From Planoprotostelium fungivorum (taxonomy: Eukaryota > Evosea > Variosea > Cavosteliida > Cavosteliaceae), in the NCBI GenBank assembly GCA_003024175.1, contig MDYQ01000326.1, positions 1 to 64,000 on the forward strand: a stretch of 64,000 nt of DNA, written 5' to 3'. The position numbers were made by a program, and so were the translations under genes. The notes beneath the pieces are model-generated. The model was not told the DNA's origin and did not search any database. It saw only the letters and a list, made by a program, of their open reading frames with translations. Shown one piece after another: positions 1-64,000 of the stretch. Within the stretch, counting starts at the first letter, position 1. Every line of letters begins with the position of its first letter.

Positions 1-645
1 TGCATATATAAGGGAGAACATAACATCAACACCAGACTATACACTCGAAACAGGAGGTAGAATACAAGAGAACATATCAGAAGGATGATGAACAATTTAT
101 CAACAGAAAATTGGAGAGATAGGCAGAAAGTATGGTCAGCGTTCTTCACTTGCCATGCAGACCCACGCTCATTACCCAAGAAGAAAGAACCATACAGCAA
201 CCTGATTACAAAAATCATGATGGGGACAATTTGGACAAACAAGAGAAAGAAACAATACAACCTCACAGAGGATGATAGTTGTAAATTTTGCTCTGATATA
301 ATGGAGGAAAGTATTATGGACTCCCACCAACACGCTCTGGGAGAATGTGTTTTTACTAGAGAATTGAACGATCAGTTGTGGGCAACTCTGAAGCAATTCT
401 GGGACAAGAGTAAGATTCGAACAGAAAACATCCTCCCTGGTTTTCAACATCAGATTATGATCAATATGAGTGGAACTTACCTGAAGAGATGGGAAATAAA
501 GGCCTCATCCCTCGCAATCTCCGACAAAAGATAAGTAAGGAAAACAAAGGGCTCAATATTAATTCTATCATCTTGGCAACAGTCAGAATAATTCGAAGGC
601 ATATCATAAGCACATACCTGTATTGGCAAGCTATGATGGAGACAT
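1..645 (+). mobile_element. LINE (non-LTR retrotransposon) 3' fragment
   Basis: An open frame at 85-534 encodes 149 residues with a C-x2-C ... H-x4-C cluster (CKFC ... HALGEC). This is the zinc-binding pattern seen near the C-terminus of LINE ORF2 reverse transcriptases. The typical basic/aromatic tail (ending in YLYWQAMMET) continues to about 645 in a different frame, so the copy has at least one frameshift. No reverse-transcriptase catalytic block (YADD) is visible, so this is a 5'-truncated dead copy that also runs off the left edge of the window. It differs in sequence from the LINE end at 1.8-2.4 kb, so two families are present. Confidence 0.6.
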
Positions 646-740
646 AAGTAATGCATCAGACTTGTGTAAAAAAAGATATGAAGTTATGTCATCTTTAACT
701 CTAATTCATTCAGTCTGGCATTTGATGGTAAGAATGTATA

Positions 741-876
741 TTGTCCAGCGGGTTCGTTTTCATAACCTTTAAATTTTTCACGTTAACAAACCGAGTTGCT
801 AATAGCAACAGGCACGATATCAACCGTGTTTTTGTGTACTAATTTTAAATGGTTTGAAAACGAACCCGCTGGACAA
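741..876. mobile_element. Short MITE with 22-bp perfect terminal inverted repeats
   Basis: The first 22 bases (741-762, starting TTGTCCAGCGGG) are the exact reverse complement of the last 22 (855-876). The repeats are flanked on both sides by TA (739-740 and 877-878), the target duplication of Tc1/mariner-type transposons. Complementarity continues imperfectly inside the repeats. At 136 bp there is no room for a transposase, so it would be a non-autonomous element. Confidence 0.75.
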
Positions 877-878
877 TA

Positions 879-1828
879 CATATATATATATTTTAAAATA
901 TATATTTAAGTTATAAATAAAACAAGGGGGGAGAAAGACAAAGAAAAAAAGAGGGGTCAGAGAGCCAAAAATAATCTGTATCAACCGATAGATTAGTTAA
1001 TTAAAATAGAATTGCAGAAGAAAGATAAGCAAACAATATATGTTCATACTTTTTGTAAAATATGCATCATGGTCAGCTACAATATCCTCTATCATATTAA
1101 TTAAATCATGACTGCGCAATTGAAAGTAAAGCTGTGGTCAATTGATTGTTCAGAAATAGCTTGACTACGAGGTAAAAAGCTGGACAAATATATGATAGGC
1201 TCTCTCCCAATAGTCCAAACCTCTCATTTTATTCTTCTCAACAAGGGGTCAACTCCCCACCCCCAATGACTCAGGGACCCCACACCACCCAAGTTTGCCC
1301 CTATCTACCTGTGCACAGATGTCTAGAAGGATTGCCATAGTACCTCAATTCACATATATCTCTTTTGCTACTTTTTTTTCGGGTCTCCCCACTGGACTGC
1401 AGAGTCCAAAGTTATCAGTTGGCTAGCAATGGCATAGTAGTCAGGGTATGGGGTACAGGTGAAATAGGTGATACATAGCCTATTCATTCTGGTTGATCCC
1501 GTGTTTTGTATGTATTCTGCCAATGGGGTTATGGTTTCTATAGAGGTGACTCCTTGCCAAATTCTATAGGATCGTTTTGTTTTTGTTAGTTATTATTCGT
1601 TTCTATGCACGGAAGCAGAGAGAACCCTTTCAGTATCTGGGGTAGTATCCTTCTCCGTAATAGTAGCAATTCCTCTAAGAGAGGGTAGGGGTCAAACTGA
1701 CAACTGAATAAAACCTGAACCTGAACCTGAACCTGAACCTCTTGTGCCATGAATATTGTCTGCTTCTCTGCAGCCAGAGTGATGCGGGCGTGTGTCTTAG
1801 GTATCTTACCTCACAATCAAGATAGGAG
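879..1828. other. AT-rich intergenic stretch
   Basis: No gene is supported here. It holds poly-A/T runs and, at 1712-1740, a short hexamer tandem repeat (aacctg, about five units). Confidence 0.6.
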
Positions 1829-2430
1829 ATGATAATCATATCATCTTGCCCGCCTGATGGCCAACAACAAACTGAGAAATACACCAAGAGACAACCAACT
1901 GCCCTCACATGGCAAGATCATATCAGATGGATTGATATGAAGATATCGAACCTCGCTCTACATCCTTCGAGAGCGAGGTCCACAATCCTGTGGACACAAC
2001 AACCACACACCTTTGCATGCAATCAGAGGAATCGAGGAGCCACGTCACCACTCTGCAACCACTGTGGAGTCGACGAAACGAGAGAACACCTCCTCCTGGA
2101 GTGCCCCCCGTATCATCACATCAGATGTGCAACGGCCAACGAAGTGAGAAAATTAATTTGGGAGACAACTGAATCTACAACTACACTCCTGATCTGGTTT
2201 ACGAAGCCAATTTCCACCCGAAACGATCGCCAAGCATACAACAAGTACCGCAGAGCATGTGGACTGCTTCCCAAGGCAGTCAGACGATATCTGGTGGACA
2301 TCGGACACACATCTGAGCCCAAGATACTAGAGATGACCCCTCCACAAGCTGAACACGCTGGTCATTGAGGGATCAATCAACATACTGAACGCAAGAAGAG
2401 AGAGAAGGACGACTCAAGGACAACAAGGAG
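1829..2430 (+). mobile_element. Second, different LINE 3' fragment
   Basis: The open frame encodes 179 residues with CNHCGVDETREHLLLEC, a textbook C-x2-C-x7-H-x4-C cluster of the type following reverse transcriptase in non-LTR elements (spacing counted by eye). The preceding residues (RWIDMKIS...ARSTILWTQ) also look like the LINE thumb/linker. There is no reverse-transcriptase or endonuclease domain upstream, so it is a 5'-truncated relic. Coding-like sequence ends near 2.4 kb. Confidence 0.7.
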
Positions 2431-3131
2431 ACCTACTCTGCACAACTCTGCCCGCAAAGAGCGGAGACGAAGACGTATAAGAAGAAAGGAGACTGTGATG
2501 CTGGGAATCATGAGGATGTTGCTTGAGATGCTGCCAAACAAACTTATGTCTCTAATAAACTATGAACCACTGGCCATGTGAATTGAGACAATACAAACAG
2601 ACAAGATGTAAATATAATCAATAAGATGTGGTAACATCAGTTGGTGAGAAAACTCAACTTCCTTTACAAAGAAAATCATTGTGCACAAGCTCAAATAGGG
2701 CGAGAGATGCAATGAAGCGCAAATAAATCGACGTGAAAATGAACCAATCAGTAATATATGCAGCACATACCCATTTATCAATTTTTGCATTTTATGCAAC
2801 ATTCATGTTCATACTTTAAAAATAAAAACATGATGTATTCTGTGTTTGATGTATTGCAGATAAGCACATCATCTTCTCTTCAAATATGCAGTTCAACTGC
2901 TACTTTTGAACAAGCTTGATTTTCCAACTTTGTCTATAAATTGTGTAGTAAAGAAAATTTAAGAATCATTGTTACGTTGGCAAAAAAACGTATCTCAATG
3001 TTGATATTGGATGTAATTATGTTTGCCCTTTCTACTTTCCCACAACTGTCTCCCAATTTAATTAATTTGCATCATTCTGTTGTTAGCTTTAATGCAATCT
3101 TTGAATAGAATCTCATTTAAGTATTAATTCT
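2431..3131. other. AT-rich intergenic stretch, no gene seen
   Basis: This contains the 3' flank of the LINE and the downstream flank of the STK36-like gene. Several long A/T runs are present and no frame looks protein-like. Confidence 0.5.
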
Positions 3132-7574
<4,443 letters not shown>

Positions 7575-7754
7575 GAACGGCTGAAAGGAATGCAGCCAAA
7601 ATGGGTTCGTGGCAGACTAATTTCAGGGAATAGTCTGATCTACAAATACTTGCATGTGCATATTCGCCTTTGCTGATGCCCATAAACATCATACAGTCGT
7701 TTCAGCGCGCATGGCACTCATCTGTGGAGTACGAATGTACGTAAAAACGGTTGT

Positions 7755-8887
7755 TTATTGTTTGGGTTGACCGCACAGGTAGGAGGAGAATTCAGTCAAC
7801 TTGGGGGTTCCTCTGATCTCCTGACCGAGGAGAGGGCATTTGATCACATGGAAGTCTTCATACAGATCCGACATCTGATCCAGATACTTTTTCTGGATGT
7901 TTTGTCTGGAGGCACACAGAGTGCAATGAGCATCTGATGGAAATGAATAGCTGAACTTGTAGTCGTTGTCACCTTTGTCTGGAAAGAGGACCTGATTCAC
8001 AATGATTGTGTTCGTATCGATCTCGTATTTGGCCAACTCTTGGATGAGTCTCTCCGTCTCGTACAAGCTTAGAAACTCCGGTATGCACACGCACACAAAT
8101 GTGGTCAGGTTCTATTCTTTCGTCAATGGCACATACAAACGAGAGGATATTCACAGGATCTTTGAACTGCTTGTTGACTTCTTCGATGACAGCTTTCATG
8201 GTTTCAAACTTATCGGTCATGGTGTTCAGATCGAGTCCTCCCCCCATCATGGACCCGAACTGTTGAGTGTTCAGATCGATCGCCTAGCACGCCTCACCTG
8301 ATTGAATAGACCAGAAAATCGATTCTTGATTTCGAACAGCTTCCCCATACTTCTTCCCAATGTGGAGGGGAAAGATAACAGGCGAAGAGTGTGACCAGTG
8401 GGAGCAGTATCAAATACAACTACATCATATTGCATGTTCTGTACTAATCTGTGTGATGATTATCGTCTGCAATATTTATTTCCATGACCCACTTCATCAT
8501 TTCTGCAAAACTCATGGCTTCATCGATTCCTGGAATGGATTGGGCGATGTCCTTTAGAAAATTGTTGCCCTCTCCACCAGCATTGTTTAAGAACTCTTCA
8601 TTATTCTCCAGGTTGGGGTCGATCTCCATGGCATGCAGATTATCGAACCCTTGTACAGGGGTTGGATGTTTCGTGAATTTTTGGTTGAAAGCATCACTAA
8701 GGTTGTGGGCAGGATCAGTGGATATCAGAAGGACGTTTCTACGGACTTTGGATAATTGAACAGCAAGGCAGCAGCTTGAGGTGGTTTTGCCAACACCTCC
8801 CTTTCCACCAACAAAAATCCACTTCAGGGTTTGTGAGCGGAGGATATGATTCAGGCTCTGATAATCATCAACTATCGCTGCGGACAT
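7755..8887 (-). CDS. GET3: GET3/TRC40 (ASNA1) tail-anchored-protein targeting ATPase
   Basis: The start [12 protein letters not shown] lies at 8887. The deviant Walker [11 protein letters not shown] is at about residues 27-36, followed by [13 protein letters not shown] (switch I), [11 protein letters not shown] (switch II, second exon at about 8.4 kb), a methionine-rich MMGGGLDLN helix and VNQVLFPD. The zinc-binding pair CTLC (C-x2-C), which bridges the dimer in Get3, is present near 7.91 kb. The last exon carries [12 protein letters not shown] as in family members. The cytosolic homodimer hands tail-anchored proteins to the ER Get1/2 receptor. At least three short introns are visible. The start is only 86 bp from the divergent NUP205 start. 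Confidence 0.93.
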
Positions 8888-8973
8888 ATCGGTCTTGCGT
8901 TGATTGATCTCATCCTCAGCAATAAATTGTAAGATATCTTACAATAAATTTGAGCGGGACGATCACATCAGGC
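8888..8973. promoter_or_regulatory. Very short divergent intergenic region between GET3 and NUP205
   Basis: Only 86 bp separate the two opposed start codons, so both promoters and 5' UTRs must share or overlap here. No TATA box is evident. The boundary depends on both start choices being right. Confidence 0.45.
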
Positions 8974-11900
8974 ATGGGAGCACTAACCTCGCCATATCCA
9001 ACAGATTTTGGAGATCTCAAAGCTGCTTTAAGTGAAGCAGCTGAGGGACACAAACACAATGCATCGCAGCTGGGAGATTCATATGTAGTGAATAGAAAGG
9101 CACTGCGCACCATTCTATCCTCCTTTTCGGACATATTACTTGATCCCTTATCGTATTGGACGAAAAATGTGTGCATCGTCAGACATGAGAATTAACTAAC
9201 GAACGATCAGGGCCCATCAGAGAAATCCAAGGCAGATCTTAGCTCAGGAAAGATCGTAGTTAATGGCACCACATACACTGCAAATTCTACATTCATAGAA
9301 GAGGTGAGATCCATTGACTTCCTTAACTTATATGGTTTAGTCTTTGCAAGTAAGTATTGCTCTCAAATATAACGAAATCGCTTCTGCTGCCTTACTCAAG
9401 AGGGCTTACGACCAGGTGAATGGTTATTCTTCGGACGAGACTCACGCTTCGGAGATATCTCGATTTTCTACCACGGGCCTATTAGCGGCTCAAGAGATAT
9501 ATTATCAAGACCGAAACATTCTCCTCACCTGCTTGTCCGACATTATCAAAGTATGGCTGTTCGTCTTTTTATTCTCATCTTGAATAGTTTGAGTTGAGAG
9601 ATGTCCCTTGCAGACAGATCATCACAGAGTTCAGAGACAAACTCATTCACAACGGATTGATCAAGAACATTATAGGCTGCCTAAATCCTGCGGTAATGTC
9701 GGTATGAGGTTCTAGAATTGAAAACGGGCAGAGATTTCAGCAGGATATGTCCACAATTCCAAACAATCAACAAGAAATGAAAGCAGAAGAGAGATTGATC
9801 CTGTGCGAATGCTTATTCTTCCTGTTTTACAACACGAGCGCAGTATCGGAGGACTACATGGCAGTTTTATCACTGCTAAGAGAAAGCCTGAAACATGCCA
9901 GTCTATTCAAGGCTGCAAGCCAACAGACGCGTAATAGCCTTACTCTGGTGAATCCACAGAATGGTTGAGAGGCAACTTAAACAACACAGATCAACGACAT
10001 ACTTCTTCTCACGGTTCTCACTCTGCTCCAAACTGAGATACCGAAAGCAAATGTGACAAGCCGAGAGGGAAGCCCATATAACGCTTTGAAGAAGGATGGC
10101 ATATTGCTGAAGAATCTGAATTCCACGATCAAGGACTGGATGAATAGCAGCAGTGGAGATATACAGAGTGCTGGTTTTGCAAACGTGGTGGCATTGGCAT
10201 GGCAAATGACATTGAAAGCAATGGATGAGGTGACGTAATGAAGAGGAATCGATATTCAACTTCGTAGGCACCAGTGTCACGCAATGAAGCGGACCAGCTC
10301 ATTGATCAGTTTGAGCAGACAAATGTGAACACCATCAGCAGCTGTTATTCCACCCTCACTACGGTCGTCATGGAGCTAGCCCATTTGACAATCCAAAGTG
10401 AAAACTTGAGTGTGTACGTGGATACACTGCACCAGCTGAACCTCCTCACCATCCAATCATCTTGGAGATGGGAAGCTCTACAACTGGGAGCCATGCTGAG
10501 CTACATGTCCAAATTGTACGAGTACAATCCCATCAGTGGTGCTGAATTGTGTGTTAACACAAGACCCGGGAGAGGAACAGACGAAAGAAGCCTCTTTGCC
10601 TCCAGATGTATGGAGAAGGTCAACGTGGCCTATTCTACCCTCCTGTCTCCTTTTCTTGACTTTCTATCTGCCGCTTCCTCCTCCCCCGTAGGTGCTCAAT
10701 CGGTAAGCACTCACATCATCTTTACAACTCATGAATGACTTTGTCAGGTCTACAATCTGATGACCAACTCTAACGTACCGCGCCTGACACCTTCCTTCTT
10801 CTATGACACCATCCGCAGATATATCAGAGATTGCCACGAGGTGGGGCAGAGGGGAAGATTGAGACTGAATGAGATCAGCGTCAGATTCAAATGAGCTCCC
10901 CAGAGATCCAATGCTTGGTCTCCTTCTTACGATTGATGGCGACCATGAGTGACAATAGCCCAGAGGTATGTACTGCTCCTATGTCAGGTATTCACTCCGT
11001 AAGGTTCGAGCGAGGTTGTTGCATCACAGCGAGTGGAAATACGAGGATCTCTTTTCCCTCGTTCGATGTGGGGTACCCACGGTAATCAAGGCTGAAGCTC
11101 TCCAAATCCTTCGCTCTCTATCCAAGTCCTCTGAGGTGGTACACAAGATGTGGGCACAATTGGAGAATTACGATCTATTGGGAATTCGAGGAGGGCAAGG
11201 AGAGACGGGAATTCGATTTGAGTTGGAAGAAGTGGAGTCAAGATATCAGCAGTACAATTATTCCACTGCCTTCGTTTCTCTGGTGGAAAGGGTGAGGGGA
11301 ATATGCACCGATCAGACTAAATGATCAAGTTATCTCGAGGAACCATCCCCCATCAACTGGGTTCACCTCACCGCGTGCCTGGAATCATTCCATTCATCAA
11401 CTTTGCCAGAAACCAGCTGCTTAGTGGTTTTGATAAGAGGCAGTATCGCATCCCCTCCGAAAAGTGGAAGGTTGCCAAGTCCACTTTGTCTCTCCTTCAC
11501 ACGGTGATCCTCTCTGTTTCTCTCACCGATGTCTCATATTATCCTATCAATGTCTTTCATCTCGTGTCACTCATCGATGTCCCTTCTGATATGAAGTAGA
11601 TCTTGGAATCGTACCAGATCAATCTGGAGGATTTCACGAAGGTGCAGGTGCAGGTGAGAGGAGTGTACGTGGAGGGAGACAAGAGCGCGGGATACAATGT
11701 TCTATCCGAGATTCTCAGTGGAGCATCTGTAACTCTGGAGAAGATCCGATTCATCCTCTTGCACGCATCACACTCTCTGAGGGACTCACGCTTCATGGAG
11801 AATGGAAAGTACATGGAAGATGCCACAGAGATCTCGTTAAAGGTAGTCTTGAGGTAGTCAAGTTTGCTGAGTATCATAGATCCTGAATCGAGTCTTCCTT

Positions 11901-14900
11901 CTGGAGACCGAGTTCCTCAACAAGATGAGACTATCTGACGCACCTCAACTGTGCACGCCCTTGGATCAGAGGATATCTTCCGATCAGCAAATGATGCTTC
12001 ATATCTCGAAGCTGGTCGACTATCCCTTCAAGTCATCTGTGAGTCATTTTGAATAGTAGGTGTCTCACCGGTGTGATAGATCGGTTTAGAGAGCATCAGA
12101 TGTATCGATCAGTTCAGCCATCGTCAGAACACGATTGTACAGATCTTGTTGGAATCGGGGGCCGAGATGGATGTCTTTGCTCGATTCAGCAGCCGTTTAG
12201 AGCAGGAAGAGGACGCGATGACAGAAGAGGCAGAGGACAGTCAGGTGAGAGTGATAAAGAGAAGACAAGAATGACCAAGATGTAGCTCTTTGAAGAGGGA
12301 AAGGAGAGGGAAAGTACAGAGTCTGTTCGCCTGGCAATCATCCAGTTGATCTACAATCACATCTCCCAATACAGGGGAGTGTCTCATTTCCTCCTGGGCT
12401 TCGATTTCGCCAAGTCCAGAGAGAAAGAACTCAAATTGGCATCTCCAGAGCACGTGAGCTGTCTGAGAGTCTCCGCTCTGCTGTTGGAGTCCCCAGAGTT
12501 CTATGGTAGACATCCAGAGTTAGCCGAAAAGATCCTCGAGTTGTTCCACGCTCTTTGCACGGATGAGACTACTTCACCCTCTGTCATGTCATTCTTGCGT
12601 CAAAAGGGTAAGACCATCCATGATATGATATTGTGATTGGAATATGTGCTCGCCCCTCTGATGTCTTCTACATCCTCTGATCTCGGTAGCCTTCTTCTCC
12701 AAGCAGCTCTCGAGGTATCTCTACAACGAGGTGGAGCCATCGAAGCAATCTCACATCTTGATGCAACGCGCATGGATCGTGAAGGTGATCGATTTGGGTG
12801 ATAGAGACTGAAGGAGATAGATGCTTACGTTGGAAGTACATCTCAGTGCACCCAAGAACGATGAAGAGGGGCTGCTCTCCCACGATGCCATGGATACTAT
12901 CACCCATCTCATGTTCCGTCTGCAATCAAGTGTGTACATCCTTCCGTTCTCCTGATTCACAGAAACAGGATCCTATGACCATCCTTCATCTGATTTTGCA
13001 ACCATCATCGATCTTCTGGAAGGTGAGCTACAGATGTATGGAGGTCTGTGTAACTCATTTCCAATCACAGGCATCCACACTGAATTGGTTGTCCCCCCTG
13101 CTCCTCCAGCAGCAAAAGAATGGATTCAATCCTCTACCTGTGAGTCATTGTACTCGTCATTGTGAATGACCTGAACAGACTCGGATGAGAAAGGACAACA
13201 GAAGATCGACCACCGACTGTTATATCAGAGCATGGTGGTGAGTATGCACAGAAAAAGATCAACTGAATAGAGCAGGCAGCACAGAGTAAGGTTGGAAGAG
13301 CGATGAGCCAAAGCGAAGTCGAGCAAATGGTGAGAAGTGAGAGGGATGAGACTGAGACGGATAGATCTTACCCGTCATTGAATGGGCGACACAATACAAC
13401 CAGATGACATCGAGGGCTCATGCACAGCTCCACCTATTCACTGCATGGGCCGATCTGATCTCCATCTGTCTGGTGGACAGATACAGAAGCATACGCAACG
13501 GAGGAGGGGAGTCCATGATCTATCAGCTGTTGGCCATTCTCCTTCGCAAGCTTCCCAACAACAATCCTGTGGCAGAGATGTCTGAGAGGATAGGGGAGTG
13601 CGTCTTATTCATCGTGTCGAAGATGAGAGAGAATGCCGTATCGGAACGAATTGATGGAACAGACGGAGATGCCTCCTTGGAAACATTATTTCATCTCCTC
13701 AAGTCCATCGTCACTTCTTCCTCTCATGCCTCCGCCACCCTCAGAGGATATCTCTATTCATCCATCCTGCAATTCACTCAGTCAGTCTCTTCTCTCCATC
13801 CTCCACCCATTCTCATAATCTGACGATACAAATGACGATATATAATGGACGATATATAATGGACGATATATAATGGACGATATATAATGGACGATGTGCA
13901 ACTGATGATGCATCAGATTCATCCAAGATTCGAATGGACTCAACTATGGAATCGATATGAAAGAAGTAGCCAAGGACAGCATCCGAAGAAGAATCTACGA
14001 AAACGTCTCGAAGATCCTGCAGAAAGAAGGACTGCTGCGAGCGGCATGTGAAGATACTACAGGTGAGAGGCGAGATCGAATGGTTCCAACCTTCCAAGGT
14101 TCCCATCCTGGCTGGCAGAGTGTGGCGTACAGCCTCATCGCCCTCCTTCTGCAGTACGATGACGCTGGGTACCACAGGAGTAAGCTCAGGGAGACGGGAT
14201 TCCTCAGCCATTTCATCAACACCATCAAAGGATCAGAGGAGAACCTCAAGATGATGATCGTTGATGTCGCAGGTAAGAGTATCAGATCCATGCAGCTGAC
14301 ACTGTGCAGGAGATATACGCAATTCTTATGTATACGAGTGTCAGATGGGCTTGTTGAGTACCTACGCTGCTGATTCATTGGGAGCCCAAATCCTGATGTC
14401 CATGGGCATCATCTCCACCTTCTCCACTTTCACTTTCATCGATGCCATTCCTCATGAATCAGCCAGTGTGTATCTCTCCCATCCCTATCGATCTCTCATG
14501 TTAACATCCCACAGATATGGTTCATACATGGCTTCCATCCAGTGTAGAGAGGTGGTCCCATTCATCTTCCATCATCCGACTGAAGGATACAGGTACAATC
14601 GACTCATCTATCCTGTTCTATCCACACTGAATGTACTCGTCTTCCACCATCCTCAAGGCAACAGCGCTCTCTTGTCTCAGGTCCTCTCTTCTGACATCTC
14701 ACCGTCTCCTCCTCTCTTCTGACATCTCACCGTCTCCTCCTCTCTTCTGACATCATCTCCTCTTCTGACATGTTTTCTAGGTTCTTGATTTCATTTTGGA
14801 GCACAGTCAAGTAGTGGACATCATCCTCCGTAATCATGATCCTAGTTCATCTGACTCGGTCCGCATTGTTACTGCAGTGTTATCTTTACTCGAGAACGTA

Positions 14901-15642
14901 TTACGCGAGGACCCCAATGCTTATCCCTATGTGAGTCGATTCATCTGATCCATCATTCACACCAACAGATCATGAAGAAGAGCACGTCCATCATCAACAG
15001 CATCGTACAACTCTTTGGAAAGTACACCGAGAGGGTTGCCGCTGGGAGGGTGAGTGACTTGACACAGCGAAGGTAACAGAGCACAGAGAGACGATTCGGC
15101 GATGCAGATCGATAGCGACGGAGCGAACGACAGAATGGACATCGATCTGTCGCAGCAGATTGTGGCCACCATGCGAGCTCTCTCGGACGTCACAGCCAGT
15201 AAAGAGCAACTCCTCTTCATCTCATCCAAGACGGAGATGAAACCAACCGTTGTTCAACTGGCCTCACAGATTGAGAGGTGGGTCTGACCATCCTTCAGCG
15301 CTGATCACCTCAGTTGGTTACGCCTCTTGGACAGTCATAACCATGATGCATCCAGCAAGAACAGGGCGGCTTTGTACTGTACGTAACGCCCATCTGTCTT
15401 GGTTAACTGGGATGACAGGGATTGCCGAGAGTCTGGTGTACATCCTGTACAAGCAGATCGAGCTCAATGGATCATTCGACCAGTCGAAGATACCCCAGAA
15501 GGCATTGGGAACAACCCTCAACATCGTCATTGAACTTGCGAGTGCAACGATGAAGACACAGGATGGAATGGACAATGGAATCGATGCGCTCACTCGCAGT
15601 TGCCAGCTGTCTCTCAGACAGATCCGAGATCTTTTACAATAA
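8974..15642 (+). CDS. NUP205: Nuclear pore scaffold protein NUP205/Nup192 family
   Basis: A long chain of roughly 25 short exons, starting at ATG 8974 (MGALTSPYPTDFGDLK) and ending SLRQIRDLLQ at 15642, gives a helical protein of about 1,800-1,900 residues. That is the usual size for this inner-ring nucleoporin. The frame stays open through introns of about 35-40 nt, e.g. FIEE/SLQVSIALKYNEIA at 9.3 kb. The C-terminal part aligns by eye with animal NUP205: GAQILMSMGIISTF, then RYNRLIYPVLSTLN, then VLDFILEHSQVVDIILR (14.4-14.9 kb) and a terminal helix block. Nup205 bridges the inner ring of the pore with Nup93. No enzymatic motif is expected. The start could be further upstream only if GET3 overlaps it. 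Confidence 0.85.
13834..13889 (+). repeat. 14-bp tandem repeat in a NUP205 intron
   Basis: Four consecutive copies of gacgatatataatg follow a diverged copy and lie in an intron of the NUP205 gene between exons near 13.78 and 13.92 kb. This intron is longer than its neighbours, probably because of repeat growth. Confidence 0.8.
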
Positions 15643-15689
15643 ACAGTCAACAGCACTGTAGATGATCGGATAAAAATCGCACTTTATCG

Positions 15690-15965
15690 ACAAAGTAGAG
15701 ATGAGGGAATTCACAGAAAGAACATTGGTGTACAAGTACTTCTTGACGCTGTTGCAACAAAGAGATAAATGTCGATTCGTCCAAGCTCATCCACCGCCCG
15801 ATAGCTCGATGACCTTCTGATCCGTGGCATATTGAGTGGAAGTTGATGTGCTCCTCTCGAATTCAAATCAATCCACTTATCCAAAGACTTCAGCTCATAC
15901 TGCAGCTGATGATCTCTTTCGTGCTGTCCTTTACCGCGTTCTATTCGCTCCACAAATTCGGGAAT
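15690..15965 (-). repeat. Dispersed repeat or gene remnant, copy 1 (other copy at 42.68-42.90 kb)
   Basis: Read on the minus strand, this block is clearly homologous to plus-strand 42680-42895: both contain atcagctgcagtatgagctg, then gatcagaaggtcat, then ttatctctttgttgcaacag in the same order. This copy keeps an 80-residue open frame (15711-15953) with ERDHQLQYELKSLDKW, while the other has indels. It may be the 3' end of a host gene or part of a transposable element; I do not recognise the protein. Both copies are flanked by AT-rich spacer. Confidence 0.55.
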
Positions 15966-16231
15966 TTATCGTGAGGAGCAATTCATTTCCGTAGGGAGAC
16001 TTCTGCTTCACCTGGGTGGGTTCATGATGTGATGTTCAATAAATCGTTTTTTTATTACCCTGCAACGAAGGATATTGTCAATAAGTAGAAGAAGTAATAT
16101 AAAAAGAGGTTAACGACTACCCACTTTTATCGACCAAAAATCGCACTTTATCGACGAATGTTTCTTCGAGAGAAATATCGAATTACAGTGATGCGGTTGT
16201 GGGGCTCATTCCGAAAAGACACCGAAGAGAG

Positions 16232-17470
16232 ATGGGTAACTTTGTGGGCCACATCTTTCCTGGCATCACTTTACTCCTGATGGGAATTGCTGCTTACTTG
16301 AGAGCTTTGAATGTAACAGTCACCTATTCCAGGGGCAACAATCGCGATGGCGGTGATCTCTCAGTCAAAAAGAAATCGGTCGCCGTCTTCCCTTCTCTCC
16401 GAACAAAGCAATTTGGAATGTGTGCCGATCTTGCTGTCATTGCCGCTCTGAGGTGATTAAGAGAGCGTTTCGTAATATGATTGAATAATCATTAGTATCT
16501 TTGGAGGTATAGGAGAGATTGCGGACATGTGGATCTCTGGCTCTCGGGCTGGATCTCATTACGATCATCTCAAATTATTTACCTTGTTCGGATTTGCTGC
16601 TGTTTTCTTCTTACTTCATTTCTATAAGGTGATCATAGTCTAGAGTCTGCGCTCATTTACGGACAGGTTGCATCGGATCTACTCTGGGGTATAATTGGCC
16701 CTCTATCCCTTGCCCTGGCTGGAGTTGTATTGAATGAGCACCCACAAGAAACCTTTTTCCGTACGTGGATGCACAAGGTACCGTACAATAGCACTAAGAT
16801 GAAATTGAATCGTTTCAGATCAGTGCTTATGCTTTGTTCGGTTCGGCAGCCACACGTATCGCCATCATGCTGGTTGGATTCTACAGCAACGCGAGATACC
16901 ACAAAAAGGTAAGAGAACGAGATGCACACTGTGTGATGGGGCAGGTGAGCCACTTGGAGAACATCCACGAGAATTCGAGAGTGGAGAGGAAGATCTTCTT
17001 CAGACTCTTCACTGTCAGAGAATACCCTGTCATCAACAGTAACGTCGCTCTGGGCATCAACAGCATCTACAGCAATCCTTACGTCTACACCACTTTCCTT
17101 CCCATGTTGGATTCCTTATTAGTCTTGTTCAACGGTCTGTGGTGGTTCAGAATGGCTTTCCTCTTCTACAAGGCTGACCTTCCTGAGTCCGTGGAACAAG
17201 GCACCTCAGGGTGAAAGTCCTCGTCTGATTGACGTAACATCCTGCAGTCTTCAATTGGGTCATGCTGTTCTATACTCCACCTTAGTTGTTCTTCTTGGGC
17301 TCGTCTTGGGTGCTTCGCTTGTGCTACAGAAGTTGATCGTCAGGTCCCCCGAAGAGGTGGGAGGCATGGTGTCTGTATTTCTGATCGTCACAGACTCAGT
17401 CGAAAGCTTCGATACAAACTTCAAGGGAATAAACAGTTCTATAATTGTGCTTAAGGTTGAACAATCATAG
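16232..17470 (+). CDS. TMEM45/DUF716-type seven-transmembrane protein
   Basis: The start chosen is ATG 16232, because MGNFVGHIFPGITLLLMG matches the conserved MGNF-GH--PG opening of TMEM45 proteins. Exons then give SIFGGIGEIADMW, FTLFGFAAVFFLLHFY, a short exon VLNEHPQETFFRTWMHK, an ISAYALFGSAATRIAIML helix, a GLWWFRMAFLFYK helix and a final helix VVLLGLVLGASLVL, about seven hydrophobic segments in all. Introns are short (for example 45 nt after AALR). The function of the family is unknown; members sit in endomembranes. The last exon junction at about 17.36 kb is ambiguous, so the stop is near either 17.43 or 17.47 kb. Confidence 0.75.
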
Positions 17471-18021
17471 AAGATCGGACATCTTGTGATTTCGGGGACT
17501 CGTGGGGGAGACAGTGATTCTTAACGAAGTCATAGATGATACAAGTCATGAGGATGCCTTGGGGCGCCAAAGAGGTCATACAATATTACATCTGGAACAA
17601 TGACAACTCAATCGTGATACAATATCTTGGAGGAAACAGCGCAGAAGGCGCTTGTGTGATTGTTCGGTTGTCTCATATCAAGTCCTTCCATTTGACTCGT
17701 ATCAGAGTTGGTGAAATTGTTGCGTTACATTGATTCATCATATGCCGGCAACACATGTGACACAGCACAAATCACATCGTGTGATGAAGACGATCACGCA
17801 CGGTCCACCTTCATTGATGCTATATCCTTCGTCTTGTAATTGGACTCCTGCTCTGGTGCATCTTCCTCTCAGATGGTACGCCATCTCACCGCACGTACGA
17901 TGACTACTGTCATGAGTATCCCATCCTTGAGCTCTGGAATCCGATGAGACGGTGTCGCAGATTCGAGAAGACTTCGCACCTGCGACCGACTTGCTTTTTC
18001 GAACACATCACCGCGAGCAAG
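17471..18021 (+). other. Intergenic stretch with a doubtful 65-residue ORF
   Basis: A frame at 17536-17733 (VIQYYIWNNDNSIVIQYL) is protein-like but short and unrecognised. It could be a stray exon of either neighbour or noise. The rest is presumed 3' UTR of the TMEM45-like gene and promoter of the FYR-domain gene. Confidence 0.3.
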
Positions 18022-19440
18022 ATGGGCAGAAAGCGAACGCTTGCAGTGACAGACGAGCCAGATATACCTAGCAATCTCAATCTGGTCTTCCATCCACCCA
18101 ATCAAAATGATTCTTCCAAAGCACTGCACAAAAATCAGACATTTGATGAGGTGAATCGGTTCCATTTCGTGTTGCATTAACAGATCCAGGTGGAGATGAT
18201 TGACAATGAAGGCGGAGGAAAGCAACGTAAGAGTAGTAAGATTACACGAAAGGGTGCAACAACGGTCACAACACCGAAAGCAAAGAAGCTTCGTAATTCA
18301 GAACCGACGAGCAAGAAGAGTAAGTCATTAAAGAAGAAGAGCGGAGGACCGAGGGAGTCGCATGTCAAGTACATGGTCTTCAGCATAGAGGATTCCAAAT
18401 GTGATGCGTTCTGGGAGGAGGACCTGAAGGAACAAGAGAGACAGAATGCGATCTACGAAGGATGGAGCGAGGTAACAAAGGATAGTATGGAGGAGGATGC
18501 GAGCGAAGGACCGAGAGTGCACCAGACAAGGTGAATGGAAGAAAGAAAAGAAGCTGATGTTCGAAGATCCACTGTGCGGCGGCAGATCGAAATTAACGAG
18601 AAGGAGGACAGAGAGGACTTCATAAACCGGTTTGGGTTGGGAGACACTTATGAACAAGTGGAAGAGAGTGGAAAGATCTCCACAGCCCCGAGTGAACAGA
18701 TCATTGAGACTACCCTAGAGGACGAACGGAAGAAGGACAGGAAGCAAGCCAGAGGGAAAAAGAAGACTGAGAAGATCAAAGGTGAGCCAAGAGATGAGCG
18801 AGGGATGAAGGAAACAGAACCGAGAGGGAAGAAGGGAACAGGAAGGAGGACACCCAGTTATCCAGTTCCCAGTACATTCCCCGTTCAAGTGGGACACTTC
18901 AATCTCTATGGCCTGGGTAAAGTGGAGTACGACCGTCCCAACTTTTATTCAAAGACCAGAATATGGTAAGATGTCCATGTGTCAGTATGCCGACTGGGTT
19001 CCAGGCCTGTAGGATACAAGATGTCTTGTAAATTCAACGACATTTATAATCCGAACATCTTGACGGATTATTATTGTCAAATCATAGACGGACATGACAA
19101 GCCCCTCTTTCAGATCAACCATCCAAAGGTGAGTCTATGTGTGAGAGCACAAATAATGTAAAGCAGGAACCAGAAGCCATTGTACAGGATAGTCCACAGA
19201 GCGCGTGGAATATGGTTCTCCAGAGGATGGATTCATTCCACCCCGGTGCATCTTCCAGGATCATGGGGTTTGATGGCGATTCCCTCTTTGGGTAATGTCA
19301 TTCACCAAATCTGTCAACTGATGAACGACAGCTTCAACGAACAATCTATCGTTGACTGGATCGAAGCCCTCCCAGGTGCAGAACAATGTGCTCACTATAC
19401 TCGAGACCCTGCAGTTGCTCCCTACGAAACCTTTGCATAA
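18022..19440 (+). CDS. FYRN/FYRC-domain nuclear protein (TBRG1-like)
   Basis: The start is MGRKRTLAVTDEPDIP at 18022. A 33-nt intron (gtgaatcgg...ttaacag) joins QTFDE to IQVEMIDNEG. The middle is a long basic and acidic low-complexity linker rich in K/R/E (18.2-18.85 kb). Then comes FPVQVGHFNLYGLGKVEYD, followed by an exon with PVGYKMSCKF and YYCQIIDG: this is the FYRN motif. After it a FYRC block reads SPQSAWNMVLQRM and, across a 40-nt intron, FGFNEQSIVDWIEALPGAEQ. FYRN/FYRC pairs occur in TBRG1 and in the C-terminus of MLL/KMT2 methyltransferases; no SET domain follows, so TBRG1-like is the better guess. It is likely nuclear and chromatin-associated. Confidence 0.75.
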
Positions 19441-19478
19441 TAATAGAATCGTCAAAGGAATGTACACTCGATTGTCAT

Positions 19479-19860
19479 TTATTTTCACAAAACTTTTTTG
19501 CGTTGTGTTGGTTCCACTCTGCCACATCGTCCAGATTGGGATAATCCTCCATTTCATCGGACTGAGCGTATTCTTGGGAGGGGCTGTGTGGATGTGTCTC
19601 TGTGTCTCTGTTAGCCGAGGAGAAAAAGAAACAGCTCACCGGCAGAATCTTCAAGATGGATAAACCCTGGACGAGGAAGGCCGACTGTGGGTGTTTCGTT
19701 CAATTTCGAGTTGCGAATGCCATAAAACAAATAAATGATAAGACCAATAGAAAGCCATATCACGAGACGAAGCCATGTCATATCGGACAGATTGGACATC
19801 AGGTATATGTTACTGAGCATACCTGACGAGATGAATGATGTATATAGACTGTGAGATCAT
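19479..19860 (-). pseudogene. 3' part of a cationic amino-acid transporter (CAT/SLC7 type)
   Basis: Read on minus, MLSNIYLMSNLSDMTWLRLV continues to a last transmembrane helix, WLSIGLIIYLFYGIRNSKL, as in the C-terminus of CAT-type (SLC7A1-4) transporters, where a VNIYLM motif precedes the final helix. A cytosolic acidic tail follows, spliced over a short intron and ending NQHNAKKFCENK at 19479. No upstream exons with the other 11-13 helices can be found; sequence beyond about 19.9 kb is AT-rich and then an unrelated repeated cluster. The copy is therefore either a genuine 3' relic or a gene cut by an insertion or assembly join. Confidence 0.6.
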
Positions 19861-20205
19861 ACCAGCGATAGGGTTTTGACTGGAAACGTCTTGACAAGAT
19901 CATAGTCCATTTTGTTGCAGTTTATGGACTGATATAATCTGAAACATACAATCAGAAACCAAAATAATTATTTAACTTCATTTTAGAAAATGGGATCTTT
20001 TTATATAAGGTGAAATGACTACAGTGAAGAACATACCTGCTAAAACATATAAACAGAAATATGATCAATACAAACAACTGTTAGATATCAAGTTGAGACT
20101 AGATGTGTCTCAAGGTTTATATAAAAATACAATACAAGATTATCATGCAGGATGTACAAGAGCTCTGCACTAAATTCAAACTAAGCTACTTAAAATTGAA
20201 AATCA
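19861..20205. other. AT-rich spacer
   Basis: I see no gene. It separates the transporter fragment from the duplicated gene cluster. Confidence 0.45.
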
Positions 20206-20690
20206 TCAGTAGAGATATTTATTATTAATAAAGTTGGTGAGCCAATCAACCCAAAGATCATCATCTGTGCTACCATGAGATAGATTATGATAAACGTCAT
20301 ATCTCTGTGCATCAACTGCAGACATCCAATTGAGTGCTACAGCATCTTTGATTGACACTTGTGCATGAGTACTAAGGATTCTTTTGAATGGTTTGGGTCC
20401 TTGAGGAATTACTAATCAGCAGTGCTCATGAATGCTTACCTGGAGTGTATAAGGGCTTGTCATGGAGATCACCAAATGTTAATGCTTCTCCCTTAAAGAT
20501 CTTCTCATTTTTGAGGCTAGGATCAAGGACTTGAAATATATAATCCTGATTATTCCAAATAAAACAAACCTAACAAAAGCAAGTTATATGTCAAGAGAGG
20601 AAGAGTACTCACCCGTTTTGTATCAAATGCTCTCTCAATTGGGATACAGACCATCATCCCATTACGGGCAGTAGATATATCGCCTGCTTT
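20206..20690 (-). CDS. Unrecognised gene A, copy 1, 3' exons (partial)
   Basis: Minus-strand exons encode IPIERAFDTK, then after a short intron VCFIWNNQDYIFQV, EALTFGHLHDKPLYTP, and a last exon with STHAQVSIKDAVALNWMSAV ending in WVDWLTNFINNKYLY at 20206. The copy is cut off at a single n (20691). It is almost identical to 20868-21295, with scattered single-base differences and a small indel. I do not recognise the family; it is soluble-looking, with no signal peptide or membrane segment visible. Confidence 0.5.
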
Positions 20691-20691
20691 N

Positions 20692-21597
20692 TGGACCATT
20701 CTCTTTCTACACCAATCTGCTTATAGTGCTGAGATACTTTGTTTCAGCTGAGATCTCATCAAGGTAATCTTTGAAATCTGCAGGGTTCCTATTCACATAC
20801 TCTCTGATACCTTTAGGTAAATGTTGAATCTTCATTCCAGGAGGTGGTCTTAACACTGTTGCTGCTACCATGAGATAGATTATGATAAACGTCATATCTC
20901 TGTGCATCAACTGCAGACATCCAATTGAGTGCTACAGCATCTTTGATTGACACTTGTGCATGAGTACTAAGGATTCTTTTGAATGGTTTGGGTCCTTGAG
21001 GAATTAGTAATCAGCAGTGCTCATGAATGGTTACCTGGAGTGTATAAGGGCTTGTCATGGAGATGACCAAATGTTAATGCTTCTCCATTAAAGATCTTTT
21101 CATTTTTGAGGCTAGGATCAATTACTTGAAATATATAATCCTGATTATTCCAAATAAAACAAACCTAACGGAATTAACAAAAGCAAGTTATATGTCAAGA
21201 GAGGAAGAGTACTCACCTGTTTTGTATCAAATTCTCTCTCAATTGGGATACAGACCATCATCCCATTACGGGCAGTAGATATATTGCCTGCTTTCAAACC
21301 AAAAAACTCAGACCAAACTACAGAGTTCAGGAGGACATTCATATTGAGTCATCTGACATTCAATATATTTTCCTCAACGCTGTCAACAGATGAGAATCTC
21401 AAAAATTGGACTCCACTCACCTTTAGGCCATTGTCATGAATCAATGTCTTCCTAAATCCCTTATCCTCTTGTGTGCTCACAATAGATTCTGTCCAGATGT
21501 GGTTGAATGGTGCCATGAACGCTTTCGTCCTCTCATCCACCACTTTGTTGATAATGTCTTTCAGTCCTTCACTTGTAATATTGAGACCTGGGATGTT
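20692..21597 (-). CDS. Unrecognised gene A, copy 2 (partial, missing 5' end)
   Basis: From 21597 down, minus-strand exons read PGLNITSEGLKDIINKVVDE, then WTESIVSTQEDKGFRKTL, then SVVWSEFFGLKAGNISTARN, and the same exons as copy 1. Past the shared LSHG the copy continues differently: RPPPGMKIQHLPKGIREYV then FKDYLDEISAETKYL, with a stop before the n at 20691. The 3' end therefore differs from copy 1, or the assembly joins two paralogues. The exon junction near 21.37 kb does not resolve cleanly. Function unknown. Confidence 0.45.
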
Positions 21598-21866
21598 TAA
21601 TTACAAGTAAATGAAGGTAGATTGACACCACTCAAAACACACAGAGATCAAAGTCAAATTTTGAAAAGAATTTCCTCAGTCAAAACAACACCCAGGGCCA
21701 CCGCTATGCGAGCAAGGCAGATCAAGTTGAAGATCAACTGGGAGAGCCCTGGAGTTGTCATGACGACAAAGATGATATCTCAATGGTGCGTTAGCCACGG
21801 TCGCACACCTTTGGTGGAGGAGGAGAGGAGGGAAGATTCAAAGAAAATTACAGCAAGGGGGTACCC

Positions 21867-22696
21867 ATGGGCAAGCGGCCGAGGAATCTTAAACCTGCGA
21901 ATGCGACCGCAACAAACGTCGTCGAACCCGAGAGAGCCGTTCAGAAGAATGGGGGAGGATCTTTCGAAGGAATTTCGTCGAAAACTCCGGCAAAGAGTAG
22001 CAAGGAAAACTCGAAGGAAGATTCCGTGGATACTCTCACAGAAGATGTCCCAGAAAATTCCATGGACGACATACCTCCCCTGGAGGAGAGAATCAACAAT
22101 GAAAATTCTCAAGACTCTTCCACGAACGATCACCCACCTCAACTCGAACACATCTATTTCATCAAAGAAGAAGAGACGAGCCACCCTACCGAGGCCATAC
22201 TCGTACTCTGCGTCTAAGAGATTCCTCTCTAAAGAGTCTTCGTCAAGGAGGACATGCTGTTCGACGACTCCATCAGTGATGGAGACTTCTCCCTGAAGGA
22301 CATGGAGAATCACACGCAGACCAGCTACAAAGACATTCTGATGGACAGCATTGTCGACTTGGATGGAAACCAACTCGATCTGGACGTTCTGGGAAAAGAT
22401 TTGGACGATGGAGAATTCGTGGAGATGTCATCAGTGAGTGAGGAGTCTGCTTGAGAGATGTCTTCACGCCGGTGATCCAACCGATGGGAAGAGTGAGCGA
22501 CGCGTCTACAACGGTGTAGATTGACTCGGCTCAGGAGAGAAAGGTGAAATTGGAGGACAGCGACTTTGAAGGAGAGGAAGCGGTCGAGGAAGTCACGAAG
22601 AGCACGTCCATCAATTCTAGAAGGAGGAGTACCGCACCGATCACCTTTGTGGAAGAGGAAGAAGAGGAAGAGGAGGAGATAGAGGACCCCTTTTGA
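21867..22696 (+). CDS. Hypothetical acidic, serine-rich nuclear-type protein
   Basis: A frame starting MGKRPRNLKPANATATNV at 21867 is rich in S, E, D and N. It is probably spliced over a short intron near 22.21 kb to FVKEDMLFDDSISDGDFSLK, continuing SIVDLDGNQLDLDVLGKD. A final exon runs from about 22.53 kb (KVKLEDSDFEGEEAVEEVTK) to an acidic tail of nine consecutive glutamates ending in IEDPF at 22696. No domain is recognised; composition suggests a disordered nuclear protein. It lies on the opposite strand to its duplicated neighbours. Splice sites are only partly clear. Confidence 0.45.
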
Positions 22697-22951
22697 CGCC
22701 AGCAAAGGTGAGCCTCTCTTCCTCTCCAGGCTGACTGGATGCAGATGGGATCGTTGACATCACGGATTGATTTTGGCAATAAACAGTGATCAACCTGTTC
22801 TATTTATATATGAATACATCTTATTTATTTTATGTATACACCACAGTCTCTTCTTTGATGTTCAATATTTGACTCCTTGTACATGGTCAGTCCCTGAACG
22901 GTTGACAAGACGTATCTCGTCTGCCTTTTCTGGATTACCAAGCTCTGGAGA

Positions 22952-24675
22952 TTATGAGATCAAAAGAACAGCTGTTTTATCGATAATACAACAGCCCTCA
23001 CCATAGAATTCCTTATTCTTTCCCAACACAGTGATGGAGCGGTATATACATCTAACAGGCTGAATGTGCAACTACAAAAATTAGAAAGTTATCGTAGAAT
23101 AGATAAAAACAGCTCACCGTTTTGATACCAGCTGACCAATTACCAAATAACACCGAGTCCAGAAATGCCTGTGGAATTTCCCAGTATTGCAGATGATTGT
23201 CCACCTCTCGAATTGCTACAAATTGGTCCCAACCGCTATTTTCTATGTTGATTGTGTACCCTTGATAGACATCCAGCTCAACCCGATTTCCTGAGTCAAT
23301 GGTGCAGTTCCAGAAGAATTCTTCCTCGTTGGGGGTGTCACTCTGGGCATATGATTTGGTTTTTCTGGTTGGTGTCCATGCATTTGGATCACTAATTTTT
23401 TCGTCGTGCATATTCCAGTAGTCGGGAGAGAAGTGATCCATTCTCAATGCACCATTTGACTACCAACCGGAAAAACCGAATCATATGTCCACCTCTTCCA
23501 GTGACCTCCAATCTCATGGATGAGTAAAGTGAACCAGTACAGGCTGTGAGGTCCTTAGACCCCGTAGAATGATAAAGAAGAGTGACGACTGCTGGTTGCT
23601 TCCTATGTGGAAGACTTGAGAAGTNCCCTTGATAGACATCCAGCTCAACCCGATTTCCTGAGTCAATGGTGCAGTTCCAGAAGAATTCTTCCTCGTTGGG
23701 GGTGTCACTCTGGGCATATGTCCACCTCTTCCAGTGACCTCCAATCTCATGGATGAGTAAAGTGAACCAGTACAGGCTGTATAATTGGGCCACCTTTCGA
23801 TCAGCCTTCTTGCTTCTATCCCATAACTAGCGTAATCAGTTTAGCATTGGAATAACAATGATCACTATAGACTTACCCATTGAGGAATGATCACATGACC
23901 AGTTTTGACATCCATCAGGGGCGGATTACGATTGTCCTCAACTTTAATGGTCCATTCTTGAGGTCTGTGCAGAGGTTGCTCTCCCTCCAACTCCTCTGTA
24001 GCCCTCTCCTTCTTTGGCTTCTTCTTCAAATCTTCATTCTGTCTTTTCCTATCCTCTTTCCTTTCTTGCTTGTCTTGTGGCGCCGGCATTAGATGGGCCT
24101 TGACAGATCCTGGAATATCATCTGCTTGCATCTTCCTTGGACCCTCTCCATTTGGGCGGTCTTGTTGAATGAATATATCCTCTGCCTCTGGGAATTCCAA
24201 GTACTTCTGGAAGATGGCAAGGGCCACCATGAATGGAATGTTTGTCTTGTAGTCGTTGGGCAGATTACAGCGTCCAAAGTTGGTGAAGGTTCCAGGTGGT
24301 AGGCTCGTGAGATCATCATATGTGTATCCTTGTTTAAATCAGTATACTGATCAGTAACAACAGCCAACAATTCCCAGGACCGCTGATATGCGAGCTAGAG
24401 CCTGAGGCCCGTAGAGCCCCATAGAGACCCTGAGGGCACCGCGACGAGAATAAAGAGAATAAAAAGAGAATAAAGAAGGGTCGACACTCACCGGGGGCAG
24501 TCTGGGCGGAAGGAGGTGAGTATCTGGTCACCCTATTCTGTAGATCAGGCAGTAGAAGAATAGTGGCACACTGATCCTCTGTCTGGGTCCCAATGAATAC
24601 ATAGTATGTTTCTTTCTTCTCATCAGAGATTGGGAGATTAGAGACGGCTGTTACCAGTTGAGCTCGAGAAGTCAT
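22952..24675 (-). CDS. Unrecognised gene B (about 400 residues, contains HEIGGH)
   Basis: The start MTSRAQLVTAVSNLPISDEK is at 24675. An intron of about 170 nt joins SAQTAPG to YTYDDLTSLPPGTFTNFG. A lysine/glutamate-rich linker follows (KQERKEDRKRQNEDLKKKPK), then VKTGHVIIPQW joined over about 50 nt to LWDRSKKADRKVAQLYSLYW, then FTLLIHEIGGHWKRW, EEEFFWNCTIDSGNRVELDV, GWDQFVAIREVDNHLQYW and, after the last intron, LHIQPVRCIYRSITVLGKN ending KTAVLLIS. HEIGGH fits HExxH, the zinc-metalloprotease signature, in a hydrophobic context, but no third ligand or known fold is evident, so protease function is only a possibility. The middle is duplicated around an n at 23624. Confidence 0.5.
23275..23783. 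repeat. Local duplication around a single-n join (gene B)
   Basis: About 85 bp at 23275-23360 recur at 23639-23721, and about 62 bp at 23483-23543 recur at 23720-23782. The two orders are shuffled around the n at 23624. The pattern is that of overlapping contig ends or two alleles placed side by side. Confidence 0.7.
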
Positions 24676-24830
24676 CTACAGACATCATCAGAAATGCAGG
24701 AGAACATGAACAATCTTGAGAAGTCGAGACCAAAAGCTTGGATTGATCGTGATGAATTACCTTTAGATGGCTGGAGGTGGCGATAACGGCGAGGAGGTGA
24801 TGTGCAGGTGATATGGTCGAGAACTGGTNA

Positions 24831-25222
24831 TCAATTCAGTCTGATATTTGCGAAGCCAGAAATCTTTGAGTCGCAAGACGCAGCCAAAACGACACTCTGG
24901 GCCGCCGCTATGCGAGCTAGAGCCTGAGAGGCCCGTAGAGCCCCATAGAGGCCCTCTGAGGACACCGCGACGAGAATAAAGAGAATAAAAAGAGAATAAA
25001 GAAGGGTCGACACTCACCGGGGGCAGTCTGGGCGGAAGGAGGTGAGTATCTGGTCACCCTATTCTGTAGATCAGGCAGTAGAAGGATAGTGGCACACTGA
25101 TCCTCTGTCTGGGTCCCAATGAATACATAGAATGTTTCTTTCTTCTCATCAGAGATTGGGAGATTAGAGACGGCAGTTATCAGTTGAGCTCGAGAAGTCA
25201 TCTACAGACATCATCAGAAAGG
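24831..25222 (-). pseudogene. Second copy of the first exon of gene B (partial)
   Basis: Bases 25001-25222 repeat 24474-24690 almost exactly, including the initiator exon MTSRAQLITAVSNLPISDEK and its splice donor. An n lies at 24830. Only the 5' exon and the start of intron 1 are present, so the copy is incomplete. The stretch near 24.88-24.92 kb (LARIAAAQSVVLAAS) resembles 21.68-21.72 kb, showing older relatedness inside the cluster. Confidence 0.55.
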
Positions 25223-25253
25223 TGATATGGTCGAGAACTGGTTGAGTTAGAAG

Positions 25254-25436
25254 ATGAAAGATGAAACAAGAATGATGGAAAGAAGAGTCGGAAGTGATTA
25301 CCTACCTGTGGAGCTCAAAATAAACGAGTGGACGGCGAACGTTCAGAAAGCTTGTCTAAGAGAGGAGGGATTGAGCACTTCCAACATCACTCCAGCCTTT
25401 CTTGACGCAGCAAAGGACATCCTCAAGAACAATTGA
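25254..25436 (+). CDS. Terminal exon of a small repeated gene family
   Basis: The last exon encodes QKACLREEGLSTSN..AFLDAAKDILKNN and stops at 25436. The same C-terminus and 3' flank occur in inverted orientation at 39.3 kb. The upstream residues (MKDETRMMERRVGSDYLP) are not shared, so the true start and upstream exons are unclear. Not recognised. Confidence 0.35.
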   Translation: MKDETRMMERRVGSDYLPVELKINEWTANVQKACLREEGLSTSNITPAFLDAAKDILKNN

Positions 25437-25665
25437 ATGGCCTTGTGAGCCTCAAATAAATTGATCTCAGCCTATTCATGTGCGCCTGCCTTTTGCCTCA
25501 TTGTGTCTTTTGTATGATTTGAGTGTATACATTTCCACCCAGACTGCATAAAGCAAGTACAGAGCGCGCAAACGCTTACAAATGTTTTGCAGAGGATCAT
25601 CAAACAGAACACAGGAGGTGAGCATTCAGTGCAAGGTGAGTTGTAGAGAAATCCGCTATAATATT
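25344..25665 (+). repeat. 320-bp dispersed repeat, copy 1
   Basis: This block covers the last exon described above plus its 3' flank and matches the reverse complement of 39070-39394 at roughly 90% by eye, with small indels. It ends about 70 bp before the start codon of the LIM-domain gene. The outermost bases extend as a 45-bp match to 40032-40076. Confidence 0.75.
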
Positions 25666-25734
25666 CCCTTTTACTATGATGACGTTTTTTCTTCGTCCAA
25701 CATTTTCCCGAAACCCGAGAGATCGCATACGACC

Positions 25735-27286
25735 ATGGCGGAAGCGTGAGTTGAGCGCAATTGATTCACTGACTCTCTCAAGCACTATGGAAGAGATAGA
25801 CCGAATGATGTCCGGTGAGGATATATGCAACATTCTCAATCTCACCCCATCCAGAACTTGGACTACGTCAAGAACCCGCGCAAATGAAGAGAGATATCTC
25901 TGAGAATGAAGTGGACGATCTCCTCACAGAATTGGGTGTCAACGCCGCAATCAGCCCCCCGGCCCCCGGAGGAAGAGGCATGTCTTCTGGTCCAGGAAGG
26001 GGTGTCTCCTCTGGACCTGGTAGAGGCATCTCTTCTGGTCCTGGAAGAGGCATCTCCAGCGGCCCCGGAAGAGGTTTCTCAAGTGGACCAGGTAGTAGCA
26101 CATCTGTCGAAGGGACTGACGAGGATAGGACGTGGGGCTGCGGCTCCTGAGAGTGCTGGTCGCTCGCGGCCGTTGGCGACTCACACACCAGATGGAAGGC
26201 CCATCATCCACACAGGACCTCCATGTGCTCACTGTAACGAGATGATCATCGGTCGTGTCATCTCTGCCCTTGGCAAGACGTATCACCCGCAGCACTTTGT
26301 GTGCCACCACTGTAACAAGCCCTTTGTCAATGGACAATTTGTGGAACACGATGGATACGCTTACTGTGAGACGGACTACAACCAGCTGCACTGTCCTCGT
26401 TGCAATAACTGCGGCCTGCCCATCGTAGACCGCTGCATCTCTGTGGCCGATCACAAGTACCACCCCGAACACTTCAACTGCACTGGATGTGGAAAGAACC
26501 TGGTAGGCTGCACGTTCAAAGAAGACGAGGGAGACATCTACTGTAACTCTTGCAAAGAGAACCGCACCCAGAGGATCGGTGAGTGCAGAGGAGGATGATG
26601 TCTCACAGAGGCAGGACCCAAGGCAGAGATCTGTGCCAAGTGCAAGAAACTCATCTACGGGGAGTTTGTCATCCTCAAGGGCCAGAAGATGCACGCAGAG
26701 CACTTCCGATGCGAAGAGTGTCGCTGTGAGTTCAGAGGAGGAAACTGTCACGAATACGAAGGAAAGTTGTACTGCGCTGAGGACTACGCCAAGATCATCC
26801 GTAACACGTGTGCCTCCTGTGGTAAACCCATTCTGGGCCGTAGTATCACTGCTGTTGGTGAGTGGAAGAGAGAGAGAGAGGAAGCTGACAGAATCAGGGA
26901 GAATGTGGCACCCCGAACACTTTGTGTGCTTCATCTGCCACGAGCCCTTCCCCGGCAGTAACTTCCACGAGAAGGACGGGAAGGCGTACTGTGATGCCCA
27001 CTACCTCTCTGAGTTTGGAACACCCTGTGCCAAGTGCAACAAGCCAGTCATCCACGGAGCCATCACCTTCCTGGAGAAGACGTACCACACGGAGCACTTC
27101 TGCTGCAGTGGATGTGATGGAGTACTCAAGAAGGGCGAAGTGATGGAGTGGGAATCGAAGCCCATGTGCATCAAGTGCTACGACAACCTTCCCAGGGATC
27201 TCAGGAAGAAGGTGGAGAAGAAGAAAGAGGAAGAGAAGAAGGCCCTGAAGAAGAGAGAGAAGGAGGAGAAGAAGGCCAATAAATAG
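25735..27286 (+). CDS. LD-motif and five-LIM-domain adhesion adaptor (paxillin/PINCH-like)
   Basis: The start is ATG 25735 (MAEA, then a 36-nt intron). Two LD-like motifs follow: MEEIDRMMSELGL, across a short intron, and NEVDDLLTELGVN. Next is a glycine-rich tandem repeat, five near-copies of SSGPGRG (25.98-26.1 kb), then five LIM domains. The zinc ligands are visible: CAHC..HFVCHHC..CETD (1), CNNC..HFNCTGC..CNSC (2), CAKC..HFRCEEC..CAED (3), CASC..HFVCFIC..CDAH (4) and CAKC..HFCCSGC..CIKC (5). The tail NLPRDLRKKVEKKKEEEKK is like the PINCH C-terminus. Paxillins have LD motifs plus four LIMs, and PINCH has five LIMs without LD motifs, so this protein combines both. It probably links integrin-type adhesions to actin. 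Introns lie near 26.11, 26.58 and 26.86 kb. Confidence 0.88.
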
Positions 27287-27352
27287 TTGTACTGTAGCAT
27301 CATCACAAACAGTAACCTCGCCGATTTATTGGTTCAAAGACAGAAGAGAGGT

Positions 27353-28117
27353 CTAGCAGCTTGGTGCACAGGGATCCTGCTCGCTCCACAATCCCGTTGC
27401 GAATTGAGCGATGTGATTGTCCACAAAGGAGTTGCACTGTCCATCATTACCTCCAACCCCTTGATCCACTCACCCTTTCAGAACCAGCGCAGTGAGAGAG
27501 AGCCATCTTGTGCAGGTGATCTAACCTTGTGGGATAGATCTTGCTGGAGTTTACTGCGTGGTGAACTTTCTTGCAGATGCTGCATTGCTCCTGGCTTGCA
27601 TTCAGTGATTACATTCAATAGCTTGTGTATCTCACCACGTTGGAAGATTTGAGACTTGCAGAGGAAGTCGTTCCTGGGGTGGTATCTGAAGGGCAGTACC
27701 CTGTTGAATCATCAATTGTTAATCAACAAAAAATGTTAATGTTGTTGTTGTAGTAATCTCACCAAGACTGCTGCAGATCTGAGGAGGTTTCTCTCGCTCA
27801 ACAATGTCGCGGATAATAATTGTAGCGTACGAGTTGATAAAATCCACACACTGCTCCCATCAGACATAGACACCATAATTTACACACAGCGCTCTGGTAA
27901 TTTTGGGGTACGTATGGACAGATACCCTCAACGATCTTTGTTATCTGCTGTTGTGTGGAGGATATTGTTATGTAACTGATTTACCATCAGAAACAGCTCC
28001 AACGCTCTCTCACCCCTCCGCAGTATAGAGAGTCAACTGGCAAAGAATACATGCATAAGTTGTCTGTGCAATAGGAACCAATAGAAGGAGGAGGACAATA
28101 GAACTTATCGGCTTCAT
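27353..28117 (-). CDS. Secreted saposin-like protein with two SapB domains
   Basis: No long open frame exists; the gene is visible only after joining small exons. The start MKPISSIVLLLLLVPIAQ at 28117 is a signal peptide. SapB domain 1 has ACILCQLTLYTAEG, then ITKIVEGICPYVPQNYQSAC, then VDFINSYATIIIRDI and PPQICSSL: six cysteines in the C-x2-C ... C ... C ... C order (last one in the next exon, YCPS). SapB domain 2 has EQCSICKKVHHAVNSSK, MALSHCAGSER, CNSFVDNHIAQFATGLW and ends DPCAPSC at 27353. Introns are about 37-60 nt. Saposin-like proteins bind or disrupt lipids in lysosomes; in amoebae they include pore-forming amoebapores. The exact role here is inferred only from family membership. Confidence 0.7.
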
Positions 28118-28387
28118 CGTGTTCCGTCCTCTTCGTTCTGTCCTTCCCTTGAAATTTCTAGATTTTATTCATTTATTCCGCTCGGGTGCTGGCGATGGCC
28201 CACCCAGCACCGCCTGAGTACCCATCTCAGATTCTCTAGCAGTGCGAATAGTCTTGTTGATACAAGTCGTGCTTGGCTGTTAGATCCAAAATTGCCTTTC
28301 AGAGGAAATTTTTTGGGGGGCGATGAGATGATGATCAGAAGATGGGAAAGTTTTCTTTCGAGACAATTGTTTATATGGACAGGGATA

Positions 28388-28561
28388 TTACGACGCTTCT
28401 ACTGGAGTGTTAGCCTCTGCTCTCTCCTGTCTTGAATCGGCTCTGTCGCATTCGAAGCTTGTTCTTCCGTTCTTGGTGTTCTCCTCCAGTATAGCATCGC
28501 TACGGAATCCGTAGTAGTCAATTCTCTTGTTCTTTCTCTGAGTGGTGATGTTTCTGGGCAT
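28388..28561 (-). CDS. Possible small protein (57 residues)
   Basis: An uninterrupted frame MPRNITTQRKNKRIDYYGFR ... EANTPVEAS, basic at the start and acidic later, is unrecognised. It lies between the saposin-like gene and the SLC25 gene in about 730 bp otherwise free of genes. It could be a real microprotein, an exon, or chance. Confidence 0.3.
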   Translation of the reverse strand: MPRNITTQRKNKRIDYYGFRSDAILEENTKNGRTSFECDRADSRQERAEANTPVEAS

Positions 28562-28847
28562 CTTCTCTTATGTGGTACTGAGCGGGTGTTTTGTGGTTTG
28601 GTGTTTGTAAAATAATAACGCTATCCGGTCGCGGAGACCTGCCGACGTTTGTAAACCGAAATTTAAAGTTGTAACCCAAAGGTTTGGAAGAGCACTTGAG
28701 AGGTCCAGCGCTTCCAGAGATCCATTCCATATCTACCCAGCTGTCTTCACACCCAGAGTTTCAATACAATGAAAAGGTTTCATTGTATCAAAATTGTAAG
28801 CGGGTAAACAAATTCGGGAACGCACAGGTTCAGATTCATCTGACAAC

Positions 28848-30135
28848 ATGAATCGCCAAGACCCCCTCCTGCATGCCTTAGCGTGAGTGTTATGTAGACG
28901 TCACCGATTTATCTTCTCAGTGGAATTGGCGGCGGAACTGTAGCTTTTGGACTCACTTACCCCTTGATCAACATCAGCACCAGACTTCAGGTCAAAAAAG
29001 GAAAAGTAGGGCTAGTTTGTTATACTGAGTTCGTCAACTGAAGTCTTTGATTAGGGCACAAATTTGGAAATCATCAGACAAGTCCTAAATGAAGAGGGAT
29101 GGCGCGGTCTTTTCAGCGGTCTTAGCTCTGGATTAGCAGGAATTGTCAGTACTTCAGGTGTGGTTCGCTCTCTCGCCAGCTCTGATTTTTTAAAGGAGTG
29201 TACTACTATTGCTATGAATTCCTCAGGGTCTATTTCGAGGGGGGAAAGAAGGTATGTCCCTTATCGAAAATAGCTCAAATTGAACAGGCCCAACTTTCAA
29301 ACACCAAAGTTTTGTTGATGGGTGCCATATCGGGCGTGATTACAGCGGTGGTGACGAATCCAATCTGGGTCATCAATGCCAGAAAGACCACTGTCAATGC
29401 GAAGGTGAGAGATGATAGCGAATGAACCCTTGAGGTGCCAGACCTGAGGAATGACCATCTCATCAGGCCGACGAAGGACATCAACTGGGAATCATTGATA
29501 CGGCCAAGTTGATGATCAGAGAAGAAGGTGAGGAGAAGAGAGAAGAAGGAATGACAGATCAGGTGTCGGATCACTGTGGAACGGCGTCATCCCGGCAGTC
29601 ATCTTAGCCATCAACCCCACGATGCAGTATTTCATTTTCGAGAAGCTCAAGTCCGTGGCCACTCGACGGGGTAAATCACTGACCATGATCCAAGCCTTCT
29701 GGATGGGTGCTATTGCGAAAGTCATCGCCACCGTTGGTGAGTCATGATGATAACTCCCTTGTTGGATCTCTTCTTAACGGATACAGTAACGTATCCATAC
29801 ATTGTGGTGAAAAGTCGTCTGCAAGCGGCAGGAAAGGGAGAAGATAAGCAGAGCACATCAGAAGCTCTATCTCAACTCTTGAAGACAGAGGGAATCAGAG
29901 GATTCTACAAGGGTGCGTCATCATTCGAGCGAGTGTTGAATCACTTATGCACACAGGAATTGAGAGCAAGATCCTTCAGAGCGTGTTGAATGCGTCTTTC
30001 CAATTTATGTTCAAGGAAAAATTTGTCACTATTATTTTAATCACCAGTCGATTGATTCAAATGCTTTTCACTCGGTCCACCATCACGAAGGTAGAAGCAG
30101 CAGCCACAATAGCCAAAACAGTGGTATCCAACTGA
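28848..30135 (+). CDS. SLC25-family carrier, peroxisomal PMP34 (SLC25A17)-like
   Basis: The start is MNRQDPLLHALA at 28848. Three mitochondrial-carrier repeats are visible: FGLTYPLINISTRLQVKKGK (P-x-D/N-x-x-x-R/T type signature), VVTNPIWVINARKTT and VVTYPYIVVKSRLQAAGKGE. Between them are typical elements: EEGWRGLFSGLSSGLAGI, MQYFIFEKLKSV and TEGIRGFYKG. PxNPIWVxNxR in repeat 2 is characteristic of PMP34 and the FAD/NAD/CoA-carrier branch rather than of ADP/ATP carriers. PMP34 exchanges CoA, FAD and nucleotides across the peroxisome membrane. About seven introns of 35-50 nt, one lying just after the second repeat. The C-terminus ATIAKTVVSN ends at 30135. Confidence 0.82.
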
Positions 30136-30248
30136 ATCAAATAAACGTAGATCTTGAGATGTTGTTGAGTCCTCGTTTATACAAAATGGTTCATCTAAGG
30201 ATGAGAATAAATAGATACAAGTGCGATTGGTGTCGGTGGTCTCAGAGG

Positions 30249-32867
30249 TCAATCATAATCCTCCGGATTGGGAGGGCACATCAACACTGCACCTGATTTG
30301 ATGACCTGGATGGATGAGGGGACTAGAACATTCAAATTCACCTGGCACTCGAAAGGAGCACATTTCAGGATTTCTCCGTCCATGTTGATGGGGCAATCGG
30401 ATGTCGGCTCAAATCTCAATGCCTTGACTTTGAATAACTTGATGTAAGGTAACTCAGTGTGCTTCCCACTCTGTAGTTTGGCAAGATATTTGATGATTTC
30501 ACCTCTCGAGCATTTGTACCTGGGGAAGTGAGTATCTACGTGAGGGATAGACTGACCATATACATAAGGAGAGGAGACCATCCGAGGGATGTGCGCCGGG
30601 ACAAGCTGCAGGAGTTTGTGTGTTGGCGCCCGAGACATTAAATGCCATCAAGTTGAATAATTCTAGTTGATCGATATGAATCCACTCGTTTTCTGTGTAA
30701 GGAGCATGCTTGTGCAGCCGCGTTGCTGCCTCCATCTCACACAGCGACCCACTTGAAGGAGTCAACCTCATCAAGTTGAGCATGCTACCTATGCGATGTT
30801 ATCTTCGATCCTTTGTCTATGTATCCTCTACACTTTCGTCTCACCTGTGGACGGTCGCTTGAGTAAACCAGATAGTGGGGGTGGATGCAATGGAGCGGGA
30901 GTTAAAAAGGGATTTAGATTCAACATGTTGAGATTGCCTCCAGAAAAAGACGCTCTCCTCATCAGTGGGGAGTACGGTGTGATCTGTGACTTTCAATCTC
31001 CTTCCATTTCGTTCATTCCTTCACTTCATTCGGTAGGTCTACAGCCTCCAACTGTAGAGAAGATTGTATTGAATGATCTTCCTTCATCTCTGATGGTGTT
31101 CGAATCAGCTTTCCATTGATTCGCACCGATCTGCATTGTATCAGATATAGAATTGATGAGATGATCTAGATATAGAATTGACGATGTCTATAGATATGAT
31201 CTGGATATAGAATTGATAATGATCTAGATATAGAATGTTCACAACTAAGACTTACGGAAGAGAATCAGACTCTGGGATGTAGGAGAGGTTTCCCTTCCAG
31301 AATCGAGGGGCCATCAATTCTTTGAGGGCACAATAGATGTATCTGGCTGGCCCCATAGACCGATACCGATCTGAATCCTCTGCTACAGCTGACATAAAAC
31401 CATACAAACAGGTGATCAGCCCAAAGTGATACTCGTCCCTCGTCGGAAAGTAGGTCGATACGATATCGACAGGTCGAAGTACACCCTATCAATTCAGTCT
31501 ACCTCCCGTACTGTACTTGTATCTATTACCTTGACGATATACAACGCGTGTTTCACAGGGTCGATGGTTCCCGCAGCTGACATGGCCAGGGCGTTCTGAG
31601 AACCTGCGGCAATCAAACCTAATGGCATCGATCTGGCCACATTGGCATCCCCCCGGCTCATCAATCCATTCAACACCTCGTTCACAATTCCATCCCCTCC
31701 CACACTGTCTCGGTCATTCTATATCTTATCTATATCCTATTCTATCTCTATATCCTCCATATCTATATCTTCTATGTCTATTCTGTACTCACCATACGAT
31801 TCCATCCGTGCTCTTGAGATCGATTTCTTTAGCGATGTCGAAGGCATGTTTACTTCGTTTGGTCTCTGTTTGTCATTCAGTTGTCATCTATTTGATGAAC
31901 AAACCGTGTTCTGTGATGTGGATTCCAGCCAGCTGGAAGATGGGTCTCACTGAGGTTTCGTACTTCTTCTTCGCCGTTTGATTCCCCCCAATTGGATTGA
32001 TGATCACCGTTAACCTCCACCGTCAGACCTTCCTCTCTGTCTGCTCACCTCCGAGGTCTCCTTGTAGATTCGTATAACACTTCGCTCAGTTTCGTTCCAA
32101 AGGAGAAGAAACCTTCTCTCATTCTGCTGCGAAAGACGTAGTCCTTCCTGGGTGATCTGCTGGGGTCCAACAGATTGAAGCAGTACCCTGTCAAGGTCAA
32201 TACTTTCATCGATTCGACAGGAGGTGATCTGAATGGGTGCCTCACTGTCTTGCTTGCGTTGAGACAATGTGAAGATCCTCAACAGGTAGGTGTGCGGGTC
32301 CATGTCATCCCACGATGAGAGATCATCTGTTCCTGTTTCTTTCTTTTCTACCTGTGCTGTGTCATTCACGTCCGATGAACATGAATGGAGACACACCTCC
32401 AGACGGAACCCGATGATGTCTACGAATAGAATATATCTCCTGATCACATTGGGAACTAAACGAACATCCGAGAAGGGTCGACTGCTCTCTGTCCTCTCTC
32501 AGTTTCTGTCTTTTTCTACAATCGCCTCACTGGGAGAGATGTAAGTAGACTCCGACACATCCTTGCTCTTGTTCTCCTCTTGTGGTATCGAACTGATGTC
32601 GTGGGGAGCGTAGACGATACGATCACCTGCTATGGTTATTCTTTGTCTCGCACTTTCAAACGTGACGGGTTCGTTTGGAAACAGATCGGAGATGTCATTT
32701 GGTGAGACCAAAGGACCGAGGTGAAGATGAAGTGCAAACAAATAAGTAAAAGAGAGACTGGCCTTTCAAGTATAACTCGTATGTAACATCCTCCAAAGTG
32801 GCATGTAGATTGACTCGATCCTCCGTCTAAGAAACGTAGTGAGTAAATTCTGACCATTCAGTACCAT
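30249..32867 (-). CDS. Sphingosine/diacylglycerol-type lipid kinase, copy A
   Basis: The start is MVLNG (32867), followed after a short intron by TEDRVNLHATLEDVTYELYL. A long N-terminal region resembles the lipid-interaction part of sphingosine kinases (32.0-32.8 kb). The catalytic domain has NQTAKKKYETSVRPIFQLAG, HITEHGLFIK, the nucleotide-binding GGDGIVNEVLNGLMS and PLGLIAAGSQNALA. The next exons read VDIVSTYFPTRDEYHFGLIT, YRSMGPARYIYCALKEL and FWKGNLSYIPE, as in SphK enzymes. The C-terminal lobe ends NMDGEILKCAPFECQVNLNV and NPEDYD. It would phosphorylate sphingoid bases or a related lipid at membranes. An intron at 31.14-31.25 kb is enlarged by a degenerate repeat. Exon borders in the N-terminal region are uncertain. 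Confidence 0.8.
31141..31240. repeat. Degenerate 25-bp repeat in a lipid-kinase intron
   Basis: Three to four imperfect copies of a unit containing gatctagatatagaattga occur in an intron of lipid kinase A. Confidence 0.6.
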
Positions 32868-33277
32868 CTTGACAAGGTCTCACCGAAGATGTGAAAGAAC
32901 ACGAGCGATGGTGGGGCATCTCTTTACGGTGGATTGTGTTTAAGACACCAAATGATGTGTTACGAAAGGTAGAGAGAGAGGGATGTCGAAGAATGGAAGG
33001 GTTTAGCCTTCATTCAAGAGAGTTGCTTTGTGTTGTGATGGTCTCGGTGTCTACAGACAACCCCTCGGCGAACCATTCTTCCGGGAAATTTATCTTGTGT
33101 ACTGGAAACACATCATTATAAATATTCATTATTATGATTTTATTGCTGAGACCCAAAGGAGGGCTGTGACACGTTCTAGATCAAGACCACCAGACAAACC
33201 TCTTCGATTGGAAGCTCTTATATATCGAGAGCCTGCTTCTTTGCAGATCAATTAACTCCTGCATGATATGGAATTAC
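32868..33277. other. Spacer upstream of lipid kinase A
   Basis: It is presumably promoter and 5' UTR of copy A. The open frames here look like chance. Confidence 0.4.
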
Positions 33278-33561
33278 TCAGCCTCGGAATTGTACGAGCA
33301 GAACACCATCAGTTGCTGTATATCCCATATCAATCTCCTCATACAATCAGTTGATTTAGATATGATTTGTATTACCATAAATTTCAGAATGGTTCGATAC
33401 TTCTTTGTCCACTCTTGCCTCTTCTGCACCGAATCAATTCTACATAGACGTATGGATCTGACAGACATATCGAAGGGTGAATCCATCACGATCTCAAGTG
33501 CCATGGCCTGGAAGACCTCATAGACACCTATGTCTATGACGTCCAGCTGTCTTGGATGCAT
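33278..33561 (-). CDS. Hypothetical small protein between the lipid kinases
   Basis: A frame MHPRQLDVIDIGVYEVFQAM ... SVRSIRLCRIDSVQKRQEW ... KYRTILKFM is protein-like. It is probably spliced over a 38-nt intron to EIDMGYTATDGVLLVQFRG, ending at 33278. About 80 residues, amphipathic helical, unrecognised. It sits in the same orientation as both kinases. Confidence 0.4.
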
Positions 33562-33783
33562 CCTGTCTTGCATATAGATATAGACAGATAGTTATTAGAG
33601 GAGCATAACAAAGCTAATTTGGTTCAATTTGTTCACCGTGAAAGAGGACTCAAGCTGATACGGAGATAACGGTACGTTATATGAATCTTGAGAATAAATT
33701 ACTTTTGTTTACGTTTGGAATGCCAGCTGATGGCCTCCTTTGACGAAGGCCGAAAGTATGTCATATTCGATGGGTCCACTTTA

Positions 33784-35388
33784 TCAAACAATAACAAGGA
33801 TAGCCTCAGGTATCACAGTGCAGGTGAATGGAGCGATTCCCTTCAGCTCTCCATCAATGTCCAGCACCTGCTCTGTCTGCTACCGTCAGATCGATAATTC
33901 CACAATACCTCACTTGTTCCTTGGTGTCATCAATCGGTTGTCCCTTCTCATCGCACAGAGGAATGATGGAGAACTGCTTACACTGCCTGTATCTAATTCA
34001 TTCAGCTACGCACTCGTTATGCCTTACTCTACATAGTCCAACTCCTTGTGTGTACCATCGTAGAACTTCTGGAAGACCTACATAGTGTCACTCAGACGAA
34101 TGCAATTCGGCTCACATTGGCGAGATCGAAAACGTTCGACGTCTTGATGAGGATGACATCGATACATCCATCGTTCAATCTGGCATCCGGAGCTAATTTC
34201 ATTCCCTTGGCTGCGGTCTGAATCATGTTGGCGATGCACACCGAGTAGTCATCCTCCGTCTCCCACTCAATGCCCCCTCCACACTTCAGTCTTTGAGTCG
34301 TCTGACTCATTCACCTGGAGACACCCCTTTGATGAGAGCTCTCGTTTTGTGTCCCTTGAAGATTTCTACGGCGGCTGCAGTGGTGTACCTTCTCGTGTCA
34401 GACTGATCTCTCCCCTGCCCTCACCTGATGGCATTTCCCATCCATCTCATCTTCTCCGCCGTGATCAAAACTTTCGAGGCCATTCCTAAAGGAGTGAGAG
34501 ACGACATAAGAGGATCTTACCCCAATGGATGGAATTGAAGAGATAGATGGATCGATCTTCATTTTGGAAGGTGACCTGAGAGAATGAGGTTCATTACGCG
34601 GTTCTCTCACATGAGCGATGTCGATGGGCACAGACCACCCTCTCTTGATTCTCTGTAGGATGTTCTTCACTTCTATTGTCCCATACAGCTCAAGAGAGAA
34701 TGAATTTCCTGTTCCTGTACACGTCAACGAATGATGTCAAGTGAGCATGAGGTGATGCACCTGCAGGGATCATGACAACGGGTACCTTGAATCTAATCTG
34801 GTCGGTTCTTCTCATCAGTCCATTCACCACTTCGTGTAAAGTTCCATCACCCCCCTTCTTCATTCAACTTTGATGGAGTGTGTAACTCACCAGCACACCA
34901 ATTACATCGATACCCTCCAAGTCGACGATGGTCATCAATTCTTCCGCGTGCCCCTTGTACTCGAGGGGTACTATTTGTACCTGTAGATATTCATCCTCGA
35001 TTTCAGGGCAATTCTCACCTCCAATTCGTTTAACTCCAAAGCCTTCTTCACATTATGAGCCATCTGTTCCCCACTCTGGTCTCCACTCTGTGGATTGTAC
35101 AAGATCTTGATTCTCTTTGTGTCTGTCTTTCCTCTGTATCACCACCTCGATTCCGAGCTGACTCACCTTGACCAAAGAATCCTTCGGATGAAGAATAGTC
35201 GGACAGAGCTCATCCTCAAAACCAAGTTTGTCGTTCCAGTTGGACAGAGCTTTAATCTCCTCCTATTTCATCAGATCAGATGGTGACCGAACTAACCTTC
35301 TCAATGGTCTCTGTGGACTTGAAGATCTTGCTGATGCTATGACTTATAAGTACGGTTTTTGAATTGCAGCTGCTCTTCACCTGTTCAT
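33784..35388 (-). CDS. Sphingosine/diacylglycerol-type lipid kinase, copy B
   Basis: The start is MNS, spliced over 37 nt to HSISKIFKSTETIEKEEIKAL (35388). The catalytic domain reads IKILYNPQSGDQSGEQMAHN, LEGIDVIGVLGGDGTLHEVV, VPVVMIPAGTGNSFSLELYG and WSVPIDIAHV. Later exons have TTAAAVEIFKGHKTRALIKG and the typical MKLAPDARLNDGCIDVILIK. The C-terminal part (YRQCKQFSIIPLCDEKG, VLDIDGELKGIAPFTCTVIP) ends EAILVIV at 33784. All the landmark motifs of the SphK/CERK/YegS kinase fold are present, so it is probably active. It lies head-to-tail with copy A, suggesting tandem duplication, though the two are well diverged. Confidence 0.82.
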
Positions 35389-35571
35389 GTTTGTGCGTTC
35401 AATGGGCTGTTTTACCACTCGTTATAAATAAACATCCTGCAAAGTTGGCCAAATTCACCAAGGTATTCTGCAAGATTTCATGTTTTCCGCGAATGGATGA
35501 CACATCTACAATGGCATATTTGATGACGACATCTTGATCGGCGGAGTGCACTTCTCATTGAGCAACATAGC
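35389..35571. promoter_or_regulatory. Divergent promoter region between lipid kinase B and the phosphorylase gene
   Basis: The 183 bp between opposed start codons should hold both promoters. No clear motif is seen. Confidence 0.35.
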
Positions 35572-36499
35572 ATGACTACTCCACTCGGCATCATAGGTGG
35601 AAGTAGTCTATTGAAGAGCGTGTACTTCCAGGGTTTCGAATCTCGCACCGTTCAAACTCGCTTTGGTGATCGGGAGCATGTAACGGTGTTTGACTTTATC
35701 AAGGGGATGTTAATTTGTGGTTTGGGGAGGACATCATTTTTTGTCAAAGACACGCGGCAGACCCACAAAAGGAATATAGCCCGCCTCATCTGATCAACAA
35801 GCAAGCCATCGTTCAAGCAATGTACGATAGTGGAGTTCGACACGTGATTGCCTTTGGAAGTGTCGGTGGGTTTTATAAGATAACTTCCCCTCAAAAGAAC
35901 AGGTTCTTTGGACCCAGAGAAATATCCATTTGGAACATTATTGGTCGCAGACGATTTCTTCAATCCATCAGAAATCATCACAGTATTCAACGATGCACGT
36001 GCTCACTTTGTTCCCGAGATGCGAACACCGTACAGAGAGAAGGTGATCAGTCGATGTGATAAACTAATCTCACATGCTGTAGGTCTTTTCCGTCGTAAAA
36101 CAGCAACACGATAAAGTAGTTGATGGAGGCACTTACGCTCAGACTCTTGGTCCTCGCTTCGAAACGAAGTCAGAAATCCGATTTCTGAAGTCTTTTGCTG
36201 ACGTTGTCGGTGAGCCATTCAGACCTCTCAATATCGTCCTCACTTCGTCAGGAATGACAGCTGCTCACGAATTTATCCTCTGTTCTGAGCTGAAGATAGA
36301 ATACGCCCTCATCTGTATGATTGATAACGTTGCGAACGGATTGGCTACTAAGACCCTGACACTAGAAGAAGTGAGAAACGGATCAACGGAGCTGATTGAT
36401 CAGAACTTTCAGTTCCATCAGGGAGTGGCATTAAACCAACAGACTGTGGAGGGAGTTGTTTCTCTTCTACTACAGAAACGAGAAGAGTTGAGAAAATAG
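35572..36499 (+). CDS. Purine nucleoside / methylthioadenosine phosphorylase-family enzyme
   Basis: The protein starts MTTPLGIIGGSSLLKSVYF; the GIIGGS motif is the phosphate-binding start of MTAP-type enzymes. Exons continue DIIFCQRHAADPQKEYSPPH (RHG-like substrate loop), YDSGVRHVIAFGSVG, after a short intron DPEKYPFGTLLVADDFFNPS, then a VPEMRTPYREK exon, GPRFETKSEIRFLKSFADVV and VLTSSGMTAAHEFILCSELK. It ends KREELRK at 36499. The family splits the N-glycosidic bond of purine nucleosides or methylthioadenosine using phosphate. The region after GMTAAHE diverges from true MTAP (which has MTT-PE), so specificity cannot be assigned. Introns of 35-50 nt. Confidence 0.78.
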
Positions 36500-36547
36500 A
36501 CTTCACAACGATTTGATAAAGCGATCTAATGTAAACATCGATTTATT

Positions 36548-37330
36548 GTGTTCTACAAGAAAGGAGACCAGATTGGAAAGGACGTATTCACATTTGACGT
36601 CCATTTCATCATCCATTCCGACAACTGCCGTGGCAATTTCGAATTTATATCTCCCGTCATACATGATTGGGCTGCGCGAAGTACACGGTGGAGATCGACT
36701 ACTTCACAGTGTGACTATCACTTCTCGAGAACCATGGTGATCTACAACAACTGTGCTTTGTAAAAAGATGCACTGGTGACAACAACTGATGAGACGATGC
36801 ACGATGATGAGATGTTGACGATGTCACATAGCAATTCATTGATGTGATAACGGAGGAATTCAACGATGTATCCAGGATGAAAAAGAATGCTCGATACATC
36901 CCCACGTACAGATTCATCAACTTCATGCCCAATCAACAGATGGAGAAGAGGGAGATTGAGTTCAAGAACTTCTCGTTCTTTTATCGCTTCATCATTCGTG
37001 ATGACAAGTTAATAGGATCGCTTTCTGCTTCTGGCGAGGAAGAGATTGCGTGGAAGATAGGAACGGAGAAGGTGAAGGCAGTTGATCGTGCGGAGAAGAG
37101 GGGCTGGAAAGCGGATCTCACCCCTGAGGGAGAGTCATGCTGCAGGGACGGAGGTGATGAAGAAGAGAAAAAAGAGGAACACGCTGAGAGACAAGAAGCG
37201 AGCCTCCGAGGAGATACCGAACACAACCTCTGCAGCGCAGACGTACTGGTCAGCAGATGACGAGGCGAGGTACCCACGACTATTCCGTCATCTTCAAGCG
37301 ACAACGCACCGGGACGTCACAGGGCACTGA
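36548..37330 (+). CDS. Hypothetical protein
   Basis: Two protein-like segments, GKDVFTFDVHFIIHSDNCRG (36.57 kb) and, after a probable intron ending near 36.83 kb, FIDVITEEFNDVSRMKKNAR followed by FKNFSFFYRFIIRDDKLIGS and IAWKIGTEKVKAVDRAEKRG, are unrecognised. A basic tail follows, either EEEKKEEHAERQEAS in one frame or KKRKKRNTLRDKKRASEEIP in another. Junctions are not fully resolved. Confidence 0.4.
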
Positions 37331-37925
37331 TCGATCTTCTCGTGCGAATGAGAACATTTGTATCTCCTTTGCCCCCCTCCTACTACCGTCCGATCGTAGT
37401 ATCCAATCCGCTCTTGCCTGTATCTTCCTACGTTTTGAGTGAGGGGTTTATCCTGTGACCCTCACGGAATGAAATTCGATCCTATGGACGGGGACGAAAC
37501 CGCTGGACTATTGCCAAAGACAGCGTTTCGTTTCGTTTTTATTTCGTCACAAATTAGTGCAATCTACAATTAGATCGCTTGCCCAGCGGGATTGTAACTA
37601 GAGCCCATGGATAGTAGGCTCTTCGAGATAGATTGGAGTGGACGGGTTGTGCTAAACTGCCAATGAGGACACTTAACGGCCAAAGAGGGAAAAAAGCGCC
37701 CAGAACACCAATTGAAAAGAAATTTTTTTGGTTGTTGAGGTAGATGAGAGGCCCGAATGCTCTGTTGGGGACCCAAGGGAGCCAGCAGATTCCACGTGCT
37801 TATCCTGATCCAAGAGCTCGCATCTTGAACATGATCTTGGCCTTGCGGCTCGGGCAAAAAAGAGGAAGAACTGAGCAATCCCTCTACAACCGGTTTGTGG
37901 ACCTTCTCATCCATTCTTCAGCACC
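37331..37925. other. Intergenic stretch, no gene supported
   Basis: It includes a T-rich tract at about 37.53 kb. The open frames on both strands lack protein-like composition. It is presumed promoter of the prenyltransferase gene. Confidence 0.4.
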
Positions 37926-38874
37926 ATGTTCTCATGGTTAGAAAGTTTCAGTATCAATGTTCTGAAAGCAGGTCGTATTCCGCATCACATCGCTTTCATC
38001 ATGGACGGTAATAGGAGATTTGCGAAATTACAGAAGATGCCTCCAATCGGTGGTCACGTCCAAGGATTTGGTGCTCTCAAAGAAGTGAAGTTTATTGATA
38101 TTAAATGATCATCAAATCGCGTGCTCACAACATCTCGTAGACACTTCGCATCTGTCTCGAATTGGGTGTGAAGATTGTAACAGTATACGCATTCAGTTTG
38201 GAAAATTTCAAACGTCCATCAGATGAGGTGGATCCTCTTCTATCTCTCTGCAAGGACAAACTTTTTGAACTTGAATCGTCGTGAGCCATTCTGTCCTTAT
38301 CGCTCATATTTTTCTTTCTGACAATTCAACTTCAGGGGATTTCTATTTGAGAACCTCATCTCTGTTCGTATATTGGGAGAGACATCGTTGTTACCAAAAG
38401 ATCTGCAGGACACTATCCGAGAGGTCACATCATATTCCAGCAGTTTTCAGGGGTGAGAATTGCATTATATCCTTCACGTTTAACATGACAGAGCCATCCT
38501 CAACGTTCACTTGGCATATACATCCAGAGAAGAGATTGTGCACGCTCTCCAAAACCTGTCGTCATCTGTTTCAGAAGGAAAGATCTCACCGCAGTGAGTA
38601 CGACATGCCTTTTGCTCACCTGAAATGCAGCAGCGGCATCAGAGGGGAAGACATAGAGAGACGGTTGTACAGTTCCAACGAGCCAGACATATTAGTACGG
38701 ACGTCTGGTGAAACGAGGCTGAGTGACTACCTGCTTTGGCAGAGCTCAGAATCGCAACTGGCATTTTTGAGAGTACTGTGGCCTGATTTTTCTTTCTGGC
38801 ACATCAGCTGGTTGATATTGATGTATCAATATCAGAATAGAGGAGGACATCGAATAAAGAGCGGCACCGCTTGA
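37926..38874 (+). CDS. DHDDS: cis-Prenyltransferase (dehydrodolichyl diphosphate synthase, DHDDS-like)
   Basis: The start is MFSWLESFSINVLKAGRIP at 37926, followed by the hallmark HIAFIMDGNRRFAK with the diphosphate-binding DGNRR, then GGHVQGFGALKEV. After a 56-nt intron comes TLRICLELGVKIVTVYAFSL with ENFKRP. Later exons read VRILGETSLLPKDLQDTIRE, AILNVHLAYTSREEIVHAL and PDILVRTSGETRLSDYLLWQ, the RTSGExRLSxFLxWQ motif of DHDDS, then VLWPDFSFWH and a tail ending KSGTA. It makes dolichyl diphosphate for protein glycosylation at the ER, usually with a NgBR/NUS1 partner. Five conserved regions are intact. Confidence 0.88.
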
Positions 38875-39069
38875 TGAACAGCGGTAAGCTTTCATGAACT
38901 CTGAGTATGCTTTGTGACATTTTCAAAGTGTACACTATGACAATACAATATCCAATTGGACATCAGTGAAGCCTTCCAAGTCAATACTCCTTGGCCTCCT
39001 TCAACATCAATATGCCGGAAAAGTCCTGCCTCTGAAAGAGTACACCAAAGAAAAATGAACCAACGACCC
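38875..39069. other. Short intergenic spacer
   Basis: Nothing recognised; it is the 3' flank of the prenyltransferase up to the dispersed repeat. Confidence 0.4.
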
Positions 39070-39394
39070 AATATTATAGCGGATTTCTCTACAACTCACC
39101 TCGCACTGAATGCTCGCCTGCTGTGTTCTGTTTGGTAATCCTCTGCAAAACATTTGTAAGCGTTTGCGCGCTCTGGACTCGCTTTATACAGTCTGGGTGG
39201 AAATCTATACACTCAAATCATACAAAAGACACAATGAGGCAGCTGCATATGAATAGGCTGAGCTGAGATAGAATCAATTTATTTGTGGCTCACAAGGCCG
39301 TTCAATTGTTCTTGAGGATGTCCTTTGCTGCGTCAAGAAAGGCTTTGTTGATGTTGGAAGTGCTCAATCCCTCCTCTCTTAGACAAGCTTTCTG
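39070..39394 (-). repeat. 320-bp dispersed repeat, copy 2 (inverted relative to 25.3 kb)
   Basis: It matches 25344-25665 in reverse complement, including the terminal exon encoding QKACLREEGLSTSN and about 220 bp of 3' flank. Confidence 0.75.
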
Positions 39395-39631
39395 ACCAGC
39401 ACTCCCAGTTTGGCTGATGTAAAACATCTGTTCTCTCTGAGTGTCTCCGCCATAGTCCTTGGCCGCCTGTGCAAGATCTGCAGGAGTCTCATAAGCTTTA
39501 GGAGGCATATTTGGTGATGGTGAAGTGCTTGCTTGTGTATTCAGTTGGAAATGACGATTGACCACTCTGTAGTTGGAGAATCCCTCTTCCTCTGCTTCTG
39601 CCATGAGATTGTCATGAGGGCACTCTGCCAC
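39302..39631 (-). CDS. Hypothetical protein of the same repeated family (3' exons)
   Basis: The frame reads DNLMAEAEEEGFSNYRVVNR, a proline/serine-rich patch, AYETPADLAQAAKDYGG, REQMFYISQTGSAG and the shared C-terminus QKACLREEGLSTSN..FLDAAKDILKNN, ending at 39302. A splice acceptor (ggcag) lies just upstream of the first ATG, so earlier exons may exist above 39.63 kb but were not found. Unrecognised. Confidence 0.4.
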   Translation of the reverse strand: MAECPHDNLMAEAEEEGFSNYRVVNRHFQLNTQASTSPSPNMPPKAYETPADLAQAAKDYGGDTQREQMFYISQTGSAGQKACLREEGLSTSNINKAFLDAAKDILKNN

Positions 39632-40066
39632 AAGTGATTTTGAGAGACGGAGAGAAGTTATAACTCCGTTTCACAAGAATGGCAGTCGTGCGTGATTGCC
39701 ACCCACCATCACGTGATCTTCAGATCATGAGATGACTCGCTTTTGTTCGTTGAAACCAAGAGAAAAAAACAAGATGCGTTACATACCTTAAAGCAACCGG
39801 ATATATTGATGCAGCGTGACGATCACCCCTACATACCTCCTCATCACCCTGCCCCATTTCGTCCTGCACCTTCTCGTCCTGCAGAACCTAAACCTAATCA
39901 AGTAATTCGCATTTCACCTGGTCCTACTTTTGACACGGATATCGAGGCTAATCTTGAGAAACCCCTCACTCAAAATGTTCGTCTCTTGTCTCTAAATAGT
40001 TTCTACCAGGGCGTCAGGGCTGGCTGGGCTGTCATCATAGTAAAAGGGGGTATTATAGTGCATTAT
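39632..40066. other. Stretch with a doubtful proline-rich ORF and a repeat end
   Basis: A plus-strand frame from 39743 has a proline-rich part (HPAPFRPAPSRPAEPKPNQV) and then TFDTDIEANLEKPLTQNVRL. It may be an exon but has no clear partners. At 40032-40076 a 45-bp segment matches the outer end of the dispersed repeat at 25.64 kb. Confidence 0.35.
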
Positions 40067-40907
40067 CTACAACTCTCCACACACCCTCTGCTTGCCTCCT
40101 GTGAACAGTTGGGTGATCCAGATCGACGATGAAAATATCTCCACCTCCTCAGCAGTCGCACCCATGTTCTTTGCTCCCATCATATGCCCTTTGGCTTGTG
40201 GCCCACAGCCCATGACGACACAGCCCGTCAGCTCCAACAGACCAGTCTCTTTATTGCTCAGGATGTGAGAGGGAGATAAAACGAGACCGTACGCGATCTC
40301 CACGGCCGAATTGTGTAAGTCTGAGCTGCTGGAACGTAGAGCATTTAGAACTCGCTCGGAGTTGTGTCGGTAGATGTTGTCAAAGAGGCCCCTGCCGGCC
40401 TGACGCAGTCTCATGGCTTCGGTGGGGTCTGTTGTGGGGTTGGCGGGACGTTTGAGTTTCGAATGGTGGATCACCTGACGGGATGGTTCGATGAGGGATG
40501 TGTGGATCGACGTCCTCTGCTTCGAGTCTCGCGATGACAGACCGATGGATGTCAGATGGATGGTGTGATGATGATCTGCACCTGTCCGTGTTCGGATGTC
40601 GCTGCTGCACTCTTGAAGGCATGCATGCAGTTGATGACGTATGGAAAACCGACGAGGGGCCAGCTCTTGATCAGTGCCTCTCTCATCCTTCGGGCGTGAG
40701 TGAAGATTTCATCTTCCTTCGTCGTGTTTCAGTTATCATAGATGAACGTGAGCTCACCCCAGCGTGAGACAAACCTATGACGACTTCTTTGTATAATTCT
40801 GATGTCAGCTCCGGTCGATTCAATGGAATGATGGATACGGTGGACAGGATGGGGAAGAGAGATGTGGGAGAAGAAGCGTCAGGGTATAACATTCGGACCT
40901 TCTTCAT
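40067..40907 (-). CDS. AhpD-like / carboxymuconolactone-decarboxylase-fold protein
   Basis: The start MKKVRMLYPDASSPTSLFPI is at 40907. Exon 2 is MREALIKSWPLVGFPYVINC, and after an intron of about 100 nt comes VIHHSKLKRPANPTTDP, AYGLVLSPSHILSNKETGLL, then ELTGCVVMGCGPQAKGHMMG and AKNMGATAEEVE. GCVVMGCGPQAKGH is the conserved C-x..C..H region where AhpD-fold proteins carry their redox cysteines; here two cysteines four apart plus the histidine are seen. Family members act in peroxide or muconolactone metabolism; eukaryotic function is undefined. The tail after EEVE (IFSSSIWITQLF) is atypical and lies next to a repeat end, so the last exon may have been replaced. Confidence 0.65.
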
Positions 40908-41726
40908 CAAATCAGAAAATGACTCGGAGGATGCATCTGATTGGATCAGATATTCTATCTATGTCAGTCGATTCACCAGTGGACCCTGACATCATACGCC
41001 TATCAATTCGATGTCTATAGTTCACAGTGAAGCGAGATCGCCTCAGACTGACAGTTCTGCAGAGAGCGAAAATGGTTGTTTGAGGTACAACTTTAGTGTT
41101 TCTGGCACTTTGAGCCATCAAAGAAGAAGGATTGCTTGCTTTCCTGTTTTATGCTAAATTTCTAGTTTACTGCTTTTCAAAATATCTATTAAGCTATTCC
41201 ATGAGTTTGGACAACTTTTACATTTTAAGGACCTTTATGTAGTGTATAACCCTCCTGTATAATGCAAAAGAAATAAAATGTCATTATCCTGCAGCATGTA
41301 AGCAAATTATGAGAGATATCGTGCAGTAGATTGCTCAATGATCTCTGCTTTTGCTATATTGTGCAGGTATGAGCACATCCAGTCTGTGATTGCCAAGAAT
41401 GACTCAGAATCATGGTATGTATGATAATCTTAAGATGTGTGCAATCTCTTTGTTAGTGAAGTAGTTCAGTATATTCTATTCATATTCTGTTTGCACACAA
41501 AAGATAATAAAAAATGAGATGATATCATATTCTTTCAAAGTTGAAGGATATACTTGTTCCATGACACTTCTGGGGTCTAATGAATTTCCAGACAAAAATG
41601 CAGTATTTATGAGGTCTCTTCTTTGGATTTTGGAGGCTTACTGAAAGCAGATATTGGTCTGACTCTAGGCATGCTTTCTTCTGGTGGGATGTGATCTTCT
41701 CAAAGTCTACTACATTCCTATGGAAG
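40908..41726. other. AT-rich intergenic stretch
   Basis: No gene is recognised. It is clearly richer in A+T than the flanking genes. Confidence 0.5.
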
Positions 41727-41933
41727 TCAGACCATTTCAGAGTTTTGTGACTTCAGATGTTGATACCACATTGTGTAACATATGGGTCTCTTAGAACAAT
41801 AGACTGTTGTATTCTGGCAAGAGGACTCATACAAAGCAATAGCAATGCACCTCCAAAAGCAGAGATTGTCTTTAAGATAAGGAATCTCTAGATTGGACCA
41901 TTGAGAAAAACAAGAACATGTAGGAATCAGCAA
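41727..41933 (-). other. Possible remnant of a mobile-element gene
   Basis: A short minus-strand frame contains YLKDNLCFWRCIAIALYESS. A DNxCFxRC-like motif of this look is common in eukaryotic repeat-encoded proteins, but the match is short and no further domain is present. It looks broken and old. Confidence 0.25.
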
Positions 41934-42679
41934 CTGCCAAAGTGGATGATGTAATTGATGAAGTTTTATGACCTTGTTTATTTATTATGCAGAATCGGTG
42001 CAGTAAAATGCCTTTATAAGATGATTCTACAAAGTACATATGCTTGCTTCATCCCAAAAAAATTGTTTCTGACTGTAATATACACATTTGATCTTTTTTG
42101 GTGTGGAAAAAATGACATAACTTCTCAATGATACATGCAAAAAATACAAAAAATACACCAAAATTGTGCTGTCTGCCCACGCGCAGCAAGTGAGTTTTTT
42201 GGAATTTTTATGACTATTTATATATTTTTTGAGATCACATCAATTTTTACTCTCTTATTGTAGCTGTATCAAGACTGCGCATGCACAGTCTATTATATCT
42301 GTAAACTAGCTCTTGATGCATCTAATGTTTCACTCACATGACCACTGCAACCAATCAGCCATAAGGTTCTGCAAATATATTTCAATTAGAATATAACGTG
42401 GCACTATGACATGCTAAATTGCTAGAAATTTGAAAGGAGACAGCAAGTGGCTGCAAAAAAAGGTGCTTGTTTTTTTGAGATATTAGTTTGTATATTCTTG
42501 TTATTTCTCAATGGTTTGATCTATCTTCCCTTTCCTCCAGTGTTGCTCTCCCATTTGTTGCACTTACCATTAAGATTCTCAGGGTGATACAACTGGCTTG
42601 ACATCCATGCGAACCACATGTTTTTCATGTAAGTAGTGGAGCATTCCTGACGGCTATTCCAAACCCTTTCCTTATTGAG
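41934..42679. other. AT-rich intergenic stretch
   Basis: Nothing recognised on either strand. Confidence 0.5.
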
Positions 42680-42895
42680 CACAAAAGAGATCATCAGCTG
42701 CAGTATGAGCTGAAGTCTTTGAATAAGTTGCACAACTTCCACTCAACACACCACAGATCAGAAGGTCATTGAGCTATTGGGCGGCAAATGAGCTACGGAC
42801 GAATTGACACTTATCTCTTTGTTGCAACAGCGTCTGCCGTGTCAAGAAGTAAATGTACACCAATGTTTTATTCTGTGAATTCCCTCTTCTAATAC
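42680..42895 (+). repeat. Dispersed repeat or gene remnant, copy 2 (see 15.69-15.97 kb)
   Basis: Homologous to the reverse complement of 15690-15965 with several indels; the open frame of copy 1 is not maintained. Confidence 0.55.
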
Positions 42896-43119
42896 ATGAC
42901 ATGAGCCAGAGAGAAGATCGATATGGAGCTACGTTTCATTGCCTCTTTACCATCGTAAAACCATAGGATTCAGGCATCTCCATCCTGAATAGTCTTTTTG
43001 AGTTGGCTAAAACAATAGATAGAGAATGGAAAATCAAAACGATTTATTGGGCAGTTATTTGTCCTTCCTCACTTGGAGTTTGAACCCTGTTATCAGTCAA
43101 AAAAATTTCTTACGGAGAG

Positions 43120-44333
43120 TTAATCACCAGCTCTATCAACTAAAGCCTGTGCGATTTCATCCTGGCTGAGGACACCTATTCCACTGTCAAAAGATACATT
43201 CATTTGTACTGACCTCCTCCTCCACGTGGCTCAGCGGTCTCGCCAGTTGTACCTTGTCAAAAATCAATCATTATCGCTCATTCTTTGCTTACTGTTGACA
43301 GCATTAGACAGATCGTCTTGTGTAACTGCAGCTGTTGTGCCCTGACAAAAATAAGATCATTGGTGGAATGTATAGATCCCTCACAGCTGCATCACTGTTG
43401 TTGATAAAGTCATAAGCACCCTTGTATATGTGTGTTGAAGCATATGGGTCTAACAGAATCTTGATATTCTGACTGGTTCTGGCTTCAGACCTGTTCAGAT
43501 GAGAAAAGGTCTCCCTCCGCAATTCACCTCCAATTCTCCTTTGTGATCTTCTTGTCTCCATCTCTGTCGGCTAACATGATATCTGCGATCAAGGCTTGTT
43601 GCAGGACTGTATTCACTCGATCAATCACCGGTTTCTATTGAGAAATGAGTACAATCCACTGGCTTGTGTCTCACAAAATTGGCCAAAATATCCCATTCCG
43701 ACTGTCCATTCTTAGCGCCGGACTCTTCCGCTTCCTTGAGAGAGACTGCAGCAGATATCTTGATGAACTGCGACACAGCTGCCTTGATGTCTGCTTTGTT
43801 GACGTATCCATCTCCATTCGTATCAATCATGTTGAATGCGGCTGGTGAATGTCACCCATCTGCCTATCGGATAACTCACCATCTGCCTTCTCATCGCTAG
43901 TGCCTTCTATGACCAGCTGAATTCCGTCACAGATATCTGCGATGGTCACTGAAGACTGAGTTAGGTGATCCGCAGGAAGGTGGCAACTCACGAGCATTGT
44001 GATGGTCTTTATCCCACAGTTTGAACAGTACATCGGAGGCATCCTCACAGATGGCAGGGTGCTGTATGACAGCATATACCTGCTTGATCCCTGTGCAAAC
44101 TGTCATCTTAGACTCCTTATTCTCGCTCACCTGCTTTGAAAGTCTTGTTATCGACTGCCCACTTGTTCTTGTACGTTTTGATGATGTGATTTATCTGGTC
44201 GAGACCCACTAAGCCGCGTTAGATCAAAATGCGGGTAGAATAACTCACGTTTTCCCTTCCACTTGGTTGCGACGGCATCGCGCTCGGCCGATGTGATGTC
44301 CCTTTTTAAATCGACAGATGCAGAATTCCCCAT
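43120..44333 (-). CDS. EF-hand calcium-binding protein with an N-myristoylation-type start
   Basis: The start MGNSASVDLKRDITSAER at 44333 has glycine at position 2 and serine at position 6, a good N-myristoylation signal. Short exons follow: VGLDQINHIIKTYKNKWAVD, IKQVYAVIQHPAICEDASDV with LFKLWDKDHHNA, VTIADICDGIQLVIEGTSDE, then a canonical EF loop DTNGDGYVNKADI and a second, DRDGDKKITKEN. The C-terminal tail reads TGETAEPRGGG, GIGVLSQDEIAQALVDRAGD and ends at 43120. The layout resembles calcineurin B/NCS-type sensors, but the protein is longer and the first hands are degenerate (D-KDHHN). It is probably a membrane-tethered calcium sensor; partners are unknown. Confidence 0.7.
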
Positions 44334-44448
44334 GTCGTCTCTTACTTCGACTGGCCTGTTTGCTCGGGTGCTGTGCGGGTGTGAACTGGAAAAAAAAGAG
44401 AAATAAACTCCTGCCAAAAAATGGTAAAGGTCTCACGCAACCGCAACC

Positions 44449-46015
44449 ATGGCATCTCAAGTCGTCATCATTGGTGGGGGGATCATTGGGTGGGATAGTA
44501 ATTGGCTGGTTGAAAATTCCTTCGGGACGTATGCTAATCTCTAAAGATGCACAACTGCGTACTACGTTACACACCACCCTTCGTTCACGGCTTCCACTGT
44601 CGTCACAGTCTTAGAAGCATCTAACACCGGTATAGCTCAAGGTGCCTCCGGAAAAGCAGGTGGTCTCGTTGCAAAATGGGCATATCCTCGCCAACTAGGT
44701 GATCCTTTCACGAGGCTTGACATTGAATGGATTAGTCAATGTCACCTTTTCCGAGCATGAGAAGCTAGCAAGAGAACATGGAGGTGAAGAGCGTTGGGGT
44801 TGGAGATACGTTGGAGCGGGCTCGTGGAGAGGTAGAGGAGAGAAATTAGAAAACGTCGGGACAGGTACGAGGACATGAGAGATTCAGAGCGTGATGCCTC
44901 TGCAGGCGTGGGTGAAGGAGGGAAGAGGAAAAGTTTGGAGAAGACCAACGGGCTCCCAGGGGGTGAGGCCAAGAAGAAGGGAAGGGGGAGGAAGGAGAGA
45001 GGACTCCCTCACGATCTCGATTGGGTGAGTGCAAGGAGCAAGGAGAGCTGAGAGGCGAAGGTCAGAGAGGATGTGACGCAGGATTATTCATCCATGGCGA
45101 AGGCTGGAGAGACAGCTCAGGTCCATCCGAGGATGGTGAGGGCACTCTTCTTCGTTCCCTCACAGTTCAGTTCACAGAGAGCATGATGTCCCTCGCCACT
45201 GAGAAGGGAGCCAAATTGATACAGGGGAAAGCGAGGGAGATCCTGGTGGAGGGAGGAAGGGTCAAGGGTGTGCTCTACGAGAGGGAGGGAATGATGCACA
45301 CCATCGAGGCCAGTCACATCGTCTTGTCAGCTGGTGCGTGGTGCTCGCAGATCCTCCCTCAGATCCCCATGGGCTGCACGAGAGCTCACAGCATCACTCT
45401 CCAAGTGAAGGAGGACGTCTCCATCTCCCCCTACGCCCTCTTCACGGAGATCCAGTACAAGTCGGGAGGGAAGACAAGGGAGGTGTCCCCTGAGATCTAC
45501 GCCAGACCTCACGGTGAACTCTACGCCTGCGGGTGGGTCACTGGCTGTGACGTCTTCTCACCTCAGCAGCCCTGGAGACGATCTGACCTTACCCGAGGAT
45601 GTGGACCGTGTCCAGTGTGATCTGAGGGCCTGTGAGAGCATCCGTGACCAAGTGTGCAGTATCTCTGACCAACTGTCGGAGGCCACTGTCACGGCGAGAC
45701 AGGCCTGCTACCTTCCCGTCCTCTCCTCAGGTGAAGGTCCTATCGTGGGAGAGGCCACGCGCATCGCTAAGGGTCTCGTCATTGCCGCTGGACACACCTG
45801 TTGGGGTATCTGTAATGCTCCAGGTGATCACTCAACTCCATCTCACTCTTGACATCCCTCCATCTCACTCTTCACATCCCTCCATCTCACTCTTCACATC
45901 CCTGCGTGTGTTGACGTCTCCAGGCACAGCGAAGGCTGTGAGTGAATTGGTGATGGAGGGAGAGATCAAATGCGCCGACTTGTCCGGATTACACCCGTCC
46001 AACTTTGGACTATAA
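44449..46015 (+). CDS. FAD-dependent DAO-type oxidoreductase (TDA3-like)
   Basis: The start MASQVVIIGGGIIG at 44449 carries the Rossmann GxGxxG, followed after a 54-nt intron by CTTAYYVTHHPSFTASTVVT, VLEASNTGIAQGASGKAGGL and VAKWAYP. The next exons read VNVTFSEHEKLAREHGGEER and WGWRYVGAGSWRGRG, then AKAGETAQVHPRM joined to FTESMMSLATEKGAKLIQGK, HIVLSAGAWCSQILPQIPMG, and the FAD-contacting end GEGPIVGEATRIAKGLVIAA-GHTCWGICNAPG with the last exon GTAKAVSELVMEGEIKCADL. This pattern, including GHxCWGI-NAPGT, matches the yeast TDA3/fungal DAO-family oxidoreductases. The last intron contains a minisatellite, and the last exon recurs after the n at 46247. Confidence 0.8.
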
Positions 46016-46477
46016 AGATGTCATAAAGAGTTACACGACAACATGCTGTTTTATTCGTCGTCACTGATGTCATCATCACCTGGCACCTGCGCGAGATCGT
46101 CAGTCCATCCATCGATTGACCCTACCTCTGTGTTGTCCTCTTTCAACTTGTTCAGCATGCGGCTGAACTCCTTCTCCTCCCTCTCTTCCACCAGTCTGGG
46201 CTGTTCTCGATGAGATGGCACATTCGGATGAAACACACCGGAGTCTNCACATCCCTCCATCTCACTCTTCACATCCCTCCATCTCACTCTTCACATCCCT
46301 CCATCTCACTCTTCACATCCCTCCATCTCACTCTTCACATCCCTCCATCTCACTCTTGACATCCCTCCATCTCACTCTTCACATCCCTCCATCTCACTCT
46401 TCACATCCCTCCATCTCACTCTTCACATCCCTCCATCTCACTCTTCACATCCCTCCATCTCACTCTTCACATCCCTG
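45828..46477 (+). repeat. 22-bp intronic minisatellite, split by an n
   Basis: A unit containing catccctccatctcactctt is repeated about three times at 45.83-45.90 kb and about ten times at 46248-46477, with rare single-base variants. It fills the last intron of the TDA3-like gene. The n at 46247 falls at the array edge. Confidence 0.85.
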
Positions 46478-46620
46478 CCTGTGTTGACCTCTCCAGGAAC
46501 AGCAAAGGCTGTGAGTGAATTGGTGATGGATGGAGAGATCAAATGCGCCGACTTGTCCGGATTACACCCGTCCAACTTTGGACTATAAAGATGTCATAAA
46601 GAGTCACACGACACGCTATT
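46016..46620. repeat. Duplicated 3' ends of two convergent genes around an assembly n
   Basis: Bases 46051-46246 repeat the eIF2alpha 3' end found at 46621-46820, and 46480-46590 repeat the last exon of the TDA3-like gene at about 45.91-46.02 kb. The order (oxidoreductase end, eIF2alpha end, n, array, oxidoreductase end, eIF2alpha end) is that of two overlapping contigs or alleles that differ in minisatellite length. Confidence 0.75.
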
Positions 46621-48035
46621 TTATTCGTCGTCACTGATGTCATCATCACCTGGCACCTGTGCGAGATCGTCAGTCCATCCATCGATTGACCCTACCTCTG
46701 TGTTGTCCTCTTTCAACTTGTTCAGCATGCGGCTGAACTCCTTCTCCTCCCTCTCTTCCACCAGTCTGGGCTGTTCTCGATGAGAGGGCACATTCGGATG
46801 AAACACACCGGAGTCTTCAGATTGAACCCTCCCCTGCGTTGTGTGATGGCCTCACGGATGGCATCCACTGCTGCTCCCACGGCCTTCAGCGCTTCCTCCT
46901 TCTTCAATGAGCTGCAGAAGATCACAAAGTGAGGTGGGGCAACCAATTTGATCTGTGGAGATCAGTACGAATAGCAACCTTCCTATTGAATGAAGAACAA
47001 GTGGATACAAAGTTTGAGGACAATAGAGCATGAAGATCAATAGGGTATAGAACGTGGTTGAATCACCTTCAAGTTGATGGATTCAGTTGAAAGCTTTTCC
47101 CCTTCTCTCAGGGCCTCTTTGATGGCATCGATACCCTCATATCTGAAGCATGTGATCTGACGGTGTCAAGGGGATGATGGGAGTGCTGTTACCTCGATGT
47201 CTGCGCGGACTTTGGTTTGTGTGGGTGTCAGTCGGTGTCGAACGATGGTCATGACGGCCTCTCTCATCTCACTGCTGGCCATCGTCTCTTTGAATACTGT
47301 CTCCTCGTCCCTGTATCATCAGAGATTGTATGTGACATTCAACTCACAAGATGGCCAATCGGAACGCATCGTATGCGTGTCCGAATTTGAGGTTCAGGGG
47401 CCATCCTACCTTGACGTACAGTTCTTCCAGATCGATGACGAGTTGCTCAGCCACTCTCCTCAATATGCTTTGTACCTGTCCTCGTTCATTCTCTTTCCTC
47501 AGGGTGGACGTTCACCTCTACAGATTTGTTGTATTTCCTGACGCATCTCGCTGTTTCCTCTTCTGATATCCTTCTCTTCGAAAGATCAATGTATCCTGAG
47601 GTGATTCAGCAGATGAATCGTCATTGTCACAGTCACCTTTTTCTTTATCTACACGCAGAACAACTGCAGCCTCCTTCCTTCCTACTCGAATGATCTTATT
47701 GATTGATCGAATTCTGCGCTCAGATGTAAGATCGTATACGTCATCTTTCATGTGAGATCCACCTTTGTCTAGATAATTCAGATAGCATGATCATCCCTTC
47801 TGCATTGTTGTACTCTTTCAACAACACGTGAGCTCCCATATCTTCCACAGAGACAACCTAAATCTGTTGAGGACTCTTGACTTTTTCAGGTGTGAGATTA
47901 CCTCAGTCATAACTAACTGGTCCACTTCTGGATATTTTTGTTCATACATCCTGGGTACTATTCAGATTCCCGATGTAGGTCATCACCATCACCTGCAATT
48001 GAGATTGATTTCGCTAGATGTTGAAGCATCTTCAT
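46621..48035 (-). CDS. EIF2S1: Translation initiation factor eIF2 subunit alpha
   Basis: The start chosen is [15 protein letters not shown] at 48035, which splices over a 42-nt intron to [17 protein letters not shown], the usual eIF2alpha N-terminus. Then [20 protein letters not shown] and [18 protein letters not shown]: the S1 domain with the regulatory serine (Ser51 in human, ELS-R) conserved. A 49-nt intron interrupts this loop just after SRQ. Later exons carry [20 protein letters not shown], the RRLTP-like helix, [20 protein letters not shown] and the acidic tail ending DDDISDDE. It binds initiator Met-tRNA with the beta and gamma subunits and is the target of stress kinases. The gene converges with the oxidoreductase gene. 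Confidence 0.9.
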
Positions 48036-48158
48036 GTTGTTTCAGACTCTCAGAGTGGCTCATCTCTATTTGATCTGAGCAACAACTGTTATGAACCGTT
48101 GTAGTTTGGATCTCCCGCGGTTATTGAAATATTCAACTGGGTGCCAACAGCAGCAGGG
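48036..48158. promoter_or_regulatory. Short divergent promoter between eIF2alpha and the basic protein gene
   Basis: About 120 bp between opposed start codons; no distinct motif seen. Confidence 0.35.
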
Positions 48159-48893
48159 ATGGGCAGTGGCTTCAAGAATATTATTCGGATCAGCATCCCG
48201 GATTCTATTCGAAGAGTCAAAGGGGATATCTTGATGAAGAGCATCACGGATGAATTGTCTCAAACACCCTCAGAACCAAACATCAAACGGAAATGGGGTG
48301 AAGTTGGACCTTTCTTTCTCGTCATGGTTGATGGTGGTGTGTATTCTCTCCAGTGAATTTATCGGTGCTTACAGAGTGCAGCATCTTTAGGGTCATCTGA
48401 GATCGACTGCGAAACGAGCTGTCCAGAAGTCTTGATACATACCTATCTCAGTATGGATGTCATCAACAAGCACAACCTGGACATCAGAGCACTGCTCAAT
48501 CGAAACCTGAAAAAGATCATCAATGCAAACACAGAACGAGTCACATACATACTTCAGCCAACATCTGAGTGCAACGAGGAAGAGAGAGATCAAGAAAACA
48601 CGGTGACATCTGAAGAGCCAGAGAGACCAACGAAACGAAAACATAGCGGAACAAAAAATGTGCGAGTGAAGAGTGAATCCTCAGAAGATGAGAAGAGATC
48701 AGACGAAGAGAGCGCATCAGAGGAGAAACGAGAGAAGAGAGAAGAGAAACGAGACAAGAAGACAGAAGAGAAACGAGACAAGAGATCGGAGGAGGAAGAT
48801 GAATCGGAGGAAGAACCACAAAAAAACACTCCCCCAAAGAAACCTCAAGGAAGACTTAAGAAGGGTGCCGTGAGAGGAAGGAAGAGAATATAG
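48159..48893 (+). CDS. Hypothetical nuclear-type protein with charged C-terminal tail
   Basis: Exon 1 starts MGSGFKNIIRISIPDSIRRV and includes GEVGPFFLVMVDG. A 41-nt intron leads to SAASLGSSEIDCETSCPEVL, THTYLS-type residues (LIHTYLSMDVINKHNLDIRA) and LLNRNLKKIINANTERVTYI. The last 100 residues are a K/R/E/D low-complexity tail (EEKREKREEKRDKK repeats) ending GAVRGRKRI, which would act as a nuclear localisation signal. The globular half has mixed helix/strand character; I do not recognise it. Confidence 0.5.
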
Positions 48894-48917
48894 GTCATGT
48901 TCTGTAGACATTGTCTT

Positions 48918-50448
48918 TTAATTCTCCTCATCGATTTGGTAATTGGAGGCATCCATCAACTTTTCGTTTTGCACCGAATCGATCAAGAACTGCTCCGACA
49001 CGATGGTCACTCCTGCATTCCTCGCCTATTCCAGTCAGCGAAGAACCGAGGTGCAACATCACCTTGACCACCTGCTCGAGTCAATTCACGTATCGCACAC
49101 CCTCACCTTGCTGGTTCCGTGCATGCACTCCATGGATGTGGCCACCAGAAAGTCCGTCTTTCCACTGACCTGAGACAGTTCACTGCGTTCCGTTCCCATC
49201 GTCACTCACCCCCGCGTGGAAGAGGCCTCCGTGTTCGAGTACAATCTCCTGCAGTTGCTTCCTCACCACCGAGTGTGTTCCCGTGAAGGCGAACGACTTC
49301 CCCTCGAGGGTTTCGTTCTCGGCCTTCCGCAGTCAGCGGCTTTCCCGTCCCCCCTCACCTTCTTCTGCTTCTTCTGCTTCGGACCCTCCTCCCCTTTTCC
49401 CTTCTTCTTCTCCCTGTCAATCTCCATCTTCTTCATCGAATCACCTTCACTGTGGGGGGCTCGTAGTCATCTTGTGAAGCGACGAAGAAGGGATTCTGCT
49501 CTCTGTCACATCTTTTGACTGGTCTGCCCCTCACCTTTGCCGGCTTCGCTTTTGTGTCTTTCGCTTTCACCTCCGGCTGTGGACTGGTCATGGAATGCGT
49601 TCGAATCGAATCACCTTCTCTTCCTCTTCGTCTGAGACTTCGGGGTCTACGGGAGTATCCCACGGATGATTGAACTCTTTCAGATGATTTGCAGCTGTGC
49701 ACAACTCAATGGAAGTATGAATGATTAGAGGACATACACGTTCGATAACATTCTGATCCAAATTTGCATGGATGAGAGTATTTGTTCCTATGTCCTTCGT
49801 CTTTGTTGTAACAGTATGTACCGTATCTACACGTCTAAACGTTCGAACTGACGTAATATCACCTGCATGGCTCTCTCAGAGTCTTTAGTTTTTCTCTTTC
49901 CTCTGATTCCTTCTTGGCTTTCTTCTCCTTTTCTGGTTTCATCTCCTTGTTCTCCTCTGACTTCTTCTCCTTTTCCATAAAGCCAACTCCTTTCTTATCA
50001 AGGCCGACACCCTACCAGCTCAGAATGCGATGATATTCAAGAGTCTCACTTGTCCAAACACTTGGAATTCAAGTTGGCCTGGGAGAGCAAAACAGTCGCC
50101 ATCTTTGAGCTCTGTAGAACCCTTCTGGGACACGTTGTATGATTCCTCTGTTTCCTCTGAAGGCCGCACTTGGATACTATTCACTCCGATCTGTAAAGTG
50201 TCACCTCATAACATACCGACGACCGATCTGAGACCCACACAAGTCAACATGAGCCCAGAATCAGTAACGAGAACTTCTGCTTGATGACGAGAACAGCGAT
50301 TGTCCGTGATCTCCTTCAGAGCACCGATTGACCTTCCCTAGAATGGTTCAGATGAGGGAGGGATGATAGACCCAACTAAAACAATTATCTCTCCCTCAGA
50401 AATAGAAACTTTCCATCCCGATGGTGTATAGACGATGAAATAGCCCAT
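48918..50448 (-). CDS. FHA-BRCT protein, DNA-repair type
   Basis: The start MGYFIVYTPSGWKVSISEGE is at 50448. Over a 39-nt intron the FHA core follows: GRSIGALKEITDNRCSRHQA, EVLVTDSGLMLTCV, then GVNSIQVRPSEETEESYNVS, TELKDGDCFALPGQLEFQVF. RCSRHQ plus a GVN-type strand is the FHA subtype of PNKP, aprataxin and APLF that binds phosphorylated XRCC1/XRCC4. A long K/E-rich linker spans 49.4-50.0 kb. The C-terminus is a BRCT domain: KSFAFTGTHSVVRKQLQEIV, LEHGGLFHAGVSGKTDFLVA, SKVVKARNAGVTIVSEQFLI and DSVQNEKLMDASNYQIDEEN ending 48918. No kinase/phosphatase or HIT nuclease domain is seen, so it is not PNKP or aprataxin; probably a scaffold in strand-break repair. Confidence 0.72.
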
Positions 50449-50843
50449 GGGCTATCTGCGATCGATCGTGTGTTGTTAGCAGAAAGAGCCAATCACATTT
50501 ATCTACAACGTTTCTACTTTTTCGTACGAACATCACCTCGTCAAGCTGAAGAGTAAAATCTGACTACAGCGAACGCTGAACGAGACGATCTTTCTGTGCC
50601 GTACAAATAGATTACCATATTATGATACAAAGGACACAGATGCGCATATTTCCATCACAAACACCCGATTGCGTGAAGAAGATCGTTTGAGCGAAGTCTA
50701 AATATCACACGGATATGTCTTGCCTCGTCCGACGAGGCAAAGAGTGTGTGTTGTGTTGTAGATACACATATTGTCAAGTGATGACGTCAAAAGAGAAGTC
50801 TTTTGAGAATCTGATTCGCTCACAAAACACAACACACTCAAAG
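50449..50843. other. Divergent intergenic region between the FHA-BRCT and sedolisin genes
   Basis: About 395 bp with no supported gene. It should hold both promoters. Confidence 0.4.
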
Positions 50844-52990
50844 ATGAAGTCACACGTCCTTCTACTACTACTGTTAGCTATAGCATCACAGGTATCATAA
50901 GGACCTAGATTGAAACTAAATCTAGACAGGCCAGAACTGTGAGGGTAACCCCCAAGATGGAGTTGGCATTCCTGACCACCACTGCCAAGGGAGAGCAGCC
51001 CTACTGGAACCACATCGGTCGCTCAGAAGGGGCTTCTACTCACACGATTACCATCGTACCTAAATTACGTTCAGACGCTGCCGCCCAGTGCGATTCAAGA
51101 CTGATGGAGGTACTTTCCTACTCTCTGCTGTATGACTCAACGTGAAATAGGTTTCTACACCTTCTTCTCCCAAATACGGACAGTACTTGTCTATGACCGA
51201 GGCCAACCGCTTGTTCAGGTCTCGTGGAAACATCCAGAAGGTGAACCTCAACCTTCACAAACCAACTGACCAAGTTCAGGTCAAGGACTGGCTGAAGCAG
51301 AATGAGTTGGAATACACGATGGAGGGCGACTTTTTCAGAGTGAAATCCTCTGTCGAGAAGATCGAGAAGTGCCTATCCGCTGAGTTCCACGACTTCAACT
51401 CCACAGACGGTAGAAAGATCCTCCGTGCAGCCGAATACACTCTCCCCTCTCACGTGGAGAGCAGCATCGACTTCATCTCTGGTATCGTCAACTTCCCCAC
51501 CAAGGGCAAGAGAGATTTCAAGACCACCACCCTCAAGAAGAGACAAGGTGAGCACCTTCACTGCAGCACAACTGATCCCTTGCAGACGGAACGGTGACCC
51601 CCGCCACACTGAACTCAGTCTACAACATCAAGGACAACAACGTGGCCTCGCAGAAGTCCACTCAATCCCTCTTCGAGGCTCTTGGACAGCAATTCAGCTC
51701 TGGTGACTTGACTGACTTCCAGGAGGAGTACAACGTCTCTGTCAACCCTGTCGCTAACATCATCGGATCCAACAACGGCTGGTACTGTCTCCTCAACCCC
51801 AACGTGAGTTCCACCTCTCCTCTTGTCATTTCTCCATCCTCTTCGATCATGCGATCTCCTTCCTCTCCAACTCAATTGACACGGAGCAGAACTGTGGAGA
51901 GGCCAACTTGGACGTGCAGTACATCATGGGTGGGTCGATCGATCGAATCTCACTGACCGAGTCCAGCCGTCGCTCAGAACTCCCCCACCACCTTCTGGGT
52001 CATCGATGAGAATTCCAACGATCCCTTCTTAGACTGGGTCGTCGCCCTCGCCAAGGACAGCAACCCCCCCCTCGTCCACTCCATCTCCTACGGAAGCATC
52101 GTCTCCGAAGAGCCCAGAGATGATCTCCTCCGCTACAACACTGAGATCTGCAAGCTCGGTCTGAGGGGTGTCACTGTCATGGTGGCCAGTGGTGATGACG
52201 GTGTCGCCAACTTTGAGGCTAGGTGAGCGGACTCTACAGAGGATCCTCCTGACGATATCAGAAACGACGCGAGCCAGTGTGGATTCAACCCTTCCTTCCC
52301 AGCAACGTCTCCCTATGTCACCAGTGTGGGTGCCACACAGGGTCCCGAGAGTGGCTCCGCCGAGATCGCCTGCAGTTCAGCCACGGGAGGCATCATCACC
52401 ACTGGTGGTGGTTTCTCCATCAACTTCAAGCGTCCCGCATGGCAGGAGACTGTCGTCAGCAACTACCTCAAGTGAGTTCATCTCCCCCTCCCTCCTCACC
52501 TCCAACAGGAACGGCCCCAACGTCCCCCCCCTCAACCTGTTCAACAGCACCGGTAGAGGCTACCCCGATGTTGCTCTGCTGGGACTGGTGAGCCAGCTCA
52601 TCTCTCATCCACTGAATGCACACAGAACTATGAAGTGTACATCGATCGATTTGCTACCCCTGTATCAGGAACGAGTGCATCCACTCCTGCCTTCGCTGGT
52701 ATGATCACATTGGTCAACGGAAAGAGACTCAGCGCCGGTAAGCCACCCGTTGGATTCCTCAACCCCGCCCTCTACAAGTTGGCCACCTCAGAGAAGGGTG
52801 AGTGAGAGTCATTGAATGACCACTGAGATTGGTAGTGTTCAACGATGTCACGAGTGGTGAGAACAACTGCTGCGCTCAGGGTGGACCATGTTGCCAGTAC
52901 GGTTTCACTGCTTCTCTCGGTTGGGATCCCCTCACCGGTTTGGGCAGTGTCGATTTTGAGGCCCTCAGTGCAGCTCTTTTGAAGATGTAA
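50844..52990 (+). CDS. TPP1: Sedolisin (S53) serine-carboxyl peptidase, TPP1-like
   Basis: The start MKSHVLLLLLLAIASQ at 50844 is a signal peptide, chosen because a 38-nt intron follows directly. The pro-domain (activation peptide) includes YGQYLSMTEANRLFRSRGNI, VKDWLKQNELEYTMEGDFFR and HVESSIDFISGIVNFP. The mature part has NCGEANLDVQYIM (catalytic Glu and Asp, E-x3-D), SISYGS, VMVASGDDGVANFEAR (oxyanion Asp), SPYVTSVGATQG and PVSGTSASTPAFAGMITLVN (nucleophile Ser in SGTSAS). The C-terminal block GWDPLTGLGSVDFEALSAAL carries the calcium-site GWDPxTG-G motif, ending KM at 52990. All catalytic residues are present. TPP1 removes tripeptides in acidic lysosome-like compartments. About nine introns of 30-45 nt. 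Confidence 0.93.
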
Positions 52991-53204
52991 TCGAATAGGA
53001 ACAAACCTTTCTACCTCCTCTCTATCTTGTTATCATTGTGGATCGTGTTCCCTGCTCTCTTTTGGGCCGATGACTCTCCTGTACTATTTTAACGGAAAGT
53101 TGAGAGCTGCGACCTATGCGACGAGTTCGCAATCTGCGGATCTGTCGTTTGGGAAACTCCGGTGTGTGAACTAAAACAAAACCGAGGTGCGGTAACCGTT
53201 GCAG
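52991..53204. other. Short intergenic region
   Basis: 3' flank of the sedolisin gene and promoter of the coiled-coil gene; nothing else seen. Confidence 0.4.
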
Positions 53205-55355
53205 ATGGACCAGAGAACGGCTGAGGTTTCAGTTTTTCTGTCGGTCTTTGAGATTGAAAAAGGTTAGGATCCACCAATCGTGAGGAATGGGTCATCAGAT
53301 GATGAGGATACGGTGGACGAAGAATCCGATGGTGAATTGGAGACGTTAAGAAAGGACAACATGAATTGGAGGGCCCGGTTAGAGTTTCTCATGAGTAAAT
53401 TCGAAGAGTATCGGGAGATCCACCAAGATCTACCGGCGGAGAACGATAGACTTCGTCTAGAACTTCAGGTGTGTCGAACAGAGAGGGACTCATATGAGAG
53501 GCAGTTCGAGGAGGTGTGTTGATCTGGTATCATTTCTGATATGGCACCAAGATGGTGGAGGAATATGAACTTCAGATCGGTGTTCTTGAGAAAGATAGAC
53601 GATTGAAGTCGCAGGAGAATGTGGAGAATTTACAGCTGTTGATCACAGAGATGACAAATATCGAAAACGTGAGTGGCAGGCGTTACCCTTCGGACGAGAT
53701 GCTCAGACGAGAAAACAGACTAATGCAGAGCTTGAATTGAGATTAGAAGACGAGAAGGAGAGGAACAGGACCATCACAGAGGAATTACGGCTGACGAAGA
53801 TCGTGAGTGGAGCAAAAGGTGACGGAGCTGAGACACACAGATGGTAGAGAAGACGAGAGAACAGCTGACGGAGAAGAAGAAGGAACGAACGGGAGAATAT
53901 GTTGTGAGTGAGAAATGAAAGAGAGGAGATGACCATAGAAGGAGGGAGGAATGGTGGCCATGGTGAAACGAATGGAAGAGATGGGAAGATTGGCCACACA
54001 ATTACACCGTCTGGCATTCGATCACGAGTCTAACACCGAGACCGATCGGTGGGAGCATCTCTACATGGAGGAGAAGAGAGACAACGATTCCCTTCGGAAG
54101 GTGAAGAGATGTGAAGAGTTCTCCTCACATCCTCTCAGGCCTTGGACACCGAGAGGAGGAGATTGGTCACTGCCAACAATCAGAACATGACACTACGAGT
54201 CAGCCGCGTCCTCAATTCCCAGACGTCACCCGAGGCCCCCTCCCAGCCTCGTCTGGTGAGGGGCACTCTCAGGAAGCCCGTTCGATCTGAATCGATGACC
54301 CACACCAGTGAGTGAAGGTCTCTCTCCTATCTCACAGAGATAGATGCAGAGACGTTGAGGAGGGCCGGGAGCAGCTCGGACACTCAGACCATCAGAGAGG
54401 CCATCATGAACTACAACGTCGCTGGTCCGGCCCTGAAGAATTCAATGAAGAGGAGCAACACGGTCACCCCACCCAGGGCCAAAGCACCATCCCTGCAGGG
54501 ATCTCAGGCCCTCCCTCCTACTCATCCTAATTCCTCCGTTCATCTCGATCTGTCTCCCCTCCACAGTGAGTCCATCGCTCTCTCTCCCTCTCACCCTCCA
54601 CAGAAGAGACATCCACTCCACAGGAGCCACCGGTGGATTCACCCGATATGGCACACCGAACGAACGACAAGAAGAGAGGAGAGACGGAGAGAGAGAAGGT
54701 GAAGGAGGGTGGAGAGAGCCCACAGACGTCACCCAAGATAGAGGGAGAGAGCACAACGAAGGGAACGAGGCCCAGGAAGGAGGACAAGAAGAGCCCCAGA
54801 ACCAGAGTCAAGGCGAACACCTCGCGCTCTTCTGACGTAAAGAGTCGATCGCCACGATCGAGTGCACTGAAGAAGGCGGAGGTGATGAACATCCATCGAT
54901 GATTTAGACTGAAGGAGACAGGCGAATCAATCGACGAGATCGCTGGGGAGCTCACACGGAGGAGATTCGATGGGAAGTGACTCGGAGAGTGATGACGATG
55001 CGAAGAACGATGGAGCCACATCGAATGAATCACCACCCGAGAAGGGAAGTGGAAATCGAAAGATCGAGGAGATGAAGACAAGGATCAGAAAGGTGGCCAC
55101 GATGGATGACGAGCCATCCTACCACGTACATAAGAGAGCCTCGAGTCAAATCATAACATCGAGCCCCTCCTCCAGCTCAGAAGGTGAGAAACGATGGTGA
55201 TGGATCTGATGCCGGTAGGACTGAAGAGGTCCCCGAAGATCGATGCACAGATCGAAGTGTTCGAGAAGATGTCCACGAAGCCCTCACGATCCTCATTCAA
55301 CTTGGGCAACATCTTTGGCTTCTCCACAAAATCTCCCCCAAAATCGAGGAAATGA
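53205..55355 (+). CDS. Coiled-coil protein with disordered basic C-terminus
   Basis: The start MDQRTAEVSVFLSVFEIEK at 53205 joins over a 37-nt intron to DDEDTVDEESDGELETLRKD. Heptad-rich helices follow: NWRARLEFLMSKFEEYREIH, ENDRLRLELQVCRTERDSYE, MVEEYELQIGVLEKDRRLKS, TNAELELRLEDEKERNRTIT and MEEMGRLATQLHRLAFDHES. From 54.2 kb it is serine/proline/lysine-rich, with many SP and RS motifs, ending FNLGNIFGFSTKSPPKSRK at 55355. Exons in the disordered half are hard to fix. No known family; a cytoskeletal or scaffold role is a guess. It converges with the receptor gene, whose stop lies about 50 bp downstream. Confidence 0.6.
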
Positions 55356-55403
55356 GATAAATCGCATGCTGGTTTATTCAAGAGGATATGATGCATTCAG
55401 AGT

Positions 55404-58400
55404 TCATAGGAATCTGTACGGATCCTCTGTCTCTCCTTTGGTCACTGACACGATACGCTTTTTGCCTTCGTTTTTGGCAACATAGCTGCGGAGCTCCGTC
55501 TGTATGTGTCTGCACGACATCCTCTCGTTTGGATTCATCACCCAACTGTTCCACTGTCACTTTCATCGATAGAAGGATACCCACCATCCCCGCATGATCT
55601 GATTGTGCAGCAGTTCACCTTCGTTGGAGAGTGATCCTCCACCCAGCACGTACTTCTTCACCTGTAGGCCTGTTAGTTAGATTGTCATCTCGATACGTGC
55701 CTCTCTGTTGCTCATGTTTCCATAAGGTGTCTGGCCGTCATTCATCACTTCCCTACATCTCATCAACCGGATGATCCATCGTTTTAGGACCTACCAACAG
55801 AAGACACCGAAAGACCATATGTCAGAATGGAAGCTGTACGATTGTCCTTCCATCACCTCTGGTGCCTGTCTCCGTCAATTCACTCTCAAGACATTTCCCT
55901 CTCACATCCCATCGTTGACTCTCCTGTCGACGTCTCCTGTGACTCTTTCCTTCTTTGATTGCGTTTCCTTCGTCTGGGTTATTCTTCGATATCGCACATG
56001 TAAATCACTCACCGAAGTCACAGAGCTTAGCTGTATCGTCTTTGATCAGTACATTTCTCGCGGCAACCTCTGTGTGTATGATGTATACCGACTCCAGATA
56101 GGACAACGCTTTTGCGATTTGTAACATTCTGACCGTGTTACGAAATGCTCGAAAGACGAGTACTCACATGGAATGACGATCAAAGGAGGAGAGATCTCTT
56201 CCGACACCTCTCAGTCGATTGGCCAGATTCCAATCCATCAGCTCATACAGTATGTTGATGTCACCATCGACATCTGAGAAGTGAGACAGATAGAGCACTA
56301 CGTTCGGGTGATGCATCGACTAACATCTCGTCAATCCATCGATCGACTTGCAAGTGCCCACCTTCACGATCCACAATTCATGTTGCGTTCTCGTTCCATC
56401 TACCCCTCTCTTCATCTTCTTGATCGCCACAGAGGTCACTCCCGACTGCAATCCCCTGTATACCACAGAGTTCTCTCCTTCCGCTATCTTCTCCTCCCGA
56501 TCTGTCTTCTGTTCCTCTTCGTCAGATCGTTGTGATCAAACTGAACTCACTTGATCTTCTGCGATGGTCATCGATACGAAACTATTCTGCACAGTGTGAG
56601 ACATGAAGCGTTCATCTCTCGACGTCACCCCCGCAGCGGTATGCCTTCGCTTCACGATGATGAAAGTGATGAGAGCCACCAAGGATACGAGTAAGATGCA
56701 ACCAGCGACGGCCGCTTCTCGGGTGAGTGTCTCTCTGAATGTGAAACTCACCGATGATGATGATGTAGGTGGGAAAGGGAGAAGGTGCCGCAGCGATCTT
56801 CTGTGATGGACGGGATGGCACACCCACAGAGAAGTTTGTGAGATGATTGCACTTGCACGTGATCGTTAGGTTGATGAAATCACGTTCGGTGAAACATCCA
56901 CTGTTGTCCCACGTGTTGTTTGCCTCGTTGTAGAACATGCAGTACAGCTCGGACAACTGCTCGGCAGTGACACCACGCGTGGGAATGATGACAGTCACAT
57001 TCTCTATCACATCAACTACCTGTCGAACGTTTCAACGATCATCGTCTCGATGGTATTTCACCTCTACGGGAGAGCCGTTCGCGTCGGTGATGGTGAATCC
57101 GTACACAGCAGAAGATTGATTCGCCAGCACCTCAGAGAAGGGCCCCGATTCGGACTCGTACTTCATCAGAACTGCGAAGCTAGGAGAGGTCTCCTGGTTC
57201 TGTCTCCTTCCTCTCCTCAATTCCCCCAGAGTCGATAGATCGATGGCGGCAGCGCCCCTGACGTTCAGCGAAGATTCGATCGCAGTGAACAATTGGATGT
57301 CGGTAGAATTGCGAGTGACCAGAGATGGTCTGGTGATGTCGTAGGCTGTGACAGAGAGAGAGGGAGCATTCAAAGTGGCAGGATTGCTCGAAGACTTGTT
57401 GTTGAATAGATGCGACAGGACTAGGTAGACGTCTTCAGATGAGATGATCTTGCCCGCTGCACCGATCTCTTGGATCTGCAGATTCGCTTGGGCATCTGAA
57501 ATGGGGCTTGGGCACAGATAATCTACCAGGCAGTTAGAGGGCACGTCCAGCAGATAGGCACACGGAAATGGATTCCCGGTGAGATTACAAGCTTTCGATA
57601 CGCTGATAAATCCCGCGGTGGACGTGAATTGGTTGATGCTGAGGTCCAAGCTGGACAGTGGATGGAGGTCGAGGCCTCTCTCTGGTATGGCCCCACTCAA
57701 TATGTTGTTGCTCACGTTCAAATTCAAGAGCGTGGGGAGGTTGAGTACCTGATGGGATATGGTTCCTATTTATCATCAGAAGACAAGAGGAGGATCGATC
57801 GCACCGCTCAATTGGTTCTTGGATAAGGAGAGTGTCTGGAGTGCAGTCAGGTTGCCCATCGAGAGAGGAATGGTCCCATTGAAATCATTTGCAGAGAGAT
57901 CGAGATAGACCAGAGAGTTCAGACCACCCAAGGAAGATGGAATGGTTCCGCTCAAATTGTTACCCGATAGAACGAGAGTTGTGATAGAAGAGAGGCTTCC
58001 TACGGAGGATGGGATGGGTCCATTCAAACGGTTACCAGAGAGGCTCAGATAAGTGAGAGACGCGAGATTGGTCACAGGAGGAATGAGGCCACTCAATTGA
58101 TTTGAGCTCAGATCGAGCACAGTGAGACGACCGTCTGGGGATGGTTATTGACAGGATGTACAGAAGAGAGGCTCACTCGTGAGATTCGGTATAGAGCCAG
58201 TCAGAGCGTTCTTGTTGAGGTTGATCGTAGTCAAATTGGTGATACTGTTGATGATAGAGGGGATGGATCCGACGAGTGGACCTCTTCCTCCGTTGTAGAC
58301 GATCTTCACGGGATAATTGTTCGTCCCATCGCAGGTGACACCCACGTAATCGGCCGAGTTACAGACCTGTCAGTGTTCAGAATCCATGTAGGGGTTGGTC

Positions 58401-60154
58401 ATCACGTTTCTTCCAACCCAATAGTTGTTCGGTCCTGCCCTTCGTTCAGATGTTGTTGTAGACGATAGAAGAGAACGATCACCTTTCAGACTGGCCCACA
58501 CACTTCGCATGAGAGCGACAATGTTTGGATCCGATTGAGCCAGACAAGAGACAGTTCCACTGCATGTGGCATCGACTTGGAGGGGAGTGGGACAGTAGAA
58601 GGGATTTCCTCCCAGATTGCAACTGGATGTCACGTTGATGTACCCCACAGACAGCAGCTGATTGTTCTGCAGAGAGAGACTCTGCAGGCCTGGGAGGAGA
58701 TTGCTCCTGCCGGGTACCGTTCCGTTGAGATGGTTCGAATTGAAGTCGAGTTCGACCAAGAGTGGAAGGTTGATGACAGAGGAGGGTATGCTCCCCGTGA
58801 TGTTGTTCCTACCGAACCCAGTCTGGTTGAGGCTGACGAGGTTTCCAAAGGAGGGAGGGACGGTTCCAGTGAGGCTATTCGTGTCCTGCAAGAGTTACAA
58901 ACGGAGGGGGAGGGACGTTTTACCATGAAAAACTGTCTGAGGAGAGTCAAATTACCGATGCAAGTGGGAATACCACCCGATAGCTTATTGGTACCAAAGT
59001 TGAGATAAGTCAGACTCTTCAGATTACCTGTGTTCATCTCAACCATCGTACACTCGTCTGTACTCACAGATGGTGTCAGGTAACGAGCCGGTCAGATCGT
59101 TGACTCCAAAATTGAGGTATTGAAGATGGACGAGTTTGCCGATGTTGGGTGACACCGATCCAGTGAGTCCGTTCGTATCCTGTCGACATCAGCTCCCATC
59201 TCTCAGACGTTAGATGGGTCCATGACGATGTGTCCTCACCATCCAGAGAGTGACGAGTTGCGTCAAGCCGTAGATGCTGGAAGGTATGGGCCCCGTTAGA
59301 GTGGTCATTCCTCTCAAATTAAGATAAGTCAGCTGAGGTGCTGTCACCGTTGAGTTATAGAGACAAGGGAGATCCCATCACCGAAGCACGTAATGGGGCC
59401 TGTGAGTTGATTCGCTGAGAGGCCCAAGTAAGTGAGAGGGAGGTTACCTGATCGAGTTGGTCAACTGAGTTGTCACCGTGTGGATCACTCACAGAGGGAG
59501 GTGGGTATGGTTCCAGTGAGGGCGTTGTTGGATAGATCGATCTTGGTTACATTGACGAGGTTGGCCATAGAGGAGGGGATCGATCCGGTCAGTAAAAATC
59601 CTTTCCATCCACTGTAAGAGATCTCAATGGGGTAGCTGTTGGTGGAATCACAGGTGACACCGATGTAATCACTGGAAGAACAGACCTGATCGGCTTCAGT
59701 TGTCATCGTCTTCGTGTCAATAGCTCACATTGTTCCCAGCCCAATACGTGTTCGGACCTATCATAGTTTTAGACGAGAAGCAGACAAAGTGTCATTGGTT
59801 ATTATGATCATGTAAGATCGACGCGAAAATAAAACGTTTCAAGAGGACATCATCATTCTCACCTCCGAGACTGGACCATATACTTTTCATCGTCGAGACA
59901 AGAGCTGGGCTCGATTGAGCTACACATCCTTGAGAGAGAAAGAGGAGAAGGAAGGCAGAACGGAAGATATCCTTCACGTACGGTCGAGACCGAGGGGTGT
60001 TGGTGCAAGAGAATTTCTTTGGCACGATCAGCAGACCCACGAGAATGACAACAATGATGGACAAGATTTGAGCGGGGTTCTCAAAGAAAGGATGGTGTAA
60101 GCTGTTACGTAGATTATTGTCTGAGGATATTCCATTTGCAGAACCTTCGATCAT
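55404..60154 (-). CDS. LRR-GPS receptor with a tyrosine-kinase-type cytoplasmic domain
   Basis: A hydrophobic leader (KDIFRSAFLLLFLSQGCVAQ) is followed by two tandem modules. Each has a cap (MKSIWSSLGGPNTYWAGNNV / VCSSSDYIGVTCDSTNSYPI, and SVWASLKG..GPNNYWVGRN / YVGVTCDGTNNYPV), plant-like LRRs of the LTGSIPSSMANLVNVTKIDL type, and a Cys-rich end (CNLGGNPFYCPTPLQVDATC; CNLTGNPFPCAYLLDVPSNC). A GAIN-like stretch ends in a GPS motif: YCMFYNEANNTWDNSGCF ... ITCKCNHLTNFSV, with the HLT cleavage triad intact. Next come a TM helix (AVAGCILLVSLVALITFIIV) and the kinase: VAIKKMK, IIHTEVAARNVLIK, LCDF(G), WDAPEVMEG, SDIWSFGVFCWEVMNDGQTP, NPNERMSC, ending at 55404. AARN and W-APE are tyrosine-kinase marks. 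HTE replaces HRD, and the glycine loop is weak (IAEGENSVVY), so activity is uncertain. The start is unsure: a second hydrophobic run (ILSIIVVILVGLLIV) precedes the leader. Confidence 0.8.
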
Positions 60155-61006
60155 ATCGCGAGAATGACACAACTGTATGCTATCAGCCGATGTTAATCTC
60201 TTTCTTACAGTCTTCTACCTCGGTTCTGACGCAATTTACTACTGATCCTTGGTCTTTTTAGAATAGATATCACGAGCAGCTCACCTTCTAAACTCTTCCG
60301 CGGTTGATCCATCTCGGATGTGTACAACAGTTCTTCGTCACACAATGAACAGGTGCGAGAAATAGACACAAGGTCAGTTGAAAGACCAGAGAGGCACGCC
60401 TGAGTGCGTTTGTGTCTGACAGAAAAATTTTTAGCGCAAGACAAGAATTCTGGGTCGAACTTTCTTTGCACTAAAGGTGATCTATGTATTGACAACAGTA
60501 ATGATGTAAACTTCAAACTTTCAAGAGGCCAGTGGCCACTACTGACCCCATCTCAGTGAACAGACTATACAGTGATCAAAATCTTCGCTCGTACACACAA
60601 AATCCCAGGGTTGACCTTGTAAGGTTCCTGATGACGACCAACCTCACCGTAACAGCACGTTAAGGGTTTTCATCGAGAAGCACACACGACCAGGAGTCTC
60701 ACGAGTAGATCTGCATGAGAGATCGAACACAGACCTCCCTACCACAGTGGATACGTGCTCATTCTATATAGTACATTCTCACGCCACATAAATGAAACTG
60801 CTTTCGTTGTTTTCTGATCCTAAGGGACCAACGTATTTTGTTAGTGTCGGCACCTTTTTCGGGCCTTTTCTCCTGCCGATAATTGGTGAAGTTCTAAACC
60901 CCGCGGCTCGGCTTGGGTCCAGCTGGTATGCTGCATCCTTCTTGATGCTGAATCTATTCTCTTACTCATGAAATTATAGACTTCAAAGCACACATTCAGC
61001 CGCAGT
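60155..61006. other. Divergent intergenic region between the receptor and MYRF-like genes
   Basis: About 850 bp. A minus-strand ATG at about 60.31 kb (MDQPRKSLE, then a GT donor) could be a first exon of the receptor gene, but I could not find an acceptor that keeps the frame. A TATA-like ctatatagta lies at about 60.77 kb. Otherwise nothing is seen. Confidence 0.35.
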
Positions 61007-61936
61007 ATGATGCAACAATATCAAGATGCACAATTTCAACTCAACGCACTCGACATGAAACCACAAGATGTGGGATTTCAAATGATAGACGGGAGACAAC
61101 AGCAGTCTACCGACGATTCGACCCAAATCATGGAGCAGATGTTATTTCGAGATCTGGACCAAGTATTTTCCAGTGATTATGACTCCTTCAGTTCACCGGC
61201 AGATAATCCCAGCAGCAGTGAACCACCGTGAGTACCAATGCATTTCTGCACTACGTCAACAGGGTGATTTGAAGAGATTAACGTCAAACAGACTCGTTGA
61301 CTACACAGGAAGTGTCGTTGATCTGGTCGTACTACACAAGCCCAGAGGTTCCAAAGGATTATGGCAGAGAGTCGAGGGAGGTGACAAGTTGCGAGTCACA
61401 AAGGGCAAGGGAAAGCGTCTGAAATTACAATTTCTATTGCCACAAGGTAAGCATCATGATGACCATGTGATTTGCCCTCTGAATGATAAATAGGGTTTCA
61501 ATGTTCACCCACATTAGTCCATGATAGCAATTTAAAAATCAATCTGAGTCAAGTCGATGCCTCACCTTCACACGGTGGCACTGAGTCAGATTTCGTCTTC
61601 GGCGTGAGTTCCGTCTCCATCATCACCCTCCTCTACTGTTTCCACCCATCCCTTCTCTCATGTTGTTCTGAACTCTCGTCCTCCAGACCGCCAAATTATT
61701 CAACTCTCTCATCGAAGTGGAACTCAAATTGTTTCGAATCGCCAAGCAGCTGCAATTCATGGCCCAAGTGAGATTGAGTTCAGAGGATGAAACTGAAGCC
61801 TTCAGGTCTTTTCCAACACCGGAGAGAGTGTCGTGGGAAGATCAGTCGACTTCTCTACCCACAATAGTGGCGCTGTCAAGTGAGTCCATCATTCCCTCGC
61901 GATGCTGAACGGAGCAGTCCATCCATGACGGGTCAG

Positions 61937-61974
<38 letters not shown>

Positions 61975-63854
61975 GCAGAACCTCAAACACGAGCAGAGAA
62001 CAGATCCAGAGATCTCGTTACATCCTCACGGTGAGAGTTTCTCCACGATGTGAATGACTGAGAGAGACAGTGCAAGACAATCCTTACGTGGCAGAGAGGA
62101 CATCACCTCAACAGGTGAGAGAGCACAGGAAGGTGAGCTGAACGAGTACAGCAAGTGGAGAAGAAGAGGAAGACGGAAAACTTTGCTTACACTCCGACGT
62201 ACCCCAACGTGGTGGCTCATCCCTCGGGGTCCAATCACATCAATCCATACCCCGTTCAACACCCTCCACCCATGCAATCTCAACATCAGGGGCAGATGCT
62301 CCATTCCATGCAGCAACCCATGCAAGGACAGATGCAAGGACAAATGCAGGGACAGATGCAAGGTCAAATGCAAGGACAAATGCAGGGACAGATGCAAGGA
62401 CAAATGCAGGGTCAAATGCAAGGTCAAATGCAAGGACAGATGCAAGGACAGATGCAGGGTCAAATGCAAGGACAGATGCAAGGTCAAATGCAGGGACAAA
62501 TGCAACAAGAGATGATGGATAACTACCAGTACAACAACGTACAGCAACAGAGAAACGAGATGAACCAGAACTACGAGAACACGGGAAGGAACGACACCGT
62601 ACTACCTGGCTCATTGGATGTCATGGGGACCGTAAGGGCTAGGGCTTTCATGCAATTCAGTGACATCCGACTCAAAGTATTATCTCATCAGATGAAGAGA
62701 GAGACTGAACAGGACAGACGAACATCGAAGACATTGTCGATGCCATCTCCATTGTCAGTATGCTGGAGGGGAAGAAGTACGAGTGGAAAGAAGAGCATTC
62801 AGAGATGCTGGGGAATGGAAAGACGAAAGGACAGAAGGTTGTCGGTCTCATCGCACAAGAAGTGCAGAAGATTATCCCCGAGGTGTGTCTCACATCCACT
62901 GTCTCATCCACTGTCTCATCCACTGTCTCATCTACCGTATCTGATGTTCTTGCAATGGAATGAAATGATCAGGTGGTACATCAAGATCCTACGACAGGCT
63001 ATCTGGCCGTGAGCTATTCTGAAATCCTTCCCATCCTTGTGGAGGCCTTCAAAGAACTGCTCAACGACTACAACGACAACAAACAGAGTGTACAGAAGCA
63101 ATTAGATGATCTCTACGATAAGATGAGTCAGCTCGAACTGGGTGAGTCACACCACGTGAATCGTCGGACGTGAACTGAAGGATGGACAGAGGAGGGACCA
63201 TCGGCTCAGACGAGAGAGGACATCAGGATGTTGACCTTCTACACGAGAAACGTTCAAGGTGGAAAGGGACACAAGAAGTCGTTCGGTAAACTACCCCGCA
63301 AGCGACACGCTCAGATCTGTCTGGGTGCCGCTGTTCTCGTATCCATGGTCTTCATCATCATCGGTGAGTCATCACGCCTATCCACTGTGTCTCGATCGAG
63401 TTGATGGACGCAGGTGTCATACTCATCGCAACGAACGTACCGGGGAGGAGCAGCAGCACCACACCCGTCAACAGCAAGAGAGGAATCGTAGAGGAAAGAT
63501 ACACCTGGGAGATGGATAGACCCTCCATCAGAGAAGAGTGGAAGAGACAACAGACCTACACACCCCCCGATTCCTTCCCATCTAGAGGTGAGAGGGAGAA
63601 GAGGAGAGAAGATGACCAAAGGACAGTCAGCACGAGCACGACGCGGAGCACGAGCAGCACCGTCTCTTCTACCTACATGGTCCCCTTCACGACGGACGGT
63701 GGTGAGTGAGAGTTGACGAAGAGGAGTAACAAAGACAGGTCTGAGCCCTGCGGGTATGAACGGAGGGTTCATCGCCGGCATCGTCGTTCTGTCTCTCGGT
63801 GGAATAGGATTACTCGCTGCAGGGACGACACTGTGCTATACCCTCTTTTCATAA
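61007..63854 (+). CDS. MYRF-like membrane-bound transcription factor with self-cleaving ICA (S74) domain
   Basis: The start MMQQYQDAQFQLNALDMKPQ at 61007 leads an acidic/Q-rich N-terminus. A basic, strand-rich region follows (LVVLHKPRGSKGLWQRVEGG, KGKRLKLQFLLPQ), plausibly the DNA-binding domain, though I cannot confirm the Ndt80 fold. Next are a poly-Q tract and about 15 MQGQ repeats (62.32-62.51 kb), then the intramolecular chaperone/auto-processing domain: GSLDVMGTVRARAFMQFSDI-RLK, with Ser and Lys five apart as in MYRF (SDxRxK), then VDAISIVSMLEGKKYEWKEE, VVGLIAQEVQKIIPE and TTGYLAVSYSEILPILVEAF. A TM helix (ICLGAAVLVSMVFIIIGVIL) and a second hydrophobic C-terminal helix (FIAGIVVLSLGGIGLLAAGT) end at 63854. 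MYRF trimerises, cuts itself, and the N-terminal part moves to the nucleus. Introns 30-50 nt. Confidence 0.82.
61936..61980 (+). repeat. CAG/CAA tract (poly-Q) in the MYRF-like gene
   Basis: About 14-15 consecutive glutamine codons, mixed CAG and CAA, in frame in one exon reading. Confidence 0.7.
62319..62514 (+). repeat. 12-bp coding minisatellite (MQGQ repeat)
   Basis: About 15 in-frame units of atgcaaggacag or close variants, lying in one exon that continues without a break into the ICA domain. Confidence 0.9.
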
Positions 63855-64000
63855 ATGATAGTATTGTATAACCGATTTGTTTATGCCCGACTTGGTGTGT
63901 GCGACACTTTGGGTGTGGCATAAGGTTTCATTTTAAATCTATTTTCTGCGTTTTATTCCTTTTCTTCCGCTGCTGCGGAGAACATCGCATCTGGAAGGAG
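63855..64000. other. 3' flank of the MYRF-like gene
   Basis: T-rich sequence; no gene seen before the window ends. Confidence 0.4.

Follow-up and report, generated by a model that had tools for sequence, protein, structure and literature searches.

We show that the window analysed here, a 64,000-nucleotide stretch of Planoprotostelium fungivorum DNA lying on contig C287 of the assembly that we searched (36.86 Mb, 471 contigs), carries a minus-strand gene of 22 exons that runs from 60154 down to 55404 with in-frame joins throughout. The encoded protein comprises two leucine-rich repeat (LRR) modules, a GPS motif with an intact HL/T site, one transmembrane helix and a tyrosine-kinase-like domain, in that order. 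Pfam models for PK_Tyr_Ser-Thr (E 1.1e-44), LRR_1 (E 1.2e-29) and GPS (residues 877-916, E 1.1e-8, 35.9 bits against a cut-off of 22.5) all score above their cut-offs on the spliced product. Together with a deposited protein, P0001, the in-frame exons and the Pfam domains bear out the LRR-LRR-GPS-TM-tyrosine-kinase-like architecture on one strand that an earlier note on this DNA had proposed. P0001 is 1419 amino acids long, is 98% identical to our product over the searched part (residues 660-1273 of the spliced product, from which alone the words and scoring of the search were taken), and is annotated with GPS and kinase Pfam domains. Its deposited name, 'putative LRR receptor-like serine/threonine-protein kinase', makes no mention of the GPS. 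The Pfam models LRR_10 and ErbB1 TM scored below their cut-offs on the spliced protein.

Two versions of the gene model were considered. The first predicts 1273 amino acids and has 21 introns of 27-105 nt, twenty of them of 37-60 or 105 nt and one of 27 nt. A paralogue-guided model moves one acceptor and replaces the 27-nt intron with an inferred GC-AG intron of 39 nt (55662..55700, minus strand), giving a refined protein of 1267 amino acids and raising the kinase score from 209 to 218 bits (+9 bits). Exon 1 (59863..60154, minus strand) encodes an N-terminal hydrophobic stretch and a signal-peptide-like stretch; no ATG directly precedes the latter and P0001 begins further upstream, leaving the 5' end and the true start uncertain.

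The ectodomain and the remainder of the protein appear to have different histories. The two LRR modules, each with an N-terminal cap, occupy approximately 58483..59757 (from Pfam) and 57560..58434 (from Pfam and module comparison) on the minus strand, and they are 39% identical to one another. In a search of 15 proteins, these modules match those of P0008, P0010 and P0011, whereas the GAIN-like region and the kinase find their best matches in P0002-P0005, P0052, P0053 and P0055, with 41-54% identity over full-length pieces; none of these seven proteins matched the window LRR modules in the 15-protein search. Since the nearest relatives differ between the ectodomain and the GPS-kinase part, we infer that modules were exchanged between subfamilies. 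Judged by these comparisons, the LRR modules resemble one subfamily and the GAIN-like region and kinase another, a pattern that suggests ectodomain exchange.

The GPS motif lies at 56825..56944 on the minus strand (profile match to the genome at E 9.6e-9 and to the protein at E 1.1e-8) and, as the earlier note had described, is full: the Trp, four Cys and the HLT triad are all there. For the triad (H910, L911 and T912; 56837..56845, minus strand), the scissile bond is predicted to lie between 56840 and 56839. In having a GPS above the Pfam cut-off with HL/T, the protein shares one mark of the GPS/GAIN autoproteolytic proteins, and self-cleavage at HL/T912 is what known GPS families would lead us to expect. 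Ahead of the GPS lies a GAIN-like region (56945..57525, minus strand; approximate limits from profile comparisons). A profile built from this region and the GPS in 15 members matches 20 solved adhesion-GPCR sequences in the PDB at E values up to 0.08; ADGRG6 (21du) ranks first, at E 1.4e-11 and colinear over 194 of 222 profile positions. The profile of the part before the GPS alone matched no PDB chain, and no family member tested matched a Pfam GAIN model. An hhalign comparison of that region with three adhesion-GPCR segments, biased in its favour because the segments were picked from the full-profile matches, gave a score of 23.8 (probability 7.7%) against a maximum of 15.9 in 100 column shuffles. 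These results suggest a GAIN-B-like fold before the GPS, in a region whose sequence is only weakly GAIN-like.

The receptor is not a single oddity: the GPS model finds at least 150 matches in the P. fungivorum genome (36.9 Mb), a figure that may understate the count because 150 of 176 candidates were scored. It may also overstate gene number, since some loci that are almost the same but lie on separate contigs, such as C120:17360 and C5:24593, could be haplotypes that the assembly did not collapse. We read 60 of these 150 loci: the 30 with the highest scores, the window's own locus, nine others from the clusters of these, and 20 spaced evenly through the remainder. Splice-aware alignment to a kinase profile places a kinase-like domain after the GPS in 58/60 loci, including 20/20 of the evenly spaced ones, and two loci (C351:52113 and C351:55341) gave no kinase signal. 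Scores at family loci range from 28 to 199 bits, compared with at most 20.1 bits in shuffled controls and at most 20.9 bits in reverse-strand controls, apart from one of 48.6 bits (locus C58:331384); the profile excludes the window gene and includes six other family members, which helps detection. A match to P0056 extends from GPS to kinase at eight loci beyond the 60.

The same domain order also occurs outside P. fungivorum. Transcripts of another organism in EukProt, namely the P0056/P0058 isoforms, P0059 and P0060, carry GPS, transmembrane segment and kinase on one message, and a search with P0056 returned four rows (three transcript loci) with both GPS and kinase among the best 120 of 266 matches. 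When these transcripts were compared with the P. fungivorum genome, the listed pieces were 23-46% identical, hence these are not P. fungivorum transcripts. These observations bear on whether the GPS and the kinase belong to one product at all. Because a splice site in the gene model is uncertain, as is its 5' end, one could suppose a misassembly, two neighbouring genes or a decaying gene. Against this stand the in-frame exons, the single deposited protein, the recurrence of the same order in 58/60 loci and the transcripts of the other organism, so that a gene break is unlikely and we consider this whole explanation very improbable indeed.

The cleavage triad is invariant in the loci that we read. 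H, L and T are kept in 60/60 readable loci, and in 36/36 after thinning to less than 75% identity. It is conceivable that the GPS acts as a structural disulphide and strand element that is never cut, making the protein an ordinary LRR adhesion receptor. The lack of a PDB or Pfam GAIN match to the region before the GPS would fit such a role, and in animals the cut has been lost in some GPS proteins. However, one or two of the four GPS Cys are lost in 9/60 loci (the fourth in 9/60, the second in 4/60) while the triad is invariant in loci found with a GPS profile that favours HLT to some degree, and a structural role is not obviously in need of His and Thr. We regard an uncut GPS as rather improbable.

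Between the GPS and the kinase, the window gene encodes a single transmembrane helix (56653..56767, minus strand) split by the intron 56751-56715. In P0001, this appears as one continuous hydrophobic stretch (two adjacent 19-residue windows), and 15/16 GPS proteins examined have a hydrophobic stretch in this place, P0005 being the one without; this agrees with the single helix that had been proposed from the sequence. We rejected a seven-transmembrane reading on grounds of distance. Only 191-350 nt separate GPS and kinase in 38 loci, those with an alignment beginning within the first eight positions of the kinase model, which leaves room for one transmembrane segment, not seven. Where an adhesion GPCR would have seven transmembrane segments after its GPS, these genes have a gap the size of one, followed by a kinase-like domain.

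The tyrosine-kinase-like domain (55491..56508, minus strand) was delimited by Pfam and by splice-aware profile alignment. It keeps the β3 lysine K1025 of a VAIK motif (56419..56421), but has HTE in place of HRD (56068..56076), so that the catalytic Asp is replaced by Glu1115. The DFG motif starts at 56013..56019, and the codon for its G is finished only beyond the intron 56012-55968, which uses a GAAG acceptor. The deposited model, whose acceptor choice differs by 6 nt, reads DFD at this point, as does our first model; we rejected DFD as a true motif loss, since splice-aware alignment to the kinase profile, from which the window gene was excluded, chooses the other acceptor and yields DFG with a better fit. 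The refined kinase thus keeps VAIK, the catalytic-loop Asn, DFG and the F-helix Asp, and its RWxAPE and AARN motifs look tyrosine-kinase-like. The related P0060 finds its best PDB sequence matches in the kinase chains of EGFR, ITK, CSK, Fes and ALK. In this sense, the window protein resembles a receptor tyrosine kinase in having a single transmembrane segment and, by sequence, a kinase fold, but of the Lys, HRD Asp and DFG Asp that an intact member would possess it retains the Lys and DFG and has lost HRD to HTE. Loss of at least one of these three residues is the mark of a pseudokinase, and the Asp to Glu change makes the window protein a putative one.

This loss extends through the family. 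The HRD Asp is kept in 3/56 loci with an aligned catalytic loop, and the other 53/56, window included, carry 11 different residues in its place; in the evenly spaced subsample it is kept in 1/19. By comparison, 19/20 non-GPS kinases of the same genome keep it. Each kinase in this control set either sits on a contig with none of the 150 GPS matches or is separated from all of them by more than 30 kb; the set was chosen from strong Pfam matches and so leans towards canonical kinases. The β3 Lys is kept in 40/41 loci where it is readable, 16 loci aligning only from kinase-model position 56-59 onwards. Lys, HRD Asp and DFG Asp occur together only in C109:175681 among the 60 loci. The two other loci with the HRD Asp are near-identical to each other and lack an alignable N-lobe. 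Among deposited models, P0002-P0004 keep HTD but read GFG, and P0059 and P0060, from the other organism, keep both Asp residues. Collectively, most kinase domains of the GPS family look catalytically dead from these residues, and selection seems to act more strongly on the self-cleavage site than on catalysis.

A midpoint-rooted drawing of a tree of 51 kinase domains places the window kinase in a clade of the family (100/99); the intact C109:175681 is sister to the eight other members of the window kinase's clade (98/88). Three plant kinase rows cluster with the remaining nine non-GPS kinases (90/88, not starred), so that in this small sample the window kinase does not fall into an RLK/Pelle clade. 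The sister position of C109:175681, together with the retention of both Asp residues in P0059 and P0060, suggests that catalysis was lost within the family, and this loss accordingly looks derived.

What, then, does the cleavage site control? The earlier note had suggested that self-cleavage of the ectodomain could control a kinase. The architecture and the invariant HLT (60/60) agree with the first half of that idea; an active kinase fits poorly with the loss of the HRD Asp in 53/56 loci, with Glu here. A rival view is that the receptor is still an active tyrosine kinase whose catalytic loop is unusual, with Glu1115 or another acid close by taking the part of the base and ectodomain release switching the kinase directly. 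The retained β3 Lys and DFG, the Asn of the catalytic loop and the Asp of the F helix, the tyrosine-kinase-like RWxAPE and AARN, and the intact Asp pair of P0059 and P0060 speak for such an enzyme. Speaking against it are the 11 different replacements of the Asp across the family, the fact that in the window's tree clade only the C109 gene keeps all three residues, and the HTD-but-GFG reading of P0002-P0004. We judge an active kinase to be unlikely, at perhaps one chance in several. Judged from its motifs, the window kinase probably has very weak activity or none, as a pseudokinase; residual activity is possible, since the replacement of Asp by Glu is the main difference that sets it apart from an active kinase.

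Several known receptor systems share parts of this design. Adhesion GPCRs (ADGRG6, ADGRF1 and ADGRG1) have a GPS with Cys, Trp and HLT, have GAIN/GPS regions matched by the family profile, and carry large, varied ectodomains, but possess seven transmembrane segments where the window gene has one and a kinase-like domain. Their tethered agonist also has a hydrophobic end (TNFAVLM), which differs from the family, where T-N/S-F is followed by S/T, then V/I/L, then mostly G or Q. Members of the polycystin-1 family place LRRs and a GPS before their membrane segments, as the window gene does, but the latter lacks a channel or 11-transmembrane part and has a kinase-like domain instead. Among receptor tyrosine kinases, the pseudokinase members ErbB3, EphB6 and ROR likewise combine a single transmembrane segment with a tyrosine-kinase-like domain that has lost a catalytic residue; unlike them and their active counterparts, the window gene has a GPS and a GAIN-like unit, and 53/56 of its family loci lack the HRD Asp. 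Plant LRR receptor kinases share the order of LRR, transmembrane segment and kinase and include many inactive members, but the window gene differs in its GPS and in a kinase that lies apart from the three plant rows in our tree. GAIN/GPS biology has been studied mainly with seven-transmembrane receptors and polycystins.

Published surveys provide a wider frame. Fusions of GPCRs to kinases (GPCR-TKL/K and GPCR-TK) are described in PMC12716839 from choanoflagellates, oomycetes, amoebozoans and sponges; like the window gene they join a membrane receptor to a kinase, but with seven transmembrane segments rather than one. The same paper describes GAIN-7TM linkage as restricted to Holozoa, the two domains being present in other genes elsewhere. 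In PMC10445921, a survey that includes P. fungivorum, no GAIN domain was found in amoebozoan family-2 GPCRs. PMC4758236 reports four Physarum tyrosine kinases with all tyrosine-substrate residues, three of them with one transmembrane segment, and a word search of its main text returned no mention of GPS; PMC7852580 has a GPS motif entry in an expression table. No paper on a GPS-bearing receptor kinase was found among the matches listed in our searches of the open-licence literature, consistent with the earlier statement that no receptor of this design is well characterised. Known parts are combined here in a new way, and the design recurs across a large family.

How might such a receptor work? 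Because there is no seven-transmembrane pocket and the residues after T-N-F are unlike the adhesion-GPCR agonist, release would be expected to act through the stub, the transmembrane segment and the intracellular domain, and because the catalytic Asp is lost, a pseudokinase working through a partner is favoured. In the scheme that we propose, the LRR ectodomain would bind something outside the amoeba cell. The GAIN/GPS unit would cut itself at HL/T912 during maturation, with the N-terminal fragment staying non-covalently on the membrane-anchored fragment made up of the transmembrane segment and kinase-like domain. A ligand, or a pull on the ectodomain, would then strip off the N-terminal fragment and change the packing or the partners of the membrane fragment, whose intracellular domain could signal by assisting an active kinase, either allosterically or as a scaffold, the intact paralogue C109:175681 being a candidate for that kinase. 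The idea that the receptor is an autoproteolysed single-pass pseudokinase (or a kinase of very low activity), with its signal carried by release of the ectodomain and by a partner kinase, is in our estimate about evenly poised between right and wrong; within it, release as the trigger, the partner kinase and a recognition role are inferred only.

Extending this scheme to the family is more tentative. GPS loci with exchangeable ectodomains suggest a recognition repertoire, and it is tempting, if somewhat doubtful, to hypothesize a class of well over one hundred amoeba receptors: GAIN-gated pseudokinases in which the selected signalling event would be self-cleavage and release of the ectodomain rather than catalysis by the kinase, with swappable recognition ectodomains and one or a few intact partner kinases, together forming a repertoire for prey- or self-recognition.

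What surprises most about the family, and is absent from the earlier note, is that kinases which are mostly degenerate carry a self-cleavage triad that does not vary. The loss of the Asp (53/56) beside this invariant site separates two receptor functions that are normally studied together, and the intact paralogue C109:175681 stands out as a candidate for the active partner. P. fungivorum, where at least 150 GPS matches occur and 58/60 of those sampled lead into a kinase-like domain, offers a natural test of self-cleavage without a seven-transmembrane agonist pocket. Given that PMC12716839 places GAIN-7TM linkage in Holozoa and that the survey in PMC10445921 found none of the amoebozoan family-2 GPCRs to have a GAIN domain, the family is also relevant to how adhesion receptors arose.

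In the Planoprotostelium fungivorum assembly (G000), loci bearing the GPS motif have a clustered arrangement, seen on contigs C351, C1, C196, C58, C388 and C335. Ten scored GPS matches lie on C351, seven on C1, six each on C58 and on the 42.7-kb contig C196, five on C388 and three on the 17-kb contig C335, these counts being of scored matches, with 150 of the 176 candidates in the assembly scored. At C58:331384, a kinase-like score of 48.6 was obtained on the reverse strand, opposite the GPS gene, and possibly marks a neighbouring kinase gene. Two pairs of GPS loci on separate contigs are near-identical (C120:17360 and C5:24593; C1:310224 and C196:42487), and represent either recent copies or uncollapsed haplotypes.

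Besides its GPS-kinase gene, the window holds, on the forward strand, LIM-domain exons (25888-27283), an FAD-dependent oxidoreductase exon (44967-45617) and open frames with a poly-Gln stretch (60980-63012), for which searches with three pieces returned no Pfam match. A reverse-strand exon (40070-40708) resembles carboxymuconolactone decarboxylase, with a score barely above the cut-off.

In the 2 kb that follow the GPS at C351:52113 and at C351:55341, splice-aware alignment to the kinase profile detected no kinase-like domain; the GPS peptides of these two loci are identical to each other. In a subfamily with a CVWWD-type GPS (loci on C1, C196, C335, C69 and C221), the kinase-like part can be aligned only from model position 56-59 onward, its N-lobe being either missing or unrecognisable.

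The P. fungivorum GPS-kinase protein P0057 carries HGN in place of the HRD motif, and both in this protein and in P0060, a transcript product of another organism, the GPS-kinase unit is joined to an ectodomain of IPT/TIG repeats.
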